From: Bacillus sp. ISL-45
GTDB taxonomy: Bacteria > Bacillota > Bacilli > Bacillales > Cytobacillaceae
Assembly (NCBI RefSeq): GCF_018613195.1
Contig: NZ_JAGGQQ010000009.1
Location: forward strand, 62,001 to 126,000
DNA length: 64,000 bases
Direction of reading: 5' to 3'
Every line of letters starts with the position of its first letter. Within the stretch, counting starts at the first letter, position 1. Positions 1-64,000 of this stretch are shown piece by piece. The notes under the pieces are model-generated. The model ran no database searches and was not told the DNA's origin. It was given only the letters and a program-made list of their open reading frames with translations. The position numbers were made by a program, and so were the translations under genes.

Positions 1-1
1 C

Positions 2-2251
2 GTTACGAATGCACAAAAATGGTATGCTGAGCAAAAAGTAAAAGGCACTGCAGATGAGAATCTACCAATTCTTTCAGCAGGAGCTCCTTTTAAAGCAGGC
101 GGACGCAATGGTTCAGAGTACTATACGTATATCCCTGAGGGAACAATTGCAATCAAGAACGTAGCAGACCTTTATCTGTATCCAAACACAGTGGCTACAA
201 TCAAGGTGACAGGTGCGGATGTTAAGGAATGGCTTGAAATGTCTGCAGGACAGTTCAACCAAATCAACGAAAATAAAACGGATGAACAAGAGTTAATCAA
301 CACTAGCTTCCCAACTTATAACTATGATGTCATCGATGGCGTAACTTACGAAATTGATGTTACCGAACCAGCAAAATATGATAAGGATGGCAAAGAGGTT
401 AATCCTGATGCAAACCGTATTAAAAACCTGCAATATAACGGACAGCCAATCGATCTTGAACAGGAATTCCTTGTTGTAACGAATAACTATCGTGCAAACG
501 GCACCTTCCCGGGTGTCAGAAATAAAACGGCAGTGGAAATGTATCCGGATGAAAATCGCCAGGTAATCATCGATTATATCAGTGAACTGGGAACAATTGA
601 TCCATCTGCAGATAATAACTGGAGCTTTGCAGGAGTAGAAAAAGAGCTTAATGTAACATTCACCTCTTCACCTGCTGCACAAGAAGCGCTTCCGGAGTCA
701 GGTCTGATTAACTATGCTGGAGATGCTGCAGATAGTTTTGCTAAATACCAGCTGCACCTGCCAATCGAGCTTCAGCTTCTGGGGATCAATGATTTCCATG
801 GCCAGCTGGACACTTATAACTCAAAAATCAATGCAGGCGGTGTTGAATACCTCGCTGCATATTTGAAAGAACGTGAAGCGGAAAATCCTAATACATTGAT
901 GCTTCATGCAGGCGATGCTGTTGGAGCAAGCTCCCCGGTATCCGCTTTGCTTCAGGACGAGCCTACTATCAAAATCTTGAACGAGCTTGGTTTTGACGCA
1001 GGTACTGTCGGCAACCACGAGTTTGATGAAGGTGTAGATGAAATGCTGCGCTTGATCTATGGTGGAAGCCACCCAAAAACAGTGGAGAAGTATGGCGTTT
1101 TTGAAGGTGCCAAATTCCCATATGTTGCAGCTAACGTTGTTGACAAAGCTACAGGTGAGAATATTTTAGATCCGTATACAGTAATTGATGTAAATGGAAT
1201 TCCAGTTGGAGTCATCGGTGTAGCGTTATCTGATACCCCAAACATTGTGATTCCAAGTGCAGTACAGGATGTGCAATTCACCGACGAAACCGAAGCAATC
1301 AACCTCTATACTGAGGAGTTAAAGGCGCAGGGTGTTGAAACAATTGTTGTTTTAGCGCATAACCCATCTTTTTCAAAAATGGATGGATCTGATGCTGGTG
1401 AAGAACTTGTTGAGATTGCTCAAAATGTAGATGATGAAGTAGACGTGTTATTGGGCGGGCATAACCATGCTTTTACTAACACTAAAGTTGACGGCAAACT
1501 TGTCGTTCAGTCTTATTCTTCAGGTACTGCTTTTTCAGATGTAGACTTATTGATTAACCCTGTAACGAAAGATGTTATGGTAGGCAGAGCAGAAATCGTC
1601 ACAACATACCGGGATCAAATTGAGCCGGATGCTGAAATCAAAGCCATGCTGGACACTTATGTAGCAGATGTTGCACCAATTCTGAATGAAGTGATCGGGA
1701 CAGCATCAAACCGTATCAGCCGTGATACAAGTGCTTCTGGTGAATCTGCAATGGGTAACCTCGTGGCAGATGCAATGCGTTGGGAGACAGGAACTGATTT
1801 TGCCTTCATGAACTCAGGCGGGGTCCGTGCTGACATTGATGCAGGTGAAATCACGTGGAAAGAAGCTTTCACCGTTCAGCCATTCGGTAATGATCTTGTA
1901 AAAATGAATGTGACTGGTGAAGTCATCAAGACATTGCTAGAGCAGCAATGGGGCAGTAAAGTCCGTATCATGCCAATTTCAGGCTTGAAGGTAACTTACG
2001 ATGATTCAAGAGCTGCCGGAGACCGTATTGTGTCGATAACGAAGAATGATGGAACACCAGTTGAAATGGATCAAACCTATTCAATCACAGTCAACAACTA
2101 CATGGCTGGAGGCGGGGATGGATATGCAATCCTTGCGACCATTACTGACAAGACAATCGATGTAGTCGATTTGGATGCATTGGTCAACTATATCAAGGCT
2201 CACGGTGAAGTGAATCCGCAAATTGAGGGTCGTGTAACGAAATTAAATTAA
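2..2251 (+). CDS. yfkN: Multidomain 5'-nucleotidase / cyclic-nucleotide phosphodiesterase, YfkN type (5' end outside window)
   Basis: The reading frame is open from base 2, so the gene begins upstream of the window. The visible part starts in the C-terminal nucleotidase domain of a first unit. A complete second unit follows: a metallophosphatase domain with a NDFHGQ motif near base 790, a GNHEFDEG motif near 1012 and a GGHNH motif near 1455, then a second C-terminal nucleotidase domain with a NSGGVRADI motif. Two units in series are known from YfkN of Bacillus subtilis, a wall-associated enzyme that releases phosphate from extracellular nucleotides. The protein ends shortly after the last domain, and I see no LPXTG-like anchor, unlike the B. 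subtilis protein. A terminator follows at once, so this is the last gene of its unit. Confidence 0.9.
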   Translation, partial: VTNAQKWYAEQKVKGTADENLPILSAGAPFKAGGRNGSEYYTYIPEGTIAIKNVADLYLYPNTVATIKVTGADVKEWLEMSAGQFNQINENKTDEQELINTSFPTYNYDVIDGVTYEIDVTEPAKYDKDGKEVNPDANRIKNLQYNGQPIDLEQEFLVVTNNYRANGTFPGVRNKTAVEMYPDENRQVIIDYISELGTIDPSADNNWSFAGVEKELNVTFTSSPAAQEALPESGLINYAGDAADSFAKYQLHLPIELQLLGINDFHGQLDTYNSKINAGGVEYLAAYLKEREAENPNTLMLHAGDAVGASSPVSALLQDEPTIKILNELGFDAGTVGNHEFDEGVDEMLRLIYGGSHPKTVEKYGVFEGAKFPYVAANVVDKATGENILDPYTVIDVNGIPVGVIGVALSDTPNIVIPSAVQDVQFTDETEAINLYTEELKAQGVETIVVLAHNPSFSKMDGSDAGEELVEIAQNVDDEVDVLLGGHNHAFTNTKVDGKLVVQSYSSGTAFSDVDLLINPVTKDVMVGRAEIVTTYRDQIEPDAEIKAMLDTYVADVAPILNEVIGTASNRISRDTSASGESAMGNLVADAMRWETGTDFAFMNSGGVRADIDAGEITWKEAFTVQPFGNDLVKMNVTGEVIKTLLEQQWGSKVRIMPISGLKVTYDDSRAAGDRIVSITKNDGTPVEMDQTYSITVNNYMAGGGDGYAILATITDKTIDVVDLDALVNYIKAHGEVNPQIEGRVTKLN

Positions 2252-2260
2252 TAGTTTAGA

Positions 2261-2291
2261 AGGGGAGCGCAATATTTGCTCTCCTTTTTTT
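2261..2291 (+). terminator. Rho-independent terminator after yfkN-type gene
   Basis: Stem GGGGAGC/GCTCTCC with an AT loop, followed by seven T residues, 10 bases after the stop codon. Confidence 0.85.
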
Positions 2292-2420
2292 GCGTAAACC
2301 ACTATTTTCCTGATAGTCCATTTGAATCAAATTTAGATACACGAAGAAAATTTCCCAATATAACGCTTTATTAAAATAGTTTTATTGACACTTCTTTTTG
2401 AGATGGAAACAGGATGATAG

Positions 2421-2451
2421 GCTCATTTTTATTTTAAAAGTGAGCTTTTTT
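2421..2451 (+). terminator. Possible second terminator hairpin in the 340-bp gap before inhA
   Basis: GCTCA, an AT-rich loop, and TGAGC followed by six T residues. The rest of 2292-2591 is very AT-rich and holds nothing else that I recognise apart from the upstream region of inhA. Confidence 0.5.
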
Positions 2452-2591
2452 ATTAAAAACGAGTAATTTTATAGGTAAATATTATTATTTTATAAAAATT
2501 TACAATATTTCAAAACCTTGCTACAATTTCAATCAGATTCTTCTGAAAATATGAAAAATCGAAACTTGGAAAATAGCAGGGGGTTATCTTT

Positions 2592-4979
2592 TTGAAGAAG
2601 AAAAGTTCGTTGAAGGTTCTATCCAGCGTCGCGGCAAGTGCTGTCTTCGCATCAACATTATTTGCGGGTTCGTTTGCTGGGCCAACTGCAGCACCCAAGA
2701 GTGTGGCAGCTGCGACAGCTCCTGAATCTGCACCAATAGACTTGAACATTGTTGACCAGGATCGCCTGGCAAAGGCTTTGCAGGAGCGAGGCCTGATTGC
2801 GAAAGGTGCTTCACCTGAGGAAGTCAATAAAGCGGTAACAGAATATATTAAACAGAAGCAGGGAGCAAAAGCAGGCAAGACAGATGATCACGCTGCTGAA
2901 CATGAAATGGCAAAGAAGTCCAAGGACTTTTTGACAAAGCAAAAGGACAAGCTGACTAAGCAGCTTGAAAAAGGGCATGACAACTACAAAACGGGCAAGC
3001 CAACTGGATATGCGAAAGTAGATCCTGCGAAACAAGCTGCTTACAATGGTACAGTCAGGGAAGATAAGGTTCTTGTTCTTCTGGCTGAATTTGCAGACTT
3101 CAAGCACAATAACATTGAGCAAGAAGAAGGCTATATGTATTCAGACGACTTCAGCCGCGAGCATTATGAAAAAATGCTGTTCGGTGACGAAGAGTTCACA
3201 TTATTCAATGGTGAAAAGGTTCAAACGTTCAAGCAATATTACGAAGAACAGTCTGGCGGCAGCTACACAGTTGACGGACATGTTACGGACTGGGTGACGG
3301 TACCTGGAAATGCAGCAGATTATGGTGACGACAATCCAGAGGGCGGACATGATAACCTGAATCCTAAAGGACCGCGTGACTTTGTAAAGGATGCATTGAA
3401 TGCTGCTGTTGAAAACGGCCTTGATCTTTCTCAGTTTGATGAATTCGATCTTTATGATTTAGACGGCGACGGAAACCAGAACGAACCGGATGGACTCGTT
3501 GACCACTTGATGGTCCTTCACGCTGGTGTTGGCCAGGAAGCTGGCGGCGGCAAGCTTGGTGACGATGCTATTTGGTCACACCGCTGGGTATTGAATGGAG
3601 TCCACAGAGTCCCTGGCACTGAAGGAACTGCTCAAGTACCTTACTGGGGCGGATCAATGGCTGCCTACGACTACACAATCGAGCCTGAAGATGGAGCAGT
3701 TGGTGTATTCGCACACGAATTCGGACATGACCTGGGTCTTCCAGATGAGTACGATACACAGTACACTGGACAAGGTGAGCCGGTTGCATCATGGTCGATC
3801 ATGAGCGGAGGCAGCTGGAATGGAGCAGTAGCAGGCACAGAGCCGACAAGCTTCTCTCCACAGAACAAGGAGTACTTCCAAAAGATCATGGGCGGCAACT
3901 GGGCTAACATCACGGAAGTGAATTACGATGAAATTGACGAAAATGGTTTATCTGTTGTTATCGACCAAAGCGTAACGAAGTCGAAGAATAACGGTATTGT
4001 AAAAGTTAATCTTCCTAAGAAGAAGGTAAAAGGCATTGAGCCTGCTTTCGGTGAAAAGTACTACTACAGCAAAAAAGGTGATGACCTGCACACTGCATTG
4101 GAAACGCCTGTATTTGACCTGACAGCTGCAACGACAGCAACTTTCGACTACAAAGCATGGTATGAAGTAGAATTCGATTATGACTATGTATATGTAAATG
4201 CTGTGACTGAAGACGGCACGGAAGTTCAATTGGATCTTATCGGCGACGAAAACACTGCTGGCGGCATGGAAACAACTCAAGGGCAGTGGGAAGACAAGTC
4301 TTATGACTTAAGCCAGTTCGCAGGACAGAAAGTGAAGCTTGTGTTTGATTATGTAACAGACGGAGGACTTGCTCCTGAAGGTTTCGCAATGGATAACCTT
4401 AGCCTGACTGTTGACGGCGAAGTTGCTTTCTCTGACGATGCAGAAGGCACTCAACAAGTGACTCTTGATGGTTTTATTTCTACAAACGGTTTATTTGATA
4501 AAGACCACTACTACTATCTTGAGTGGAGAAACTACGCTGGTGCTGACAAAGGCTTGATTGAAGGCCGCGGCGTGAAGTACAACACTGGTTTGGTTGTCTG
4601 GTATGGTGACGACAGCTTCACAGACAACTGGGTTGGCGTCCACCCGGGCGAAGGCTTCATCGGGGTTGTTGACTCTCATCCAGAAGCAATCGTCGGCACG
4701 CTCAATGGACAGGATTCTGTAAAGAGCAGCACACGCTACCAGATCTCTGACGCAGCATTCTCACTTGATAAGGCACCTGCCTGGACAGTTGATTCTCCAT
4801 CACGCGGAGTGTTCGATTATGAAGGCCTTCCAGGTGTGGCAACATTTGATGACTCACACAAGTACATCAACGAACTGATCCCGGATGCAGGCAAAAAGCT
4901 GCCTAACTACGGATTGAAGTTCCAGGTCATCGGCGAAGCGAAGGATAACTCAGCTGGTGCAGTTTGGATCCATAAATAA
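2592..4979 (+). CDS. inhA: Immune inhibitor A-type secreted metalloprotease (peptidase M6)
   Basis: 795 residues, the usual InhA size. The start is TTG at 2592, set by the AGGGGG ribosome site nine bases upstream. A Sec signal peptide (about residues 1-40: KKK, hydrophobic core, AxA-like end) and a propeptide precede the catalytic domain. The zinc site is HEFGH at 375-379 followed by LGLPDEY. A calcium-like [12 protein letters not shown] loop lies near 290, and beta-rich C-terminal domains follow. InhA proteases are exported and degrade proteins such as antimicrobial peptides. The gene stands alone between terminators. Identification is firm, but the natural substrate is not shown by the sequence. 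Confidence 0.95.
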
Positions 4980-4994
4980 GATTTAGGTTTTGAA

Positions 4995-5027
4995 GACATC
5001 GGGCGAATTCTCGCTCGATGTCTTTTT
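4995..5027 (+). terminator. Terminator after inhA
   Basis: GACATCGGGCGA / TCGCTCGATGTC stem followed by TTTTT. The right arm and T-run (GCTCGATGTCTTTTTATG) recur at 5050-5067 without the left arm, a partial duplication. Confidence 0.85.
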
Positions 5028-5098
5028 ATGATATTCGGAGACAGCACACGCTCGATGTCTTTTTATGAATTGGAAAAAATCGCTCAGAATTCCCAACT

Positions 5099-5265
5099 CG
5101 CCAATAAAATAGGAATTTCGCCAATATAATAAAAATTTTCGCCAATAAATCTGTAGAATCGCCAATATAATAAAATTTTCGCCAATAAAGTTGTGAAAAC
5201 CGCCAATAAAACACAATCAGCCCAAAACAATCTATAATAAAAAGTGCAAAACGCCAATTTTCAGG
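5099..5265. repeat. Repeat array A: TCGCCAATAAAA-type units, 20-22 bp period
   Basis: Six clear units begin with TCGCCAATA(A/T)AA at spacings of 20, 21 or 22 bases, followed by degenerate ones near 5217-5262. Unit tails vary while the head is conserved. It fills the gap between the inhA terminator and the helicase promoter region. Open frames across it are by-products of the repeat. No CRISPR-type spacer layout is present. It resembles array B (TCGCTATAAAAA) in head sequence and period. Confidence 0.85.
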
Positions 5266-5294
5266 GGAATACTGGACTTATAATCGTGTTTTAG

Positions 5295-5310
5295 CTAGTA
5301 TCAATACTAG
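5295..5310. promoter_or_regulatory. Perfect 16-bp palindrome upstream of the helicase gene
   Basis: CTAGTAT CA ATACTAG, 24 bases before the start codon and before the GAAGGAG ribosome site. It could be an operator or an RNA hairpin. The binding factor is unknown. Confidence 0.4.
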
Positions 5311-5334
5311 AATGTTTAACTGAAGGAGAAAATC

Positions 5335-6477
5335 ATGTCAGAAACTCAACAAATTATCGCACAACTACAACCGTTCCTGCAGCAGGCCTGGGAGAAGGCC
5401 GGATTCGAGACGATGACTTCTGTCCAGACGACAGCAATTCCGCTAATAATAGAAGGAAAAGATGTTGTCGGAGAGTCACCGACTGGTACTGGTAAAACTT
5501 TAGCGTACCTGCTTCCTGTTTTAAATAAAATCGATCCTAAAATGCAGAATACACAGGCAGTCATCCTTGCTTCGTCGCAGGAGCTTGTTATGCAGATCCT
5601 GTCCGAAATCCAGAAATGGGGCGAAGGCAGCGGAATCAAATCGGCAAGCTTGATCGGCGGTGCGAACCTGAAGCGCCAGATTGACAAGCTGAAAAAGAGC
5701 CCGCACATCATCGTCGGAACTCCAGGGCGGACGAATGAACTGATCAAGCAGAAGAAACTGAAAATGCATAAAGTCCATACAGTCGTCCTAGATGAAGGCG
5801 ATCAGCTTCTGACCCCCGAGCATAATGAAACGGTAAAAAGCATTGTCAAGTCGACACTTGCTGATCAAAGACAGCTTCTGCTATTTTCAGCCACTCTTCC
5901 AGAGACTGTCGAAAAATCAATCAAGAGATTGGCGAAGGATCCAGAGATCATCAATGTCAAAAAGGACGAAACGATCGATGCTGCCAAAGTTGAGCATATT
6001 TATTTTCTCAGCGAGCAGCGTGACAAGATCAAAGTCCTTGAGAAGATTGCCCGCCTGGATGGAACCAAGTCACTTGTTTTTATTAAGGACATCCCTAACC
6101 TGATCATCACTGCCGAAAAACTGAAATTCAAGGACATCCATGTCGGCCAGCTGCACAGTGAGCTCAACAAGCAGGATCGTCAGCGGTATTTGAACAAGTT
6201 CCGTGATGGCAACAGCGAAATGCTGCTTGTCACCGATATCGCAGCACGCGGATTGGATATTAAAGGTGTCACACATGTCGTCCACTTCGATTTCCCGAGG
6301 GAGCAGGACCAATACGTCCACCGCTCCGGACGCACAGGCCGATTTGGCGCGGAAGGAACCGTTATCTCGATCGTCAACGAACGTGAAGAACGCGATATGA
6401 AAAAATACTGCAATGCCCTAAATATCACTCCAGTGCAAAAAGAATTTTACGGCGGTAAAATTGTCGACCCAGAATAA
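5335..6477 (+). CDS. yfmL: DEAD-box ATP-dependent RNA helicase, YfmL-like
   Basis: 380 residues, matching the short YfmL group and lacking the C-terminal RNA-binding extension of CshA or DbpA. Visible motifs are a Q motif (TSVQTTAIP, 28-36), Walker A SPTGTGKT (48-55), TPGR near 129, motif II DEGD at 153-156 in place of DEAD, SAT at 185-187, ARGLD, and HRSGRTGR at 329-336. It would unwind RNA duplexes with ATP. YfmL is linked to ribosome assembly and cold growth in B. subtilis, and the same role here is inference. GAAGGAG sets the ATG start. A terminator follows directly. Confidence 0.9.
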   Translation: MSETQQIIAQLQPFLQQAWEKAGFETMTSVQTTAIPLIIEGKDVVGESPTGTGKTLAYLLPVLNKIDPKMQNTQAVILASSQELVMQILSEIQKWGEGSGIKSASLIGGANLKRQIDKLKKSPHIIVGTPGRTNELIKQKKLKMHKVHTVVLDEGDQLLTPEHNETVKSIVKSTLADQRQLLLFSATLPETVEKSIKRLAKDPEIINVKKDETIDAAKVEHIYFLSEQRDKIKVLEKIARLDGTKSLVFIKDIPNLIITAEKLKFKDIHVGQLHSELNKQDRQRYLNKFRDGNSEMLLVTDIAARGLDIKGVTHVVHFDFPREQDQYVHRSGRTGRFGAEGTVISIVNEREERDMKKYCNALNITPVQKEFYGGKIVDPE

Positions 6478-6484
6478 TGAGTTG

Positions 6485-6516
6485 AAGCTATAGGATCTAC
6501 TTCTATAGCTTTTTTA
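6485..6516 (+). terminator. Terminator after yfmL
   Basis: GCTATAG / CTATAGC stem, loop GATCTACTT, then seven T residues. Confidence 0.85.
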
Positions 6517-6574
6517 CTGCAAACAAAGGGTTTTTTGAAAAAGAGTCAGAATATATATTCCGTAGATTATTTTG

Positions 6575-6627
6575 AAAGGCTATGAAAAAGCGGCTGTTAT
6601 CACCAGCCGAATTCACATAGCCTTTTT
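6575..6627 (+). promoter_or_regulatory. Nested hairpin with T-run in the amidase leader
   Basis: Outer arms AAAGGCTATG (6575-6584) and CATAGCCTTTTT enclose an inner GCGGCTG/CCAGCCG stem. The T-run ends just before the amidase ribosome site, so it could act as an attenuator or as a second terminator of the preceding unit. Confidence 0.5.
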
Positions 6628-6644
6628 GAAAGGAAATGTTGAAC

Positions 6645-8132
6645 GTGAAAAATCCACATTTGAATACATTGATGGCAGAGTGGCTGCCGGAAGCGACGAT
6701 TGATGAGATGCAGGAGAAAATGGAGAAGGGCGAGCTGTCTTCCCATGATCTTGTTCTGATGTATCAGGGCCGAATCGCGGCTTTTGATGAAACAACCAAA
6801 TCAGTGCTTGAGGTGAATCCGGATGCCCTTCAGATTGCGGTTTCACTGGATGCTGAACGAAAACAGAAAGGTCCCAGAGGCCCTTTGCACGGTATTCCGG
6901 TCCTTGTAAAAGATAATATCGATACAAACGATAAAATGCATACTAGTGCTGGATCGCTGGCATTAAAGGACTCCTTTGCGCAGAAAGATTCCTTTGTCGC
7001 TGCAAAGCTAAGGGAAGCAGGCGCCGTCATTCTTGGCAAGACAAAAATGACAGAGTGGGCAAACTTCATGGCGAATGGCATGAAGAGCGGATACAGCTCC
7101 CGCGGTGGCCAGGTGCTGAATCCGTACGGTCCAGGGAAGTTTGATGTCGGCGGCTCGAGTGCAGGTTCCGGCGCTGCAATTGCCGCTAATTTGGCTGCGG
7201 TTGCGGTCGGAACAGAAACAGATGGCTCGATTTTAAATCCTTCTTCCAAAAATTCATTGGTGGGCATCAAGCCGACAGTCGGACTTGTCAGCCGCAGCGG
7301 CATCATCCCGATTGCCCACACTCAGGATACAGCCGGCCCGATGGCGAGAACTGTAAAGGACGCGGTTTACCTTTTGGAAGCGATTGTCGGCCAGGATCCG
7401 CAAGACCCGGCAACGATGGTCAGCTTTCCGGAATTCAGTCACGACTCTCTTTTCGATGAACATGCACTAAAAGGAGCCAAAATCGCTGTTGTCAGGGAAG
7501 AGTATATTGGCAAGTGGACCCAGGAGCAGGAGCATATTTTTCAAAAAGCGGTTGAAAAACTGGAAGAGCTGGGCGCAGAGATCGTTGAAGCAGAAATCCC
7601 GGCGGCGAAAGCAACCTGGGGCTACAAAGTTTTGAGCTATGAATTCAAAGCGGATCTGAATGCTTATCTGAACGATCTGGCACCGAATGTTCCAGTCAGG
7701 ACGCTTGCTGACGTGATTGCTTTCAATTATGAGCATGGTGAGAAAATGCTGAAATACGGGCAGGAAGTGCTGCTCGAATCGGATGCGACAAGCGGGACAC
7801 TGACCGAGGCTGAGTACCTCGAAGAGCTCGAATACAATCTTTATATGGCAAGGGAGCAGGGAATTGACTATGCATTGAAAGAATATGGAGCGGATGCGGT
7901 GCTGTTCCCGATGGATGGCTCAACAATCGGCTCAAAAGCAGGGTACCCATCCGTTACGGTCCCGACTGCTTTTACTGAAGATGGAGAGCCAGTCGGCATC
8001 ACCTTCACAGGTACCGCCTTCAGCGAACCATTGCTGATCAGGCTTGCCTATGCATACGAGCAGGCAACTAAGGTGCGTCAGGCGCCTGAACTTAGAATAA
8101 ACGCCGGAGAAAAAATCCATACTACTTCATGA
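6645..8132 (+). CDS. Amidase signature family enzyme (YerM-like)
   Basis: About 495 residues. I prefer the GTG at 6645 because the GAAAGGA ribosome site lies 10 bases ahead of it, while the ATG at 6636 is only about 3 bases from that site. The catalytic triad of the family is visible: Lys in VKDNID (about residue 89), cis-Ser in GGSSAGSG (about 171) and nucleophile Ser in GTETDGSI (about 195). Such enzymes hydrolyse amide bonds and include amidases with unknown natural substrates. GatA is unlikely, since no gatB or gatC is adjacent. It is intracellular, with no signal peptide. Confidence 0.85.
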   Translation: MKNPHLNTLMAEWLPEATIDEMQEKMEKGELSSHDLVLMYQGRIAAFDETTKSVLEVNPDALQIAVSLDAERKQKGPRGPLHGIPVLVKDNIDTNDKMHTSAGSLALKDSFAQKDSFVAAKLREAGAVILGKTKMTEWANFMANGMKSGYSSRGGQVLNPYGPGKFDVGGSSAGSGAAIAANLAAVAVGTETDGSILNPSSKNSLVGIKPTVGLVSRSGIIPIAHTQDTAGPMARTVKDAVYLLEAIVGQDPQDPATMVSFPEFSHDSLFDEHALKGAKIAVVREEYIGKWTQEQEHIFQKAVEKLEELGAEIVEAEIPAAKATWGYKVLSYEFKADLNAYLNDLAPNVPVRTLADVIAFNYEHGEKMLKYGQEVLLESDATSGTLTEAEYLEELEYNLYMAREQGIDYALKEYGADAVLFPMDGSTIGSKAGYPSVTVPTAFTEDGEPVGITFTGTAFSEPLLIRLAYAYEQATKVRQAPELRINAGEKIHTTS

Positions 8133-8156
8133 ATCCATCAAAAGGAGCGAGGTAGA

Positions 8157-8291
8157 ATGGGTAGACAAAAGCTTGGCAACGGAAACGCCCAGCGCAACAA
8201 CAACAAGAAGAAGGGCAACAATACACCCGAAGAACTAGTCGAATTCACAACAGGCCAGAAAGAAAAGAAATTCAACAATCCGATTGATTGA
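8157..8291 (+). CDS. Small Asn/Lys-rich protein, 44 residues
   Basis: ATG with a strong AAAGGAGCGAGG ribosome site, 24 bases after the amidase stop and before a shared terminator. The chain is hydrophilic, rich in N, K, G and Q, with no membrane segment. Composition and size recall minor small acid-soluble spore proteins, but I cannot match it to a named family. It probably shares a transcript with the amidase. Confidence 0.65.
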   Translation: MGRQKLGNGNAQRNNNKKKGNNTPEELVEFTTGQKEKKFNNPID

Positions 8292-8295
8292 CAGC

Positions 8296-8332
8296 AAAGT
8301 GCCCCGGCGATTCTTCGCCAGGGCACTTTTTA
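8296..8332 (+). terminator. Terminator after the small Asn/Lys-rich gene
   Basis: AAAGTGCCCCGGCG / CGCCAGGGCACTTTTT strong stem. It also faces the convergent YitT-family gene. Confidence 0.9.
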
Positions 8333-8368
8333 AAAATTGTCCTCATTCACAAGGCTGATGCCGCCTTA

Positions 8369-9235
8369 TTAATGTCCGCTGCTCCTATCAAAGTTGCTTC
8401 CTGAAACGTCGGCGACATTTTCAATGGCGACAAGCGCATTTGGATCGATTTCGTTGACAACTGAGCGCAGTGTGGACAATTCGATCCGGCTGACGATGGT
8501 GTAGATGATTTTCTTTGGTTCACTTGAAAAAACACCCTGGCCCTGGATGTAGGTCATGCCCCGGCCTAATTGTTTTAGCAATGCTTCGGCGATTTCTTCA
8601 GGAACATCGGAAATGATTGTGACGGATTTTAGCTCCTCCATCCCTTCGACGACGACGTCGATCATCTTGAAGGCAATGAAATAGGTGATGATGGAGTACA
8701 TGGCCGTTTCCCAGCTGAACACTAGCAGGGCGGCTAAAATGAAGATGAATAAGTTCATGACCATGACAATCTGACCGACAGAGACGGTGCGCTTTTTGCT
8801 GACAAGGATGGCGATGATTTCGGTTCCATCCAGTGCGCCGCCTGCCCGGATGACCAGACCAACCCCTGTTCCAAGGATTACCGCTCCGATGATCGTTGCT
8901 AAAAATAAATCATCCGTCACAGGTTCAAAATGGTGTAAATAAGCAGTAGCGCCGGATAAAATAATGACTCCATATAAGGTGCGGAGCGTAAATTTCAATC
9001 CCATTCTCCGATACCCGATATATAGGAAAGGAAGGTTAAACACTAACAGGAATATACTCATCGAGATGTTCGTCAGTTCCGCTGCGATGATTGACAGCCC
9101 GATGACCCCTCCGTCAAGGATCGCGTTAGGAACAAGGAACAGATCGAGCCCGAATGCCGCGATAACCGCGCCGATTGTGATCGTCACAAGCTGTATGACC
9201 TCTTTGATTATTCTTTTTTTCTTCGTTGTTGCCAC
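8369..9235 (-). CDS. YitT-family membrane protein (DUF161 plus DUF2179)
   Basis: 288 residues. Five or so hydrophobic helices occupy residues 12-200, including the ILDGGVIGLSI and GTGVGLVIRAGGALDGTEI glycine-rich segments typical of the family. A soluble C-terminal DUF2179 domain (about 205-285) follows, with LKSVTIISD and GRGMTYIQGQG motifs. Family members in Bacillus (YitT, YpjC, YqfU, YvjA) are poorly characterised, and transport is suspected only. A MITE-like element lies just upstream of its start. Confidence 0.88.
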   Translation of the reverse strand: MATTKKKRIIKEVIQLVTITIGAVIAAFGLDLFLVPNAILDGGVIGLSIIAAELTNISMSIFLLVFNLPFLYIGYRRMGLKFTLRTLYGVIILSGATAYLHHFEPVTDDLFLATIIGAVILGTGVGLVIRAGGALDGTEIIAILVSKKRTVSVGQIVMVMNLFIFILAALLVFSWETAMYSIITYFIAFKMIDVVVEGMEELKSVTIISDVPEEIAEALLKQLGRGMTYIQGQGVFSSEPKKIIYTIVSRIELSTLRSVVNEIDPNALVAIENVADVSGSNFDRSSGH

Positions 9236-9264
9236 TAAAGATCAAACCCTTTTCTATTAAGAAT

Positions 9265-9440
9265 GTTTTCGCATTGATTGTTGCTTTTCGTTATTAATCT
9301 ATCAACCGCATTTTGGCTAGCTTCGAGGGGCCCTTTTCTAGCAGATCCTTAACTGAAAAAGCATAAGAAAACGTAAAAATTCATAATCTGATTTTTACGT
9401 TTGACTATGAAAGCAACAAAGTTTACGAAAAGAGACTCTA
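9265..9440. repeat. MITE-like element, copy 1
   Basis: Inverted ends: TTTTCGCATTGATTGTTGCTTT on the left and AAAGCAACAAAGTTTACGAAAA on the right. An internal perfect hairpin ACGTAAAAAT/ATTTTTACGT lies at 9371-9400. The same layout recurs at 35330-35505 and in short form at 17817-17900. No ORF of note is inside. The flanking stretch 9441-9556 is AT-rich with nothing else recognised. Confidence 0.7.
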
Positions 9441-9598
9441 TAAAAACTCTACTATTAATTAGTAATGTATGTACTATACTTATTGTATCAAACATTAAAG
9501 CTAGCTGGTATTTTTTCATTATATATCCATGATTAGTAAAACCGGTAAATGGGGTAATGAGAAGGGGGAAGTTATTTGAAATTACGGAGGGGCTTTTT

Positions 9599-10780
9599 TT
9601 GGCTAACAATACTCAAGCTAAACATAAATCAAATAATCAGTCAGATTCAAAAAATAAGAAGAATCATCAGACTGGTAAAAATAAGAGAAAGTCATATATG
9701 AGAACTAACCCTAAGCCGCAGGAGAATGAGGAAAACAGATTGAAGCGGGCTGATGAAAGAAATCAAAAGCATGATGGTAATAAAGGAAACGAAAATGGGA
9801 AGCCATCACATCAATCAAAAAAAGAGAAGGGCAATTCTTCTTCAAATCATTTAAAAAACGATAAAAGCAGGTCTTCCACCCAACAGGCCGGCAATGGCAG
9901 TGGAAAAGCATCTTCCAATCAATCCAAGAATGGTAAAGAAAATGGCAAACCAGCCTCAAATCAATCGATAAACGGCAATGGGAATAAGGGTGGGAATGAA
10001 GGCGGCAAGAATTCATCAAACAAAAATCCTGATTCAGGAGCGAAAACTTCAGAAGACCAAGAAGTAAAGCATAAAGAGCAATCCAGTAAGTTCGAGACGG
10101 CCTTTAACAGGATTCACAAAGCGCTTAAGGAAATGGTAAAGGGAACGGACAGCGATGCGTTCGTGGAACTGCTGTACTCTGGGTATAAAAATCATTCATT
10201 GGTTCGTAAATATAAAAGTGAACTGCATCAGTTTGCGAAGCTCCGCAATGCGATTGTCCATGAGCGGGTGAACGCAGATTATTATATTGCCGAGCCGCAT
10301 ATCGAGGTGGTCGAACGGATTGAGGAGATCGCAAGGGAGTTTGAGAAGCCGCAGACGGCACTATCAATCGCGACCAGCCCGGTGTTTTACTATTACGAGG
10401 ATGCCTATCTTAAAGATGTTCTAAAGGTGATCAATAAGTTTGATTTTACACGATTCCCTGTCTACGACAAGGATGATAAGTATGTTGCCTTGCTGACTTC
10501 AACGGAAATCATCCAGTGGCTGGCGAAGCATTTTTCCGACAGTGTGGTCCATTTCGAGGACGTGCGTGTAAAAGAGCTTTTGACGAAGGGGAAAAATTAC
10601 TTTGTGACCTTTGTGGATGAGGCTGCATCACTTTATCATATTGAAGAATTATTCGAGCGATACCATACAAGAGGCAAGAAACTGCAGGCAGTCATCATTA
10701 CGGAAACGGGAGACCGCCACGGGAAGCCAATTGGAGTGATAACGCCGTGGGACTTGCTTGACAGCGATCCGGAAGATTGA
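9599..10780 (+). CDS. Disordered N-terminus - HEPN-like domain - CBS pair protein
   Basis: I choose the TTG at 9599 because GGAGGGG ends five bases upstream; an in-frame ATG at 9557 lacks such a site. The product is 393 residues. Residues 1-155 are a low-complexity K/N/S/G/Q-rich tail. Residues about 165-245 are helical and contain RNAIVH (R216, H221), the Rx4H motif of HEPN RNase domains. Residues about 255-390 form two CBS repeats, which bind adenine nucleotides in other proteins. An RNase or RNA-binding activity gated by nucleotide is inference. It stands alone with no visible partner toxin or antitoxin. Confidence 0.7.
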   Translation: MANNTQAKHKSNNQSDSKNKKNHQTGKNKRKSYMRTNPKPQENEENRLKRADERNQKHDGNKGNENGKPSHQSKKEKGNSSSNHLKNDKSRSSTQQAGNGSGKASSNQSKNGKENGKPASNQSINGNGNKGGNEGGKNSSNKNPDSGAKTSEDQEVKHKEQSSKFETAFNRIHKALKEMVKGTDSDAFVELLYSGYKNHSLVRKYKSELHQFAKLRNAIVHERVNADYYIAEPHIEVVERIEEIAREFEKPQTALSIATSPVFYYYEDAYLKDVLKVINKFDFTRFPVYDKDDKYVALLTSTEIIQWLAKHFSDSVVHFEDVRVKELLTKGKNYFVTFVDEAASLYHIEELFERYHTRGKKLQAVIITETGDRHGKPIGVITPWDLLDSDPED

Positions 10781-10840
10781 GCAGCCAATCTGCCAGCTGT
10801 CTCCAGCGTGAATCCAGTGTTTTCAGTGTGTGAACTGTCA

Positions 10841-10870
10841 TTGACGATAAACCAGGGATGCTGATATACT
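10841..10870 (+). promoter_or_regulatory. Sigma-A promoter of the SAM riboswitch transcript
   Basis: TTGACG, 18-base spacer, TATACT, about 30 bases before the riboswitch. Confidence 0.7.
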
Positions 10871-10899
10871 TCAGCTATCTAAACTATTTTTAAACCCGA

Positions 10900-11047
10900 A
10901 ATAACTCTTATCAAGAGCGGCGGAGGGACAGGCCCTGTGAAGCCCGGCAACCATCGTTTAAAATGAAAGGTGCTAATTCCTGAAGATTGCAGTCTGAAGA
11001 TAAGTGAGGCTGACTGTAACCTCTCCTTATTTGGAGAGGTTTTTTAT
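10900..11047 (+). promoter_or_regulatory. SAM-I riboswitch (S-box) with terminator
   Basis: The conserved S-box core is present: CTCTTATCAAGAG, GGCGGAGGGAC, GGCCC(T)GTGAAGCCCGGCAACC, GGTGCTAATTCCTG and the closing AGATAAGTGAG. A terminator with AACCTCTCC/GGAGAGGTTTTTT arms follows at 11018-11047. S-adenosylmethionine binding stabilises the aptamer and allows termination, so the downstream enzyme is made when methionine/SAM is low. Confidence 0.97.
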
Positions 11048-11090
11048 GATTATTTTTTCCATACTACAAATTCTAAAAGCAGGTGACCAA

Positions 11091-12233
11091 ATGGCGAAAA
11101 AATTTGAAACGGAAGTCCTTCATTCCATACATAAGAAGCAAACAGAAATTAAGAGCAAGGCGACACCGATTTATCAGACATCAGCATTTACTTTTAATGA
11201 CCTTGATGAGCTGGAGGGCTTTTATCAGGGAGAGGGAAATTATTTATACTCAAGAGTTGGAAATCCGAATACGGATGAACTTGGTCAATCCATAGCGGCA
11301 CTTGAACTTGCGGAAGACGGGGCAGCAGCTTCCTCTGGTTTAGCTGCGATTTTAGCTGGTGTCCTGGCAGTGGTGAAGAATGGCGATCATATTGTTGCGG
11401 CTGATGATGTTTACGGCGGCAGTTTTCATATGCTGAAAGCTGAATTGGAGCGCTTTGGAATCGAAACAACGTTTGTCTCGTTTGCAGACCTAGAAAATGT
11501 AGAGCAGGCCATCAAATCCAATACGAAACTTCTTTACACAGAGTCCATCACGAATCCGCTCCTCCGTGTTGAAAAATTGGAGGACGTAATTGCGCTGGCT
11601 AAGAAAAGAAATCTTACTGTATTAGTTGATAATACGTTCGCTACACCGCTTCATGTCCGCCCGTTATTGCTAGGAGCCGATCTTGTCGTCCACAGTGCCA
11701 CGAAATACATCGGAGGCCACAGTGATGTTACCTCTGGTGTTATCGTTGGCAAGAAGGTATTGATAGCAGAAGCGCGCGCAAGAATCGTGAATCTTGGTGC
11801 GAACCTCAGCCCGTTTGAAGCGTGGCTGACTTGCAGAGGGTTGAAGACCCTTGCTTTAAGAATGAAAGCTCAATCGGAAAATGCCAGGTTGCTGGCTGAC
11901 AGTCTGAAGGAACATCAGAATGTTTCAAAGGTATATTATCCATTTTCAGAAGGTGAAAAAGGTTTTGGTGCCATCGTAACAATTGAACTGGCAGAACACG
12001 TGGATACAGACAGGTTTTTCAAATCGCTTGGTTGGATAAAGATTGTGCCTACACTTGCGGGAGTAGAAACGACTGTCTCCCATCCGCTGAAAACCTCCCA
12101 TCGCGCGCTGCCTCCAAAGGCTCAGGCAGAGCTTGGCATTACGTATCGACTAGTCAGGATTTCAGTGGGAATCGAGAATAGCCAGGATATTATCGAGCAA
12201 TTTGAAGCAGCACTGACTGAGGCTGGAAGTTAA
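11091..12233 (+). CDS. PLP-dependent trans-sulfuration family enzyme (cystathionine/methionine lyase or synthase type)
   Basis: 380 residues from the ATG at 11091, with AGGTG upstream; the in-frame upstream extension runs through the riboswitch terminator and is not coding. The Cys/Met metabolism PLP fold is clear. SRVGNPNTDELG is near residue 55, the PLP lysine is K205 in SATKYIGGHSD, and an ETTVSHP motif lies near 325. Members make or break C-S bonds (cystathionine gamma-synthase, beta- or gamma-lyase, O-acetylhomoserine sulfhydrylase, methionine gamma-lyase). The S-box favours a biosynthetic or salvage role. The exact substrate cannot be fixed from the sequence alone. Confidence 0.88.
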   Translation: MAKKFETEVLHSIHKKQTEIKSKATPIYQTSAFTFNDLDELEGFYQGEGNYLYSRVGNPNTDELGQSIAALELAEDGAAASSGLAAILAGVLAVVKNGDHIVAADDVYGGSFHMLKAELERFGIETTFVSFADLENVEQAIKSNTKLLYTESITNPLLRVEKLEDVIALAKKRNLTVLVDNTFATPLHVRPLLLGADLVVHSATKYIGGHSDVTSGVIVGKKVLIAEARARIVNLGANLSPFEAWLTCRGLKTLALRMKAQSENARLLADSLKEHQNVSKVYYPFSEGEKGFGAIVTIELAEHVDTDRFFKSLGWIKIVPTLAGVETTVSHPLKTSHRALPPKAQAELGITYRLVRISVGIENSQDIIEQFEAALTEAGS

Positions 12234-12309
12234 AAAATTTCGGGTTGCTTCGAATTTAACTAAAAAGTCTCTCGGTTTATCATATCAGCAGTTAATCGTT
12301 CGACATAAG

Positions 12310-12334
12310 GTTTACGCCTCCTGTGTGTGGGTAT
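12310..12334 (+). promoter_or_regulatory. Sigma-B-type promoter
   Basis: GTTTAC, 13 bases, GGGTAT, close to the general-stress consensus GTTTAA-N12-15-GGGTAT, 38 bases before the start of a YflT-domain stress protein. Confidence 0.8.
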
Positions 12335-12371
12335 TTTTATAGGGACTACTCGTCTAAAGGAGGCTTTTAAT

Positions 12372-12938
12372 ATGTTTGAACATGAAAAACATCTTGTTGG
12401 AGTATATGATAACGAGCAAGACGCAATTCAGGCTGTTGAGGACCTGAAAAGACAGGGATACTCAACCGATGACATTTCTGTAATCAGTAAAAACGAAGAT
12501 GAGGTTCACGATGTAAACGAAGCTACCGGTACAAAGACTGAGGAAGGTCTTGCTGCAGGAGCGGCAACAGGCGGCGTATTAGGCGGCCTTACTGGATTAT
12601 TGGCAGGCATCGGCGCACTTGCGATCCCTGGAATCGGTCCAATCGTAGCTGCGGGCCCAATCGCTGCGACACTTACTGGCGCTGCAGTAGGCGCAGGTGC
12701 AGGCGGTTTGGCTGGAGCACTGATCGGAATGGGTATTCCGGAAGATGAGGCAGAACGCTACGAAGGCTATGTAAAAGAAGGCAAGATTCTCGTTGTTGTC
12801 GAGCGCGACGAAAACAGAGTTGGCCTGAATAATCGTACTACAGCGATTGATGGCACTAGGACTGGAAACCCAGTTGATGCACCGCTGACTTCGGACAACC
12901 CTGCCAACACTCGTTTTGATAACACACGCGACTTTTAA
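12372..12938 (+). CDS. General stress protein 17M-like (YflT domain)
   Basis: 188 residues from the ATG at 12372 (AAAGGAGG ribosome site). Residues 1-55 form the YflT-like alpha/beta domain (VGVYDNEQDAIQAVEDLKRQGY, DISVISKN). Residues 60-130 are a Gly/Ala-rich hydrophobic stretch of the glycine-zipper kind. A conserved IPEDEAERYEGYVKEGKILVVV segment follows. Homologues are induced by heat and general stress, and the sigma-B promoter agrees. The molecular function is unknown; the glycine-rich core suggests membrane association. Confidence 0.85.
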   Translation: MFEHEKHLVGVYDNEQDAIQAVEDLKRQGYSTDDISVISKNEDEVHDVNEATGTKTEEGLAAGAATGGVLGGLTGLLAGIGALAIPGIGPIVAAGPIAATLTGAAVGAGAGGLAGALIGMGIPEDEAERYEGYVKEGKILVVVERDENRVGLNNRTTAIDGTRTGNPVDAPLTSDNPANTRFDNTRDF

Positions 12939-12952
12939 TAACCATGCCATAT

Positions 12953-12988
12953 AAAAAGGCTGCCAGATCATTCTGGCAGCCTTTTGGC
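12953..12988. terminator. Bidirectional terminator
   Basis: AAAAAGGCTGCCAG / CTGGCAGCCTTTT stem between two convergent genes. Confidence 0.88.
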
Positions 12989-12991
12989 ATC

Positions 12992-13141
12992 CTACGACTT
13001 ACTCTTTCTCTCCGTATCCAACAAATCGATCCGACTGGCGTCATCGTAATTGAAAGCGGATGTGATGAAGAACATCAACATGCCGCCGATTATACCGAGA
13101 CAAATGACAAAACCAATGGTCATCACCCAAAGATAGCCCAT
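12992..13141 (-). CDS. Single-pass small membrane protein, 49 residues
   Basis: The start MGYLW is set by a GGGAGG ribosome site 10 bases upstream. Residues 2-27 form one hydrophobic helix, followed by an acidic/basic tail (DDASRIDLLDTERKSKS). Longer versions of the frame have no ribosome site. Function unknown. Confidence 0.6.
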   Translation of the reverse strand: MGYLWVMTIGFVICLGIIGGMLMFFITSAFNYDDASRIDLLDTERKSKS

Positions 13142-13261
13142 AATTCGCATTCCTCCCTTGATTAATCTATATGCAACGTGTTTGTGATGTTTTCTTATGA
13201 AAAAATAATAAAGTATAATTTCTTGGATTATTCTCATCCTATCAGGTGAGGAGGATGGAAA

Positions 13262-13870
13262 ATGTTCAAGAAAATAATATTAGCTCTGCTTTTAATGGTA
13301 ATGGCCATCCCGACTGTTTCGTTTGCCCAGCAAGTCCACACAGTACGGCCCGGGGACACTCTATGGAAAATTTCAGTCAGGTACCAGGTTGGACTTTCCG
13401 AAATCATCGCCGCCAACCCGCAGTTTAAAAATCCAAATTTGATTTATCCTGGCCAGAGGGTGAATATCCCTACAATAAGAGCAACAAAAAGTATCGAAAG
13501 CCAGGTAATCCAGCTTACAAACCAGGAGCGCGCCAAGAATGGCCTGAAGCCACTTGCTGCTGACTGGCAGCTCTCCAGGGTCGCCAGATATAAATCAGCA
13601 GATATGAGAGACAAAAATTATTTCTCCCATACCAGTCCCACATACGGCAGTCCCTTCACGATGATGAAGAGCTTCGGAATCAATTACCGAAGTGCTGCCG
13701 AAAACATTGCAGCCGGCCAAAGAACACCAAATGAAGTGGTCCAATCATGGATGAACAGTCCTGGGCACCGGAAGAACATCCTTAGCCCTGCGTACACCCA
13801 TATTGGTGTCGGGCATGTAACCGGCGGCAACTATGGTCACTATTGGACGCAAATGTTTATTGCAAAATAA
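13262..13870 (+). CDS. Secreted LysM - CAP/SCP domain protein (YkwD/SafA-like)
   Basis: 202 residues. A signal peptide (1-22, ending SFA-QQ) is followed by a LysM peptidoglycan-binding motif (VHTVRPGDTLWKIS to PGQRVNIP, 25-70) and then a CAP domain (about 80-200). The CAP domain has LTNQERAKNGL, YFSHTSPTYG, AAENIAAG, WMNSPGHRKNIL and YWTQMF, including the two conserved histidines. Such proteins sit in the wall or spore coat of Bacillus; enzymatic activity is not established. GAGGAGG sets the ATG. Confidence 0.88.
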   Translation: MFKKIILALLLMVMAIPTVSFAQQVHTVRPGDTLWKISVRYQVGLSEIIAANPQFKNPNLIYPGQRVNIPTIRATKSIESQVIQLTNQERAKNGLKPLAADWQLSRVARYKSADMRDKNYFSHTSPTYGSPFTMMKSFGINYRSAAENIAAGQRTPNEVVQSWMNSPGHRKNILSPAYTHIGVGHVTGGNYGHYWTQMFIAK

Positions 13871-13883
13871 ATAGTACGAATGG

Positions 13884-13919
13884 AAATAACCCAGTTAATG
13901 GAGACTGGGTTATTTTTTT
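13884..13919 (+). terminator. Terminator after the LysM-CAP gene
   Basis: AATAACCCAGT / ACTGGGTTATTTTTTT. Confidence 0.9.
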
Positions 13920-13956
13920 GGTTGCCCCAGAATTGAATGGTCCGGTATCAAGCTAA

Positions 13957-13989
13957 GCCTCAGGTCCTAGTGCAAAATCAAGCTCAGGC
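13957..13989. promoter_or_regulatory. Candidate LiaR operator upstream of liaI
   Basis: Near-inverted repeat GCCTCAG / CTCAGGC, one mismatch from perfect, surrounding GTCCTAGTGC, about 65 bases before the liaI start. LiaR controls its own operon from a palindrome in this position in B. subtilis; that this is the site here is inference. Confidence 0.35.
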
Positions 13990-14051
13990 ACGTTATTGAA
14001 TTTTTGCCAGAAAGGTAAGATGTAATCATAAGAGATAAGGAGGAATTGAAC

Positions 14052-14396
14052 ATGAAAAAATTTGGTTTACTGGTTGCCGGTTCCATTGCAGCCATGGTGC
14101 TGATTTCAAACCTTGGCCCGCTCGTCGGACTTGGGGTCAGCCTGCTGGTGCTCTACTTCGTCGTCAAACAATTTTTAAAGACAGATTCAACTGCCGCAAA
14201 GATCGGCTGGGGAGTCGCCGGCTTCGTCATCTTGATGGCGACAGCTTCTAACGTCCCGGCTATCCTGGGAATCGCAGCTGCTTATGTCCTGTACCTTGTA
14301 TACAAGAACTGGGATAAAAAAGAAGATGTGATTCGCGAAGATAACGATCCTTTCGTCAACTTTGAAAAGCAGTGGGCACAATTGAATAACAAATAA
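14052..14396 (+). CDS. liaI: LiaI-like small membrane protein
   Basis: 114 residues with the ATG placed eight bases after GGAGG. Three hydrophobic segments (about 5-20, 24-40, 55-85) and a charged C-terminal tail after residue 85 (YKNWDKKEDVIREDNDPF). It stands directly before the PspA-family gene liaH, the position of LiaI, which anchors LiaH at the membrane in B. subtilis. Sequence similarity to B. subtilis LiaI is not obvious to me, so the name rests on position and topology. Confidence 0.6.
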   Translation: MKKFGLLVAGSIAAMVLISNLGPLVGLGVSLLVLYFVVKQFLKTDSTAAKIGWGVAGFVILMATASNVPAILGIAAAYVLYLVYKNWDKKEDVIREDNDPFVNFEKQWAQLNNK

Positions 14397-14426
14397 AATC
14401 ATCAATATCAAAAGGAGAGATAGTAA

Positions 14427-15071
14427 ATGGCAAATCTATTAACAAGAATCAAAAACACGGTAATGGCAGATCTTCACGAGGCACTTGACCAGAAGGAAAA
14501 GAAAAATCCGATTGCGTTGTTGAATCAGTATCTTCGCGAATGTGAAGCGGAAACTGAAAAGGTCAGAAAGCTGCTTGAGCGCCAGGGACAGTTGAAGGAA
14601 CAGTTTGCCCGTGAACATCAGCAAGCACTTGAAATGGCCGAAAAACGGAAGTATCAATCAGAGGTGGCGATGAGAGCCGGTGAAACGGACCTCCAGGAGT
14701 TTGCACAGCAGGAGCAGGTGCAGTATGAAGAGCGCGGAGCCAGGCTGAAGGAAGCAAAGGAAAATGCGGTCAAGCAGCAGCTCGAGCTTGAGCGGAAGTA
14801 TGAAGAAATGAAGCATAAGTTAAAAGACATGCACATCCGCAGGCTTGAACTGATGGGCCGGGAAAATGTAACACGCGCCCACCATAGAATGGACCAGGTG
14901 CTCGATAACAATCAATATTCTGACCAAGCTTATTCAAGGTTCGCAGACATGGAAAACTACCTTGACCAACTCGAGGAGAAAGTGAACAACAGCTATAATC
15001 GCAATACAATTGACAGCAGGATTGCCCAGCTCGAAAAAGAGTTCAAAAATAAAGAAACACATACTATTTGA
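14427..15071 (+). CDS. liaH: LiaH, PspA/IM30-family phage-shock protein
   Basis: 214 residues, coiled-coil throughout (heptads from about 25 to 150, rich in E, K, Q and R), starting MANLLTRIKNTVMADLHEAL, the amphipathic helix typical of the family. Ring-forming PspA proteins bind the inner face of a damaged membrane. LiaH is the main product of the LiaRS response to wall antibiotics. A hairpin downstream separates it from liaFSR. Confidence 0.9.
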   Translation: MANLLTRIKNTVMADLHEALDQKEKKNPIALLNQYLRECEAETEKVRKLLERQGQLKEQFAREHQQALEMAEKRKYQSEVAMRAGETDLQEFAQQEQVQYEERGARLKEAKENAVKQQLELERKYEEMKHKLKDMHIRRLELMGRENVTRAHHRMDQVLDNNQYSDQAYSRFADMENYLDQLEEKVNNSYNRNTIDSRIAQLEKEFKNKETHTI

Positions 15072-15096
15072 TAGGCAAAACATGGTATTCTATAGA

Positions 15097-15118
15097 GGCG
15101 CAGGCAGCTGCGCCTTTT
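15097..15118 (+). terminator. Attenuating terminator between liaIH and liaFSR
   Basis: GGCGCAG / CTGCGCC stem with a four-base loop but only TTTT, so read-through into liaFSR is likely. Confidence 0.65.
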
Positions 15119-15208
15119 CGGATATTACCTCGAAAAGACTTCATAATAAAAATCCTCTATCATATATTCCATTTTTAAAATAAATCTAGGGGAAGGGAGG
15201 AAAACAGC

Positions 15209-15943
15209 ATGTTGAACAACATGAAAAATGATTATGTCAGCTGGATTGTGATTACTGGACTTATATTGCTTTTGCTAGAAGTGTCATTTTTTAACGAAGG
15301 ACTGATTTTCTCCCTTCTGGCAAGCGGAGCGATGGTCTACTTCGGACGCTCCTTGATGCCGAAGAAATCTGGGAAACTGCTATTCTGGGCAGGTTTGTTC
15401 TTTTTGCTGAGCAGTGTTTTCAGCATGATGACGTTCAGGTTTTTTCTATTAGCGGTACTGATCTATCTTGCCTATCAATTTGCACAGTCGAAAAAGAAGC
15501 CGGAAGTGATCACGCCAGTTTTACAGGAGCCTGAAAAAGAAAACAGGAAGGAAATGCTGGTCGAAAAGCCTCCTCTTTTTAAAAATCGTTTGTTTGGACA
15601 TCAGGAAACGCCTTCCCATGTGTATGAGTGGAACGATGTCAATATCCAGACAGGGATTGGCGACAGTGTCATCGACCTGAGCCTGACAGTGCTGCCGAAG
15701 GGAGAAACAGTGGTTTTCATCCGTAATGTCATTGGCAATGTAAAAGTGTATGTGCCATATGATTTGGAAGTCACTCTCAGGCATTCGTCAGTCATTGGCT
15801 CTGCTGAAGTGTTTGAGCATGAGGAAGGAAGGGTGCTGAACCAGAGCCTGTATGTGCAGACTCCTGGCTATGACGACGCTGAGCAGAAAGTGAAAATTTT
15901 CACCTCGATGCTTGTCGGTAATATCGAGGTGAAACGCATATGA
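15209..15943 (+). CDS. liaF: LiaF, membrane inhibitor of LiaS
   Basis: 244 residues. Four hydrophobic segments fall within residues 10-90 and a beta-rich cell-wall-active C-terminal domain (about 130-244) contains WNDVNIQTGIGDSVIDL, the conserved core of LiaF/YvqF. LiaF keeps the sensor kinase LiaS off without stress. It overlaps liaS by four bases (ATGA), implying coupled translation. Confidence 0.9.
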   Translation: MLNNMKNDYVSWIVITGLILLLLEVSFFNEGLIFSLLASGAMVYFGRSLMPKKSGKLLFWAGLFFLLSSVFSMMTFRFFLLAVLIYLAYQFAQSKKKPEVITPVLQEPEKENRKEMLVEKPPLFKNRLFGHQETPSHVYEWNDVNIQTGIGDSVIDLSLTVLPKGETVVFIRNVIGNVKVYVPYDLEVTLRHSSVIGSAEVFEHEEGRVLNQSLYVQTPGYDDAEQKVKIFTSMLVGNIEVKRI

Positions 15944-16986
15944 CGACAGCGATGCGCCAAATCTTATGGGGATTGACTCTAGGAATTATTTTATTCATCG
16001 CCGTGACTTTGTCTTTTGTGCTTGTTTTCCCTGTAGCAAAGCTTTCTGATTTATGGAACCGTGAGCTGATGGATATTCCTTTCATCATTTTTACCTTCAG
16101 CATTAGTGTTGTGTTGGGTGTCGCGTTTGGTATGGCGTCTGGGACATACTGGCGAAAACAATTTGGGACGGTTGATAACTGGCTTTTTCAGCTGGAGGAA
16201 GGACAGGAGCCCGAAATTGAGTCGAATCAGACATACGCAGAAATTTCCTCGATTTCAAAAAGAGTAGGGAAGCTTCATAAGCAAATCTCTGAAAAAGCGA
16301 TGCTGTCACAGCGGCTGGCGACTGAAAAAGCAGAGGAACAAGAGTCGCGGATCCAGGAGATCATTTCACAGGAACGTAACAGGCTGGCGCGTGAACTGCA
16401 TGACTCTGTCAGCCAGCAGCTTTTTGCGGCATCGATGCTGATGTCTGCGATCAATGAAACAAAGGGCCCTTCCGAAGACCGGGAAACAAAACAGCTGAAG
16501 ATGGTCGAGGAAATGATCCATCAATCGCAGCTCGAAATGAGGGCGCTGCTTCTGCACCTGCGTCCCGTTGCCTTGAAGGGCAAATGCCTGCAAGAAGGAA
16601 TCGAAGAATTATTGATCGAATTAAGGCAGAAAGTCACTATGGATATCAAGTGGAAGGTCGAGCCATTCCCGTTGGATAAGGGAGTCGAAGACCATTTATT
16701 CCGCATTCTCCAGGAGTCTGTTTCGAATACGCTTCGCCATGCAAAGGCGGAAGAGCTCGAAGTATTGTTGATCAAGCGCGATGATAAAGTGATCATGCGT
16801 ATTGTCGATGATGGTATTGGTTTTAACGTAGAAGAAGCAAAAGCAGGATCATATGGCCTCCAGAATATGCACGAACGTGCGGGGGAAATCGGCGGGACAT
16901 TGAAGATAGTCAGTGTCGAGAACAAAGGGACCAGGCTTGAAGTCAAGGTTCCAATTTTAGTGGTGGCGGGTGAGAAGAATGATTAA
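15940..16986 (+). CDS. liaS: LiaS, cell-envelope stress sensor histidine kinase
   Basis: 348 residues. Two membrane helices (about 6-28 and 45-66) enclose a very short extracellular loop, followed by HAMP, a HisKA_3 dimerisation domain with the phospho-acceptor H154 in [11 protein letters not shown], and an HATPase_c domain with VDDGIGF and GLQNMHERA. This is the intramembrane-sensing layout of LiaS/VraS. It phosphorylates LiaR on wall stress. Confidence 0.93.
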
Positions 16987-17611
16987 AGTTGTGTTTGTAG
17001 ATGACCATGAAATGGTGCGGATTGGCGTTTCGTCGTATTTATCGGCCCAGCCGGATATTGAGGTAATCGGCGAGGCGGATAACGGGAAGAAGGGTGTCGA
17101 GATGGCGCTCGAGCTGCGGCCGGATATCATCCTCATGGATCTGGTCATGAAGGAAATGGATGGTATCGAGGCGACAAAGCAGATTATCGAGCAATGGCCT
17201 GAAGCGAAAATCATCATCGTGACAAGCTTCCTTGATGATGAAAAAGTATACCCCGCGCTCGAAGCCGGGGCAACGAGTTATATGCTGAAAACCTCGAAAG
17301 CCAGTGAAATCGCTAATGCGGTAAGAGTTACATACTCAGGCCAGCCAGTGCTCGAGCCAGAAGTGACGGGAAAGATGATGATGAAAATGCGCCAGAAGAA
17401 CAACGTCGAGCTGCATGAAGAGCTGACAGAGCGGGAAATGGAAGTCTTGAAGCTGATTGCCGAGGGAAAGACCAACCAGGAAATTGCCGATGAACTGTTT
17501 ATCGCTTTGAAAACGGTGAAGACACATGTCAGCAATATCTTAAGCAAGCTCCAGGTCCAGGACAGAACCCAGGCAGTCATTTATGCATTCAGGCATTCTA
17601 TCGTAAAATAA
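16979..17611 (+). CDS. liaR: LiaR, NarL-family response regulator
   Basis: Receiver domain with acidic pocket DDHE and phospho-acceptor D54 in [12 protein letters not shown], and a C-terminal LuxR-type HTH (about 150-205: [23 protein letters not shown]). The ATG at 16979 gives the usual N-terminus; a GTG nine bases earlier is also possible. It overlaps the end of liaS. It activates its own operon, above all liaIH. Confidence 0.93.
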
Positions 17612-17629
17612 CAAAGGGAGGTGCACTGT

Positions 17630-17812
17630 ATGGAGCCGTTTTTTGGTTTGTTTGGCCTGTTTGGGATATTGCTTTCAATCGGTCTGCCTATCGTTTTAAT
17701 AGTCCTTTTTGTCATGCTGGTCACCAGCACAAAAAGACAGGAAGCATTGTTGACGGAGATCCTCACGGAGTTGAGAAGGAAGGATTCAACTCAGGATCAT
17801 TTTGATCAATAA
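17630..17812 (+). CDS. Small membrane protein at the end of the lia operon, 60 residues
   Basis: ATG at 17630 with GGGAGG eight bases upstream, 18 bases after liaR. Residues 3-35 are strongly hydrophobic (FFGLFGLFGILLSIGLPIVLIV), followed by a charged amphipathic tail (KRQEALLTEILTELRRK). It is probably co-transcribed with liaFSR. No named family recognised; an accessory membrane partner of the Lia system is possible. Confidence 0.65.
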   Translation: MEPFFGLFGLFGILLSIGLPIVLIVLFVMLVTSTKRQEALLTEILTELRRKDSTQDHFDQ

Positions 17813-17816
17813 AACA

Positions 17817-17900
17817 AAAAGGCTCTTTTCTCAAACTTTGTTGCTAGGATGGAATGACCTATTTTTCTTCGCAAAGTTGACTCTTTTGAGAGAAAAGAGC
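17817..17900. repeat. MITE-like element, short copy 2
   Basis: Starts AGGCTCTTTTCTCAAACTTTGTTGC, matching the outer ends of copies 1 and 3 in reverse complement, and ends TTTTGAGAGAAAAGAGC, forming inverted arms GCTCTTTTCTC. At 84 bp it looks like an internally deleted copy. It may double as the lia operon terminator, although no T-run follows. Confidence 0.6.
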
Positions 17901-18020
17901 GTGCAAACTTAATACCGACCTGCAAAATGGCCTTATATTACGTTGAAATCGGCTTTAGGATTTTAACAAAAATCTTTCCGAAAACAGCCAACAAAAAAGA
18001 GGCCAATGGCCCCCGCTAAT

Positions 18021-18215
18021 CTAATTCGCTTTTTTGTCGATTACATCTAATTTCATAAGCATTTCGCTTAGCGCTATGGATATGACTTCCCGTTCCTCAA
18101 ACTCATTTGGATAACGGGAAGCGCTATTTATATAGTCATGCTTTTCAGCTAACTTTTCCTTTATCTTTTTACACATCCAGAGCTGGTAATCAGAAAGTTC
18201 CAGTTGTCTCAGCAT
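18021..18215 (-). CDS. Hypothetical 64-residue protein
   Basis: Good ribosome site (GAAGGAG, 11 bases before ATG). Charged helical protein without membrane segment (MLRQLELSDYQLWMCKKIKE...). A GGCC-ATT-GGCC hairpin with T-run follows its stop on the minus strand (about 17994-18012). Family not recognised. Confidence 0.6.
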   Translation of the reverse strand: MLRQLELSDYQLWMCKKIKEKLAEKHDYINSASRYPNEFEEREVISIALSEMLMKLDVIDKKAN

Positions 18216-18545
18216 TTGTCACCCACTCCTTCATTAGTTATCCCTTACCCGTGAGCCAAGCTAGCTTAAACGCTTTATACAAAACATTATTGTTCTGGGA
18301 AAAATTGAAAAAAGTCAGTGTGAGAGACCAGACATGGAATTAATCAAACCTGTGATTAACAGAGATAAGTTATTAAATGAGGCAGTAACGCTCAGGAACA
18401 GTGGCTGGCGCTGGTTGGTTTTAACGGGGAGAAATTGTGGCTGAAATAGGATATGGCAATTGGATTGTGATCAGCAGAAACAAGGGGATTTGCGAAAGAA
18501 GTCTGCCATTTACATATGTGGCCCGTTGTTCCTTTCCTCGCCAAA

Positions 18546-18718
18546 ACCGGGAACATATCCTTTGTTTATATGCCCGGTTTTACTGGTCCTTCATGAGACC
18601 GGGAACATATCCTTTGTTTATATGCCCGGTTTTACTGGTCCTTCATGAGACTGGGAACATATCCGTTGTTAATGTGCCCGGTTTTACTGGTTCATCATGA
18701 GACCGGGAACAAATCAGG
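18546..18718. repeat. Repeat array E: 52-bp tandem units with internal dyad
   Basis: Units start at 18546, 18598, 18650 and 18702 (last one partial). The first two are identical and the third diverges slightly. Each holds ACCGGG...CCCGGT arms with ATAT in the loop, so every unit can fold into a hairpin. The rest of the 572-bp gap 18216-18787 shows no convincing gene; an 87-codon frame across the array is a by-product. Confidence 0.9.
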
Positions 18719-18787
18719 AAAAACTTGCTAAAATAATAATGGAATTGTAAAATAAAACTAACTATTATTGAACGGAGGTGAGGAGAG

Positions 18788-18943
18788 ATGATCAAGACTG
18801 TTTTTGTACGCGGATTTTGGAATGAATTCCTTTATTTTTGTCGTGCAAAATTTGCTGTTGCAGCTGCCAATGGGATACGTATGTCCTTTTTTAACAGCTC
18901 AATATCAAATACAAACGGTAGGATCATCTCTTTTCCCGCTTAG
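18788..18943 (+). CDS. RAxF-45 family small protein, 51 residues
   Basis: Strong ribosome site GGAGGTGAGG before ATG. The sequence contains FLYFCRAKFAVAAANGIRM; the R-A-K-F motif and short length fit the RAxF-45 family of Bacillales small proteins as I remember it. Moderately hydrophobic, with no cleavable signal. Function unknown. A terminator follows 60 bases downstream. Confidence 0.75.
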   Translation: MIKTVFVRGFWNEFLYFCRAKFAVAAANGIRMSFFNSSISNTNGRIISFPA

Positions 18944-19004
18944 GAATATGTTTCGGTGAATGTGGAGGGCAGGCTAAGTCTCTCTTTGCATTCAAGGAAT
19001 CCAG

Positions 19005-19040
19005 AAGCCAGGAGCAGAGCCATCTGCCCCTGGCTTTTTT
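19005..19040 (+). terminator. Terminator after the RAxF-45 gene
   Basis: AAGCCAGGAGCAG / CTGCCCCTGGCTTTTTT. Confidence 0.9.
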
Positions 19041-19102
19041 GTGCTTTTAAAACAAACCGGGCGGCGTCAGCTGAAAAGGGGGATCGTTAATAGGAGGAAA
19101 AA

Positions 19103-20995
19103 ATGATGATAGCATGCAGTATTAACCATATAAGCAAAATGTACGGAGGCAATCTGATTTTTGAAGATTTGTCTTTTGAAATAAGCGAGAAGGACAGGGT
19201 CGGGCTGGTCGGACCCAACGGTTGCGGAAAGACAACGCTGATGAAGCTGATCGCGGGCATGGAAGAAGCGGATCAAGGAAAGATACATTGGAAAAAAGGT
19301 TTGAACATCGGCTACCTGGCCCAGATTCCTGTTTATGAGGAGAGGATAACCGCCAGGGGAGTTCTGGAAACAGCCTTTGACGAGTTACTTGAAGTTCAGG
19401 CGGAGATGAAGCAGCTTGAAACCAAGATGGCAGAAGCCGGCGAGGATTCGCATAAGCTTGAAAGGCTGCTGGCAAAATACGGAGTTCTCCAGGAGAAGTT
19501 TACTCTCGGAGGCGGTTATGAAATGGAAGCAAATATTGACCGTATTGCCAACGGCTTGAAGATTGAGGGCATGCTTGGTTCGAATTTTAACAGCCTTAGC
19601 GGCGGTGAGAAAACGAAGGTCGGTCTAGGGCTGAGTTTGCTGAGGAATCCAGATTTATTGCTTCTCGATGAGCCGACAAACCACCTTGATATCATGGCGG
19701 CTGAGTGGCTGGCTGAGTTTCTGAAAGAATATGATGGTACCGTTGTGATTATCTCGCATGACCGTTATTTCCTTGATGAAACAGCGACAAAAATCCTCGA
19801 CCTTGAAGATGGAGAAATTGACCTCTATCATGCCAATTACTCCGGGTTCATCAAGGAAAAAGAAGCGAAATTACTGCGGGAATTCCAGGCATTTGAAGAG
19901 CAACAGCGAAAAATCAAGAAAATGAAAGAGGCAATCAAGCGATTGCGTGACTGGGCGAATAGATCGAACCCGCCAAGTGCGGCTCTCCATAAAAGGGCGA
20001 CGAACATGGAGAGAGCGCTCGCCAGGATGGAGAAGCTGGACCGGCCGATTTTAAACAGGAAGAAAATGAATTTCGAACTGGATACAGGTGCGCGAAGCGG
20101 GAAGGACGTACTCGTTTTTAAAGATGTGCATAAATCATTTGGAGATAGACAACTTTTCTCGAAGGTTAATCTTCACCTTCACTATCAGGACCGTGCGGCG
20201 ATTGTCGGCGAAAATGGTTCGGGTAAAACAACGCTGCTGAAGTTCGTCCAGGGTGAACTTGCACCTGACCAAGGAGAAGTCCGAAACGGAAGCAATGTCA
20301 AAATCGGTTACCTATCACAGCATATGGAGCTTTCCAGCCAGGACGGCACCGTGCTAGATGCGTTCCGGAATGAGGTAGTCATGAATGAGGGAGAGGCCCG
20401 GAATGTGCTCGCCGGTTTCCTGTTCTATGGTCCGGATGTCTTTAAGAAAGTTTCCCAGCTGAGCGGCGGCGAACGAATGAGGCTTCGTCTCGCGCAGTTG
20501 ATGCACCAGGATCTCAATTTCCTGATTCTAGATGAGCCAACCAATCATCTGGATATCGATTCACGAGAAGTACTGGAAGAAGCGCTGGCAGGGTTCGAGG
20601 GTACGCTCCTGGCCGTCTCCCATGATCGCTATTTCTTGAATAAGCTATTTGATAGGGTTTACTGGCTGGAGGGCGGAGAGCTGACGGAAATAGAAGGCAA
20701 TTATGACCGGGCGAGAGTGAAAATGGCGGAGAAGAGGAAGCTGTGGGAGGCTGCAGCTCCTGCACATGCGGAATCTGTAAAGCATTCAATCAGGCAAGAA
20801 ACAGTCAAGGAAGCTGTTATAGATGAAGAAGCTCTGTTTGAGGAAATCGAGAGTCATGAAAAATCAATTGACGAGCTTGAACAGCAAATGGCCATAATGA
20901 CCGATCTCGCAAAGCTCCAGGAGCTTCATGCTGAAAAAGAAGTTTTAGAGTCAAAAAGAAACCAGCTGTATTCAAAGCTTGAGGAAATATCATGA
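19103..20995 (+). CDS. ABC-F family ATPase (ribosome-associated)
   Basis: 630 residues with two ABC cassettes and no membrane segments. Cassette 1 has Walker A GPNGCGKTT (about 38-46), LSGGEKTKV and LLLDEPTNHLD. A charged linker (about 250-310) follows. Cassette 2 has GENGSGKTT, LSGGERMRL and LILDEPTNHLD. A C-terminal coiled-coil ends the chain. ABC-F proteins bind the ribosomal E site and rescue stalled or drug-bound ribosomes; size and tail resemble YdiF/YfmR more than short Vga/Lsa types. A resistance role is not shown. AGGAGG sets the ATG. Confidence 0.9.
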   Translation: MMIACSINHISKMYGGNLIFEDLSFEISEKDRVGLVGPNGCGKTTLMKLIAGMEEADQGKIHWKKGLNIGYLAQIPVYEERITARGVLETAFDELLEVQAEMKQLETKMAEAGEDSHKLERLLAKYGVLQEKFTLGGGYEMEANIDRIANGLKIEGMLGSNFNSLSGGEKTKVGLGLSLLRNPDLLLLDEPTNHLDIMAAEWLAEFLKEYDGTVVIISHDRYFLDETATKILDLEDGEIDLYHANYSGFIKEKEAKLLREFQAFEEQQRKIKKMKEAIKRLRDWANRSNPPSAALHKRATNMERALARMEKLDRPILNRKKMNFELDTGARSGKDVLVFKDVHKSFGDRQLFSKVNLHLHYQDRAAIVGENGSGKTTLLKFVQGELAPDQGEVRNGSNVKIGYLSQHMELSSQDGTVLDAFRNEVVMNEGEARNVLAGFLFYGPDVFKKVSQLSGGERMRLRLAQLMHQDLNFLILDEPTNHLDIDSREVLEEALAGFEGTLLAVSHDRYFLNKLFDRVYWLEGGELTEIEGNYDRARVKMAEKRKLWEAAAPAHAESVKHSIRQETVKEAVIDEEALFEEIESHEKSIDELEQQMAIMTDLAKLQELHAEKEVLESKRNQLYSKLEEIS

Positions 20996-21002
20996 TAGTT
21001 GA

Positions 21003-21038
21003 AGAACTGCTTATATAAGCAGTTCTTCCTTTATTTTA
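21003..21038 (+). terminator. Terminator after the ABC-F gene
   Basis: AAGAACTGCTT / AAGCAGTTCTT stem, then a T-rich tail. Confidence 0.85.
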
Positions 21039-21066
21039 CTGGAAAAAACATGCTGTAATTTCCAAT

Positions 21067-21330
21067 TCGCTATAAAAAGGAGAAAGTCGCTATAAAAAGT
21101 GAAAAGTCGCTATAAAAAACAAAAAGCCGCTATAAAAAATGAAAACTCGCTATAAAAATAAGAATTCCACTATATTTAAAAGGAACTCGTTATTAAAATA
21201 AGAAATTAGCTATAAAGAATAAGAATACCGCTATAAAAAAATGAAACTCTGTATAAATAATAAGAATATCGCTATAAAAATAAAACTTTCCGCTATTGAA
21301 ATGTAATCCTTGTTATGAAAACTCGCCAAA
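21067..21330. repeat. Repeat array B: TCGCTATAAAAA-type units, strict 20-21 bp period
   Basis: About 13 consecutive units with head (T/C)CGCTATAAAAA and variable A/G-rich tails. Twelve of them follow each other at 20 or 21 bases without interruption; the last, at about 21322, is TCGCCAAACAG, which has the head of array A. It occupies nearly the whole gap between the ABC-F terminator and the flippase gene. Confidence 0.92.
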
Positions 21331-21437
21331 CAGTGGAAGATGACTCACGCATACACCTCAAAATTTACCCTTTCATATTGTCCGGACTTGTCTCATATGT
21401 TTATAGGAGTAAATGAGACAGGATTGGGAGAGAAGCT

Positions 21438-22769
21438 ATGAATACTTTTTTAAAAGGGATGTCTATCCTTGTGGTTGCTACTTTTCTTGGAGAAGTGGTG
21501 GAGTTCCTCGTCAATATGATTCTCGCAAGGGAGCTTGGGGAAAGCGGGATGGGGCATTACATGACGATATTGCCGACGATTTTCCTGATCATGATGCTCG
21601 CGAGCTTTGAGCTGCCGGTGTCGATTTCAAAAATGATCGCGGAGAGGGATGAGTCTTACCACCGGAGCATGATCAAGCATGCCATCAGGCTGGCGGTAGT
21701 ATTCACTGCGGTTTTGCTGATTGCGGCTGCTTTTGTGCTTCCAATCATTCCTGTGTTCAAGGATTATCACCCACTGCTTAAATGGGTCGTCCTGTCACTG
21801 ATACCGGTTATGACAATCTCCGCTATCGCCAGGGGATTTTTCATGGGAAAACAGGATATGGGAAAAATCGCAATTTCCCATTTTATCAGAAGAGCTGTTC
21901 AGCTTCTGCTGCTCTCAGCGGTTTTTCAGTTTTTTGAGTTTGGGAGCGAAACAGCTCTCCTTGTTGCCTTTTGCACACTGGCGGGAAGCGAACTCGTTGT
22001 CTTCCTTTATCTATTACATTACTTTGTTATGTCTTACCAAAGGATTAAAAGTGTTCCGGGTAAGCATGTAAGCGGGCGAGAGGTGAGAAAGAGTCTTGTC
22101 GAGGTTTCCGTGCCGACGACCGGCTTGAGAATTTTTCATTCGCTGACACATGCTGTTCAGCCGTTTTTGATAAAGTTTGCGATCGTCAGCGCAGGGTTAT
22201 CATCCGAAATGGCAACGGAACAATTCGGGATGATGGCGGGAATCGCAATGACGATTGGATTTTTCCCGGCGTTTATAGCCCATTCGTTCCTGATCATCCT
22301 GATTCCGACTGTATCGAAGGCTTATGCGGAAAAAGAGTTCTTCAAGCTGCAAAAACTGCTTCAGCAAGTAATGCTGCTGACATTGCTTTATGGATTGCCA
22401 GCTGTAACGGCTTTTTACTTTCTGGCAGAGCCTCTGACCAATACTTTTTTTCATTCTAAGCAGGCAGCAGTATTTTTACAGCTGCTTGCGCCATACTTCC
22501 TGTTCCACTACTTTACTATACCGATGCAGGCTTATCTGATCGGACTTGGATTGGTGAAGGACGCCTTTATTCACTCTGTTTATGCTACGATTGTTACCTT
22601 TTCCCTTATTTACCTCTTGGGCTCGAGACCCGAATGGAGGATGGAAGGGGTCATCGTCGGAATGAATACGGGGAGTATGGTCATCTTACTGCTGCACTAC
22701 CTGACGATTTGCAAAAAAATCGGCATTACCTGGCTGGCTAAGAGCCCGATTAAAGATTCGAGATTTTAA
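21438..22769 (+). CDS. SpoVB/MurJ-like oligosaccharide flippase (MOP superfamily)
   Basis: 443 residues with about 12 to 14 hydrophobic helices, starting MNTFLKGMSILVVATFLGEVVEF. GRELGESGMGHY-like and ELPVSISKMIAER segments near residues 30-70 are typical of SpoVB/YtgP transporters. Family members flip lipid-linked sugars such as lipid II or polysaccharide units. SpoVB acts in spore cortex synthesis. At 443 residues it is shorter than SpoVB (about 518), so its exact role is open. Confidence 0.82.
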   Translation: MNTFLKGMSILVVATFLGEVVEFLVNMILARELGESGMGHYMTILPTIFLIMMLASFELPVSISKMIAERDESYHRSMIKHAIRLAVVFTAVLLIAAAFVLPIIPVFKDYHPLLKWVVLSLIPVMTISAIARGFFMGKQDMGKIAISHFIRRAVQLLLLSAVFQFFEFGSETALLVAFCTLAGSELVVFLYLLHYFVMSYQRIKSVPGKHVSGREVRKSLVEVSVPTTGLRIFHSLTHAVQPFLIKFAIVSAGLSSEMATEQFGMMAGIAMTIGFFPAFIAHSFLIILIPTVSKAYAEKEFFKLQKLLQQVMLLTLLYGLPAVTAFYFLAEPLTNTFFHSKQAAVFLQLLAPYFLFHYFTIPMQAYLIGLGLVKDAFIHSVYATIVTFSLIYLLGSRPEWRMEGVIVGMNTGSMVILLLHYLTICKKIGITWLAKSPIKDSRF

Positions 22770-22830
22770 CAGGAAAACAAAGAACTTTCGCAGAATTAAT
22801 TATACAGCTTAATTTTTCAGGAGTGATGAA

Positions 22831-23271
22831 GTGGAAAAAGTATTGCGCGGGCACCATCTCCTCTGTGTGCATGGTTTCCGGGGGATGGGCTACAGCCCTG
22901 AATTTGTGAAAAAGATGGAGAGTATCGTAAAAGATATACGCGACCCTGAGCAGGATTTTTACATAAAGGTGGTCGCTGCGTTTGATGACGCATGCATGTC
23001 TTGTCCGCATAGGGGGCTTGAGATTTGTGAGGCGAGTGAGGGTTCGAATGAACATGTGCTGACGATGGATGGGAATGTCATTCGTCATCTGGGGCTGGTA
23101 CCGGGAGAACATTATCTAAAATCTGAGCTTGTCCAGTGGACGGCGGAAAAGGTTGAACCAGATGACCTTGATATGCTTTGCAAAAACTGTTCATGGCTGC
23201 AATACGGAGTGTGCAAAGAAGGAATTGCCAAGCTCAGAGAAAACAATAAATGCCTGACTCGCGGTGGATGA
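22831..23271 (+). CDS. DUF1284 domain protein
   Basis: 146 residues from a GTG start placed seven bases after GGAG. The family signature RGHHLLC is at residues 6-12, with a cysteine cluster (CMSCPHRGLEIC and CKNCSWLQYGVC) that suggests a bound metal or Fe-S centre. Function unknown. It ends 14 bases from the convergent gene, with a TGCCTGAC/GTCAGGCA hairpin between. Confidence 0.85.
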   Translation: MEKVLRGHHLLCVHGFRGMGYSPEFVKKMESIVKDIRDPEQDFYIKVVAAFDDACMSCPHRGLEICEASEGSNEHVLTMDGNVIRHLGLVPGEHYLKSELVQWTAEKVEPDDLDMLCKNCSWLQYGVCKEGIAKLRENNKCLTRGG

Positions 23272-23285
23272 ACCAAACCATCGGG

Positions 23286-23945
23286 TCAGGCATCTTCAAA
23301 TATTTCTTCTATCCGGGGGTTGTTGCCATATAAAATAAGTTTATCGCCAGGCTCCAGTTTGGTATCATATGCTTTGTTGCGGATATTGATTGCGCCTCTC
23401 TTGATGAATAGGAGCATGACATCATCCTCTTTGTCCACAATTTCATCGAACGTCCTATCCGCATATCGGGAGTCTTCTTTTAGAGCAATTTCCCTGACCT
23501 CATCATCATCGTCCATCAAAAGGACATCACTGATTGGCAAATCTGCTAACTCGTAATTCTCTTTTAATTCACTTTTCATCTTTTGGCCGATCTTCTTTTG
23601 TACTGTCGGCGCCTTTAAAATAAATAACAATGCTAAAAGTCCGACAGCAACATAGGCTATTTCCATGGTATAAAAGCTATCAGATAAAAGCTTACTTATA
23701 GCAGAGATGATGACTGCCAGCGAGAATGCCCCAAACAAAATCAGGAAAGCCCCCAGTTTTCTTCTGACAGGATGATCAATGATCAATTCGGATTCACCGG
23801 TCGTGAATCCAGTGCCCGTTAGCATCGAAATGACCTGGAACCGGGCGATTTTCCGGTCAAGGCCGGTTGCCACAAATATGGATGTGTTAATCTCAATCAC
23901 TGTAAAAACAATGAACAGATAGATGAAAATGAATAGGATACCCAT
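23286..23945 (-). CDS. Membrane protein with C-terminal RCK_C (TrkA-C) domain
   Basis: About 219 residues; I prefer the ATG at 23945 (GGGGG nine bases upstream) over 23954. Helices fall at about 3-22, 58-80 and 88-108; TGTGFTTGESEL lies between the first two. A cytoplasmic TrkA-C domain (about 140-219, with VMLLFIKRGAINIRNKAYDTKLEPGDKLILYG) follows. RCK_C domains bind small ligands such as c-di-AMP and gate ion transport. The transported ion is unknown. Confidence 0.8.
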   Translation of the reverse strand: MGILFIFIYLFIVFTVIEINTSIFVATGLDRKIARFQVISMLTGTGFTTGESELIIDHPVRRKLGAFLILFGAFSLAVIISAISKLLSDSFYTMEIAYVAVGLLALLFILKAPTVQKKIGQKMKSELKENYELADLPISDVLLMDDDDEVREIALKEDSRYADRTFDEIVDKEDDVMLLFIKRGAINIRNKAYDTKLEPGDKLILYGNNPRIEEIFEDA

Positions 23946-24004
23946 AACCTCCATCCCCCTCGCCCTATATAGTATTGATCGACGAGGTGTGAATTAAACA
24001 AAAA

Positions 24005-24036
24005 TAGACCGGGGAAGGCTTTCCCCGGACATTTTT
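24005..24036. terminator. Bidirectional terminator
   Basis: GTCCGGGGAAAGCCTTCCCCGG on the minus strand, with T-runs on both sides; it overlaps the stop of the next gene. Confidence 0.85.
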
Positions 24037-24298
24037 ATCGCTGTTCTTGTAAGTTCTCGTTGTAATAGTTCACTCCGTACATAGAACCTTCACTGACCAT
24101 TTTGTTGTCTTCGACATCATTTGGGTCTGGGTTGCCGGCTTTTTGTACTGGCAGCACATCTGTCTTGGATGGCATGACTTTTTCTTTTACCTGGGTGGCC
24201 ATCTCGGTAAGTTTTGCTTTATTTTCAGGCTTCATTGCCATCCATAATGCTGCGGCTCCTACACCTAACATGACTGCATTTTTTGCTTTTGCTTGCAT
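24035..24298 (-). CDS. Hypothetical 87-residue protein with N-terminal hydrophobic helix
   Basis: AGGAGGG ribosome site before ATG. Residues 8-22 are hydrophobic (AVMLGVGAAALWMAM), then a lysine-rich amphipathic stretch (KAKLTEMATQVKEKVMPSK) and a polar tail. A short membrane-anchored protein, no family recognised. Confidence 0.7.
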   Translation of the reverse strand: MQAKAKNAVMLGVGAAALWMAMKPENKAKLTEMATQVKEKVMPSKTDVLPVQKAGNPDPNDVEDNKMVSEGSMYGVNYYNENLQEQR

Positions 24299-24453
24299 AT
24301 TTATCCCTCCTATTAATGATTAATTTATGCTTTTGTCTATACTCTTTTTTACCCTCTCTATAAAATTCAGAAACATTTTTAAAATGGTAGGTTTGCCAAG
24401 TATTAGAATCGAATCGTTTCAAGCTGGCTGATAAAGGGAAGAGTAGTAGTTAG

Positions 24454-25422
24454 TTGAAAAACATAATGAAAGGTCTGAGACCATTGAAACATATATTTAA
24501 TGAAAAAAGATGGAAATGGTATGATTTCCAACAGAAAGATGAGGAGAAGATAAAGGAGCTTATCTCACAAAGTCCCGCTAGACGAGAATGGTTGGAAAAT
24601 ATAAAAGACCGCAAAGCAAATCTCCTTGACCTGAATACCGAGACTAAGGGAGATGAGTACATTTGGGGCTCTCTTATTTATCAGCAGGATATCGAGGAGA
24701 AAGGAGAGAAAAACATTTTTCATTTTTACATCTGCGAAGACTTCTTTATAACGGTGGATTTTGACTTTTCCATACTTGATGTTAGTGATATTGGTGTTCA
24801 CAAACAGATGGAACAGGCCGAAAATGCAGTTGAAGGCTTTTTCATTCTCCTGGGTAAAATTTTAGCGAGCTATTTGAAAAAGATCGATGCCTATGAAGAA
24901 CGGCTTCATGAATTATTATGGGAAATGAAGGAACAGAACAACCTTGAAATCCTCGAGAGAATCTATGAAAATCGCCATGAGCTCCTGATATGGAAAAATC
25001 TAGTTATTCCGATTGTTGAGTTAAAATTCATCGCAGAAGAGGCATATGGAAAAGGCGTCCACGAACAGGCAGAATTCAACCGCGTTGAAACCCGTGTAGA
25101 GCGCATCAGGATGTTACTGACAGAATACCAGGAGGCAATCGATACAATGATCAGATTAGAAGAAGTCGTCTCGACCCATCGCGGAAATGAAATCTTTAAG
25201 ACCCTGACTGTCATAACAATCCTGTTTACGCCAGTAACAGCTTGGGGAGCGGTATGGGGAATGAACTTCAAGTTCATGCCGGAGCTTGAATGGAAATTCG
25301 GCTATGTATTTGCCGGTGTGTTAATATTCGCTACAACAGCAGGCCTATACTATTATTTGAAGAAAAAAGGCTGGATTGGAGATATCCTGAAAGTGAAAAA
25401 GAAGAACAGATTCTTTGGATGA
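24454..25422 (+). CDS. corA: CorA-family divalent cation transporter (YfjQ-like)
   Basis: 322 residues. A large cytoplasmic N-terminal domain precedes two C-terminal helices (about 248-268 and 282-302). Between them is WGMNFKFMPE, which carries the GMN signature of Mg2+ channels of this family, and a KKKGWI end follows. It forms pentamers that admit Mg2+ or related ions. The TTG at 24454 is the first start; the upstream AAGGGAAG is distant, so ATG 24466 is possible. Confidence 0.9.
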   Translation: MKNIMKGLRPLKHIFNEKRWKWYDFQQKDEEKIKELISQSPARREWLENIKDRKANLLDLNTETKGDEYIWGSLIYQQDIEEKGEKNIFHFYICEDFFITVDFDFSILDVSDIGVHKQMEQAENAVEGFFILLGKILASYLKKIDAYEERLHELLWEMKEQNNLEILERIYENRHELLIWKNLVIPIVELKFIAEEAYGKGVHEQAEFNRVETRVERIRMLLTEYQEAIDTMIRLEEVVSTHRGNEIFKTLTVITILFTPVTAWGAVWGMNFKFMPELEWKFGYVFAGVLIFATTAGLYYYLKKKGWIGDILKVKKKNRFFG

Positions 25423-25475
25423 CGTTCGATAAACTGCTTCCTAGTGTTTAGAAAAATAAAAGCATGGACAGAAAA

Positions 25476-25505
25476 ATCGCCCGGAGAGCGGGCGATTCTT
25501 TTATT
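25476..25505. terminator. Bidirectional terminator between convergent genes
   Basis: ATCGCCCG / CGGGCGAT stem, T-rich on both sides. Confidence 0.85.
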
Positions 25506-25833
25506 CAGCCAATTTTACAAGCATATGTGCAAGAGCATGCTGTTGTTCTTTTGTGCCAACCTTCCAAAGCTCCTGCAGCAGCTGCTCCTCTTTGTTTCGC
25601 GGTGTGACATTATCAGCAAGGTAATCGGCAACCTTTTCCGCCGTTTTCGCAAGCTGCTCCTCATCAAGCCCCGCTGTTTTGCCAAGCTTGATCCGTTTGC
25701 TTAAATAAGTCCTGAACTCATTGAAATCCCCAAGGATCTCATCCGCCTGCTGCGTATCCATCCGTTCCAGGGTCTCATCCACCTTGCTAGTATCGACTTC
25801 GCCATCTTTATGGATCATATGGTCTTTTTCCAT
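25501..25833 (-). CDS. DUF3243 family protein (YmfJ-like)
   Basis: 110 residues, AAGGAGG ribosome site. The C-terminal 80 residues (FNEFRTYLSKRIKLGKTAGL, VADYLADNVTPRNKEEQLLQELWKVGTKEQQHALAHMLVKL) fit DUF3243. An acidic N-terminal extension of about 30 residues is extra compared with YmfJ. Soluble, function unknown. Confidence 0.78.
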   Translation of the reverse strand: MEKDHMIHKDGEVDTSKVDETLERMDTQQADEILGDFNEFRTYLSKRIKLGKTAGLDEEQLAKTAEKVADYLADNVTPRNKEEQLLQELWKVGTKEQQHALAHMLVKLAE

Positions 25834-26212
25834 GTAAAAAACCTCCTTGTGAAAGATATATATTAAATACCCTGATGGCCGAATCTAGTAAACCTGGAGG
25901 AGCACATTCAGAACTAGATAAAAAAGGGAAAATACTAGAGATAAATTTTTCCTGGCGCGAATATCTGGTGAGGGGTGATACTTTGGGGCTCTTTTCGCTT
26001 ATGATAAAGAGAGCTGTTCTAGTTTCAATAAATTTTATAAAGGAATAAAACTAGGTCCTTCGTTGTTACCGAAATCACCGCTCCGTTCCGGTTTCGGGCA
26101 AATGCTGGTGAAGTAATTTTCACTAATCTTAATAGACATCAAAAAGAAAAAATTCCAGGTGCCGAATTTTTTTTGTTTTGTAATTCAATTTTTGTTGAAA
26201 AGAACTTTAATC

Positions 26213-26248
26213 AAAAAAGGTGCGGGCCGCTGGGCCTGCACCTTTTTT
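26213..26248. terminator. Orphan terminator-like hairpin in a 489-bp gap
   Basis: AAAAAGGTGCGGGCC / GGGCCTGCACCTTTTTT works on either strand. Upstream (25980-26030) lies GGGGCTCTTTTCGC, a possible fragment of the MITE-like element end, and a CCGAAA/TTTCGG hairpin near 26070-26098. No gene seen in 25834-26290. On the minus strand this hairpin would end a transcript of the two micro-ORFs. Confidence 0.6.
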
Positions 26249-26322
26249 GAGTCCGACATACGGACGATGGGAGGAGTAATTCTGCTGTTGCTATTCAATT
26301 TGCGATCTGGGGTAAATCGATT

Positions 26323-26427
26323 TTAAATGTATCGATTTAAGACCAGCGTGCCTTGAGACAGCAGCGCAAATCTTCCTCCGCTTGCATAGCCAATGACGTA
26401 TTCCGAAGTCGCCGTAAAGTCTTCCAC
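26323..26427 (-). CDS. Putative micro-protein, copy 1 (34 residues)
   Basis: GTG start with AAGGGA nine bases upstream; an ATG six codons earlier (26445) exists only in this copy. The product MEDFTATSEYVIGYASGGRF... ends LVLNRYI. The paralogous frame in the neighbouring copy keeps FTATSE, VIG, GGRFALLSQGTLVLNR, with several synonymous differences (CTG/TTG, GGC/GGA, GTC/GTT). That argues for coding. Family unknown. Confidence 0.5.
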   Translation of the reverse strand: MEDFTATSEYVIGYASGGRFALLSQGTLVLNRYI

Positions 26428-26531
26428 TTTAACCAGTCCCTTCATAACTAGTATTGGCGTTGCTCGTATCCTGCGGACTTACTTAGAGGAGTGCTCTGCT
26501 CAAGCTATTCAAACAATGTGGTCAATCGATG

Positions 26532-26636
26532 TTAAGTCCATCGATTCAAAACCAGCGTTCCTTGAGATAGCAACGCAAATCTTCCTCCGTGTGCTAAGCC
26601 AATGACATTTTCTGAAGTCGCCGTAAAGTTTTGCAC
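26532..26636 (-). CDS. Putative micro-protein, copy 2 (34 residues)
   Basis: Same layout as its neighbour: AAGGGA then GTG, 34 codons ending LVLNRWT. The ATG position of copy 1 is a TAG here, so only the GTG start is shared by both. Located directly downstream of mscL on the same strand. Confidence 0.45.
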   Translation of the reverse strand: MQNFTATSENVIGLAHGGRFALLSQGTLVLNRWT

Positions 26637-26754
26637 TTTAACCAGTCCCTTCTAGGTTTTGTATTGGCCTTGCACTATACATATACCCGCGTGAAATCAC
26701 AGAAAACTTAATAAACTCAATTAAAAGTTGGCATTAAATCCAATAATAGGAAGA

Positions 26755-27123
26755 TTAGATTTGTTTTTGTTCCTTAAGAAGATCGCGGATTTCTTTTAAA
26801 AGCTCTTCTTTTACATCAGGAACAGGAGCTGCAGGCTTGGCCGCTTCTTTTTTTCGATAGTGGTTGATGATTCTCACAAAGATGAAAATGGCGAAGGCGG
26901 TGATGAAAAAGTTGACGACGGCCTGAAGAAACGAACCATATGCTATTACTTTGTATTTAAGATCAGAAAAGTCAGCGCCAAAAGTAGCCAGTCCTACAAT
27001 CGGCATGATAATGTCATCGACAAGCGATGAAACGATTTTTCCAAATGCGGCCCCGATAATGACTCCGACAGCGAGATCCAGCACATTGCCTTTAAAGGCG
27101 AATTTCTTGAATTCATTCCACAT
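26755..27123 (-). CDS. mscL: Large-conductance mechanosensitive channel MscL
   Basis: 122 residues from ATG 27123 (AGGGGG upstream); the upstream in-frame extension is not conserved in the family. Classic Msc[28 protein letters not shown] in helix 1, a periplasmic loop, [18 protein letters not shown] in helix 2, and a cytoplasmic bundle ending [14 protein letters not shown]. It opens under membrane tension to release solutes in hypo-osmotic shock. Confidence 0.97.
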
Positions 27124-27187
27124 CCTAATGTTCCCCCTAAGGTTTATATCTCTTATATTCTGCGAGATTGTGAGGCAAAAAGCAATA

Positions 27188-27216
27188 GGGCCTGCTCCCA
27201 TCAGGGGAGCAGGCCC
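27188..27216 (-). terminator. Terminator of the LuxR-type regulator gene
   Basis: GGGCCTGCTCCC / GGGGAGCAGGCCC, 13-bp arms, a few bases after the regulator stop on the minus strand, with a T-run after TATTGC. Confidence 0.85.
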
Positions 27217-27221
27217 GAGTT

Positions 27222-28721
27222 TTACTGAATCAACCTCATTTTCAACGCTTTGACGGCTGCATCGGTCCGGTTTTTCGCATCGAGTTTTTGGATGATGGCT
27301 GAAATATAGTCACGTACAGTGTAGGAACTGAGGTGGAGTGCGTCAGCAGCTTCATTGATGGAAGCACCTTCGGCAATCAGCTTGAGCACCTCTCGTTCAC
27401 GGATAGTCAGGACGGCACGCTGGACGCCGAAAAGCTGGACGGCATCCTCATAGTACTGGTTCAACAATTCACCGCCATATTGTCCGAATTTGATAAGAGC
27501 GGTCAGGGTCTGGTTGTTGACGGTAAATGATTTGTGTTCTCCGCGGTCAAGCAGTGCAAGACCAATCAGTTTATTTTCAGCAGGAACATAGATTGGCAGG
27601 ACAACCAATGATTTCAGGCAATAATCATGGACGTATTTTACAGGCAAAATTTCAGCTGCATCTTCGATAAAAATTGGTTTGGAATGGCTGAAATGCTTCA
27701 AGTATTTCGTAAGCAGCGGAAATTCGGCAATACTCTCCTTGATGTGCTGCACAGAGCCTGTATTGACGTTATGGGCATGAACGCCGACTCCGCTGTGCTC
27801 CCCGGGGGAATAGATGAACAGGGCGCAGCGTGAAAATGGCAGGTAATCAACCAAGCCCTGGGTAATCATTTTAACAGCTTCCGAAGCGCTTTGGGAACGG
27901 ATCAGCCGCTGCTGGAACAGAAGGGTAGCATCCTTCCACTCAAGTTCACTTTCCAGGTGATTCAGCTTCATTTGTTTCAGATACATTTTTCGAAAAGTTT
28001 CCTTTTGCGCCTCTGTCACAGTCTCCGCTTTATCTTTCACGCAGATTAACAGTGTTTCCGTCAGGCATGGTATCGTGATAATTTGAGGATGTTCCTCTCC
28101 TGGTGACAACAATCTGGAAAGCGCCATTGACAGGTCTGATGCATGCTCAGCTTGAAGCCCCTCGCATATGGTGACCAGCTGTTCATTTACCAAAAGGTCA
28201 TCGGCGCAAACGATTTTGTTTACTTTGCATTGGGATTTTTCATTGCGGATGACCGCAAGCCAGTTACTAGGAACTGCACGCAGGCTCAACATCATCTTCA
28301 GCCATTTATCATCCTGGTATTCCAGCTGCTGCGTCCGCAGGACCTTGTCGAGGATTCTCGTGAAAAAGACCTGTACCGCCTGGTGCTCGAGGAATCCAGC
28401 ATTCCTTTTCTTTAAGACTTTATGAAATAAGTTCTCAACTGCGCTGATCAGAAAGATGGCGTCAAAATCATCGACGAATTCAGGGTGGCGTTTTTGCCAC
28501 CTTAGGACTAATAACTGGATGAAATCATTTGAAGATTCAAAAGTGGTCCGTGAAAGGTTGTTGAAGCCATAGACAATCATGCTCTCAAATTCAGATACAA
28601 GATTATTTTGCCAGGCTTTCATGTCCTTCTTTAAATGTAGCCATTCTTTAAGAAACGGTTTCTCGCATTCTTTTAAAAGAAATAAACCTCTAATGGCCAA
28701 ATCCTCAATCTTATGTTCCAT
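27222..28721 (-). CDS. LuxR-type transcription regulator with GAF-like domain
   Basis: 499 residues. A long helical N-terminal half (1-270) of unknown type is followed by a GAF-like sensor region (about 275-420, with [18 protein letters not shown]) and a C-terminal LuxR HTH (about 432-495: [43 protein letters not shown]). It is divergent from the DUF6230 operon with about 200 bases between starts, so it probably controls that operon. The ligand is unknown. Confidence 0.85.
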
Positions 28722-28928
28722 CAGGCAACCTCACTCTCAAATTCTGGTAAAATAACATTCGTTTAAAAATTCAGAATTATGTCTGTCGCTTCTTTATACC
28801 CCGACACTTAACGGGGTTAACAAGTTGTTAACGATTTTTTTCGGAGTTGTAGGCTTGATTTTTCGGGGATATGTTATTAACAAGAATTAATTTTGAATTT
28901 TAAAAATATTTTAATGGAGGTGGCTTCC

Positions 28929-29501
28929 TTGAACGGAGCTGTCGTAATGGAAAGCAAGACGAATAAGAAGGTTTTTTGGGGTGCGCTGGCAGCTGGACTT
29001 CTTGCGCTTGGAATCTTACTGGTGTCGTTCGGTGTATCAGGTGTAGCATATGCAGTCCCGATTGCGGGTGTAGGAGATTTTTATGTTGAGTTCGATAAGC
29101 TTGAAGGTGAAGGCTACAAGTTCTACCCAAAACTTGGTGAAACGAGCAGTTCAGACGCCGCGCCACAAGGTACCAATATCATTAAAACCCTGACTATCGA
29201 CAATCTGCAATTATACAAGGATTTTCAGGTTGGCGGAGACTGGATCCGCGTTAAAATCCAGGCATCGAAACCTGTACAGATTTCAGGACTTCAGCATGAT
29301 GCTGGCTTGATTGAAGCAAATGCCAAGTTCCAAAACCTTGTGCTAGAAGAAAATAACAGCACGGACTGGACAAAGCAATTCCAGCAAACATCGAGCACCA
29401 TTATCCTGGAAAATGCCAAATTGAAGACTCATTACTTATTCCAGGAAACGATCAATATGGCTGGCATGAAATTGACGGTGAAAAAAATCGATAAGAAATA
29501 A
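28929..29501 (+). CDS. DUF6230 family exported protein
   Basis: 190 residues from TTG 28929 with GGAGGTGG seven bases upstream. One N-terminal hydrophobic helix (about 15-42: VFWGALAAGLLALGILLVSFGVSGVAYA), then a beta-rich extracellular domain with FYVEFDKLEGEGYKFYP and IIKTLTIDNLQLYKDF. DUF6230 genes paired with DUF6114 are familiar from actinobacteria. First gene of a three-gene operon. Function unknown; surface or lipid-binding roles are possible. Confidence 0.7.
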   Translation: MNGAVVMESKTNKKVFWGALAAGLLALGILLVSFGVSGVAYAVPIAGVGDFYVEFDKLEGEGYKFYPKLGETSSSDAAPQGTNIIKTLTIDNLQLYKDFQVGGDWIRVKIQASKPVQISGLQHDAGLIEANAKFQNLVLEENNSTDWTKQFQQTSSTIILENAKLKTHYLFQETINMAGMKLTVKKIDKK

Positions 29502-29515
29502 TCGAGGTGACAGGC

Positions 29516-29908
29516 ATGGTTTTTAAAAAATGGAGGCACACGAGGCCTTTTTTTGGAGCAATTTTGACCGTGTTAAGCGGACTGATGATTTTATGGGTAC
29601 CATTGAATCTTTATCTAAGCACCTTTCTTCCAGGATCGGTAGCCGTCATCGGCTTGTTGTTTGGCGGCCTGATCACACTGATGGGACTGATGTCCTTCTT
29701 TTTGCCGAGTGCCTCTAAAGCGCTGGGCATCATCGTCATCTTTTTATCCATAATATCGGTCATCGGCGCTCTGGGCGGCTTCCTTTTTGGAACGATATTC
29801 GGTATCATCGGCGGGGCCTTGCTGACAGCATGGCGGATGGTGCCTGCGGAAGAGTCGGCAGGAGCACCTGTCGCGAATGCCGCTGCGCAGCCAGCCAAAA
29901 CGGGATAA
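29516..29908 (+). CDS. DUF6114 membrane protein
   Basis: 130 residues from ATG 29516 (GAGGTGA ribosome site). Four hydrophobic segments (about 12-30, 38-58, 65-82, 85-108), starting KKWRHTRPFFGAILTVLSGLMILWVPL, the conserved DUF6114 opening. It sits 14 bases after the DUF6230 gene, the same pairing as in actinobacteria. Likely a membrane partner of the exported protein. Confidence 0.72.
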   Translation: MVFKKWRHTRPFFGAILTVLSGLMILWVPLNLYLSTFLPGSVAVIGLLFGGLITLMGLMSFFLPSASKALGIIVIFLSIISVIGALGGFLFGTIFGIIGGALLTAWRMVPAEESAGAPVANAAAQPAKTG

Positions 29909-29920
29909 AGGGGAGAAGAA

Positions 29921-31159
29921 ATGAAGAATCGTATATTTTTAGTAGTGATGTGCCTTCAGCTAGCTGCATTGTCATTCTTCCCTTTTATTGAAAAAACGAA
30001 TGCAGCAGGCACTGATGCAGAGGGATTTATAATCCAGGCTGATCGAGTTGTTGGCGAAAATATGAAAGCGATGATTATCGCCGGCGAGACCTCCGGCTCA
30101 AGTGCCAGGCCAATGCTGCGGATCACCTACGACTCAGCAAAGATTTACGGCATGAGGCTGACAAAACAGTTCAAGACTTCGGGAGGGACGGTTAGCCTCA
30201 CAATGAAAGCAAGCGGCCCTGTTCATATTAAAGGGATGCAGGTCGATGCCAGCGCCATTTCATTCCAGGGAGCATGCGTGCACGCGGCAAAAATCATTCC
30301 GAATGCGGCTCTTGAAGGCGTGACGATGGTCGCCCATTCCATGAATGCAGCCAACAGCAGCCTCGACCAGTTAAAACTCCAAACAGTAAATGGTGATGGC
30401 GGAGTACAAAAGCCAGGCAAATTGGAAATTTTACAGGAGCTTGGGGCAATGCCTTTTGGACAGATGAAGAAGGAAATCGAGAAAATCACCAGCGGCCAGC
30501 TTCCGCTAACTTGCGAAGGTGCTACTGAGGATGAAGTGGAGGAAATAATAGGGGGGGTTACCGAGCCAATCGATGACTTGCTTGATGAAGTAACGGACCC
30601 GCTCGATGAAACAATCGGCAAAGTGACGGATCCGCTTGCTGACACAATTGGCAAAGTGACCGATCCCCTCAAGGATACAATCGGAAAGGTGACAGACCCG
30701 CTAAAAGGGGTGAGCGATCCACTGAAAGACACAGTTGATAAGGTAGTAACTCCTGTTGAAGAGACAGTCGGCAAAGTGACCGAACCTGTAAATGAGATCG
30801 CCAAGGATACGACGGACACGGCAAAAAAAGTGACAGAGCCTGTGGCTGAGCCGGTGAAGGAGACCGTGGATGAAACAGCCAAAACAGCGTGCGAAAAGCT
30901 GGAGGCGGCAAATGGCGAGATCACAAAAGAGCTGGCCTTGGAATTGATCGATAAGGCGCTGGCCGAAAACAAAATGCTAGATGAATTATGCCCGACAGAC
31001 GCAACGTTGACAGATCAGCTTGAAAAATGGTCAGAAGGGCTTCTTGATTCTCTCGGACTTCTGTCACTTCTCGGATTGAAGCCAAGCGAGGAAGAACAGC
31101 TGAAGAAGATGAGGGAGGCTATTTTAAAAGAGCCTGATGGTTCTATAATTGATTTCTAA
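29921..31159 (+). CDS. Secreted protein with DUF6230-like N-terminal part and 11-residue helical repeats
   Basis: 412 residues. A signal peptide (1-26, ending TNA) is followed by a domain (30-145) that resembles the DUF6230 product in pattern (FIIQADRVVGENMKAMI, GPVHIKGMQVDASAISF). A repeat region of about 100 residues has units of the kind TDPLxDTIGKV every 11 residues, typical of hendecad coiled coils. A C-terminal helical domain (315-412) ends the chain. Four cysteines are spread through it. Third gene of the operon, followed by a terminator. Confidence 0.65.
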   Translation: MKNRIFLVVMCLQLAALSFFPFIEKTNAAGTDAEGFIIQADRVVGENMKAMIIAGETSGSSARPMLRITYDSAKIYGMRLTKQFKTSGGTVSLTMKASGPVHIKGMQVDASAISFQGACVHAAKIIPNAALEGVTMVAHSMNAANSSLDQLKLQTVNGDGGVQKPGKLEILQELGAMPFGQMKKEIEKITSGQLPLTCEGATEDEVEEIIGGVTEPIDDLLDEVTDPLDETIGKVTDPLADTIGKVTDPLKDTIGKVTDPLKGVSDPLKDTVDKVVTPVEETVGKVTEPVNEIAKDTTDTAKKVTEPVAEPVKETVDETAKTACEKLEAANGEITKELALELIDKALAENKMLDELCPTDATLTDQLEKWSEGLLDSLGLLSLLGLKPSEEEQLKKMREAILKEPDGSIIDF

Positions 31160-31171
31160 CTTTTACACAGC

Positions 31172-31202
31172 AAAGGCAGAGGATGGCTCCTCTGCCTTTT
31201 TA
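31172..31202. terminator. Terminator between the DUF6230 operon and acyP
   Basis: AAAGGCAGAGG / CCTCTGCCTTTTT. Confidence 0.9.
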
Positions 31203-31472
31203 ATATTTTATTGCGAATGACTTATAGGTTTCGGTTTTCTCTGTTTCGTTCACTTCAATATGGTCAACAGTGGAGAAAGGATTGCCCCTCCGTACTTCAT
31301 CGATGAACTTTTCAAGGTCAGGTCTGGAACCAGAAGCAAGGATTTCAACGCCGCCCTCCTGCAGGTTCTTCACCCAGCCAGTAATGCCAAACTGGATCGC
31401 CTTCATTTGAGTATAATACCGATACCCCACACCCTGAACCTCACCCGTCACAATAATTTGTAATTGGATCAA
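31200..31472 (-). CDS. acyP: Acylphosphatase
   Basis: 90 residues from TTG 31472 (GGGGG upstream); the longer frame has no ribosome site. The signature GEVQGVGYRYYT holds the catalytic Arg at about 18, and GWVKNLQEGGVE holds the Asn at about 36. It hydrolyses carboxyl-phosphate bonds such as acetyl phosphate. Cytosolic. Confidence 0.95.
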   Translation of the reverse strand: MIQLQIIVTGEVQGVGYRYYTQMKAIQFGITGWVKNLQEGGVEILASGSRPDLEKFIDEVRRGNPFSTVDHIEVNETEKTETYKSFAIKY

Positions 31473-31686
31473 GACGTCGCCCCCAGATAACAAATAGGTT
31501 AACAATATATCTAATGTTATATGTAATGATTGCTTGGTAACTTCATTATAGCACAGTGATATCTGGTGCATAAGGGAAAAGGAAGTTTATATTTTGGTTA
31601 ATGTAGTTTCGAAACGAACTAGCAGGCAGCAGAAACTGGGCAAGTAAGGAGAAGGGGTGGATATGGTGGCAGAGTTAATTCTGGAC

Positions 31687-31895
31687 TAAGACAGGATTGG
31701 TTGCAAAAGCAGAAAAGCTGTCAAGAAAACGAAGGAATTAAGACAGGTTTGAGTGCGAAAGCAGAAAAGCTGTCAAGAAAACGAAGGAATTAAGACAGGT
31801 TTGAGGAGGTTAGAGTAAAAGTTGTCAGAAGTAAAGCCAAGTTCGGGCGGGTTGGAGAGGAAGAGAGCAAGAGCTGTCAGGAGCAGGTCTCACTT
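31687..31895. repeat. Repeat array D: 52-bp units built of 26-bp half units
   Basis: TAAGACAGG occurs at 31687, 31739 and 31791. The segment GCAGAAAAGCTGTCAAGAAA and its surroundings are identical in the first two units, and two more diverge up to about 31890. GACAG and CTGTC alternate about every 26 bases, making inverted pairs. It fills most of the 504-bp gap 31473-31976, in which I see no gene. Confidence 0.85.
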
Positions 31896-31925
31896 CTGTA
31901 ATTGAGATTTCCCGAACACGTAAAA

Positions 31926-31965
31926 AACAGCCGAACAGAGTGAAATGTCCGGCTGTTTGCTTATA
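31926..31965 (-). terminator. Terminator after the M29 aminopeptidase gene
   Basis: AAACAGCCGGAC...GTTCGGCTGTTTTTT on the minus strand, just after the stop codon. Confidence 0.85.
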
Positions 31966-31976
31966 CATTTCCAATC

Positions 31977-33209
31977 TTACAAAGCCCAGTCTCCATTGCG
32001 GAACACTGGCTCAGCAGATCCATCTGCTGTGATGCCGTCGATGTCCATTTTATCGGAACCGATCATGAAGTCTACGTGCGTGATGCTTTCGTTCAGGCCG
32101 TTTTCAGCCAGTTCTTCTGAAGACATCGTCTTGCCGCCTTCTACGCAGAATGCGTAAGCACTTCCGATTGCGAAGTGGTTTGACGCGTTTTCATCAAACA
32201 ATGTGTTGAAGAATAATACATTTGATTGAGAAATCGGCGAGTTGAATGGTACAAGGGCAACCTCACCAAGATAGTGTGAACCTTCATCAGTCGCCACGAG
32301 CTGCTTCAGGATTTCTTCGCCTTCTTCTGCTTCAACGCCGACGATTTTTCCATTTTCAAAAGTGAGCTTAAAGTTGTCGATGATGTTTCCCCCGTAGCTA
32401 AGCGGCTTAGTGCTTGAAACATACCCGTTCACGCCAGTTTTTAACGGAACTGAGAAGACTTCTTCAGTTGGCATGTTGGCCATGAACTCGTTGCCTTGCT
32501 CGTTCACGCTGCCAGCGCCAACCCAGATATGCTTTTCTGGAAGCTCGACTGTCAGGTCTGTACCTGGTGCTTTATAGTGAAGCTTCTTGTAACGCTTGCT
32601 GTTCAGGTAATCAACCTTTTTATGAAGAGAAGCATCATGATCTTTCCATGCAGCAACCGGATCTTGTGTATCCACACGGACTGCTTTGAAAATTGCATCC
32701 CAAAGCTTCTGCACAGCTGTTTCCGCAGTTTCCTCAGGGAACACCATTTTTGCCCATCCTTCAGAAGGAGCGGCAATGACTGTCCAGCTTACTTTATCGG
32801 ACTGTATGTATTTACGGTATTTTGAAAGTGCGGTACCAGCGGCTTTTTGGAAGTTGGCGATGCGCTCAGACTTCACACCTTTCAATAAGTCAGGACTAGA
32901 AGAAACGATTGACATGAAAGCAGCGCCGTTCTCTGCAAGGTCTTCTACTTCGCGTGCGCGCCATTCAGGATATTCCGCAAACGCCTCATCTGGTGCAAGG
33001 TCGTACTTCGTCCTGTTCACAACATCATCATTCCAGTTTACTACAACATTTTTAGCGCCGGCTTCGTACGCTTTTTTCACAACAAGACGGACAAACTCTG
33101 CAGAGTCAATCGTTGTATTGATGACAAGCGTTTGGTCCTTCTGGATGTTAACGCCAACCTTGACAGCAAGGTCAGCATATTTTTCTAAATTGGTTTGAAA
33201 GTCACTCAT
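31977..33209 (-). CDS. ampS: M29 family aminopeptidase (AmpS/PepS type)
   Basis: 410 residues, the family length. The chain starts MSDFQTNLEKYADLAVKVGVN, with VNEQGNEFMANMPTEEVF and GEVALVPFNSPISQSNVLFFNTLFDENASNHFAIGSAY containing the Glu/His/Asp metal ligands of M29. It is a cytosolic cobalt/zinc aminopeptidase in peptide turnover. AAAGGAG sets the ATG. It is a single-gene unit. Confidence 0.93.
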   Translation of the reverse strand: MSDFQTNLEKYADLAVKVGVNIQKDQTLVINTTIDSAEFVRLVVKKAYEAGAKNVVVNWNDDVVNRTKYDLAPDEAFAEYPEWRAREVEDLAENGAAFMSIVSSSPDLLKGVKSERIANFQKAAGTALSKYRKYIQSDKVSWTVIAAPSEGWAKMVFPEETAETAVQKLWDAIFKAVRVDTQDPVAAWKDHDASLHKKVDYLNSKRYKKLHYKAPGTDLTVELPEKHIWVGAGSVNEQGNEFMANMPTEEVFSVPLKTGVNGYVSSTKPLSYGGNIIDNFKLTFENGKIVGVEAEEGEEILKQLVATDEGSHYLGEVALVPFNSPISQSNVLFFNTLFDENASNHFAIGSAYAFCVEGGKTMSSEELAENGLNESITHVDFMIGSDKMDIDGITADGSAEPVFRNGDWAL

Positions 33210-33271
33210 TTATTTCGCTCCTTTTCTGAATCTTCTTTTACATTGTAACGATTTTATAGGAAAAAAGAAAC

Positions 33272-33289
33272 TTAAGTCATTCGACTTAA
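33272..33289. promoter_or_regulatory. Perfect palindrome between ampS and the 4-TM gene
   Basis: TTAAGTC ATTC GACTTAA lies about 63 bases before the ampS start and 132 before the divergent gene. A second inverted repeat GCTAG/CTAGC lies near 33337-33355. Candidate operator, factor unknown. Confidence 0.35.
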
Positions 33290-33420
33290 CTAGACATTAT
33301 AGCGCCGTAAATGGACGCTCTTTACCTGTCTAAAATTGCTAGCCTATCAAACTAGCATCAAGGCAGCAGCGTAGGGTAAAATAGAGCGGTATAAAAAGGG
33401 GTATAGGAGGTTACTAAGAG

Positions 33421-33816
33421 ATGAAATTTGATGTAGTTTTATTGCGGTTATCAGCGATCTATGCTTTCATTGGTGCATTCCTCGGTTCGCATATGGCTGG
33501 TGCCGGCAGTTATGCCATCCGCCCGGTCCATGCACATATACTGGTTGTTGGCTGGCTTAGTCTGTTTGCTTTCTCAAGTTACTACCGTTCTTATGTCGTG
33601 CCCAGAACTTCAAAAATAGCATTATTTCATGTCTGGACAGCAATCATTGGGAGCTTCGGCTTGACTCTGGGCATGTGGCTTTATAACGTGAAACCATTCC
33701 CGCTGCCAGAAACTTTCACCATGGTGTTTTATATCGTCGGCGGATCCACTTTGCTTCTCAGCTTCCTGCTATTTGTGTTCATGACCTTTAAATATAGCGA
33801 GGCAAAGGTGAAATAA
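33421..33816 (+). CDS. Four-helix membrane protein resembling part of heme-copper oxidase subunit I
   Basis: 131 residues, TATAGGAGG ribosome site. Four hydrophobic helices (about 8-28, 38-56, 68-86, 98-122). Helix 2 carries RPVHAHILVVGWLSLF; a His-x-His followed by GW recalls the heme-binding helix of NorB/cbb3-type oxidases. It is far shorter than the 12-helix subunit. A heme or sensing role is inference. Confidence 0.55.
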   Translation: MKFDVVLLRLSAIYAFIGAFLGSHMAGAGSYAIRPVHAHILVVGWLSLFAFSSYYRSYVVPRTSKIALFHVWTAIIGSFGLTLGMWLYNVKPFPLPETFTMVFYIVGGSTLLLSFLLFVFMTFKYSEAKVK

Positions 33817-33822
33817 TAAATA

Positions 33823-33859
33823 AAAATCCATGCAGCATCCGCTTCTGCATGGATTTTTT
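33823..33859 (+). terminator. Terminator after the four-helix protein gene
   Basis: AAATCCATGCAG / TCTGCATGGATTTTTT. Confidence 0.9.
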
Positions 33860-33913
33860 ATGTGTTTGGAATTTTTAATAGACTTCATCATCCTATGTTT
33901 GTACTTTCTAATT

Positions 33914-34015
33914 GATATATTGGCTAAAATCCAAATATATCGACCACTTTTTGCGATATATCAGCTAAAATCTAAATATATCGACCAACTTACTAATTCA
34001 TTCATACTAAAATCC
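33914..34015. repeat. Repeat array C: ATATATCGACCA / ATATATCAGCTAAAATC units, 20-21 bp period
   Basis: GATATATTGGCTAAAATCCAA, ATATATCGACCACTTTTTGC, GATATATCAGCTAAAATCTA and ATATATCGACCAACTTACTA follow each other at 20-21 bases, two alternating unit types. It lies between two convergent genes and continues in degenerate form to the MFS stop codon. Confidence 0.75.
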
Positions 34016-34038
34016 GTATTTCAATTTAATAATTTCGC

Positions 34039-35307
34039 TCAAACACCGGCAGCCTTCTTACTGTCATACATCCGGAACATCACCCAGAACAGTACCGCGC
34101 TCAAAAAGGCGAGAATGCTGAGGATGGTGAACGTCCAGCCGTAACCGATCCAGACAGTGAGCGGGATGCTGATCGGTGCAATCGTCCTGCCTATCGTATA
34201 TCGCAATGAAGCGGCGGCAAAATACTGGCCGCGCATTTGTTCAGGTGCCAGGTTGGAAATGAAGGTTTGCTGCAGCCCGGCTGTCATCAGCTCAGCCAAC
34301 GTGAACACAGCCATTGCTGCAATTAAGCCCCAAATCCAATTTGTCGCACCGAACATCAAAATCGCCACAGCATAAATGAGCGAGGACAATACAAACACGT
34401 TTCGTTCGCGGAAACGGGTCACCCATCTTGTTACAACGACAGTAAAGAGGGCTACCAGCAAGCCATTTTCAGAAAGAATCACTCCGAAAGCCTGCTCGCC
34501 ATTGACGGTGAATACCTTGCTGCCAAGTTCAAGCACGGTTTGATTATGCACTGTATCCTTTGTGTAAACAGGGAATAGCAAATCAAGCTGCATGAATGTT
34601 TGCGCCGCTAAAATCCCTGCGATAATGAACATGAGAAAAACCTTATCCTGGATAATGACCTTGTAATCAGCGATCTGCTCTTTAAGGAAGTCATACCATT
34701 TCCCATTTTCCGCACGTGCCTGCCTTGCTGAAGCAGGTACTGTTTCACGCGTCCATTTTGCGAGGACTAGCGCAAGCAGGATGGAGATGATTGCGACCGC
34801 TATCATTAATTCAAACCGGTACTTGACATAAAAAATGGCTCCGAGAATCGGGCCGACAACAACAGCAATATTGATCTGCGTATAAAAAATCGCGAATACA
34901 CTGCTGCGGTCTTTTTCAGGGACCACGTCCGCAACCATCGCCTGGCTGGCCGGCCAGTAAATAGAGCCGAACATCCCGACGAGCGTAAAGCAGATGAACC
35001 CGAGCAGCGGCGAGGTGAACCATGGTGAAACCGCATAGGCAAAAACAAGAAAGGCAATTCCCTGGCCAAAAGCTGAAATCACCATCATCCGTTTGCGCCC
35101 GAACCGGTCGGCGGTATACCCGCCCATCAAATTGGCGAATACCGAAAAGACCTGGGATAAGACGAGCAGGAAGCCCGCGTTGCCCTTCCCGAAACTTTCC
35201 GCAAAATAAATCGTTAAAAACGGGAAAAACATCCAAAATGTTATATTCATTAAAGCCTCGCCAAACAAGCGAATCTTCAAGTTTCGATCCCAATCCCTAA
35301 TCCTCAT
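34039..35307 (-). CDS. MFS transporter, probable drug/metabolite exporter
   Basis: 422 residues from ATG 35307 (AAAGGAG eight bases upstream); the longer frame runs into the MITE-like element. Twelve predicted helices, motif A GGYTADRFGRKRMM after helix 2, and an inserted soluble segment in the large extracellular loop (DTVHNQTVLELGSKVFTVNGEQAFG). Proton-driven export is expected from the family. Substrate unknown. Confidence 0.85.
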   Translation of the reverse strand: MRIRDWDRNLKIRLFGEALMNITFWMFFPFLTIYFAESFGKGNAGFLLVLSQVFSVFANLMGGYTADRFGRKRMMVISAFGQGIAFLVFAYAVSPWFTSPLLGFICFTLVGMFGSIYWPASQAMVADVVPEKDRSSVFAIFYTQINIAVVVGPILGAIFYVKYRFELMIAVAIISILLALVLAKWTRETVPASARQARAENGKWYDFLKEQIADYKVIIQDKVFLMFIIAGILAAQTFMQLDLLFPVYTKDTVHNQTVLELGSKVFTVNGEQAFGVILSENGLLVALFTVVVTRWVTRFRERNVFVLSSLIYAVAILMFGATNWIWGLIAAMAVFTLAELMTAGLQQTFISNLAPEQMRGQYFAAASLRYTIGRTIAPISIPLTVWIGYGWTFTILSILAFLSAVLFWVMFRMYDSKKAAGV

Positions 35308-35329
35308 GATGTTACTCCTTTTATCTAAA

Positions 35330-35505
35330 AGCTGTTTTCGCATTGAGTGTTGCTTTACGTACATATACTAAAATCTCGCTAAAAAAGGTGTCGGGGCTCT
35401 TTCCGAGGAGACCTCTGAATCAAGATTGCTTTAGTACTCGTAAAAACCAGGTGCCGGTTTTTACTTTTGGTTGAGAGAGCAACAAGGTTTGCGAAAAGAG
35501 CCTAT
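35330..35505. repeat. MITE-like element, copy 3
   Basis: Left end TTTTCGCATTGAGTGTTGCTTT, right end AGAGCAACAAGGTTTGCGAAAA in inverted orientation, internal hairpin GTAAAAACC/GGTTTTTAC at 35440-35464. Same length (about 176 bp) and plan as copy 1, and like it placed just upstream of a leftward membrane-protein gene. Confidence 0.7.
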
Positions 35506-35597
35506 ATCTTTGAATGACAACCAACGAATATCATACTACTCCCAAGGAATTTTTTACAAGTTTAATCTTCAATAGTTTGCGTTTAACATGCTATCGA

Positions 35598-35624
35598 TTA
35601 AAAAAAGCGGCACGAGGGCCGCTT
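35598..35624 (-). terminator. Terminator after topB
   Basis: GCGGCCCTCGTGCCGC followed by TTTTTTT on the minus strand. Confidence 0.88.
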
Positions 35625-35643
35625 TGGGTATTACTATAGAGTT

Positions 35644-37740
35644 TTAATCTTTATCTTCCATTGCTGCCTTCAGCAAGTCTCCAAGGCTGGTGCCGAAGTT
35701 TTCCTGGGATGGCGAGTATTTTTCCTTCAGCTTGCGTTCTTCACGCTTGGATACGCCTTTATTCTTTCTATCCTCTGCCTTTTCAACGACATTGCAGCGG
35801 CGGCACTGGAAGTAGGCGCCTGCCTTGCCGTTGTGGATTTCCATTCGTTTATGGCACTGAGGACAGCGTCTTTGTGAAAGCTTTGGATCCTTATGCTTGC
35901 GGAAGCTGCACTCGGGGCTTGAGCAGACAAGGATGCGTCCTTCCTTTGTCTTGCGTTCCTTCATGAATTCACCGCACTCAGGACATTTCGAGCCTGTCAA
36001 GTTATGGGCGCGGTAGGTTTTATCGCTCGTCTTGATTTCGGATACAAGCAGGGCCGTCTGTTCACGGATCCGTTTCTTGAACGCCTTCGGATCACCTTTT
36101 CCGCGGGCGATTTCTTCAAGTTCCTTTTCCCATTTTGCCGTCAGTTCAGGGGAAGTCAGTTCATCATTCACCAGGTCGATGAGCTGCTTGCCTTTTTTCG
36201 TTGGATACAGGCGGCCGTTCTGTCTTTCCACGACCTCTGACGATATGATACGCTCAATGATCTCCGCACGCGTTGCCGGAGTGCCGAGCCCGAATTTCTC
36301 CATTTTTGCCAGGATATCCGATTCTGACAATCGAAGCGGCGGTTCGGTCATTTTTTTATTCATGCTAATCTGGCCAACTGAGTAGCTCTTGCCTCTTTCA
36401 AGATGGCCCAAAGATTGTGTACCTGCATCATCCTCGTCTTTCCCGAGAACCTTTTTAAAGCCGCTTTCAATGATATTCGTTTCCCGAGCTGACAGTGATT
36501 CCCCTTCGACATCGAAATTAGCATGGATTACTTCATACTGATAAGCCGGGTAAAATAAAGCCAGGAATCGGCGGACGATCAAATCATACAGCTTCCGTTC
36601 ATCCGGTGATAAATCGGCAAGGTGAAGCCGCTCCTCTGTCGGGATGATCGCATGGTGGTCGGTTACTTTTTCATTATTGAATACCCGGCGCGCCTGAACT
36701 TTTCCTTTTTGGGCAAGGGCAGGCTTCGCTTCGTCACGATAGCCGGACATGATTCCCTGCAGGCGGTCCGCCATTGTCGCTTCCATATCGGTCGTTAAAT
36801 AGCGCGAGTCCGTACGCGGATAGGTGACGAGCTTATGCTGTTCATACAATCCCTGCAGGACATTGGATGTTTTCTTTGCCGAAAAGCCAAAACGCTTATT
36901 GGCGTCACGCTGCAGTTCCGTCAGGTCATAAGGAAGCGGCTGAGGTTCTGATTTTTGTTTGCGGTCCAGCGATTGCAGCAAAGCCTTCTTATTGGTTAGC
37001 TTCTTTTGAATTTGTTCTGCTTTTTCCTTTGAAAATATCCGTTTTTCGCCATTATGCTCCCATTCAGCATTCAAAGAGCCGACCTTCGCCTGGAGTGTCC
37101 AGTATTCCTTAGGCACGAACTTATTGATTTCATCCTCGCGCTCCAGAACCATGGCGAGTGTTGGTGTCTGGACACGGCCAGCAGATAAAGGGTCCTTGAA
37201 TTTCGTTGTCAATGCCCTTGAAACATTCAAACCAATCAGCCAGTCAGCCTCTGCACGGCAGACAGCAGATTCATACAAATTCTCATACTGCTTGCCAGGC
37301 TTGAGGTTTTTAAAACCGTCCTTGATGGCGCGGTCCGTCTGTGAGGAAATCCACAATCGCTTGATTGGTTTCTTCCAGTTGATGCGCTGGAGAATCCACC
37401 TGGCGACCAGCTCACCCTCACGCCCGGCGTCGGTGGCGATAATGAATTCACCGACATCCTTGCGTTCAGCAAGGTGTTCAATGGCTTTGTATTGATGGCT
37501 CGTCTGCTTGATCACCTTCAATCCCATTTTATCCGGGATGATCGGCAGCTCCTCAAGCTTCCAAACCTTATATTTTGGGTCGTAATTCTCAGGCATTTTC
37601 AATTCAATCAAATGGCCGAGCGCCCAGGTGACGATATATTGATTTCCTTCGAAATAGCTTTTATGACTTTTATTGCAGCCAAGTACACGCGCGAGTTCAC
37701 GGGCAACACTTGGTTTTTCTGCAAGTACTAATGATTTCAT
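35644..37740 (-). CDS. topB: DNA topoisomerase III (type IA)
   Basis: 698 residues from ATG 37740 (AAAGGAG upstream). N-terminal TOPRIM (MKSLVLAEKPSVARELARVLG, TDAGREGELVARW near 104-115). Gate domains carry PLSAGRVQTPTLAMVLERE (184-202) and the catalytic Tyr307 in TYPRTDSRYL. The C-terminus has two Cys4 zinc ribbons (CPECGEFM...CSSPEC and CPQCHKRM...CRRC). It relaxes and decatenates DNA through single-strand passage. Single-gene unit. Confidence 0.95.
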   Translation of the reverse strand: MKSLVLAEKPSVARELARVLGCNKSHKSYFEGNQYIVTWALGHLIELKMPENYDPKYKVWKLEELPIIPDKMGLKVIKQTSHQYKAIEHLAERKDVGEFIIATDAGREGELVARWILQRINWKKPIKRLWISSQTDRAIKDGFKNLKPGKQYENLYESAVCRAEADWLIGLNVSRALTTKFKDPLSAGRVQTPTLAMVLEREDEINKFVPKEYWTLQAKVGSLNAEWEHNGEKRIFSKEKAEQIQKKLTNKKALLQSLDRKQKSEPQPLPYDLTELQRDANKRFGFSAKKTSNVLQGLYEQHKLVTYPRTDSRYLTTDMEATMADRLQGIMSGYRDEAKPALAQKGKVQARRVFNNEKVTDHHAIIPTEERLHLADLSPDERKLYDLIVRRFLALFYPAYQYEVIHANFDVEGESLSARETNIIESGFKKVLGKDEDDAGTQSLGHLERGKSYSVGQISMNKKMTEPPLRLSESDILAKMEKFGLGTPATRAEIIERIISSEVVERQNGRLYPTKKGKQLIDLVNDELTSPELTAKWEKELEEIARGKGDPKAFKKRIREQTALLVSEIKTSDKTYRAHNLTGSKCPECGEFMKERKTKEGRILVCSSPECSFRKHKDPKLSQRRCPQCHKRMEIHNGKAGAYFQCRRCNVVEKAEDRKNKGVSKREERKLKEKYSPSQENFGTSLGDLLKAAMEDKD

Positions 37741-37813
37741 GATTGCTCCTTTCAAAACACAACAATTTTACGTATGCTTTACTTAGTATAAATGAAATAG
37801 GAGATTTTTTGTA

Positions 37814-38731
37814 ATGGGGGAGACCATGAGCGACTATATTAAAGAAATCCGCGCACTTATTGGCAGCAGGCCTCTCATTCTGGTCGGTTCCGCTGTGTTT
37901 GTTTTCACTAGGGAATATGAAGTATTGCTGCAGCTAAGGACTGATACAGGCAGGTGGGGAATTCCGGGAGGGGCGATGGAACCTGGAGAAAGCTTTCAGG
38001 AAACGGCACGCAGGGAATTACTCGAGGAAACAGGTCTGCATTTAAAAAGGCTGAAATTTTTAGAAATGGTTGCCGGGGAAGAATACTATTTCCGATATCC
38101 TAATGGCGATGAGATATATAATGCGATCGCTTTGTATGCCTGCGAGTATTGGGAAGGCGAGCTGAAGATGAATGATGGGGAGAGCAAGGACCTGCGCTTT
38201 TTCCCGTTAAACAGCCTGCCTTCGTTAACAGAAAGGCAAAAGCTGATTATAAACAAAATAAAAGACAGCGGATTCTTGCCTGAATTCAGGCATATCAATC
38301 TTAATGTTATTATGGAGTGTGCCGAGGTGCTGGAGCTGCAGAGAAAATCATACAAAATAGAAGCAGATCTAATCGGCACAGATGAAATCCCGCCGTTAAA
38401 GGAAACATTCGAGCAGCTTCAGGATTGTGGAGAAACCTTCATTGGCTATTATATGGAAGGCAGGCTTGCTGGGGCGCTCTCTTTTAAGAAAGAAGGGAAA
38501 GTTATCGATATCCATCGGATGATGGTTCACCCTGACTTTTTCCGCAGAGGTATTGCCAAAAAGCTGATTTTTCAATTAGAACAGATTGGATACTCAGAGA
38601 TGCTCGTTTCAACAGGTGCAGACAACAAGCCGGCAACAAAGCTTTATGAAAAACTAGGCTTCAAGCGGCAGAATGACTCAGTTGTAGGCAACGGACTTGT
38701 ACTTGCCCATTTTAAAAAACGACAGGGTTAA
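37814..38731 (+). CDS. Nudix hydrolase - GNAT acetyltransferase fusion
   Basis: 305 residues. Residues 15-150 form a Nudix domain with the complete box GGAMEPGESFQETARRELLEETGL (about 51-74). Residues about 165-300 form a GNAT domain with the acetyl-CoA loop MMVHPDFFRRGIAKKL and NKPATKLYEKLGF. Both activities are expected to be intact. AGGAG lies 10 bases before ATG 37814; ATG 37826 is a less likely alternative. Substrates unknown; fusion suggests modification or clean-up of a nucleotide-linked metabolite. Confidence 0.85.
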   Translation: MGETMSDYIKEIRALIGSRPLILVGSAVFVFTREYEVLLQLRTDTGRWGIPGGAMEPGESFQETARRELLEETGLHLKRLKFLEMVAGEEYYFRYPNGDEIYNAIALYACEYWEGELKMNDGESKDLRFFPLNSLPSLTERQKLIINKIKDSGFLPEFRHINLNVIMECAEVLELQRKSYKIEADLIGTDEIPPLKETFEQLQDCGETFIGYYMEGRLAGALSFKKEGKVIDIHRMMVHPDFFRRGIAKKLIFQLEQIGYSEMLVSTGADNKPATKLYEKLGFKRQNDSVVGNGLVLAHFKKRQG

Positions 38732-38746
38732 TTCAAAGCAAGAAGA

Positions 38747-38774
38747 AGGGCCTGGCACTCTGCCTGGCCCTTAA
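38747..38774. terminator. Bidirectional terminator
   Basis: AAGGGCC-T-GGCA / TGCC-T-GGCCCTT, between convergent genes. Confidence 0.8.
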
Positions 38775-38778
38775 CCTT

Positions 38779-39036
38779 TTATTCTTTAATATAAACCGCA
38801 GTACCTGTAGCGATGCACATCATCATGCCTTCCCGCAATGTTTCAAAATCGAGGTCGACACCAATTATGGCATTTGCACCCAGGCGGCGGGCTTTATCTT
38901 CCATTTCTCGAATCGCAATTTCGCGGCCCTCGGCAAGCTTGTTCTCATAGGCCGAACTTCTGCCGCCAATCACATCGGTAACACTTGCAAGGAAGTCTCG
39001 CACGACATTGGCTCCCATAATTGCTTCCCCTGACAT
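38779..39036 (-). pseudogene. UPF0145 (YbjQ-like) gene cut at its 5' end by prophage insertion
   Basis: The visible 85 codons match the family from GEAIMGANVVRDFLASVTDVIGGRSSAYE to the C-terminal GTAVYIK. The first 20 or so residues of the family (normally an I-x-T-T-T-P strand and G-x-x-V-x-G) are missing. The upstream sequence is instead the recombinase terminator. ATG 39036 has no ribosome site. A GTG-less remnant could restart at the internal ATG of MGANVV, with AGGGGA seven bases before it. The missing 5' part should lie beyond the right end of the prophage. Confidence 0.75.
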
Positions 39037-39041
39037 AATAA

Positions 39042-39072
39042 AAAGCAGGTGTACATAACGTACGCCTGCTTA
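39042..39072 (-). terminator. Terminator of the recombinase gene at the attachment boundary
   Basis: AAGCAGGCGTAC / GTACACCTGCTTTTTATT on the minus strand, overlapping the recombinase stop and abutting the cut UPF0145 gene. Confidence 0.85.
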
Positions 39073-40515
39073 TTTTGCGCTTTCAATCCAGAATGGTTTA
39101 GGGTTCCCTGGACTGGTCTTTGCGTTCTCATCAGAATCAATGACAATATCCTCAAAAATCTCCCGTAGGAGAATTTTGCGTTCTTCATCTGTAGACATGT
39201 CCCAGAGACGGGGAAAGTTCTCTATAAGTTGTTCCAATTCTTCAAATGAATATGCAACTGGGGAAGGGGAGTCTTTTGTGATTCTGTCCTTCAGTTCTTT
39301 TTCTTTTTGTCGGAGTAGCTGAGTTTTCGAATTGAGCTCCTCGATGTCGATTAAGTCATTGATAAACATCATTTTATATTTTTCCATTGTTCGCTGAATA
39401 GTAGCTAACTCTATATCAACTTCGTCCTTTGATTGAGCTTCTGACTTCTGAATAATATTATCAGGTTGAATCCAGGCATAAACCAACTTAGAAAAAGATT
39501 TCATTAACTCATCTGTCATTCTGTCTTCCTGGATGCTGGGCATACTGCAGGAGCGTCCCTTTGTCTTATTGCTGCATCGATAGAATTTAACAGTTCTTTT
39601 GGGATTCTTATAATGGTAAGAGGTACCCTGCATCGGAGCGCCACATTTTCCACACTTGAGGATAGAAGTGAAGTAATAGCCCCCAGTCATTCCTCGACCT
39701 TTGGATTCCTTTCTTTGATCCAAAAGTGCCTGCAAATCCCAAAATTCATCCTCGTCGATGATTTTCTCAATATCAGCATCGAACAGCTGCTGTTCTGAAA
39801 GAGGGAGGCGAAGCTGATGTCTTTCGTTGTTGAATCTGAATTTACCGATATATACGGGATTTTTAGCAATGTATTGGACAGTGTATCCAGCCCACTCAGC
39901 TCCCTTGCGAGTGCGTGAAGTTTGATTCAGAATCCTGGCTATCCGGTCCATTCCCATGGTCCTGGCCATCTTGAAAATTCTCTGTACAATCTTCTTTTCT
40001 TCTAGTACTACTTGAAACTTTCCGTTTTTCTGTATGTATCCATAGGGAGCAGTACCTCCCAGCCATTCTCCAAGGTTCGCCTTTTTGAGCATCCCCATTT
40101 TTACTCGCTCGCCTAAATTTTCCCTTTCCCACTGAGCAAGAGCAGCAACCAAGGTGATAAACAGCCTGCCTGTTGCGGTTGTCGTATCATAAATCTCTGT
40201 AGCGGATTTGAATTTTACTTCATGCTCATCAAATTCAGCCAAGAGCCTGTAGAGATCGAGCACTGACCTGGTTAAGCGATCAAGACGATATACCAGGACA
40301 ACATCAAACATACCGGATTTTAAATCGCCTAGTAATCTCTGAAGTTTTGGCCTCTGCAGGTCCTTGGCAGAGAATCCTTCATCCTTATACATTTTAACTA
40401 CTTCCCAGTCCTGGGAAGTGCAGTAGGCAAGAAGGCGTTCTTCCTGCGCGGCAATAGAGTAACCGTGTTTTGCCTGTTCATCGGTACTAACACGGACATA
40501 AATGGCAACTCTCAA
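39070..40515 (-). CDS. Large serine recombinase (phage integrase)
   Basis: 481 residues from TTG 40515 (AGGAGGG upstream). Resolvase-type catalytic domain with Ser10 in YVRVSTDEQ and RLDRLTRS near 78. A recombinase domain (about 160-260) follows, then a zinc ribbon (CGKCGAPM...YRCSNKTKGRSC, about 290-325), a coiled coil (about 360-405) and a C-terminal tail. It integrates the phage at attP x attB and needs a directionality factor for excision, which I cannot identify. Likely in one transcript with the two genes upstream. Confidence 0.95.
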   Translation of the reverse strand: MRVAIYVRVSTDEQAKHGYSIAAQEERLLAYCTSQDWEVVKMYKDEGFSAKDLQRPKLQRLLGDLKSGMFDVVLVYRLDRLTRSVLDLYRLLAEFDEHEVKFKSATEIYDTTTATGRLFITLVAALAQWERENLGERVKMGMLKKANLGEWLGGTAPYGYIQKNGKFQVVLEEKKIVQRIFKMARTMGMDRIARILNQTSRTRKGAEWAGYTVQYIAKNPVYIGKFRFNNERHQLRLPLSEQQLFDADIEKIIDEDEFWDLQALLDQRKESKGRGMTGGYYFTSILKCGKCGAPMQGTSYHYKNPKRTVKFYRCSNKTKGRSCSMPSIQEDRMTDELMKSFSKLVYAWIQPDNIIQKSEAQSKDEVDIELATIQRTMEKYKMMFINDLIDIEELNSKTQLLRQKEKELKDRITKDSPSPVAYSFEELEQLIENFPRLWDMSTDEERKILLREIFEDIVIDSDENAKTSPGNPKPFWIESAK

Positions 40516-40526
40516 GATTTTCCCTC

Positions 40527-40720
40527 CTAGTGTTTAATTGAGGATTTATTTGCAGGGTTAAATTCAGGCGGATCCTCATAACCTTCTACCACGGCAATAA
40601 GCTCTCCATTAATCTCTTGTATACTTTCAATGATAGGTATTTTTACAACATTTCCTTTCTTGTCTTTTCAGCATCAATTGCTTCCTGGAGGGGCATCTGT
40701 ATAAAATTTTCCTTATTCAT
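40527..40720 (-). pseudogene. Small phage gene broken by a one-base frameshift
   Basis: The ATG overlaps the ImmA stop (ATGA). Frame 1 reads MNKENFIQMPLQEAIDAEKT and stops after 25 codons. Continuing in another frame, an open stretch reads KGNVVKIPIIESIQEINGEL... to a TAG at 40527, just before the recombinase ribosome site. One extra A in the four-A run at 40665-40668 would restore a single 64-residue protein. It could be a real mutation, a sequencing error or, less likely, programmed frameshifting. Family unknown. Confidence 0.65.
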
Positions 40721-41202
40721 TTCTTTACATCTCCAATCTGATTAAAAGCATTTATCTTACTCCAAAATAAATTTAAGCGTTGCTCTGCAAATTCCAAGGT
40801 CACAAAAAATGTATTAGCAATAAAGTAGATTGCTTGTTTTTTATTCTCTGGGATTTGTAGACTCAGCAGCATAAAAGTCGGAACACAGAAATGGTAAGCA
40901 AATAGATTCGCCTGATATTCCTGAAGCTCAACAAATGGCTTCGGCATGGCCAGCTGGTTACCTGCGTGTCGCTCCAAATGGCACACCTCATGAGCAAATT
41001 CCTGCCATTGCTCTTGGGGTGACAATCGCACGTCTATGATGACTGAATCGTTATAGAAACGACTAGAAATATCCCTGTAAATGACTGAATAGCCAAGTCG
41101 ATTTGCTACGGTGTGCAAATCCAATTGGTGAGGTTGATAGATGTCGATTCTTACATAAAAACTCTCAATCCAATCCTCTAATAAAGATGTATTATACTTC
41201 AT
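40717..41202 (-). CDS. ImmA/IrrE-family metallopeptidase
   Basis: 161 residues, GGAGGG before ATG. Zinc motif HEVCH at 71-75 followed by LERH; FNDSVIIDVRLSP and EYQANLFAYHFCVP fit the ImmA/IrrE fold. ImmA of ICEBs1 cleaves the ImmR repressor on induction. Here the CI-like gene is 3 kb away, separated by cargo genes, so its target is inferred. A LexA-type box lies 17 bases upstream of its start. Confidence 0.88.
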   Translation of the reverse strand: MKYNTSLLEDWIESFYVRIDIYQPHQLDLHTVANRLGYSVIYRDISSRFYNDSVIIDVRLSPQEQWQEFAHEVCHLERHAGNQLAMPKPFVELQEYQANLFAYHFCVPTFMLLSLQIPENKKQAIYFIANTFFVTLEFAEQRLNLFWSKINAFNQIGDVKK

Positions 41203-41214
41203 TTAACCCTCCGG

Positions 41215-41245
41215 TTGGGAACGTATGTTCTGTTTATGTTATAAT
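41215..41245. promoter_or_regulatory. LexA (SOS) box in a divergent promoter region
   Basis: GAAC GTAT GTTC at 41219-41230 fits the Bacillus LexA consensus CGAACRNRYGTTYC at all core positions. It lies 17 bases before the ImmA start. On the other strand it falls in the spacer between TTGGGA and TATAAT (41240-41245) of a possible promoter toward the sce7726-like gene. Confidence 0.7.
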
Positions 41246-41356
41246 AAAAATGCCTAGAATTCCAGACAGTTTTTTTAGCGAATTTTAATTATCTATTCTA
41301 AATAGGAAAGCCTAATGGTAATATTTAAATGAACAAAAAATTGGAGTGAAACAAAT

Positions 41357-41929
41357 ATGCTAACTGATTTTGATATCAGAGCAAAATTAATTGAAAAAAT
41401 CCATAAAGAAAATCAAGGTAAACACTATCGTGTTATTGAAGAACTTGGAATCTGTGATGGTTTAGCCAGAGCAGATATCGCAGTTGCTAATGGGGTATTA
41501 CTTGGTTATGAAATAAAGAGTGATCACGACAGCCTGGAGCGTTTACCGAATCAGGTAATATGCTATGACAAGACATTTGATAAAAACACCATTATTGTAG
41601 GTGAAAAATTCGCTGATAAGATTCATGAATTTGTTCCAGACTACTGGGGGATTGAAGTTGCTTACATCAATCGTTTCAACCACGTCTCTCTTAAACGAAT
41701 AAGAGCGAGTCGCAGAAACCAACACATTGTTGCCACCAACCTTTTAGACCTACTTTGGACCCCTGAAATAAAATCGTTTTTAAAACAAAATAAAGTTAGG
41801 GGTTATTCTAATAAAGACAAAGCAGGTCTCAAAGAACTGGCAACTTCATTTATCCCAATAAAAGATTTAAAAGAATTTACTCGAGAAACACTAAAAACTA
41901 GGACTGGGTGGAGAGAAGATCTACTATAA
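41357..41929 (+). CDS. sce7726-family protein, PD-(D/E)XK-like nuclease fold
   Basis: 190 residues, GGAG before ATG. D40 in ARADIAV, E52 and K54 in GYEIKS, followed by ERLxxQxxxY, give the D-x(11)-ExK core of PD-(D/E)XK nucleases and the pattern of the sce7726 family. It sits in the lysogeny arm facing the Beta-family gene and overlapping it tail to tail by 32 bases. Genes in this place usually serve the host-phage contest; a defence role is inference. Confidence 0.7.
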   Translation: MLTDFDIRAKLIEKIHKENQGKHYRVIEELGICDGLARADIAVANGVLLGYEIKSDHDSLERLPNQVICYDKTFDKNTIIVGEKFADKIHEFVPDYWGIEVAYINRFNHVSLKRIRASRRNQHIVATNLLDLLWTPEIKSFLKQNKVRGYSNKDKAGLKELATSFIPIKDLKEFTRETLKTRTGWREDLL

Positions 41930-42896
41930 ACGTAATATGGTGATTAGTTCCAATTGAACGCCATGTTGTTAGGTTACCTGATTTGGTAGACTCTCCGCTT
42001 GCTTTTTCGTTTATTTCATTATCTCCCCATGAAAAGTCTTTACCGAAGTAGTATGGTGACTCGACAATTTTTTGACAACCAACTTGTACCTTATCAATCT
42101 TGAGTCCACCTTTTTTATTTGTATCCCCTTTGTAAACCACATAATGGTCCCCAGTTGAGTAACGGATATTGAAAGATGGCTGTATACCCACTATAAATTC
42201 AAAGAAACTCCAGTGGTTAACTGCGTAGTCTGCATATACAAGTGGAACGTTCAATTTATTTAAATGCGACTTAATTTTTTCATATATCTTTGACTCCACT
42301 CTAGGAAATGTTGTTAAGTCGTAACGCTCTACATCCATGGTATTGGGAAATGAATTACTTGCAAATATGACTCTTCTAAAACTTTCAATACCTTCAATTG
42401 CGTCAAGGGCACCTTTAATTAGGAATGTTGCTTCATTTATCTTTGAAGGATCTATAAATTGAGCATCAATTATGATATCCGTCTGAGATAAGTTAAGCTC
42501 AGAAATTCGTTCAGTGAACATTGTATCAAACATGTCGTCCAATATTTCCTCAAGAAAAAGCCTTAAAGCAACACCATTTAGTGAATCCTTTTGCAAAGTA
42601 GTCACTAGTTCATCGCTATCTGCTAACTTAATCACTGGTATAGCATGATCCTTGTTGCACTTTCCCAACAACCCCAAATAATCATCATCTGAAGTTTCTT
42701 CCCATAACTCAGGAGATACATCCAAGAAGAATGGGCGGTCTCTCCAAAAATCTTCAACTCCACAGAATGATCCCTTTGCCATTACATCTGGCGTGACTTC
42801 TAAGAGCGGGACTACTTTGTCTTTAACACTTGCATTTAAGGTGAAGAGTGCATCTTTCTCGCCTTGTTTACATTTTAAAATTGGAACATATAACAT
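41898..42896 (-). CDS. Beta-family protein (phage T4 beta-protein-like domain)
   Basis: 332 residues. It starts MLYVPILKCKQGEKDALFTL and continues VVPLLEVTPD, the opening of the Beta protein family, followed by alternating beta/alpha segments (ISELNLSQTDIIIDAQFID, FRRVIFASNSFP) consistent with a barrel. Proteins of this kind (sce7725 group) are found beside sce7726-family nucleases, which matches the neighbour here. Function unknown; likely cargo expressed in the lysogen. No clear terminator; its 3' end is shared antisense with its neighbour. Confidence 0.7.
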   Translation of the reverse strand: MLYVPILKCKQGEKDALFTLNASVKDKVVPLLEVTPDVMAKGSFCGVEDFWRDRPFFLDVSPELWEETSDDDYLGLLGKCNKDHAIPVIKLADSDELVTTLQKDSLNGVALRLFLEEILDDMFDTMFTERISELNLSQTDIIIDAQFIDPSKINEATFLIKGALDAIEGIESFRRVIFASNSFPNTMDVERYDLTTFPRVESKIYEKIKSHLNKLNVPLVYADYAVNHWSFFEFIVGIQPSFNIRYSTGDHYVVYKGDTNKKGGLKIDKVQVGCQKIVESPYYFGKDFSWGDNEINEKASGESTKSGNLTTWRSIGTNHHITFIVDLLSTQS

Positions 42897-43070
42897 ATTA
42901 AAACCCCCATAAATATAGTTTTATATATTAACAGGTTAGGTAATAAAGTTATTCTTGATGTAAGTCCTAATTATCCTGGAAAGCGTTAGGTAATTCCAAT
43001 TAGTTACCATCAAATATATGTTCGATTAAATGTTTAAAAGAAAAGCCCAAGGACGGGCTTGTCACTTTTA

Positions 43071-43763
43071 TTATTTTAAATTTGCGATTGCATAATCTGC
43101 TTCTTCTTGCGTGAATTTTTCACCAGCTTCAGAAGTCAGCTGATCTCTTATCGCTTCAGGCGACATACTCATTGTTTCCTGATAACTTCTTGCTTTTGCT
43201 AAAGCGTTTTTCTTAAAATCTGCTTTGATGTTGTCAATCGCGTACTGTGCCTCTTCTTTGGTGAATTTCTCGCCGGCCTCAGAGATAAGTTGGTCATATA
43301 TTCCTTGTTTTGACATTTGCATGTCATCTGAATAGGACTCAGCTTTTTTTAACGCGTTCTTCTTCCAATCATATTCTAGTTTACTCATTGCATACTCGGC
43401 AGCTTCTGCTGAAAATTTTTCACCATATTCAGAGGTTAATTGCTCAGAAATGGCTAATTTGGACATGTGCATAGTCTTTGCGTACGATTCAGCTTTTTTC
43501 AAAGCGGACTTGTGTTCGCTAGGAACATTATCCTCAGGCTTTGTTTCTTCTTTCTTAGTATCTTCTTTTTTTGTTTCCTCTTTATTTTCTTCTGGTTCAG
43601 CAGAAGCTGTTTCTGATTTTGTTTCTTCTGTGCTGGCCTTCGTTGCTGCTGGTTCAGCTGAATCTTCTTCTCCTCCGGTAGCCATCCCACCGATAATGAG
43701 AATTGCAATAACCCATACCCACCACTTTTTGTAGAATGGTTTTTTTACTTTTTCTTTTGCCAT
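43071..43763 (-). CDS. Ltp-type superinfection exclusion protein with three 50-residue repeats
   Basis: 230 residues, AGGGGAAG before ATG. A basic N-terminus and one membrane helix (14-29) are followed by a charged low-complexity linker (30-80). Three exact-length repeats (82-131, 132-181, 182-230) have the form ALKKAESYxxxMxMSKxxIxxQLxSExGEKFxxExAxYAxxxL, the host cell surface-exposed lipoprotein domain. In Streptococcus phage TP-J34, Ltp with two such repeats blocks DNA injection by related phages. Here there is no lipobox cysteine; a membrane helix replaces the lipid anchor. Confidence 0.85.
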   Translation of the reverse strand: MAKEKVKKPFYKKWWVWVIAILIIGGMATGGEEDSAEPAATKASTEETKSETASAEPEENKEETKKEDTKKEETKPEDNVPSEHKSALKKAESYAKTMHMSKLAISEQLTSEYGEKFSAEAAEYAMSKLEYDWKKNALKKAESYSDDMQMSKQGIYDQLISEAGEKFTKEEAQYAIDNIKADFKKNALAKARSYQETMSMSPEAIRDQLTSEAGEKFTQEEADYAIANLK

Positions 43764-43854
43764 TTTGACTTCCCCTTTTTTGTATTGTATTAATAGATAT
43801 TTTTCTAAGGACTTTTTACTTAATATCTATTGCCTTAGTAATCCTAGAGTCTAA

Positions 43855-44163
43855 TTAACTCAAAGTTTGTACCCTTTGATTCGATTTATAAGCTTCCACC
43901 ATAATTAGAACAGCCGATATGATGTGCATGATCATTCCAACGAAAGGAATCCAAGCCAGTAACGAGGTTATGAGTCCTAAGATGTTCCCAGCTTTTGCTT
44001 GTCCTTCCCGTGCTGCAAATACAATCGTTACAATATGTAGGATTGCCATGATCATTAATGGGGTCCAGGCCATTGATATAACAATCGCGCCCCCGAGTAC
44101 TGGAATACCAAGCAAGGCTTCCAAACCACCTGATACCCACTTTAAAATTGTTGATACTTTCAT
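43855..44163 (-). CDS. Small phage membrane protein, 102 residues
   Basis: GGGAGAGG before ATG. Three hydrophobic segments (about 15-33, 35-50, 62-90) with short polar ends (KSNQRVQTLS). It lies between the Ltp-type gene and the repressor and is probably co-transcribed with them in the lysogen. Could be part of surface exclusion. The family is not certain. Confidence 0.65.
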   Translation of the reverse strand: MKVSTILKWVSGGLEALLGIPVLGGAIVISMAWTPLMIMAILHIVTIVFAAREGQAKAGNILGLITSLLAWIPFVGMIMHIISAVLIMVEAYKSNQRVQTLS

Positions 44164-44247
44164 GTAAACCTCTCCCTAAAATGTAGTTTATATGTAATTC
44201 AGGGTAAATAACCCAGTGTTACCGAAAAAGAAAACACGCAGTGCGTG

Positions 44248-44589
44248 CTACTTTCTGTCTCTATCCTTAATAATTTCCCAAATTTTTATTAATTCAGCAA
44301 TCTTCTCTTCTGGGGCACTCATCAAATCTTTAAAGAAAATCTGGGTCTTGGGGTCCAGAATTTCCTTCCACATTTCATCGCTCGAGCCTTGTTGATCTTC
44401 GCCAGTTAAAAGGAAATCTATACTTACTTCATACAAAGTTGATATTGTCTTCAATGTTTCATAGTCAGGCTGGCGTTTATTTATCTCATAATGAGCATAA
44501 GTTCCTCTAGACATACCTAGCTTTTTTGCGACATCTTCTTGAGTCCAACCTTTGCTATTTCTTAATTTCTTCAATCTATCCCCTAGCAT
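44248..44589 (-). CDS. CI-like phage repressor (XRE HTH)
   Basis: 113 residues. N-terminal HTH (1-60: LKKLRNSKGWTQEDVAKKLGMSRGTYAHYEINKRQPD), then a short helical C-terminal part without a LexA-type protease domain, so ImmA-mediated or antirepressor control is more likely than self-cleavage. It is transcribed from a promoter overlapping operator O1, divergent from the Cro-like gene. Confidence 0.88.
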   Translation of the reverse strand: MLGDRLKKLRNSKGWTQEDVAKKLGMSRGTYAHYEINKRQPDYETLKTISTLYEVSIDFLLTGEDQQGSSDEMWKEILDPKTQIFFKDLMSAPEEKIAELIKIWEIIKDRDRK

Positions 44590-44620
44590 ATTTTGTCCTC
44601 ATTTCAATCTATTTGTCTAA

Positions 44621-44734
44621 ATTATACAGTAGCATAATGCTACATTAAAATATTTGTAGCGAAATGATACAATAATAGTTGACTGTAGCAAAACGCTACT
44701 GTATATTAATACTTAAGAAGTAGCGAAACGCTAC
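44621..44734. promoter_or_regulatory. Phage immunity region: four 15-bp operators and two opposing promoters
   Basis: O1 GTAGCATAATGCTAC (44629-44643), O2 GTAGCGAAATGATAC (44656-44670), O3 GTAGCAAAACGCTAC (44685-44699), O4 GTAGCGAAACGCTAC (44720-44734). Rightward promoter: TTGACT (44679-44684), 17 bases, TATATT (44702-44707), with O3 filling the spacer. Leftward promoter (reverse strand): TTTAAT, 17 bases containing O1, TATAAT (44621-44626). A weaker fifth site GTAGCGAAAAGCAAC lies at 44950-44964 inside the Cro-like gene. Confidence 0.9.
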
Positions 44735-44753
44735 AAAAAATAGAGGTGATATC

Positions 44754-44984
44754 GTGAAACCAAGAATCTGGCTTCAAGAAAAAAGGATCGCTGCCAACCT
44801 TACGCAGGAAGATGTTGCAAAGGGAGCTCAAATAAAAAGGCCATATTATTCCCAAATTGAATCCGGTGCTAGGCGACCAAGTGTTAGTGTAGCCCAAGAA
44901 ATAGCAAAGGTAGTGGGATTTGAATGGGTACTTTTTTTTGAAAACAATTGTAGCGAAAAGCAACAAAAATCAAATTTAGCATAA
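44754..44984 (+). CDS. Cro-like XRE regulator, 76 residues
   Basis: GTG start, GAGGTGAT upstream. The HTH covers residues 6-60 (LQEKRIAANLTQEDVAKGAQIKRPYYSQIESGARRPS). First gene of the rightward early transcript, directly after O4, the place of Cro. It should bind the same GTAGC operators. A fifth operator-like site is embedded near its end. Confidence 0.85.
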   Translation: MKPRIWLQEKRIAANLTQEDVAKGAQIKRPYYSQIESGARRPSVSVAQEIAKVVGFEWVLFFENNCSEKQQKSNLA

Positions 44985-44997
44985 AAGGAGGTTCAAC

Positions 44998-45150
44998 ATG
45001 AGTCCAAAACAAAAGGAACAAATTGTAAAACAAATCATCTCAGTTCTGTCAGAAAACAACATCAGTTATGCAGATGTCCCAGCGATCATCAAAGAGGTAC
45101 AGCTTGAGTTAAGCGAAATGTGCCAGCAGCAAGTCATTCAAATCAACTAA
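44998..45150 (+). CDS. Small early phage protein, 50 residues
   Basis: AAAGGAGG before ATG, 13 bases after the Cro-like gene. Helical, soluble (MSPKQKEQIVKQIISVLSEN...), one cysteine. No family recognised. Confidence 0.6.
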   Translation: MSPKQKEQIVKQIISVLSENNISYADVPAIIKEVQLELSEMCQQQVIQIN

Positions 45151-45169
45151 TAAGAAGGAGGATCCCGAC

Positions 45170-45319
45170 GTGAAAAAAGACTTTCAACCAGTTGTCATTA
45201 CTCCGGAAAAAGCAGAACGTATAAAAACTGTCGTGGAGAGGATTCTCTCCAGGCATACCGGTAAGCAAATAAAAATCATCCTCAAGCATGAATCAAAATC
45301 TGATAGAAAAGCAATCTAG
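45170..45319 (+). CDS. Small basic early phage protein, 49 residues
   Basis: GTG with AAGGAGG seven bases upstream. TPEKAERIKTVVERILSRHTG suggests an amphipathic helix, then a beta strand (KQIKIILKHE). No family recognised. Confidence 0.55.
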   Translation: MKKDFQPVVITPEKAERIKTVVERILSRHTGKQIKIILKHESKSDRKAI

Positions 45320-45380
45320 CATCTACAAAAATATTAGCATTTTATTCCAATGGAAAATGGTAGAAAGGAGGTGTTGAGTG

Positions 45381-45911
45381 ATGCCGAATGGTAGAGCCAC
45401 GCTGGCTGCCAGAACGGCCCGGAAAGAAGCCGGTATCACACAACTAGAAATGACATTCGATGAATATTACGGCTCCCGGGAATCGATTTCCCAACAGGAG
45501 AACGGCCGTTACCAAGTTCAGCCAGAATTGACCAAGTACTACACCGAAAAACATAACAATCCATTCGTTGCGATGGAAGCAGCTGCAGAGTATATCGGTT
45601 GGGGTCCCATGAAACTTGATGGAGACGCAGCCGACCTACATAGGATGACTGTCACCATGAAGACAAAGGAAGAGCTTGAAGAAGCTATCCTATCCATTAG
45701 GAAGGCTTCAGAAAAGCTCACTGTGAATCCTAGATGCATCGAACGTTTGGATATAGAAGAAATTGAAAAATCTCTCCTGGAGAGCATCGATGCAATCACA
45801 GCACTAAACCATTATGTCGCGGTTGTATGCAAAGAGTACGGAATATCATGGGTGAAAGTTTGGACCCAGCACAAAGTGAAGTTAATACAGAGGAGGTTCA
45901 TCAAGAAATGA
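45381..45911 (+). CDS. Phage regulatory protein with N-terminal HTH-like segment
   Basis: 176 residues from ATG 45381 (AAAGGAGG; GTG 45378 is the alternative). Residues 12-55 (TARKEAGITQLEMTFDEYYGSRESISQQENGRYQVQPEL) have the pattern of an XRE-type HTH; the rest is helical. Probably an early transcription regulator. It overlaps the next gene by four bases. Confidence 0.6.
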   Translation: MPNGRATLAARTARKEAGITQLEMTFDEYYGSRESISQQENGRYQVQPELTKYYTEKHNNPFVAMEAAAEYIGWGPMKLDGDAADLHRMTVTMKTKEELEEAILSIRKASEKLTVNPRCIERLDIEEIEKSLLESIDAITALNHYVAVVCKEYGISWVKVWTQHKVKLIQRRFIKK

Positions 45912-46180
45912 ACAGAGACCAGTTTTTACCCAACGATGCAAGAACAGTAACAAATGAATACAGGGCATCTTGGACCAACATCAGCCGGGTGGAAGAGAAC
46001 TTGATGAAAGGTGATTTAAAAGAAGCAAAACTCGCAGCTTCCAATCTTCTAAGTTCACTAAATGAACTGGAGAAGCTTCATAAGAAGAAAGAGGAAGTTG
46101 ATCAGCAAATTAGCAAGCTAAATTATTTGCTTGGAAGAAATTCACTAAGAGGCCTGGTGGTGAGAATACATGCGAACTAA
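45908..46180 (+). CDS. Hypothetical coiled-coil phage protein, 90 residues
   Basis: ATG 45908 in an ATGA overlap, with GAGGAGG 11 bases ahead. Helical throughout (NLLSSLNELEKLHKKKEEVDQQISKL). Longer versions of the frame overlap the previous gene deeply and are unlikely. Confidence 0.55.
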   Translation: MNRDQFLPNDARTVTNEYRASWTNISRVEENLMKGDLKEAKLAASNLLSSLNELEKLHKKKEEVDQQISKLNYLLGRNSLRGLVVRIHAN

Positions 46181-46250
46181 AGCAGGGGATTGGTTGAAGC
46201 TTTCAAAAACGGAGAAGTACCTTTTGCTCAGGAATAAATCTAAAAAGTAA
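46170..46250 (+). CDS. Possible 26-residue basic peptide
   Basis: ATG 46170 overlapping the previous gene end, GGTGGTGAG upstream; MRTKAGDWLKLSKTEKYLLL then a basic tail. Followed at once by the ribosome site of the next gene. Weak but spacing fits a tightly packed operon. Confidence 0.35.
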   Translation: MRTKAGDWLKLSKTEKYLLLRNKSKK

Positions 46251-46262
46251 GGAGGTTGCGAA

Positions 46263-46466
46263 GTGAAGAAAGCTGAAAAGTTTGACCAAATGATTGAACT
46301 GGTTATCGAGGATCAAATAACAAACGAAACAGCAATAGTCTTCTGGGTAGGAATACAACAGGAAATTGAATTGGCTGAAAAAACCGGGAAGAAAACAGTT
46401 GATGTAAATGCCATTATAGGAAGATTTGAAACAGCAGTTAACTACGCCAAAAAGAAAAAGCAGTGA
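46263..46466 (+). CDS. Hypothetical phage protein, 67 residues
   Basis: GTG with AAGGAGG upstream. Helical acidic protein with a lysine-rich end (KAEKFDQMIELVIEDQITNETAIVFW...YAKKKKQ). No family recognised. Confidence 0.6.
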   Translation: MKKAEKFDQMIELVIEDQITNETAIVFWVGIQQEIELAEKTGKKTVDVNAIIGRFETAVNYAKKKKQ

Positions 46467-46530
46467 GTGCTGGTGGGGACCGAACAACTCACTGCTCCTA
46501 TGGAAAACTAAGGGTCAACAAATATTCTAT

Positions 46531-46625
46531 CATCATCCTGATGATGCGGCAAATTTCATTTTTGCCGTCCTGGGCCGGGGTCTCATCCCCCTTTTCAATT
46601 GCCATTACCCCGACCTGGGACGGTG
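46531..46625 (+). other. Structured stretch without a gene
   Basis: Two inverted repeats: CATCAT/ATGATG at 46531-46546, and a long imperfect one at 46564-46625 with arms GCCGTCCTGGGCCGGGG and CCCCGACCTGGGACGGTGC around a pyrimidine-rich loop. No T-run follows, so it is not a plain terminator. Two overlapping frames here lack good starts. Confidence 0.45.
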
Positions 46626-46664
46626 CAAATGAAGCACCAATACATATAGAAGGGAGGTTCAAGT

Positions 46665-46874
46665 ATGTGTGATCATCCTATCATTGAACAAATCGAGCGG
46701 ACAGGCTATCCGAATGCGATGGATCAGCCGGAGCATAACGGGACGGATTACTTCGGCTATGAAATTCTCGAAGGTGATGACATCGTGATTGATGGAGAAG
46801 AAATGATTTTGAAGGACAACCTTGAAGATTATTTATCCGATGTCTATGGATTGGAATTCACAACTGCAAAATAA
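46665..46874 (+). CDS. yqaI: YqaI-like phage protein, 69 residues
   Basis: GGGAGG before ATG. FGYEILEGDDIVIDGEEMILKDNLEDYLSDVYGLEF matches my memory of YqaI from the B. subtilis skin element, and the next gene is YqaJ, as in skin. Acidic, soluble, function unknown. Confidence 0.7.
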   Translation: MCDHPIIEQIERTGYPNAMDQPEHNGTDYFGYEILEGDDIVIDGEEMILKDNLEDYLSDVYGLEFTTAK

Positions 46875-46972
46875 AAGACCCCCTGTTCGCAGCAGGAGGT
46901 CAGCCATGTTGAAAAATTAATTTAATGTCATTGTAGCATACCTATCGATGACGGTAAAGGGAGGGCAAATAG

Positions 46973-47920
46973 ATGACAATGAACCAAAATGCTATTCCTA
47001 CTCATGAAATGAGTCGTTATGAATGGCTTCAGGAACGCACTAAAGGAATAGGCGGTAGTGATGCTGGAATCATCCTTGGATTGAATAAATACCGTACAGC
47101 ATTTGAACTTTGGCTTGAAAAAACAGGCCAGGTGGAACCGATTGAAGTAGATAATGAAGCCGTCTACTGGGGAAACGAAATGGAAAACGTTGTGGCCAAA
47201 GAGTTTGAAAAAAGAACAGGTAAAAAGGTTAGGCGGACTAACTTCATGTATAGCCACCCGGATTATCCTTTCATAAAGGCGAACATCGATCGGCTGGTTG
47301 TCGGTGAATCAGCGGTCTTGGAATGCAAAACAGCATCAGCATACCTAGCAAAAGAGTGGGAAGCAGATGAGGTTCCTGCAACCTACCTAGTGCAGTTGCA
47401 ACACTATCTTGGTGTGACCGGCAAGGAAAAAGGATACATGGCGGTGCTGATCGGCGGCAACAAGTACATTTGGAAGGAAGTCGAGCGTGACGAAGAACTC
47501 ATTGAAATGATATTCAAAGCAGAAAAGCATTTTTGGGAATATCACGTTCAACAATTTAATGCACCAGACTTGGACGGATCTAGTGCGGCCGAGCAGTACC
47601 TGAAAGAAAAGTATGCGAAAGCTGAAGCAAACAAGGAAATTGTTCTACCAGGTGAATACAAGGACATGATTGTCCAATATGAAAAGGTTAAGGAAGACGA
47701 AAAACTCATCAAGACAGCCAAGACAGAGATTGAAAACAAACTGAAAGCTGAACTGAAGGATGCGGAAACCGGCTTGACCGATACCTATGTAGTGTCTTGG
47801 AAAAACCAAATACAACAGAGGGTCGACTCAAAGGCTCTGAAAGAGAAATTCCCTGATATCTATAAGGAAGTCATTAAGAAAACCAGCTTCCGTAAATTCG
47901 CTATAAAGGAGATAAAATAA
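46973..47920 (+). CDS. yqaJ: YqaJ-family phage recombination exonuclease
   Basis: 315 residues, GGGAGGG before ATG. Lambda-exonuclease fold with GIGGSDAGIILGLNKYRT (about 24-41), WGNEMENVVAKEF and VLECKTAS, supplying the Glu/Asp/ExK metal ligands. It resects double-stranded ends to expose strands for the RecT annealing protein encoded two genes downstream. A C-terminal lysine-rich coiled segment follows. Confidence 0.93.
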   Translation: MTMNQNAIPTHEMSRYEWLQERTKGIGGSDAGIILGLNKYRTAFELWLEKTGQVEPIEVDNEAVYWGNEMENVVAKEFEKRTGKKVRRTNFMYSHPDYPFIKANIDRLVVGESAVLECKTASAYLAKEWEADEVPATYLVQLQHYLGVTGKEKGYMAVLIGGNKYIWKEVERDEELIEMIFKAEKHFWEYHVQQFNAPDLDGSSAAEQYLKEKYAKAEANKEIVLPGEYKDMIVQYEKVKEDEKLIKTAKTEIENKLKAELKDAETGLTDTYVVSWKNQIQQRVDSKALKEKFPDIYKEVIKKTSFRKFAIKEIK

Positions 47921-47921
47921 T

Positions 47922-48131
47922 ATGGCAGCTATCTCAAGGAAAACAGCTATCGGTTCTTTAATTGAACAGTTTTTGGATGATAACGAGGGTGATATTTCTC
48001 CAAACTTGTACTCGAATTTGGAGTCCCTTGCGGAGGAAGTGGATGATGCTGCCAAGGACTTACATGATGAAATTGACGAGCTGCAGGACAGGGTGAAGGA
48101 ACTGGAAGAGGAATTGGAGGCGGTAGAGTAA
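47922..48131 (+). CDS. Acidic coiled-coil phage protein, 69 residues
   Basis: Starts two bases after yqaJ and its stop overlaps the recT start. The C-terminal half is a heptad coiled coil (LHDEIDELQDRVKELEEELEAVE). Tight coupling between exonuclease and annealing protein genes suggests an accessory of that pair. Confidence 0.7.
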   Translation: MAAISRKTAIGSLIEQFLDDNEGDISPNLYSNLESLAEEVDDAAKDLHDEIDELQDRVKELEEELEAVE

Positions 48132-49072
48132 TGGCAACAAATTCAGCATTGAAAAATCAATTAGCAAATAAACAAGGTTCAGAGGCGAAGCAGGTCTCTG
48201 CTCAGTCTCTTGGCCTTAAGAATCTACTTAATACACCGACTATGCAAAAGAAGTTTGACCAGGTCCTAGCTAAGAAAGCACCACAATTTATGGCGTCTAT
48301 CCTGAATCTATACAACGGGGATCCAAACCTACAGGCAGCCGAACCGATGTCAATCGTGTCCAGCGCGATGGTAGCTGCAACCCTTGATTTGCCGGTGGAT
48401 AAAAATTTAGGTTACGCCTGGATTGTCCCTTTCTATGATACGAAAAAGGGGGGTAAATTTGCACAGTTCCAACTCGGTTACAAAGGATATATTCAGCTGG
48501 CATTGAGGACAGGCCAATACAAATCGATAAATGTCATCGAGGTCCGTGAAGGTGAACTAGTCAAATGGAATCGCCTCACTGAGGAAATCGATTTGGATTT
48601 GGACTCAGCCACAAGTGAAAAGGTAATCGGATACTGCGGATATTTTAAATTGGTTAACGGTTTTGAAAAGACAGTTTACTGGACCCGTGACCAGGTGGAA
48701 GTACATCGTATTAAACACAATAAAATGAAGAATAAAAAAGATCTCAACAATGTTTGGCGCTCAGATTACGATGCAATGGCCATGAAAACAGTTCTTCGTA
48801 ACATGCTTGGAAAATGGGGTATCCTCTCCATCGAGATGCAAAAGGCTATGACGGAGGATGAGAATTCGGAACGTGAATTAAAAGATATCACGGACGAGGC
48901 AGAAGAAGTTGAAGCATCGGAACCAAATCCGGATATCATAGATATTTCTCCCGAAGAAGATGAACAAGCAGAAACAGTCGAAGGAGAAATCATTGATAAG
49001 AAGCCAGACAAGGAAAAGAACAAGAAAGATAAGATGTCAGCACAAGATTCAATGGACATTGAATTCGAATGA
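48131..49072 (+). CDS. recT: RecT-family single-strand annealing protein
   Basis: 313 residues. The RecT core covers about 30-225 (AEPMSIVSSAMVAATLDLPVDKNLGYAWIVPF, FQLGYKGYIQLALRTGQY, RSDYDAMAMKTVLRNMLGKW). An acidic C-terminal tail follows. It anneals complementary strands and, with YqaJ, carries out phage homologous recombination. Confidence 0.95.
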   Translation: MATNSALKNQLANKQGSEAKQVSAQSLGLKNLLNTPTMQKKFDQVLAKKAPQFMASILNLYNGDPNLQAAEPMSIVSSAMVAATLDLPVDKNLGYAWIVPFYDTKKGGKFAQFQLGYKGYIQLALRTGQYKSINVIEVREGELVKWNRLTEEIDLDLDSATSEKVIGYCGYFKLVNGFEKTVYWTRDQVEVHRIKHNKMKNKKDLNNVWRSDYDAMAMKTVLRNMLGKWGILSIEMQKAMTEDENSERELKDITDEAEEVEASEPNPDIIDISPEEDEQAETVEGEIIDKKPDKEKNKKDKMSAQDSMDIEFE

Positions 49073-49233
49073 TTAACAGCAACCATACAAATGTCCTCCT
49101 TCCAGCGTGGATCTGGGAGGAGGCTAAGGATAAGGAACGCTTGAAAAAGCTTGTACTAGAGTATATGCAACGATACCCGGATTATACCGTCAAGAAGGTT
49201 AAAGATAGATTTGCGGTTTGTGAGAGAAGATAG
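49069..49233 (+). CDS. Small phage protein, 54 residues
   Basis: ATG overlaps the recT stop (ATGA), with no own ribosome site, so translation would be coupled. LLPAWIWEEAKDKERLKKLVLEYMQRYP then VKKVKDRFAVCERR; soluble, basic. No family recognised. Confidence 0.55.
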   Translation: MINSNHTNVLLPAWIWEEAKDKERLKKLVLEYMQRYPDYTVKKVKDRFAVCERR

Positions 49234-49251
49234 GGAGGGGGAGAGAACAGC

Positions 49252-50115
49252 ATGAACTACATTAAGGAGCTTAACGCATTCTATGATTGGCTCGAAATAA
49301 ATGAACTGTCTCCATCAGCAATTAATTTATGGTACGCCTTGATGCACATAAATAATAAGGCTGCATGGGCAGAAACATTTACGGTGGCCGAATCGGTGTT
49401 ATGCGTGAAGACAGGATTGACAGATCGAACCCTTCGAAAAGTAAGAAATGAACTAAAACAAAAAGGCCGGATAGATTTTATATCCAGAAAAGGTGGGAAG
49501 GCGCCCATTTACAAACTCCTATCCTTCTATTCTACGGAAAATAATTCCGTGCATCTAATACCTACGGAAATAAATTCCGGGGATAGTGCCGGGGATAGTG
49601 CCGGAGGTAGTGCCGGAGATAGTTCCGCATTAAATAAACTAAACGAAACTAAATTAAACAAAATAAAAACAACTGCTGCTTCACGCACGAATTACGCGGA
49701 TGAATACACTCTCTGTTTTGGTGGACATCCTAGTCCCATTCAAATACAGGAAATTAACAGTTTTATAGATCAGGATGGGTTGAGTATTGAGGTCGTATGT
49801 ATAGCGTTTAAAAAAGCAGCTGAGGTGGGAGCTAAGTACCCCTATGCAAGGAGCATACTGAACAGCTGGGCCAATAAAGGCATAAGAACTATTGCTGATG
49901 TTGACAATGAACAAGCTACCCATGATTTACATAAACATCAACAACGCAATAGACCAAGAAAGGGAACATCGTCACGTACTGAAGCCCTGCCAGAATGGTT
50001 CAGGAAAAAGGAAAATATAACCCCTCCTGCATCAAATGAGGAGGACAATGAAAACTTTGAAATTGAAAAAGCCAAATTGGAAGAAGAGCTTAGACAGTTC
50101 AAAAGAGTTAAATAA
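49252..50115 (+). CDS. DnaD-like phage replication initiator
   Basis: 287 residues, AGGGAGGGGG before ATG. N-terminal winged helix (about 1-95: LSPSAINLWYALMHINNKAAW...LTDRTLRKVRNELKQKGRIDF). A repetitive Gly-Asp-Ser-Ala linker (106-122) follows, then a DnaD-type domain (about 150-220: IQIQEINSFIDQDGLSIEVVCIAFKKAAE...YARSILNSWANKGI). It should bind the origin and bring in the host helicase. No DnaC-type loader gene follows, unlike in skin-type phages. The linker DNA carries iterons. Confidence 0.85.
   Translation: MNYIKELNAFYDWLEINELSPSAINLWYALMHINNKAAWAETFTVAESVLCVKTGLTDRTLRKVRNELKQKGRIDFISRKGGKAPIYKLLSFYSTENNSVHLIPTEINSGDSAGDSAGGSAGDSSALNKLNETKLNKIKTTAASRTNYADEYTLCFGGHPSPIQIQEINSFIDQDGLSIEVVCIAFKKAAEVGAKYPYARSILNSWANKGIRTIADVDNEQATHDLHKHQQRNRPRKGTSSRTEALPEWFRKKENITPPASNEEDNENFEIEKAKLEEELRQFKRVK
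49535..49672. promoter_or_regulatory. Candidate phage replication origin inside the initiator gene
   Basis: Two inverted repeats CGGAA-N5-TTCCG (49535-49549, 49565-49579) are followed by four 12-bp direct repeats CCGG(G/A)GATAGTG from 49577 to 49624. Then comes a stretch of about 45 bases, mostly A and T (49628-49672), suited to strand opening. Origins embedded in the initiator gene are common in phages of this kind; no experimental support. Confidence 0.6.
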
Positions 50116-50128
50116 ACGAGGTGAAACT

Positions 50129-50338
50129 ATGGGAATTCTTTATGACAAAGTGAAACTTAGCCATGCCTCATTGAAGCAGGGTTTCATTGCCCAGCTGCTT
50201 GTCAAAGGCATTACACATGATCGGTATGGGACAAGCATTCAAGACCTTGGATATTACGAACTTCGACAGGAGCTTGCAATGGCTGAATTCAGGAAGGTAA
50301 ATACGGATAGTTCGGAAAACGGATTTTTTAGGAGGTAA
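50129..50338 (+). CDS. Small phage protein with FbpA-like pattern, 69 residues
   Basis: ATG 50129 with CGAGGTGA upstream. KQGFIAQLLVKGITHDRYGTSIQDLGYYELRQELA has the spacing of Fur-regulated basic proteins (two helices with an L-x-D/E-L-x-x-x-E-L segment). That assignment is weak. Followed immediately by the DUF6011 gene. Confidence 0.5.
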   Translation: MGILYDKVKLSHASLKQGFIAQLLVKGITHDRYGTSIQDLGYYELRQELAMAEFRKVNTDSSENGFFRR

Positions 50339-50342
50339 ATCA

Positions 50343-50492
50343 ATGATCTGCCCAGTATGTAATCGGCAATTAAAAAGCCAGAAAAGTATTGCCCGCGGCA
50401 TGGGCCCGGTATGTGCTCGTAAACTAGAAAACTCAAAGGACAATCACGACGAAAACCAAATGAAGTTGGAGCTGAAGGATGGCAGTAAATAA
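50343..50492 (+). CDS. DUF6011-type zinc ribbon protein, 49 residues
   Basis: AGGAGG before ATG. C3-x2-C6 in CPVCNRQL and RGMGPVCARK, the motif of the short DUF6011 domain, giving a probable single metal site. Overlaps the next gene by 14 bases. Function unknown. Confidence 0.75.
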   Translation: MICPVCNRQLKSQKSIARGMGPVCARKLENSKDNHDENQMKLELKDGSK

Positions 50493-50913
50493 GTTCGGCA
50501 ATCGGAAGGTGTTAGTGGATGGCATAAAGTTTGATAGCGTAGCGGAAGCAAAATACTACGAGCAGCTGAAATGGCTGAAGCACGCAAAACAAATTAAAGG
50601 ATTCAAGTTGCAGCCTCGGTTCGTCCTCCTGGATCCTTACAAGAAAAACGGCAAGACAATTCGTGCCATTCACTACGTAGCAGATTTCAAGATTCATAAC
50701 CTGGACGGCAGCATCGAAATTGTGGACGTGAAAGGACATGAAACTAAAGATTTTCTGATCAAGAAGAAGCTTTTCGAACATCGATATGATTACACGCTGA
50801 AGGTCGTTACTTTGGATGATTCGTTTGGATGGATTGAGCTGGACCAACTGAAGAAACTTAAGAAAAAGAAGGTCAAGCCCAAGCCAAAGGCATTCACCAG
50901 AAGGAGGCGATAG
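50479..50913 (+). CDS. DUF1064 protein, endonuclease-like
   Basis: 144 residues. KFDSVAEAKYYEQLKWL (18-34), HYVADFKI and IEIVDVKGHETKDFLIKKKLF show the E...D...DxK pattern of PD-(D/E)XK nucleases, as in DUF1064. The position after replication genes fits a Holliday-junction or flap nuclease replacing RusA, which is inference. The tail is very basic (KKKKVKPKPKAFTRRRR). Confidence 0.78.
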   Translation: MAVNKFGNRKVLVDGIKFDSVAEAKYYEQLKWLKHAKQIKGFKLQPRFVLLDPYKKNGKTIRAIHYVADFKIHNLDGSIEIVDVKGHETKDFLIKKKLFEHRYDYTLKVVTLDDSFGWIELDQLKKLKKKKVKPKPKAFTRRRR

Positions 50914-50916
50914 GGG

Positions 50917-51417
50917 ATGTTGCAAGGTGTTTGTGTGGAAACAGGCCAGACAACCACACTGGTGGAGGGAATGCAATATTATCTCTTTCCAAAGGGACAG
51001 AAGCATTATCTAGTCTCCAAGTTTCCTAATGAAAATGCACATATGGGTTGCTATGGATCAGAGTATTTCCAGCTAGTTGAAAAGGAAATCTGGCCAGAAG
51101 AGCCGACTGTTAAAGATATCAGTTTGGATCCTGAGAGGATGTATAAAGCCAGGTTAATCTGGAGGAGAGAAGGTTACAAAGACGCCGAACTGAAAGAATA
51201 CTTTCTCCGGCCAAAAATGTCACATGCCTATTTTTATCTTGATGAGCAATTAGAGCGGTTTTGTGGGTGCTTCCCACTTCATTGGTTCAGTGATTTTGAA
51301 GAAATTGAGGTTGAACCGATTAATGAGGAAATCGAGCTGGAATTTACGGAAAGTGATCACTTTTCAACTGAATGTGTACTGAAAGAAGTAGTTTTTGAAC
51401 AGTTAAGCTTATTTTAG
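50917..51417 (+). CDS. Hypothetical phage protein, 166 residues
   Basis: Starts four bases after DUF1064 (GGAGGCGATAGGGG upstream). Mixed beta/alpha with an EYFQLVEKEIWPEEP segment and acidic end. No family recognised; soluble. Confidence 0.6.
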   Translation: MLQGVCVETGQTTTLVEGMQYYLFPKGQKHYLVSKFPNENAHMGCYGSEYFQLVEKEIWPEEPTVKDISLDPERMYKARLIWRREGYKDAELKEYFLRPKMSHAYFYLDEQLERFCGCFPLHWFSDFEEIEVEPINEEIELEFTESDHFSTECVLKEVVFEQLSLF

Positions 51418-51457
51418 AAAATCTAATACTTCTTAAATTAGATCGGAGGAACTAAGG

Positions 51458-51817
51458 GTGAAACAACAAGCAATCGAAAAAATACAAGGTGAAATGAACG
51501 GTAACGGCCATAATCTATACATCCAAGTTGTCGGCAATTTCCTTTTACAGCATCTTGACGGGGACCAAGGTGCTGCTGAGAAGATTCTGGCCAAGGACAA
51601 GAACATCATAAAATCCCTCGAGGCAATGAGAAAGGCAGCGGAGAAAAAGAAGGTCGGGAACATGGCCGTGCTGACCGATGCTGAGGGCTTTGCAGTGGTA
51701 TTGAAGTATTTCGGGATAGATGGACTGCCGGTGAATGTAAAAGCTTCTGCAGTGCCTCCTGTGAAAACAGAAAAACCATCAAATGACTTCAATGTCAGTC
51801 TGGATGACTTCTTGTGA
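51458..51817 (+). CDS. PcfK-like protein of the AcrIIA9 family
   Basis: 119 residues, CGGAGG before the GTG start. The core YIQVVGNFLLQHLDGDQGAAEKIL, then SLEAMRKAAEKKKVGN and AVLTDAEGFAVVLKYFGI, fits proteins annotated both as PcfK-like and as Cas9 inhibitor AcrIIA9 family, from memory. It is directly followed by a pcfJ-type gene, the same order as in plasmid pCF10. Whether this member inhibits Cas9 is unknown. Confidence 0.62.
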   Translation: MKQQAIEKIQGEMNGNGHNLYIQVVGNFLLQHLDGDQGAAEKILAKDKNIIKSLEAMRKAAEKKKVGNMAVLTDAEGFAVVLKYFGIDGLPVNVKASAVPPVKTEKPSNDFNVSLDDFL

Positions 51818-51827
51818 GAGGGGCGCG

Positions 51828-53402
51828 ATGAATATGGAATTAAGCATTCTGGAACGTGATGAAATTCTTTCGCACTTTCCGGCAGAGGTTAGCTCCAAGA
51901 TAGTTGATTACGCAAATGACGTCGCATTAAAAGACAGTAGGTACCTGTTCATCAGAAGAAGTGGTTCTGGACAACAATACGGTTACTGTACACACTGCAG
52001 AAAACAAAGCAAAACCGATGATCTGAAACATAACGGTTTTTCAATCTGTCCTGCTTGCTCCTTGTATTGCCAAGTTAAATCACATGGAAGGGGAAGGAAA
52101 TATCTTAGGGATGATGCCTACTTTGTATGGTATGAAAAATCGATTTCTAATCCGAAGTCTATCACAGCCCGTGGCATCCATGTTAAACGGGATTACTCCG
52201 AGAGCTATCACGATGTTGAGACAAAATTCCGAGTCACGGCCCTGTATCTTTTTGAGCCAGGTCAAAGCCGGATGATTGAAAACTATTATTGGAATGAGAC
52301 TTATTGGAAGAAGAGAAGTTCTATCATTTCCGAGAGCAACACTTCATTTCAAAACTATCGGTGCTTTTGTTCACATGCAAGCATTAAAGAAGCAGTTAAA
52401 GGTACACCATTTCAATACAGTACGTGGGAAGAGTATACAACCTCCTACCCAGTCAATGATATGCTAAAGTTTTTCGATTTAGCAGCAAAGTATCCATGCA
52501 TCGAATATCTTACCAAGTTAGGGATGGATCGATTAGTGTGGGACAAGTTGCTTGGCCGTAAAACATTTAACGCGATAAATTGGCGAGGAAAAACTATTAA
52601 CAAAGTACTGAAGCTTTCCAAGCAGGAGTTAAAAGAGATTAGGAAGTATGGGCATTCAGTAACCCCTTATTCTTTGTTCCTGCTACAGCAATCCAAAAAA
52701 GATGGTTCAAACTTTTCCATTACGGAAGCGTTAGAGTTAAGCAGATTAATTGATGATTATTATTCAGAACATTTGAAGAAGGTCAATAAACTCACTTCCA
52801 TGAGAAAAATATTCAACTATATCAAAAAGCAATATTATAGCAAGGACGCAGGAAAGCATTATCGGGTGGAATACCAGGTGCTTACTACCTGGGGTGATTA
52901 TATTGCAGATTGTCTGAAACTTGGCCAAGATTTAAAGGATGACAGTATTCTATTTCCCACCAATCTCTATGACGCTCATCAGAAAACGATTGAGAAGGTG
53001 AAGGTACAGGAGGATAAATCCCTAAATGAACTTATTGCCAAGAGAGTGAAATCGTTAAATAAATACTGTTTCAATAAAGATGGGTTCTACATCCGGCCAG
53101 CTGCGAGTTCTATAGAGCTTCTCAAGGAAGGGAAGCACTTGAAGCATTGTGTAGGAACCTATGCCGAGAAGTATGCAAAGGGTAAGACTGATTTGTTCCT
53201 GGTACGTAAGCTGTCAGATCCTGAAACACCTTTTTATACAATTGAAATATCAAACCGAAGGATTGTTCAGGCACGTGGCTTAAAGAATTGCCTGCCTACA
53301 GAGGATGTTCAAAGTTTCATTGATACCTTTGAGGCAGAAAAGCTGAACAAGATATCACCTAGAAAAACTTTATTGGTTGAAAGACGGGAGGTAGCTGTAT
53401 GA
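51828..53402 (+). CDS. PcfJ-like protein
   Basis: 524 residues from ATG 51828 (AGAGGGG upstream). An N-terminal zinc-ribbon region (GYCTHCRKQ...CPACSLYC, about 45-75) is followed by helical middle parts. The C-terminal PcfJ signature is near 430-490 (LLKEGKHLKHCVGTYAEKYAKGKTDLFLVRK, then PFYTIEI). PcfJ-type genes occur in plasmids and phages next to PcfK; function unknown. The stop overlaps the next start. Confidence 0.8.
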   Translation: MNMELSILERDEILSHFPAEVSSKIVDYANDVALKDSRYLFIRRSGSGQQYGYCTHCRKQSKTDDLKHNGFSICPACSLYCQVKSHGRGRKYLRDDAYFVWYEKSISNPKSITARGIHVKRDYSESYHDVETKFRVTALYLFEPGQSRMIENYYWNETYWKKRSSIISESNTSFQNYRCFCSHASIKEAVKGTPFQYSTWEEYTTSYPVNDMLKFFDLAAKYPCIEYLTKLGMDRLVWDKLLGRKTFNAINWRGKTINKVLKLSKQELKEIRKYGHSVTPYSLFLLQQSKKDGSNFSITEALELSRLIDDYYSEHLKKVNKLTSMRKIFNYIKKQYYSKDAGKHYRVEYQVLTTWGDYIADCLKLGQDLKDDSILFPTNLYDAHQKTIEKVKVQEDKSLNELIAKRVKSLNKYCFNKDGFYIRPAASSIELLKEGKHLKHCVGTYAEKYAKGKTDLFLVRKLSDPETPFYTIEISNRRIVQARGLKNCLPTEDVQSFIDTFEAEKLNKISPRKTLLVERREVAV

Positions 53403-54337
53403 GTATGAATCAATTAGCAGAAAGAACGCCGGTCCTAATAGCAACTGAAATTAATAGCATCAAAGAGCAGACACGGAAGATGTTCTTATTCAACAGTATT
53501 GAGATTGGTCGCAGGCTGGTCGAGGCGAAGCACATGGTCCCTCATGGTGAATGGGGTACCTGGTTGCAGGAGTCAGTGGATTATTCGCAAAGTACGGCCA
53601 ATAACCTGATGAAAATCTTTGAGCAATATGGTGCTGATCAACTTACCCTGTTCGGTGACAATGCAAAATCCCAAGCGCTTGGGAAATTGAGCTATACACA
53701 GGCAGTTGCACTCCTCGGAATTCCAGATTATGAGCGTGAAGATTTTATAAAAGAGAACAATGTTGAGAACATGTCAACCAGGGAACTGCAGCAGGCTATC
53801 AAAGAAAAACAGGAAATGGCCAAAAAGCTGAAGGAAGCTGAAAAGAGAGCACAGGAAGAACAGAAGGCTAAAGAGAAAATCGAAAAAGAGCTTAAGAAGC
53901 TGGAGTTACAGAGCAAGGATCACACCCTAATAGTCTTAAAGCTGAAAGCTGATCTTGAGGCAGCTGCTAATTCTGGTGACGATGAAGAAGTCATTCTATT
54001 AAGGAAAGCATTATCTGATAAAGAAAGCGAATTGGAGGAGTCAACAGGCAAAATTAAAAGCCTCGAGCGCCAGCTTAAGGAAAAGCCTATCGATATGCCC
54101 GAAATTATCGAGAAAGTACCGGAGGAAGTCGAGAAGGAACTTGCAGAACTTAGGAACAAATTGGCCAATCAGAGCAGTGACCAAGCCGTTACGAAATTCA
54201 AGTTTGTCTTTGAGGACCTGGTTTCTGAATTCAAGGAACTTCTTTCCTTGCTCGAACTGATAGAGGATCCAGATACAAAAGAAAAGTACAAGGGAGCAGT
54301 AAAGGGGCTAATCGGAAAGATGGCTGAGAGACTGTAA
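53399..54337 (+). CDS. DUF3102 coiled-coil protein
   Basis: 312 residues. DUF3102 domain at 10-130 (ATEINSIKEQTRKMFLFNSIEIGRRLVEAKHMVPHGEWGTWLQESVDYSQSTANNLMKI), a ParB-like DNA-binding type, then a long coiled coil (about 140-260) and a helical end. A role in DNA binding or replication is possible. Confidence 0.8.
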   Translation: MSMNQLAERTPVLIATEINSIKEQTRKMFLFNSIEIGRRLVEAKHMVPHGEWGTWLQESVDYSQSTANNLMKIFEQYGADQLTLFGDNAKSQALGKLSYTQAVALLGIPDYEREDFIKENNVENMSTRELQQAIKEKQEMAKKLKEAEKRAQEEQKAKEKIEKELKKLELQSKDHTLIVLKLKADLEAAANSGDDEEVILLRKALSDKESELEESTGKIKSLERQLKEKPIDMPEIIEKVPEEVEKELAELRNKLANQSSDQAVTKFKFVFEDLVSEFKELLSLLELIEDPDTKEKYKGAVKGLIGKMAERL

Positions 54338-54346
54338 GGTGGTTAA

Positions 54347-54427
54347 ATGATTACTTATATAATCTTTCCTACACTGCTGATCTTCATTGAATGGTATTCG
54401 TGGAATGATTGGGAACTTTTGAAATAA
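54347..54427 (+). CDS. Possible 26-residue membrane peptide
   Basis: AAGGTGG before ATG. MITYIIFPTLLIFIEWYSWN is one hydrophobic helix, followed by DWELLK. Too short for family assignment. Confidence 0.4.
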   Translation: MITYIIFPTLLIFIEWYSWNDWELLK

Positions 54428-54486
54428 ATAAGGCAATCCGTATTTGACCCAAAATGCGCAACAAACATGGCTAGGAAGTAAAAATC

Positions 54487-54630
54487 CTAGCGAATAGAAA
54501 GACGGCTGATTTTCTTTTTAATTGATACAACATAACTAATTATAAACACGCTAAAAATACTTGAAAGCACTGCACTGCCTACACCCATCCACATCAGAAC
54601 AAGAAGTTTATCTTTATATTTAGGAAGCAT
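54487..54630 (-). CDS. Antisense small membrane protein, 47 residues
   Basis: AAAGGGG eight bases before ATG. KDKLLVLMWMGVGSAVLSSIFSVFIISYVVS gives one long helix, then a basic tail (KKKISRLSIR). It is transcribed against the early operon. GCTAGGA/TCCTAGC arms (54470-54491) overlap its end. Such genes may be toxins or lysogenic cargo. Confidence 0.5.
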   Translation of the reverse strand: MLPKYKDKLLVLMWMGVGSAVLSSIFSVFIISYVVSIKKKISRLSIR

Positions 54631-54728
54631 GATTAGAACCCCTTTGTTTAAGTTACAACTAGGATGTTCAATTAACTTGATAAATATGTATTAATGCGCT
54701 TTTCGTAGAAAATCTTAAGGAGAAAAGT

Positions 54729-54881
54729 ATGAAGAACTATAAAACCACCTTTGATTACCCAAATGCTAAGGGGCCAGCTGTTTGCCCGAATTGCGGATTC
54801 CAATTCGAACTGCCAGCAAATTTCTGTCCTGGCTGTGGTAAGGAACTGGATGATGCCACTAAGCAAGGATTAAAAAATTAA
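54729..54881 (+). CDS. Zinc-ribbon protein, 50 residues
   Basis: AAGGAG before ATG. CPNC at 19-22 and CPGC at 33-36 form a complete Cys4 knuckle. Soluble; possibly DNA- or protein-binding. Confidence 0.7.
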   Translation: MKNYKTTFDYPNAKGPAVCPNCGFQFELPANFCPGCGKELDDATKQGLKN

Positions 54882-54947
54882 AAGCCGAGATCTCTCCCGG
54901 CGGTAACTTCCTTGACAAGAATATTTTACCACGCGGGAGGGGTCAAG

Positions 54948-55130
54948 GTGAATCTAGCTTTAGAAAAAATGACGGTTGAAATTAATTTGATGGAAAATGC
55001 CACATATATAGTAAAAGACGGACATCTTACAGTTGTTGATACCCCGCCAAATGGGTTCGGCAAACAAGTTATTTCTTGGCAAAATGGCAAACCCACACAC
55101 TTTGATGTGAATTATACGAACAAATTATAG
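54948..55130 (+). CDS. DUF3954-like phage protein, 60 residues
   Basis: GTG 54948 with GGAGGGG upstream, preferred to the longer frame. MTVEINLMENATYIVKDGHL and GFGKQVISWQNGKP match the DUF3954 pattern of short beta-strand phage proteins. Function unknown. Confidence 0.68.
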   Translation: MNLALEKMTVEINLMENATYIVKDGHLTVVDTPPNGFGKQVISWQNGKPTHFDVNYTNKL

Positions 55131-55226
55131 GTATAAAATTACTGGGGGAAATTAATTAAAATAATTAATTTTATTATTTTTAAACTTTACGGGACCAGAC
55201 CACCTGAATGGTAGTCTGCAGCCCAG

Positions 55227-55316
55227 TTAGTGATTATTTTCTTTCAACCAGTCATTAATAGCGTTGACAACAATACCTACGATAACGCCAATGGCAATTT
55301 GAATTAGAATATCCAA
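55227..55316 (-). CDS. Antisense 29-residue membrane peptide
   Basis: TTG start with GGGGGTGAT upstream. MDILIQIAIGVIVGIVVNA is one helix, then INDWLKENNH. A GC hairpin CAGACCACC/GGTAGTCTG (55195-55220) lies just beyond its stop. Size and layout recall type I toxins, which is inference. The rest of 55131-55575 holds a strong terminator and AT-rich sequence. Confidence 0.45.
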   Translation of the reverse strand: MDILIQIAIGVIVGIVVNAINDWLKENNH

Positions 55317-55415
55317 ATGGCATCACCCCCGTTTATGATGGGGGCCCTAAATTAATATATTGAGTGGATATTTGAAAGGTGCAGTATAAAAAAGATAAGT
55401 CTACTGGAACAACCA

Positions 55416-55460
55416 GGGACACTGAATTAACGCTTAGGCGTTTGTTTGGTGTCCTTTTTT
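55416..55460 (+). terminator. Early operon terminator
   Basis: GGGACAC / GTGTCC outer stem around AACGC/GCGTT, followed by six T residues. Confidence 0.85.
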
Positions 55461-55575
55461 GTTTTGCTGCTCTTGGCAATGTAATTACCCATTATATGTG
55501 ATTTTGGCAACGGCACATGTCTTTGCAACTATATTACAAAAAAACTTTAAATCTGCAACCAAAGGAGTTGTGTAG

Positions 55576-55782
55576 ATGAATCAGTCATTGAGGGACCAGC
55601 TAAAGGAATGGAAAAGACAACATGGGGAGAAGTCAATCGAGCGTAAGAAGAAACCTATAAAGAGAAAAGCACAGAAAAAGAAACAAGAGAAATTTACTGA
55701 CAGCGACTTAAAGTTTTTGATGGGAACCAATCGACAAATCTTATCTCGTGGAAAAGGCAGAGCTTGGAGGAATGAGCGATGA
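55576..55782 (+). CDS. Very basic phage protein, 68 residues
   Basis: AAAGGAG before ATG. Lysine/arginine-rich (IERKKKPIKRKAQKKKQ) with a short C-terminal helix. First gene after the early terminator; overlaps the sigma-like regulator gene by four bases, so they work in one unit. Likely nucleic-acid binding. Confidence 0.65.
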   Translation: MNQSLRDQLKEWKRQHGEKSIERKKKPIKRKAQKKKQEKFTDSDLKFLMGTNRQILSRGKGRAWRNER

Positions 55783-56231
55783 TCGAAATAATAGAAAGGC
55801 TAATTAGAGATTACCATTGGATGCGAAGAGAAGTGGACAGACTGCAAAATGTGTTATATGGCTATGCTACTCCGATGAGAAGCTGGGGAGTTGCTCAATA
55901 TGGAATTGAAGCTGCAATGCCTAGAGGATCTTCAGGGAAAAGCCAGGCAGAGTTAAAAAATATGGATTTGAGAGAGGAACGATTATATAAACGCCTAATG
56001 AAATTTGAAGGCCGTGTCTATGCTATCGAGTGGGCAGGAGAACTATTGGATGATGAAAAGGAAAGAGTCGTTTATGACTGCATGCTTGATGGAATGAGCT
56101 ACCGTTCTATTGCAGAATTGTTGGGAATGACGAGAAATCAGGTGAAGAAAACCAAAGATGCCATTTTGAGCCAATTGAGCCAAAAAAGCCAATTTGTGCA
56201 ATTGTTGAATCTCGAAAAATTCGCATGCTAA
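55779..56231 (+). CDS. Late-gene transcription regulator, sigma-region-4-like (Xpf/ArpU type)
   Basis: 150 residues. N-terminal helices are followed by a C-terminal HTH (about 92-135: LLDDEKERVVYDCMLDGMSYRSIAELLGMTRNQVKKTKDAILSQL) of the sigma region 4 kind. Its place just before the packaging genes is that of Xpf, ArpU and RinA activators of late transcription. A promoter-like TATATAAT and a CGTCAC/GTGGCG hairpin follow at about 56283-56320. Confidence 0.75.
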   Translation: MIEIIERLIRDYHWMRREVDRLQNVLYGYATPMRSWGVAQYGIEAAMPRGSSGKSQAELKNMDLREERLYKRLMKFEGRVYAIEWAGELLDDEKERVVYDCMLDGMSYRSIAELLGMTRNQVKKTKDAILSQLSQKSQFVQLLNLEKFAC

Positions 56232-56363
56232 ACTTAAAGGCAGGACGGGGAGGAAAGGCACATATAGCCACAATTGCAACAAAACATATATAATCCGGCG
56301 TCACTTTACGGTGGCGTTTAATCTTTTTCCTGTTTGCCTTATAATAGAATTGGGAGGGATTAT

Positions 56364-57062
56364 ATGAAAGGTATTTTAGTAATATTATCGGGAATTTCTA
56401 TATTTACTATTTTAATAATTAAATATCTTTGGGCAAATGAACCTGAATTTTGGATGTATGGAGAAGAAACAGGGGATGTGCTATTCGATCTTAGTGTTGG
56501 TTATATTTCTGCATATATTTTTTACATAATAGATATTTGGATACCTGGAAGAAAAGAGCAGGAAAGAATAAATCAACGAGTAGCTATTCCCTTAAGTAGG
56601 TTATTAAATCAAATAAAGTCACCTATAGTGGAAGTGAATAAACTATACAGTAATGATTCATTTCAGTTTGAGAACATTAGCGAGAATGAGTTTAAAAAAA
56701 CCTTAAGAAAATTAGACCTCGTTAATGATAAGGGTTTTATAATGGCTTTTCCATCCAATAACTACTTGAATGTAGGTCAAAGTCTTTATGAGAATGTTTC
56801 CAAAGTTGATAGTTATATAAAACAAATAAACGAGATGCCTGTAAAACTAGAATTTGGTTTAGTAGAGATCTTGGATAAAATAAAACACTCTGATTATCAT
56901 GAGGTAATGAATTCCATTAGCAATCTTACAAATTTTTCTGGTTATATGTCTGTAAATGGAGAAGCAATTGAAGGTAGCATGTATAAGTATTATCTATTAT
57001 TCTTTGAATTAAAAGAATATATGAAGACGAATAAAATCCCAATAACTATTAGTGATTTATGA
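56364..57062 (+). CDS. Membrane-anchored protein inserted before the terminase genes
   Basis: 232 residues from ATG 56364 (GGGAGGG upstream). Two N-terminal helices (3-23 and 42-60, WANEPEFWMYGEETGD loop between) and a soluble cytoplasmic domain rich in I, K and N. AT content is clearly above the flanking genes. It has its own terminator, so it looks like a late-region cargo gene (moron). No family recognised. Confidence 0.65.
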   Translation: MKGILVILSGISIFTILIIKYLWANEPEFWMYGEETGDVLFDLSVGYISAYIFYIIDIWIPGRKEQERINQRVAIPLSRLLNQIKSPIVEVNKLYSNDSFQFENISENEFKKTLRKLDLVNDKGFIMAFPSNNYLNVGQSLYENVSKVDSYIKQINEMPVKLEFGLVEILDKIKHSDYHEVMNSISNLTNFSGYMSVNGEAIEGSMYKYYLLFFELKEYMKTNKIPITISDL

Positions 57063-57065
57063 AGA

Positions 57066-57088
57066 AGCATCCATTAGGGTGCTTTTCT
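57066..57088 (+). terminator. Terminator after the inserted membrane gene
   Basis: GCATCC / GGGTGC stem, TTTTCTT tail. Confidence 0.65.
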
Positions 57089-57136
57089 TATGTAAATAAT
57101 CCGTTCGTTTCCGATAAATAGTTTGGGGGTGATGAG

Positions 57137-57346
57137 TTGGAACAAGTGGATTTTAGTCCAATGAAAGAAACTATGGATATGATGGCATCTCAGTTGGCCA
57201 TCTGGATTCTTTTGACTGTGGCAATTGTACTGGTAGTAATAGTAGTTTTAAAAGTCTTAAGAGTGCCAGGTAGACTTATTGTTGCAATAGCATCGATTAC
57301 AACTCTTTTGGCAGCTTATCAAGTATTCTTATTTCTATTTAGTTGA
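57137..57346 (+). CDS. Small two-helix membrane protein, 69 residues
   Basis: TTG with GGGGGTGAT upstream. Helices at about 18-40 and 46-68. It stands between two terminators, so it too may be an independent cargo gene. It is not in the usual position of a holin. Confidence 0.6.
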   Translation: MEQVDFSPMKETMDMMASQLAIWILLTVAIVLVVIVVLKVLRVPGRLIVAIASITTLLAAYQVFLFLFS

Positions 57347-57350
57347 AATT

Positions 57351-57377
57351 AGGCACTCAATCAGAGTGCTTTTTTTA
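57351..57377 (+). terminator. Terminator before the terminase genes
   Basis: GGCACTC / GAGTGCTTTTTTT. Confidence 0.85.
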
Positions 57378-57424
57378 TTGTCCCAAAACAAACACAAATA
57401 CCTGGGGGTGGCAGGTGATGTAGC

Positions 57425-58177
57425 ATGGCTGAGAAATATATGTTAGCCGAAAAAGATTATGACGAAGGCATGAAGTACAAAGACATTGCCGAAAAATACG
57501 AGGTCTCAATCAATACGGTTAAGTCATGGAAAAAACGATATGGCTGGAATCGAGATAGGGGTGCACCCTCTGAAAAAAGTGTGCACACAAAAAAACGTGG
57601 AGCTCCTAAAGGAAATATCAACGCTAAGGGTAATAGTGGGGGGGCAGCACCAAAAGGAAACCAGAATGCTATGACTCATGGATTCTATTCAAAGTTCCTG
57701 CCAGCCGAAACCCTGGAGATTATGGAAGCGATGCAGGAGCGAACAGCAGCTGATTTAATCTGGGACCAGATTCAAATTCAGTATGCTGCTATCATCCGTG
57801 CCCAACAGATCATGTTCGTCCAGGATAAGGGTGAAATGATTAAGGAGCTTAAGAAAGCGAAGTATGAATATTACCCACGGGCTAAAGAGGATGGCGGAGG
57901 ATTTGAAAAGTCAGTTACCGAGGAAGAATACGAATTTCAGTTCGCATGGGACCGCCAAGCTTCTTTCCTGAATGCTCAGTCCAGGGCAATAGGTGAGCTC
58001 AGGAGTTTGATCAGGCAATTTGATGAAATGGCCCACGCTGAAGATGAACGAAGGCTTAAGCTTGAGCAACTGCAGTTGAATGTTGCCAAAACAAAAGCCG
58101 AGATTGATAACATGAACGATGATGGTGAGGATGATGTAGTAAACATCGTTATCACTCGAAAAGAGGCGCGTGGGTAA
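57425..58177 (+). CDS. Phage terminase small subunit
   Basis: 250 residues. N-terminal HTH (about 5-40: [30 protein letters not shown]), a Gly/Lys-rich linker with GAPKGNxNA repeats typical of PBSX-type small terminases, then a helical oligomerisation part. It recognises pac DNA and regulates the large subunit. One-base overlap with the large subunit gene. Confidence 0.9.
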
Positions 58178-59484
58178 TGGACATCAACAAAGAAGTTAAT
58201 CCACGGTTCGAGGACTTCCTCTTTGACTGGAATCAAAAGTTCCAGTTTCTTATGGGAGGATACGGTTCCTCTAAGTCTTATCATGTTGCCCTAAAAATCA
58301 TTTTAAAATTACTTTCTGAAAAACGTAAGGCTCTTGTGATCCGTGAAGTATATGACACGCACAAAGACAGTACGTTTTCTTTATTTACCGAGATAATCGA
58401 GGATTTGGGTTTGTTGGATGATAGTGGCCGAAAAAAGATTGCCAAGGGCAAGATAAGGCCAAAAGAAAGCCCATACGAACTACGGTTCTCCAACGGTTCC
58501 AGAATCATCTTCAAGGGAATGGACAAGCCGGCAAAGCTGAAATCTATTAACAACGTATCCCTTATATGGTTGGAGGAATGTTCAGAGGTAAAGTACGAGG
58601 GTTTTAAAGAGTTGATCGGTCGTTTGCGTCATCCGACACTCAAGTTGCATATGATCCTTTCAACTAATCCAATCGGTGAAGACAATTGGACATATTTGCA
58701 TTTCTTTAAAGACGATGAAAACGATCGTTTCGTTCTGGATGATAATGAACTTTATCAAAAAGGAACAATCGTTGTTGGGGATACTTACTATCATCACTCA
58801 ACGGCAGACGATAACCTATTCCTGCCTGATAGTTACATCGAGCAGCTGGATGAATTAGCTGAGTATGATCCTGACTTACATCGTGTTGCCAGGCTGGGGC
58901 GGTACGGGGTTAATGGTATAAGAGTTTTGCCTCAATTCCAAGTGCAGCCACACGAGGAGGTAATGAGGGCGATCGATGAAATAGGCAAACCGTTATTTAA
59001 AAATGGTTTGGACTTTGGATTTGTTGAATCATATAACGCTTTGGTCCGGATGGCGATTGATCATGAAAACAAATACCTCTACATTTTTGAACAGTATTAC
59101 AAACGTGGTATGACAGACCCTGAGCTAGTTGAGGATTTGGAACCATACAAAAAGATAATGATCAAGGCCGATAGCGCTGAACCTAAGACGATTGCATATT
59201 TCAGACAAAGAAGATTTAGGATTATGGGAGCGAAGAAGGGACCTGGATCGAGACTTCAAAACACCAAGAAAGTGAAGAGGTTCAAAAAAATTATTTGTTC
59301 CGATGCTTGCCCGGATGTAATAAGAGAACTGAAGAATTTAACCTTTGCTAAAGATAAAAAAGGCAAAATAATCGAGGACGAATTCAATATCGATCCTCAT
59401 ACATTCAGTGCTATTTGGTACGGCTTGGATGATTACGAGGTTGCTAGTATTAAAGGTCATAACGCAAGACGCAAAACGGGGTAG
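58177..59484 (+). CDS. Phage terminase large subunit, PBSX/SPP1 family
   Basis: 435 residues. ATPase Walker A-like GGYGSSKS (27-34), Walker B SLIWLEE (128-134), coupling motif LSTNPIG. The C-terminal RNase H-like nuclease has [12 protein letters not shown] and KADSAEPK acidic residues. Powers DNA packaging and cuts concatemers (headful type by family). Confidence 0.95.
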
Positions 59485-59493
59485 GTGAAAACA

Positions 59494-61008
59494 ATGCTGA
59501 AATTCAAGGAATACATCGATAAGAATGGCATCGATGAAAAAACAGTGCTAGAGATGATTGATGCCCATAGCAAAATCAGAGCACGAATGAGGAAGATGTA
59601 TCAGCGGTATAAAGCTGATCTTGATGGACCAACCATTTTTACCCGTTCTGCTACAGCTTATGAAGAAAAGTTTGAATCGGGTGGCAATGTTCTTCGAATT
59701 GATGATAAAGTGAACAACCAGCTTAACAATGCTTTTGATGCGGATATCGTCGATACGAAGATCGGTTATATGTTCGGTCATCCTATCAGTTACGATGTTG
59801 ATGATACCAATGAGGCCCTTAGATCGGAGCTGGAAGCATTCCTTCTTAGCAATAATGCAGAAGATAACGATTCAGAATATGGAAAGATGGCTGCAATATG
59901 CGGGTATGCAGCAAGACTGGCATACATCGATAAAGTAGGAGATGAAAGAATAAAAAACATAGATCCATGGGAAGTCGTCTTTCTGGGGGATGAGATCCAC
60001 GAACCGGATTATTCTCTCCGGTATTTTTATCGAGATGAGGAAATTTTTGCCGAGTTCTATGATGATATCTACATTTATTTTTTCAAAGCAAATCAGGGCG
60101 GAGAGTTTAACCTCCAGGATATCCAGCCACACATGTTTGACTTCAATCCTCTTTTTGGAGTGGCAAACAACAAAGAATTAAAAGGGGATGCCGAGAAAGT
60201 TCTTGCTCTTATCGATGGTTACGATCGCACGCTCTCAGATGCTTCCAATGAAATTGAGCAATATCGGTTAGCCTATCTCATTCTGAGGGGAATGGGAGCA
60301 GATGAGGAGACACTGGCTAACCTCAAAAAGAACGGAATTTTCGAGTTGCTAGGCGAGAATGATGATGTCCGTTACCTTACAAAGGATATTAACGACACCA
60401 TGATTGAAAATCACCTTAACCGACTTGAAGAGAATATCTTACGATTTGCTAAGTCGGTGAACTTCACAGACGAATCATTCGGTACCCAGCTTAGTGGAGT
60501 GGCGATGAGATTTAAATTAATGGCCCTGGAGAACAAATGTATCACTATGGAGCGTAAGTTTGCTGCTTCCCTCCGTTATCAGTTCAAGGTTCTGTTTAGT
60601 GCCTGGTCAAAAAGGAAAGGGTTTAGTCCTAAAGATTACCTTAAAATCTTTTTTGGTTTTAAGCGAAACCTTCCTGCAAATATCTTGGATGAAGCACAAT
60701 CAACAGCTCAGCTGAAAGGGCATATCAGCGAGCGAACCAGATTAGGGCTTCTTTCTTTTGTTGATGACGTTGAGTTTGAAATTGAGGAAATGAAAAAAGA
60801 TGCTGTTTTGCTAGGTTCCCAGCTTGAACCATTGACAGATGATCTGGACGAAGAAGATCTGCCGGATGATGATAAAGGGAATTCGGGCAAAACAAGCAAA
60901 GGAACTAAACCGTGTACTACCTGCAGCGGGACAGGTAAAGTGCCAAGTAACATTACAGGAAACCTCATTCAGTGCAAAACATGTAAAGGTACCGGGGTGG
61001 TTGGCTAA
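59494..61008 (+). CDS. Portal protein, SPP1 gp6 type, with C-terminal DnaJ-like zinc motifs
   Basis: 504 residues from ATG 59494 (AGGTGA close upstream; GTG 59485 possible). Typical portal core (YIDKNGIDEKTVLEMI, VDTKIGYMFGHPISY, SGVAMRFKLMALENKC). The last 35 residues hold CTTCSGTG and CKTCKGTG, two CxxCxGxG motifs of the DnaJ zinc-finger kind joined by a short linker, unusual for a portal. It forms the dodecameric DNA gate of the head. Confidence 0.9.
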   Translation: MLKFKEYIDKNGIDEKTVLEMIDAHSKIRARMRKMYQRYKADLDGPTIFTRSATAYEEKFESGGNVLRIDDKVNNQLNNAFDADIVDTKIGYMFGHPISYDVDDTNEALRSELEAFLLSNNAEDNDSEYGKMAAICGYAARLAYIDKVGDERIKNIDPWEVVFLGDEIHEPDYSLRYFYRDEEIFAEFYDDIYIYFFKANQGGEFNLQDIQPHMFDFNPLFGVANNKELKGDAEKVLALIDGYDRTLSDASNEIEQYRLAYLILRGMGADEETLANLKKNGIFELLGENDDVRYLTKDINDTMIENHLNRLEENILRFAKSVNFTDESFGTQLSGVAMRFKLMALENKCITMERKFAASLRYQFKVLFSAWSKRKGFSPKDYLKIFFGFKRNLPANILDEAQSTAQLKGHISERTRLGLLSFVDDVEFEIEEMKKDAVLLGSQLEPLTDDLDEEDLPDDDKGNSGKTSKGTKPCTTCSGTGKVPSNITGNLIQCKTCKGTGVVG

Positions 61009-62021
61009 TGGATCAATTTAAGATTCGTGAGCTGCTGGACAAACTACTAGGGAAAACAGAGTCCGATATTGAAAAGGTGTTTGCTAGACGGCTCGAGTCG
61101 ATTTTTCTGCAGATCGGTGAGATGTTCAGGAAGTACGAGAAGAAGGGTGAGCTCTCTTACACAGAGCTGAACAAATATAATCGGTTCCAAAAAGAAATGG
61201 AAATCATTAGCAACATGTTCAACTCTGATTACAAGCAGTTGATCAAAATGATTAATGCCTCAATGGAAACTCAGTATGTAGAGAGCTTTCTCATGCATGC
61301 ATACCTTTTCCAAATGAGTGCATCAACGGAAATGGGATTCACTCTCCCGTCTATGACGACCATTAAATTGGCTCTTGCTAATCCTGTAGACAAATTAACT
61401 TTGCCCTCTGTATTTACAGAGCATAGGAATGAGATCATCCGGAAAATCAATATTGAAATCAGTCAGTCACTAATTGCTGGTGAAGGTTATACAGCAATGG
61501 CAAAAAGAATTGAGAATGCGGTGAACTTCTCGAAAAAGAAGGCGATGCTCGTAGCCAGGACTGAGGCAGGTCGTGTTCGTTCTCTTTCCGATGAAGAAGT
61601 GGGAGAGCAGGCTGCCAAATACGCAACTATGGATAGTATATGGGCATCATCGTTGGACCTGAGGGTCAGGAGCTCACACAGGGAATTAGACGGCCAGAAG
61701 GCTGACAAGGATGGATATTTCCATTACAAAGGCATGAAATCAAAAGGGCCTCATCTGTGGGGTAAAGCTAACATGGACATTAACTGCCGTTGTGTAAAGC
61801 TTCGACTTGTAAATGGTATGCTGCCTGAATATCGCCGAGGCAGGGACTATAAGAATCCTGATTACCAGAAGAAGCTGGCGGCCCGCTTAGAAGCGTTGAT
61901 GGCTGACGAAGACCTAACATATGCAAAAGCATTGAAAAAGGCACAGAAGGCAGTGAAACCTCCTTCTACCACAATGCCTTATGTGACATTCGAGGAATGG
62001 AAAAAGAAATATGCTTCCTAG
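61008..62021 (+). CDS. Phage head morphogenesis protein (SPP1 gp7/MuF type)
   Basis: 337 residues, starting in a TAATG overlap with the portal stop. The C-terminal MuF domain has ARTEAGRVRS, DSIWASSLDLRVRSSHRELDGQ and INCRCVKLRL. A few copies are packed into the head with the portal; in SPP1, gp7 affects DNA exit. Confidence 0.92.
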   Translation: MDQFKIRELLDKLLGKTESDIEKVFARRLESIFLQIGEMFRKYEKKGELSYTELNKYNRFQKEMEIISNMFNSDYKQLIKMINASMETQYVESFLMHAYLFQMSASTEMGFTLPSMTTIKLALANPVDKLTLPSVFTEHRNEIIRKINIEISQSLIAGEGYTAMAKRIENAVNFSKKKAMLVARTEAGRVRSLSDEEVGEQAAKYATMDSIWASSLDLRVRSSHRELDGQKADKDGYFHYKGMKSKGPHLWGKANMDINCRCVKLRLVNGMLPEYRRGRDYKNPDYQKKLAARLEALMADEDLTYAKALKKAQKAVKPPSTTMPYVTFEEWKKKYAS

Positions 62022-62032
62022 GAGTGATCAAC

Positions 62033-62299
62033 ATGCCGAAAGTTGTGCGCCTGTTTAATGAGCAGGAGAAAAATCAAATGGGCTTGGTAAAACATATTGA
62101 GGAACTTCTTGAAAAGGCCAAGAGTGGAGAAATACAGAATGTTATGGTTGCTGCGGAAGCATCAGACCGGACGATCATGACGGGTTATTACAATCTGGAC
62201 GCTCAAGAAAAACAGTACATGCTGGGCCATGTTCAAGCGGATATCACAATGGCTATTGTAGAAGCGAATGTCGATAGATTGATTGAATTTATCGATTAG
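62033..62299 (+). CDS. Hypothetical phage protein, 88 residues
   Basis: ATG 62033 with AGGAG upstream. HIEELLEKAKSGEIQNVMVAAEASDRTIMTGYYNLDAQEKQYMLGHVQADI; soluble alpha/beta. Its place between MuF and the Prp-like gene suggests a head-associated role. No family recognised. Confidence 0.65.
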   Translation: MPKVVRLFNEQEKNQMGLVKHIEELLEKAKSGEIQNVMVAAEASDRTIMTGYYNLDAQEKQYMLGHVQADITMAIVEANVDRLIEFID

Positions 62300-62314
62300 A
62301 AAGGAGAGGCTTAT

Positions 62315-62500
62315 TTGACTAAGGTAACTGTCACCGTTGGCGAAGATGGTTATATGAAAATTGAAACGGATGGACATGCTCAAAGCGTGGTTTGTGCCTC
62401 TGTATCCACTCTCTTGCAATCGTCCGTCAGGTTTCTGCAGGAGCTTTCCCAACAGTACCCGGATGATCTTCAAGTGACAATTAAACAAAGAACAGATTGA
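62315..62500 (+). CDS. Prp (YsxB)-like mini cysteine protease
   Basis: 61 residues, TTG with AAAGGAG upstream. Beta strands (KVTVTVGEDGYMKIETDGH), then VVCASVSTLLQSSVRFLQEL, then a final strand (LQVTIKQ) reproduce the Prp fold order. H21 in GHA and C27 in VCASVS align with the catalytic His22 and Cys34 of Staphylococcus aureus Prp, but the loop between them is about six residues shorter. Prp trims ribosomal L27 and, in phage 80alpha, scaffold and capsid proteins. The position right before scaffold and capsid supports a maturation role; activity with the short loop is uncertain. Confidence 0.6.
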   Translation: MTKVTVTVGEDGYMKIETDGHAQSVVCASVSTLLQSSVRFLQELSQQYPDDLQVTIKQRTD

Positions 62501-62584
62501 CCTGGGCAAGTCATTAAAAGGCTTATTTTTTTATACCCATTTTGACATGCAGGCTCGAACTGCATGGCTAGGAGGAAGTAGAAC

Positions 62585-63232
62585 GTGAAAAAATTCGATT
62601 TTCTAAAGGTTAATATTAAGCAATTCGATGCCAGCACAATTAACCTTGCAGCAGTGAAAAAGTTCTTGGAAGATAACAAGGATCAGGAAGAAGTGAAAAC
62701 CTATCTTGGGGAACTTTCTGCCGTGTCAGCAGACAAGGTGAAAGGTTTCTTGGATACGGAGGATGGAAAGAGGCTACTTCAGCCACGGCTAGACAGCTAT
62801 TTCACCAAGGGGTTAGATTCCTGGAAGGCCAACAACCTTGAGGCTCTAGTCTCTGAAGAGGTCGCTAAACGTAACCCTGCCCAGACAGAGGAGCAGAAAC
62901 GAATCGCGGCACTTGAGAAGGCTCTTGAGGACCAGCAAAGGGAATCACAACGAGAAAAACTTATGAACCTTGCAATCAAGCAGGCTACGGAGAAGAAACT
63001 TCCTGTTGACCTGGTTAGTTATTTCCTTGCGGAAGATGAGGAGAAAACCACTGCTAACCTTGCGAAACTTGAAGAAACATACAACAAGGCCATCCAGGAA
63101 GCTGTAGACAGCAAATTCAAGGATAAAGGCCGGGATATACAACAAGGCGGCAGCACAGGTGGCGGTACAATCAAATCCATTCAGGAAATGGCTGCAGCAC
63201 ACAATATTCGTAATCAAAGTCAAAACAATTAA
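62585..63232 (+). CDS. Phage scaffolding protein (DUF4355-like)
   Basis: 215 residues, GTG with AGGAGG upstream. Helical and charged, with a coiled coil at about 95-130 (EEQKRIAALEKALEDQQRESQRE) and a C-terminal tail with GGSTGGGTIKSIQEM. The N-terminus FLKVNIKQFDAS shares VNIKQF with the capsid N-terminus. A CATGCAG/CTGCATG hairpin lies just upstream (62546-62566). It directs capsid assembly and leaves before maturation. Confidence 0.82.
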   Translation: MKKFDFLKVNIKQFDASTINLAAVKKFLEDNKDQEEVKTYLGELSAVSADKVKGFLDTEDGKRLLQPRLDSYFTKGLDSWKANNLEALVSEEVAKRNPAQTEEQKRIAALEKALEDQQRESQREKLMNLAIKQATEKKLPVDLVSYFLAEDEEKTTANLAKLEETYNKAIQEAVDSKFKDKGRDIQQGGSTGGGTIKSIQEMAAAHNIRNQSQNN

Positions 63233-63248
63233 AAGGAGGCCATCATAA

Positions 63249-64000
63249 ATGGCAGTAGCATTGGCAACATCATTAGTAACATCTTTACTCGCAGTTAACA
63301 TTAAGCAATTTGAAGAGCAAACGTATACTCCAGATCATGTATTAATGCAAAACGCGAAAACAGGGTTAATTCCTCAGGAAGAGGGCGGTCTGATCATTGA
63401 GGATGTGATCAAAGGATCAACCATCATGAAGCTTGCAAAATATGAGCCTATGACTAAGCCAAAGAAGACATTCTCCTTCAAGGCTAAAGGAGCCGGCGCG
63501 TACTGGGTATCAGAAACAGAAGTTATCAAGACTTCAACAGTTGAATGGCTTACTGCTTCAATGCAGGCAGAAAAGCTAGGTGTCATTATCCCATTCTCTA
63601 AAGAATTCTTACGCTATACAGCTAAAGACTTCTTCAATGAAGTTAAACCGTTGGTTGCTGAGGCGTTTTATCAAACATTTGATATTGCTGCATTGTTCGG
63701 TACAAACTCGCCATTTGCTACTCATACTAGTGGTAAGGCAATCTTCACTGGCGCAACTGATGAAGGAAACCTGATTGCGTTGGGATCTGGTACTGACCTC
63801 CAGGATGAAGTCTTTGACTTAATGGCCCTTATCGAGGCAGGTGGATTTACTCCTGATGGGATGGTAGCAACAAATGCATTCAAACAGAACCTGCGCCGTG
63901 CAAGGAACGCTACAAATGGTGAAAGGTACTACACGAACCTAAATGACGTGGAAGGCCTGGCTGTAACTTACTCCAAGCCTGAAGCATTCGACGCTACTAA
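63249..64000 (+). CDS. Major capsid protein, HK97 fold (3' end outside window)
   Basis: ATG 63249, AAAGGAGG upstream; 250 codons visible, still open at the edge. An N-terminal arm (residues 1-25, LLAVNIKQFEEQTYTPDHVLM) is followed by IMKLAKYEPMTKPKKTFSF, GAYWVSETEVIKTSTVEW and LGVIIPFSKEFLRYT, close in pattern to the 80alpha-type capsid protein. The VNIKQF segment matches the position of the processed LNLQHF arm of 80alpha. Confidence 0.9.
   Translation, partial: MAVALATSLVTSLLAVNIKQFEEQTYTPDHVLMQNAKTGLIPQEEGGLIIEDVIKGSTIMKLAKYEPMTKPKKTFSFKAKGAGAYWVSETEVIKTSTVEWLTASMQAEKLGVIIPFSKEFLRYTAKDFFNEVKPLVAEAFYQTFDIAALFGTNSPFATHTSGKAIFTGATDEGNLIALGSGTDLQDEVFDLMALIEAGGFTPDGMVATNAFKQNLRRARNATNGERYYTNLNDVEGLAVTYSKPEAFDAT

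What the first reader, a model, noticed from the sequence alone, without database searches (positions are those of the whole stretch)
62315..63340. Phage-encoded Prp-like mini-protease next to scaffold and capsid with a shared N-terminal VNIKQF motif
Seen: a 61-residue ORF with GHA and VCASVS motifs, then a scaffold starting with FLKVNIKQFDAS and a capsid protein starting with LLAVNIKQFEEQ. Known: in S. aureus phage 80alpha the host protease Prp removes a similar N-terminal segment (LNLQF/HF-A) from scaffold and capsid, as it does from ribosomal protein L27. Inference: this phage carries its own short-loop Prp variant with a matched, diverged cleavage motif, freeing head maturation from the host enzyme.
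Basis: partly seen in the sequence, partly recalled or inferred. Interest (0 to 1): 0.75.

Follow-up and report, generated by a model that had tools for sequence, protein, structure and literature searches.

The report
Half-size phage protease with matched tags
A Bacillus-type prophage carries a protease about half the usual size, next to two head-building proteins that share a short start tag it probably cuts off; related viruses carry their own version with a different matching tag, so enzyme and target appear to change together.

Summary
The 61-aa ORF (62315-62500) matches Pfam Peptidase_Prp above cut-off, with His21 and Cys27 in place; scaffold (residues 9-14) and capsid (16-21) both carry VNIKQF. 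In 15 distinct loci, window included, 30 of 30 scaffolds and capsids carry a tag of this kind, across two capsid families. The tag lies in a leader: untagged homologues start within about four residues of the predicted cuts. A second clade (Streptomyces phage Kromp plus 39 contigs) pairs a 62-aa mini-Prp with another shared tag, FxLxR(H/F)|D. Scanning for the tags instead: 7 of 7 head-type NIKQF stretches and 51 of 51 head-type WFRLDRHD instances have a mini-Prp nearby, against 0 of 77 canonical LNLQFFA instances. The host keeps its own full-length Prp and canonical L27. Verdict: a real, re-specified, half-size variant of a known protease, perhaps a homodimer.

The parts
62300..62309 (+). ribosome-binding-like stretch AAAGGAGAGG before the TTG start of the mini-Prp
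   Evidence: read directly
62315..62500 (+). mini-Prp, 61-aa Prp-family cysteine protease (half-size)
   Evidence: (PF04327 31.7 bits, cut-off 27)
62375..62377 (+). predicted catalytic His21 codon
62393..62395 (+). predicted catalytic Cys27 codon
62585..63232 (+). head scaffolding protein (DUF4355), 215 aa
   Evidence: PF14265 91.8 bits; phrog_172
62609..62626 (+). VNIKQF tag of the scaffold; predicted cut after Phe14, before Asp15
   Evidence: four leaderless homologues start at residue 19 (three) or 17 (one)
63249..64000 (+). major capsid protein (PF05065 family), runs on past the window end (328 aa in all)
   Evidence: 62.5 bits; phrog_10
63294..63311 (+). VNIKQF tag of the capsid protein; predicted cut after Phe21, before Glu22
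   Evidence: a leaderless homologue lacks a 20-residue block here

Best explanation
The ORF encodes a minimal, phage-owned Prp-family cysteine protease. It most likely cuts the scaffold after Phe14 (VNIKQF|DAS) and the capsid protein after Phe21 (VNIKQF|EEQ) during head assembly, using Cys27 with His21. Shown: family membership, conserved catalytic residues, constraint on the gene, pairing with a tag shared by scaffold and capsid in every locus read, a different shared tag in a second mini-Prp clade, and tag ends close to the natural starts of leaderless homologues. Inferred: that it is active, that the cut lies after Phe, that host Prp does not do the job, and that the short protein works as a homodimer. 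Proposed reason for the new specificity (inferred): in S. aureus Prp the substrate P3-Gln bonds to Gly29 and Asp31 of the flexible loop and P1' is limited in size; the mini-Prps lack that Asp (Ser or Gly three before Cys) and their tags lack P3-Gln and favour an acidic P1'.
For: Pfam 31.7 bits over cut-off 27; Kromp protein 29.6 bits. G-H, C-A and the following S kept in 15 of 15 Bacillus-type and 39 of 39 Kromp-clade mini-Prps examined (L114, whose match starts at residue 20, was left out). Tag in 30 of 30 scaffolds and capsids of 15 loci, across two capsid families (phrog_10 for the window, phrog_544 for L003 and L027). Kromp clade: tag in 39 of 40 scaffolds (the other contig is cut off) and 40 of 40 capsids (together), with scaffold and capsid families different from the window's (phrog_4708, phrog_1357). 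Reverse scans: 7 of 7 head-type NIKQF stretches and 51 of 51 head-type WFRLDRHD instances have a mini-Prp; canonical control 0 of 77. Scaffold relatives in 193 family genomes: 15 matches, 5 with NIKQF tag and mini-Prp, 10 with neither. P3 is Gln in 28 of 28 L27 tags, 1 of 30 Bacillus-type tags, 1 of 79 Kromp-clade tags; P1' is Ala in 28 of 28, 3 of 30 and 3 of 79, and acidic in 24 of 30 and 74 of 79 mini tags. Asp three before Cys in 43 of 43 full-length Prps, Ser in 15 of 15, Gly in 39 of 39. Leader boundaries.
Against: No cleavage data. The Asp31 equivalent, whose alanine mutant is inactive in S. aureus Prp (PMC9405229, passages), and most of the second half of the fold are missing, so activity is not assured. 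No structure could be computed. In 80alpha cleavage of capsid or scaffold is not needed for viability (PMC5744158, passages), and close homologues exist without leader, so the step may be dispensable. Within each clade the loci are related and gene order is fixed, and the tag-scan hits largely overlap the contigs found through the protease, so the counts are not independent events. The tag patterns and the head-type rule were written after seeing the sequences.
Confidence: 0.78

Rival explanations
1. The host Prp cuts the VNIKQF tags as in phage 80alpha, and the mini-Prp is a leftover or a helper that presents substrates to it.
For: The host has an intact full-length Prp between an L21-like gene and L27; in 80alpha host Prp does the cutting (PMC5744158, passages).
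Against: The tags lack the P3-Gln and P1'-Ala of 28 of 28 L27 tags. Catalytic residues are invariant and codons constrained. Kromp's recorded host is Streptomyces, outside the groups that the paper lists as having long L27 (PMC9405229, passages), yet it shows the same pairing; hosts of the other 39 contigs are not known to me, and I did not search a Streptomyces genome for Prp.
Confidence: 0.1
2. The shared N-terminal segment is an assembly or docking signal and the mini-Prp is a catalytically idle binding partner of it.
For: The 80alpha scaffold N-terminus is needed for assembly even when it cannot be cut (PMC5744158, passages). The essential Asp and the loop are missing here.
Against: His, Cys and the active-site Ser are invariant in both clades, which a mere binder would not need; the tag ends close to where leaderless homologues begin, as expected for a removable leader.
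Confidence: 0.1
3. The 61-aa ORF is a decayed remnant of a full-length phage Prp, and the shared VNIKQF is coincidence or gene conversion.
For: Full-length phage Prps are common, and the short form looks like one with its middle removed.
Against: Fifteen distinct loci keep length, catalytic residues and tag; pN/pS 0.27 over all pairs and tag DNA that differs between scaffold and capsid; a second clade has the same size.
Confidence: 0.02

Closest known systems
Host Prp (ribosomal-processing cysteine protease, PF04327) of S. aureus, cutting L27 and the 80alpha capsid and scaffold
   Same: G-H ... C-A-x-x-S catalytic segment; N-terminal tags on scaffold and capsid with hydrophobic P4 and Phe P1 in the same register
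   Different: 61 aa instead of 106, His-Cys spacing 6 instead of 12, Ser instead of Asp three before Cys, most of the second half missing; tag mostly with Lys at P3, Gln at P2 and acidic P1'; gene lies in the phage head operon
Full-length Prps of Firmicutes phages (annotated peptidase; PHROG 4478; e.g. phiFL3A, TP712, Lj965, phiS13)
   Same: Phage gene near the head genes; shared tag on scaffold and capsid
   Different: Full length, Asp kept, canonical-like tag xLQxF| mostly followed by Ala
Streptomyces phage Kromp gp6 (annotated protease)
   Same: 62-aa mini-Prp between scaffold and capsid, both tagged, Asp lost (Gly instead)
   Different: His-Cys spacing 10; tag FxLxR(H/F)|D instead of NIKQF
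T. maritima TM1457 (1S12), short-loop Prp of a species without long L27
   Same: Short loop (PMC9405229, passages); best solved-structure match of the mini-Prp profile (E 9.8e-8)
   Different: 94 aa with both halves; Asp19 kept (same passages)

Membership tests
Peptidase_Prp (PF04327) | score above the curated cut-off of the family model | tested here: met
   31.7 bits against 27; matches profile positions 1-56 of 90. The NCBIfam Prp models stay far below their cut-offs
Peptidase_Prp (PF04327) | catalytic His after Gly and catalytic Cys in C-A-x-x-S | tested here: met
   15 of 15 Bacillus-type and 39 of 39 Kromp-clade mini-Prps examined
Peptidase_Prp (PF04327) | Asp three residues before Cys (Asp31 of S. 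aureus Prp; D31A inactive) | tested here: not met
   Ser24 here, Ser in 15 of 15; Asp in 43 of 43 full-length rows, collected with a pattern that allowed Asp or Ser. Importance from PMC9405229 passages
Peptidase_Prp (PF04327) | flexible substrate loop, His-Cys spacing of 12 | tested here: not met
   spacing 6 here, 10 in the Kromp clade, 12 in 43 of 43 full-length rows. T. maritima Prp also has a short loop, so this is not strictly defining
Peptidase_Prp (PF04327) | second half of the fold (second hairpin and helix, with the Gly65 contact) | tested here: not met
   61 aa; profile aligns to either half of full-length Prp but is long enough for one only
Peptidase_Prp (PF04327) | cuts after Phe in an N-terminal tag | not testable with these tools
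   needs protein chemistry
Prp-dependent head maturation (80alpha type) | scaffold and capsid share an N-terminal tag with hydrophobic P4 and Phe P1 | tested here: met
   30 of 30 proteins in 15 loci
Prp-dependent head maturation (80alpha type) | canonical tag with P3-Gln and P1'-Ala | tested here: not met
   P3-Gln 1 of 30, P1'-Ala 3 of 30; VNIKQF|D and |E in the window
Prp-dependent head maturation (80alpha type) | cleavage by the host Prp | not testable with these tools
   needs protein chemistry
Classical prohead protease (HK97- or T4-type) | a recognisable prohead protease gene in the head module | tested here: not met
   none among the seven head-module proteins scanned with Pfam

The most novel reading that the evidence does not exclude
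The mini-Prp is a one-unit Prp: a beta-beta-alpha-beta half that works as a homodimer with two active sites in place of the two-half Prp fold, and in at least two phage clades it has evolved, with its targets, into separate protease-tag pairs (NIKQF|D and FxLxRH|D) that no longer cross with the host L27 protease.
Probability: 0.35. Interest if true: 0.78.

Novelty: new variant of a known kind. Interest (0 to 1): 0.62.

Why it matters
Prp is described as an antibiotic target in several Gram-positive pathogens (PMC9405229, abstract). Natural half-size versions with altered specificity would show which parts of the enzyme are dispensable and which residue pairs set its choice of target, and how phages can own a step that 80alpha borrows from its host. 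If active, a protease of 61 aa with a short exact tag would be very small for a protease (recalled, not searched) and could serve as an orthogonal cutting tool. The repeated partnering makes enzyme-substrate co-evolution testable with defined pairs.

Tried and rejected

One or several origins: a tree of 79 rows and 51 columns cannot settle it. One clade of all mini-Prps is not rejected (p-AU 0.533), while the free search placed the two clades apart and drew the lone L025 protein inside the Kromp clade on a long branch.

Half-Prp test: the mini profile matches the N-half (E 7e-14) and the C-half (3e-8) of full-length Prp, the two halves match each other at 0.015. But the tail alone matches the C-half (8e-7), the window-type hairpin matches both halves about equally (4e-4 and 3e-4), the helix prefers the N-half (5e-7 against 0.019), and the Kromp-clade hairpin does not match the C-half (0.08). 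A plain internal deletion explains the data as well as a one-repeat origin; the homodimer is inference.

A rule that Asp three before Cys goes with a small P1' was examined and kept as a lead only. All 80 phage Prps have Asp, but the scan pattern asked for it. L124 (Ser) goes with FDLQLF|E and L025 (Ser) with LQMF|S and LQMF|G.

Pattern bias: the L27 pattern fixed P1'-Ala and the Kromp-clade patterns limited P1 and P1'. One search repeated both with those positions free: L27 was found in 28 of 30 loci, and the Kromp-clade tags came out alike. The Bacillus-type pattern limits P3 to K, Q, H, R, S, G or N.

Dropped rows: duplicates of the 15 loci (L005, L012-L016, L032, L117-L123, L413 and others; L413 proved to be L029's locus); four weak genome matches; L114 from the residue census; L142, one of 44 full-length loci, whose Prp my pattern did not pick up. 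Capsid search in the L025 record by PF05065 found nothing; its capsid is Mu gpT-like. A last scan with the L025 protein found only itself.

Literature: nine searches, seen as listings and starts of abstracts; nothing on half-size Prps or on a phage Prp matched to its own tag. Most subscription journals are not held; two earlier Prp papers cited in PMC5744158 (PMC4418427, PMC5397363) were not available.

Full report
What is there. The window ends inside the head module of a prophage: small terminase 57425-58177 (phrog_509), TerL 58177-59484, portal 59485-61008, Mu F-like protein 61008-62021, a 100-aa ORF 61997-62299, the 61-aa ORF 62315-62500, a DUF4355 scaffold 62585-63232 and a PF05065 capsid from 63249. 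Beyond the window the contig goes on with ORFs that look like connector and tail genes, which I did not scan. Pfam scores the 61-aa protein as Peptidase_Prp, 31.7 bits against a cut-off of 27; PHROG 4478 'peptidase' matches at 1e-5; NCBIfam Prp models match far below their cut-offs.

The host. The same genome has a 110-aa Prp between an L21-like gene and L27, and L27 starts MLRLDLQFFASKKG, the canonical tag. So the prophage does not lack a host Prp.

Relatives of the mini-Prp. IMG/VR gave 8 loci, two of them alike; 193 genomes of the family gave 10 matches, 6 strong (own genome included) and 4 weak ones that I set aside; the species genomes gave 8 mini-Prps and 2 full-length Prps; 397 genomes of the order gave 3, own included. 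Without duplicates there are 15 loci, window included. In all 15 the next two large genes are scaffold and capsid, and 30 of 30 carry the tag: P6 V/L/I/A, P5 N in 28, P4 I in 30, P3 K in 23, P2 Q in 28, P1 F in 30, P1' D in 19 and E in 5, the rest A, V or F. The tag holds across a change of capsid family: phrog_10 in the window, phrog_544 in L003 and L027.

A leader, not part of the fold. The capsid of staphylococcal phage Sebago, 50% identical, lacks a 20-residue block and starts MATPTYTPG where the window has F21|EEQTYTPD. Four leaderless scaffolds, 31-54% identical, start at residue 19 (Sebago, L058, L059) or 17 (L055), that is 2-4 residues past the predicted cut F14|D15. Among 15 scaffold relatives in the family genomes, 5 have the NIKQF tag and a mini-Prp. 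The other 10 have neither: seven start without a leader, L057 has the canonical tag RLDLQYFA, L061 has another N-terminus and L060 is a broken frame; none of these ten genomes is among the mini-Prp matches. The 5 are each other's relatives.

A second clade with another tag. Streptomyces phage Kromp has a 62-aa Prp-family protein (29.6 bits) between scaffold and capsid; the scaffold reads WFQLTRH|DD, the capsid WFRLDRH|DI, and both belong to other families than the window's (phrog_4708, phrog_1357). Thirty-nine further contigs hold relatives; their hosts are not known to me. Scaffold tags are present in 39 of 40 loci (L093 is cut off) and capsid tags in 40 of 40, putting together (misses L084; misses L113). 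Consensus F-x-L-x-R-(H/F)|D, with P1' acidic in 74 of 79 and Ala in 3.

Reverse scans. LP(L/I/V/M)NIKQF in IMG/VR gave 14 stretches. In 7 the tag lies at the start of a scaffold or capsid and all 7 hold a mini-Prp; two of the seven are alike, and all seven contigs were also found through the protease. In the other 7 the match lies in frames of 19-42 aa (five) or an unidentified frame of 170-192 aa (two), with no mini-Prp. WFRLDRHD gave 56 stretches and 61 in-frame instances; 51, judged head-type by their context with a rule written after seeing them, all have a mini-Prp on the same strand within 1.1 kb; the other 10 have none. Control: LNLQFFA(D/E) gave at least 120 stretches, 80 fetched, 77 with the tag in frame: 0 mini-Prp, 2 full-length Prp, 75 none; 48 of the 77 have at least 2.5 kb upstream in view, and many are near-copies.

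Full-length phage Prps. They are common: 428 relatives among 468 pattern matches in IMG/VR, best 80 kept. With L124 added, 71 of 81 loci have at least one and 63 at least two downstream frames with an N-terminal xLQx(F/H/Y/L) match; P1' is Ala in 142 of 170 matches, some of which are chance. Ten phage loci read one by one (TP712, phiFL3A, TMW 1.1365 P3, phiS13, Lj965, PLgT-1, BL3, DO134P1, Krappator149 and one unnamed record) show tags such as LNLQFF|A, MNLQIF|A and LDLQRF|A, with exceptions at P1' (Ser in TP712's capsid, Thr in DO134P1's). So a phage-borne Prp is not new in sequence data; the half-size form with a re-specified tag stands out.

How it probably works. In S. aureus Prp, Gly21, His22, Cys34 and Ser38 are needed; Asp31 holds the loop and D31A is dead; P3-Gln bonds to Gly29 and Asp31, and P1' is limited in size (PMC9405229, passages). 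The 54 mini-Prps examined (15 and 39) keep the equivalents of Gly21, His22, Cys34 and Ser38, but have Ser (15) or Gly (39) three before Cys instead of the Asp of 43 of 43 full-length Prps, and His-Cys spacings of 6 or 10 instead of 12. Their tags lack P3-Gln (1 of 30; 1 of 79) and favour an acidic P1', where 28 of 28 L27 tags have P3-Gln and P1'-Ala. The simplest mechanism is that loss of the Asp and its loop removed the need for P3-Gln and the bar to an acidic P1'. This is inferred from co-occurrence in two clades, not measured; the lone L025 mini-Prp, with Ser, goes with P3-Gln and P1' Ser or Gly, so P3-Gln loss does not always follow.

Half a protease. The mini profile aligns to the N-half of full-length Prp over residues 1-44 (E 7e-14) and nearly without gaps to the C-half over residues 3-60 (3e-8), while the halves match each other at 0.015. 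Tests on parts are mixed (see Tried and rejected). Loss of about 45 internal residues, or a single-unit ancestor, both fit. Either way one helix replaces two, and a homodimer would restore the size of Prp. Best solved-structure matches of the profile are TM1457 (9.8e-8) and S. aureus Prp (6.1e-5).

Limits. No cleavage data, no structure, related loci within clades, and a capped control. In 80alpha cleavage is not needed for viability, though the scaffold N-terminus is (PMC5744158, passages), so the benefit of the step is open here as there.

Verdict. A real protease-tag pair, well supported by comparison and probably active; ordinary in general kind, unusual in size and specificity.

Noticed in passing
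L349, L362, L378, L383, L386 and others of L329-L408: Many phages with full-length Prps carry an LQxF-A-like tag on a third protein of about 170-230 aa, some 3.2-3.9 kb downstream of the Prp, where the major tail protein would be expected (proteins not identified).
   Followed up: no
L025:5989-6168 and L409:4999-6863: A third, lone mini-Prp (about 60 aa) lying some 19 kb from the head genes of its contig; the Mu gpT-like capsid and the protein before it share KM(D/N)LQMF followed by Ser or Gly.
   Followed up: partly
L124:4511-4792 and downstream: A full-length Prp with Ser in place of the usual Asp three before Cys, beside two proteins (242 and 328 aa frames) tagged FDLQLF followed by Glu instead of Ala.
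   Followed up: partly
window 59485-61008 (+): The portal protein ends in a CxxCxGxG-like stretch with weak matches to Anti-TRAP (0.0029) and the DnaJ central domain (0.044).
   Followed up: no
L028 (JAGGQZ010000008.1): A contig titled Chryseobacterium carries a capsid gene product 98% identical to this prophage's; the title may be a mislabel or contamination.
   Followed up: no
window 39070-40515 (-), 41898-42896 (-), 46973-50115 (+): A large serine recombinase, a Beta_protein-family gene, and YqaJ, RecT and DnaB_2 genes lie upstream, consistent with the left part of the prophage.
   Followed up: partly
window 61997-62299 (+): A 100-aa ORF overlapping the Mu F-like gene, matching only PHROGs of unknown function.
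   Followed up: no
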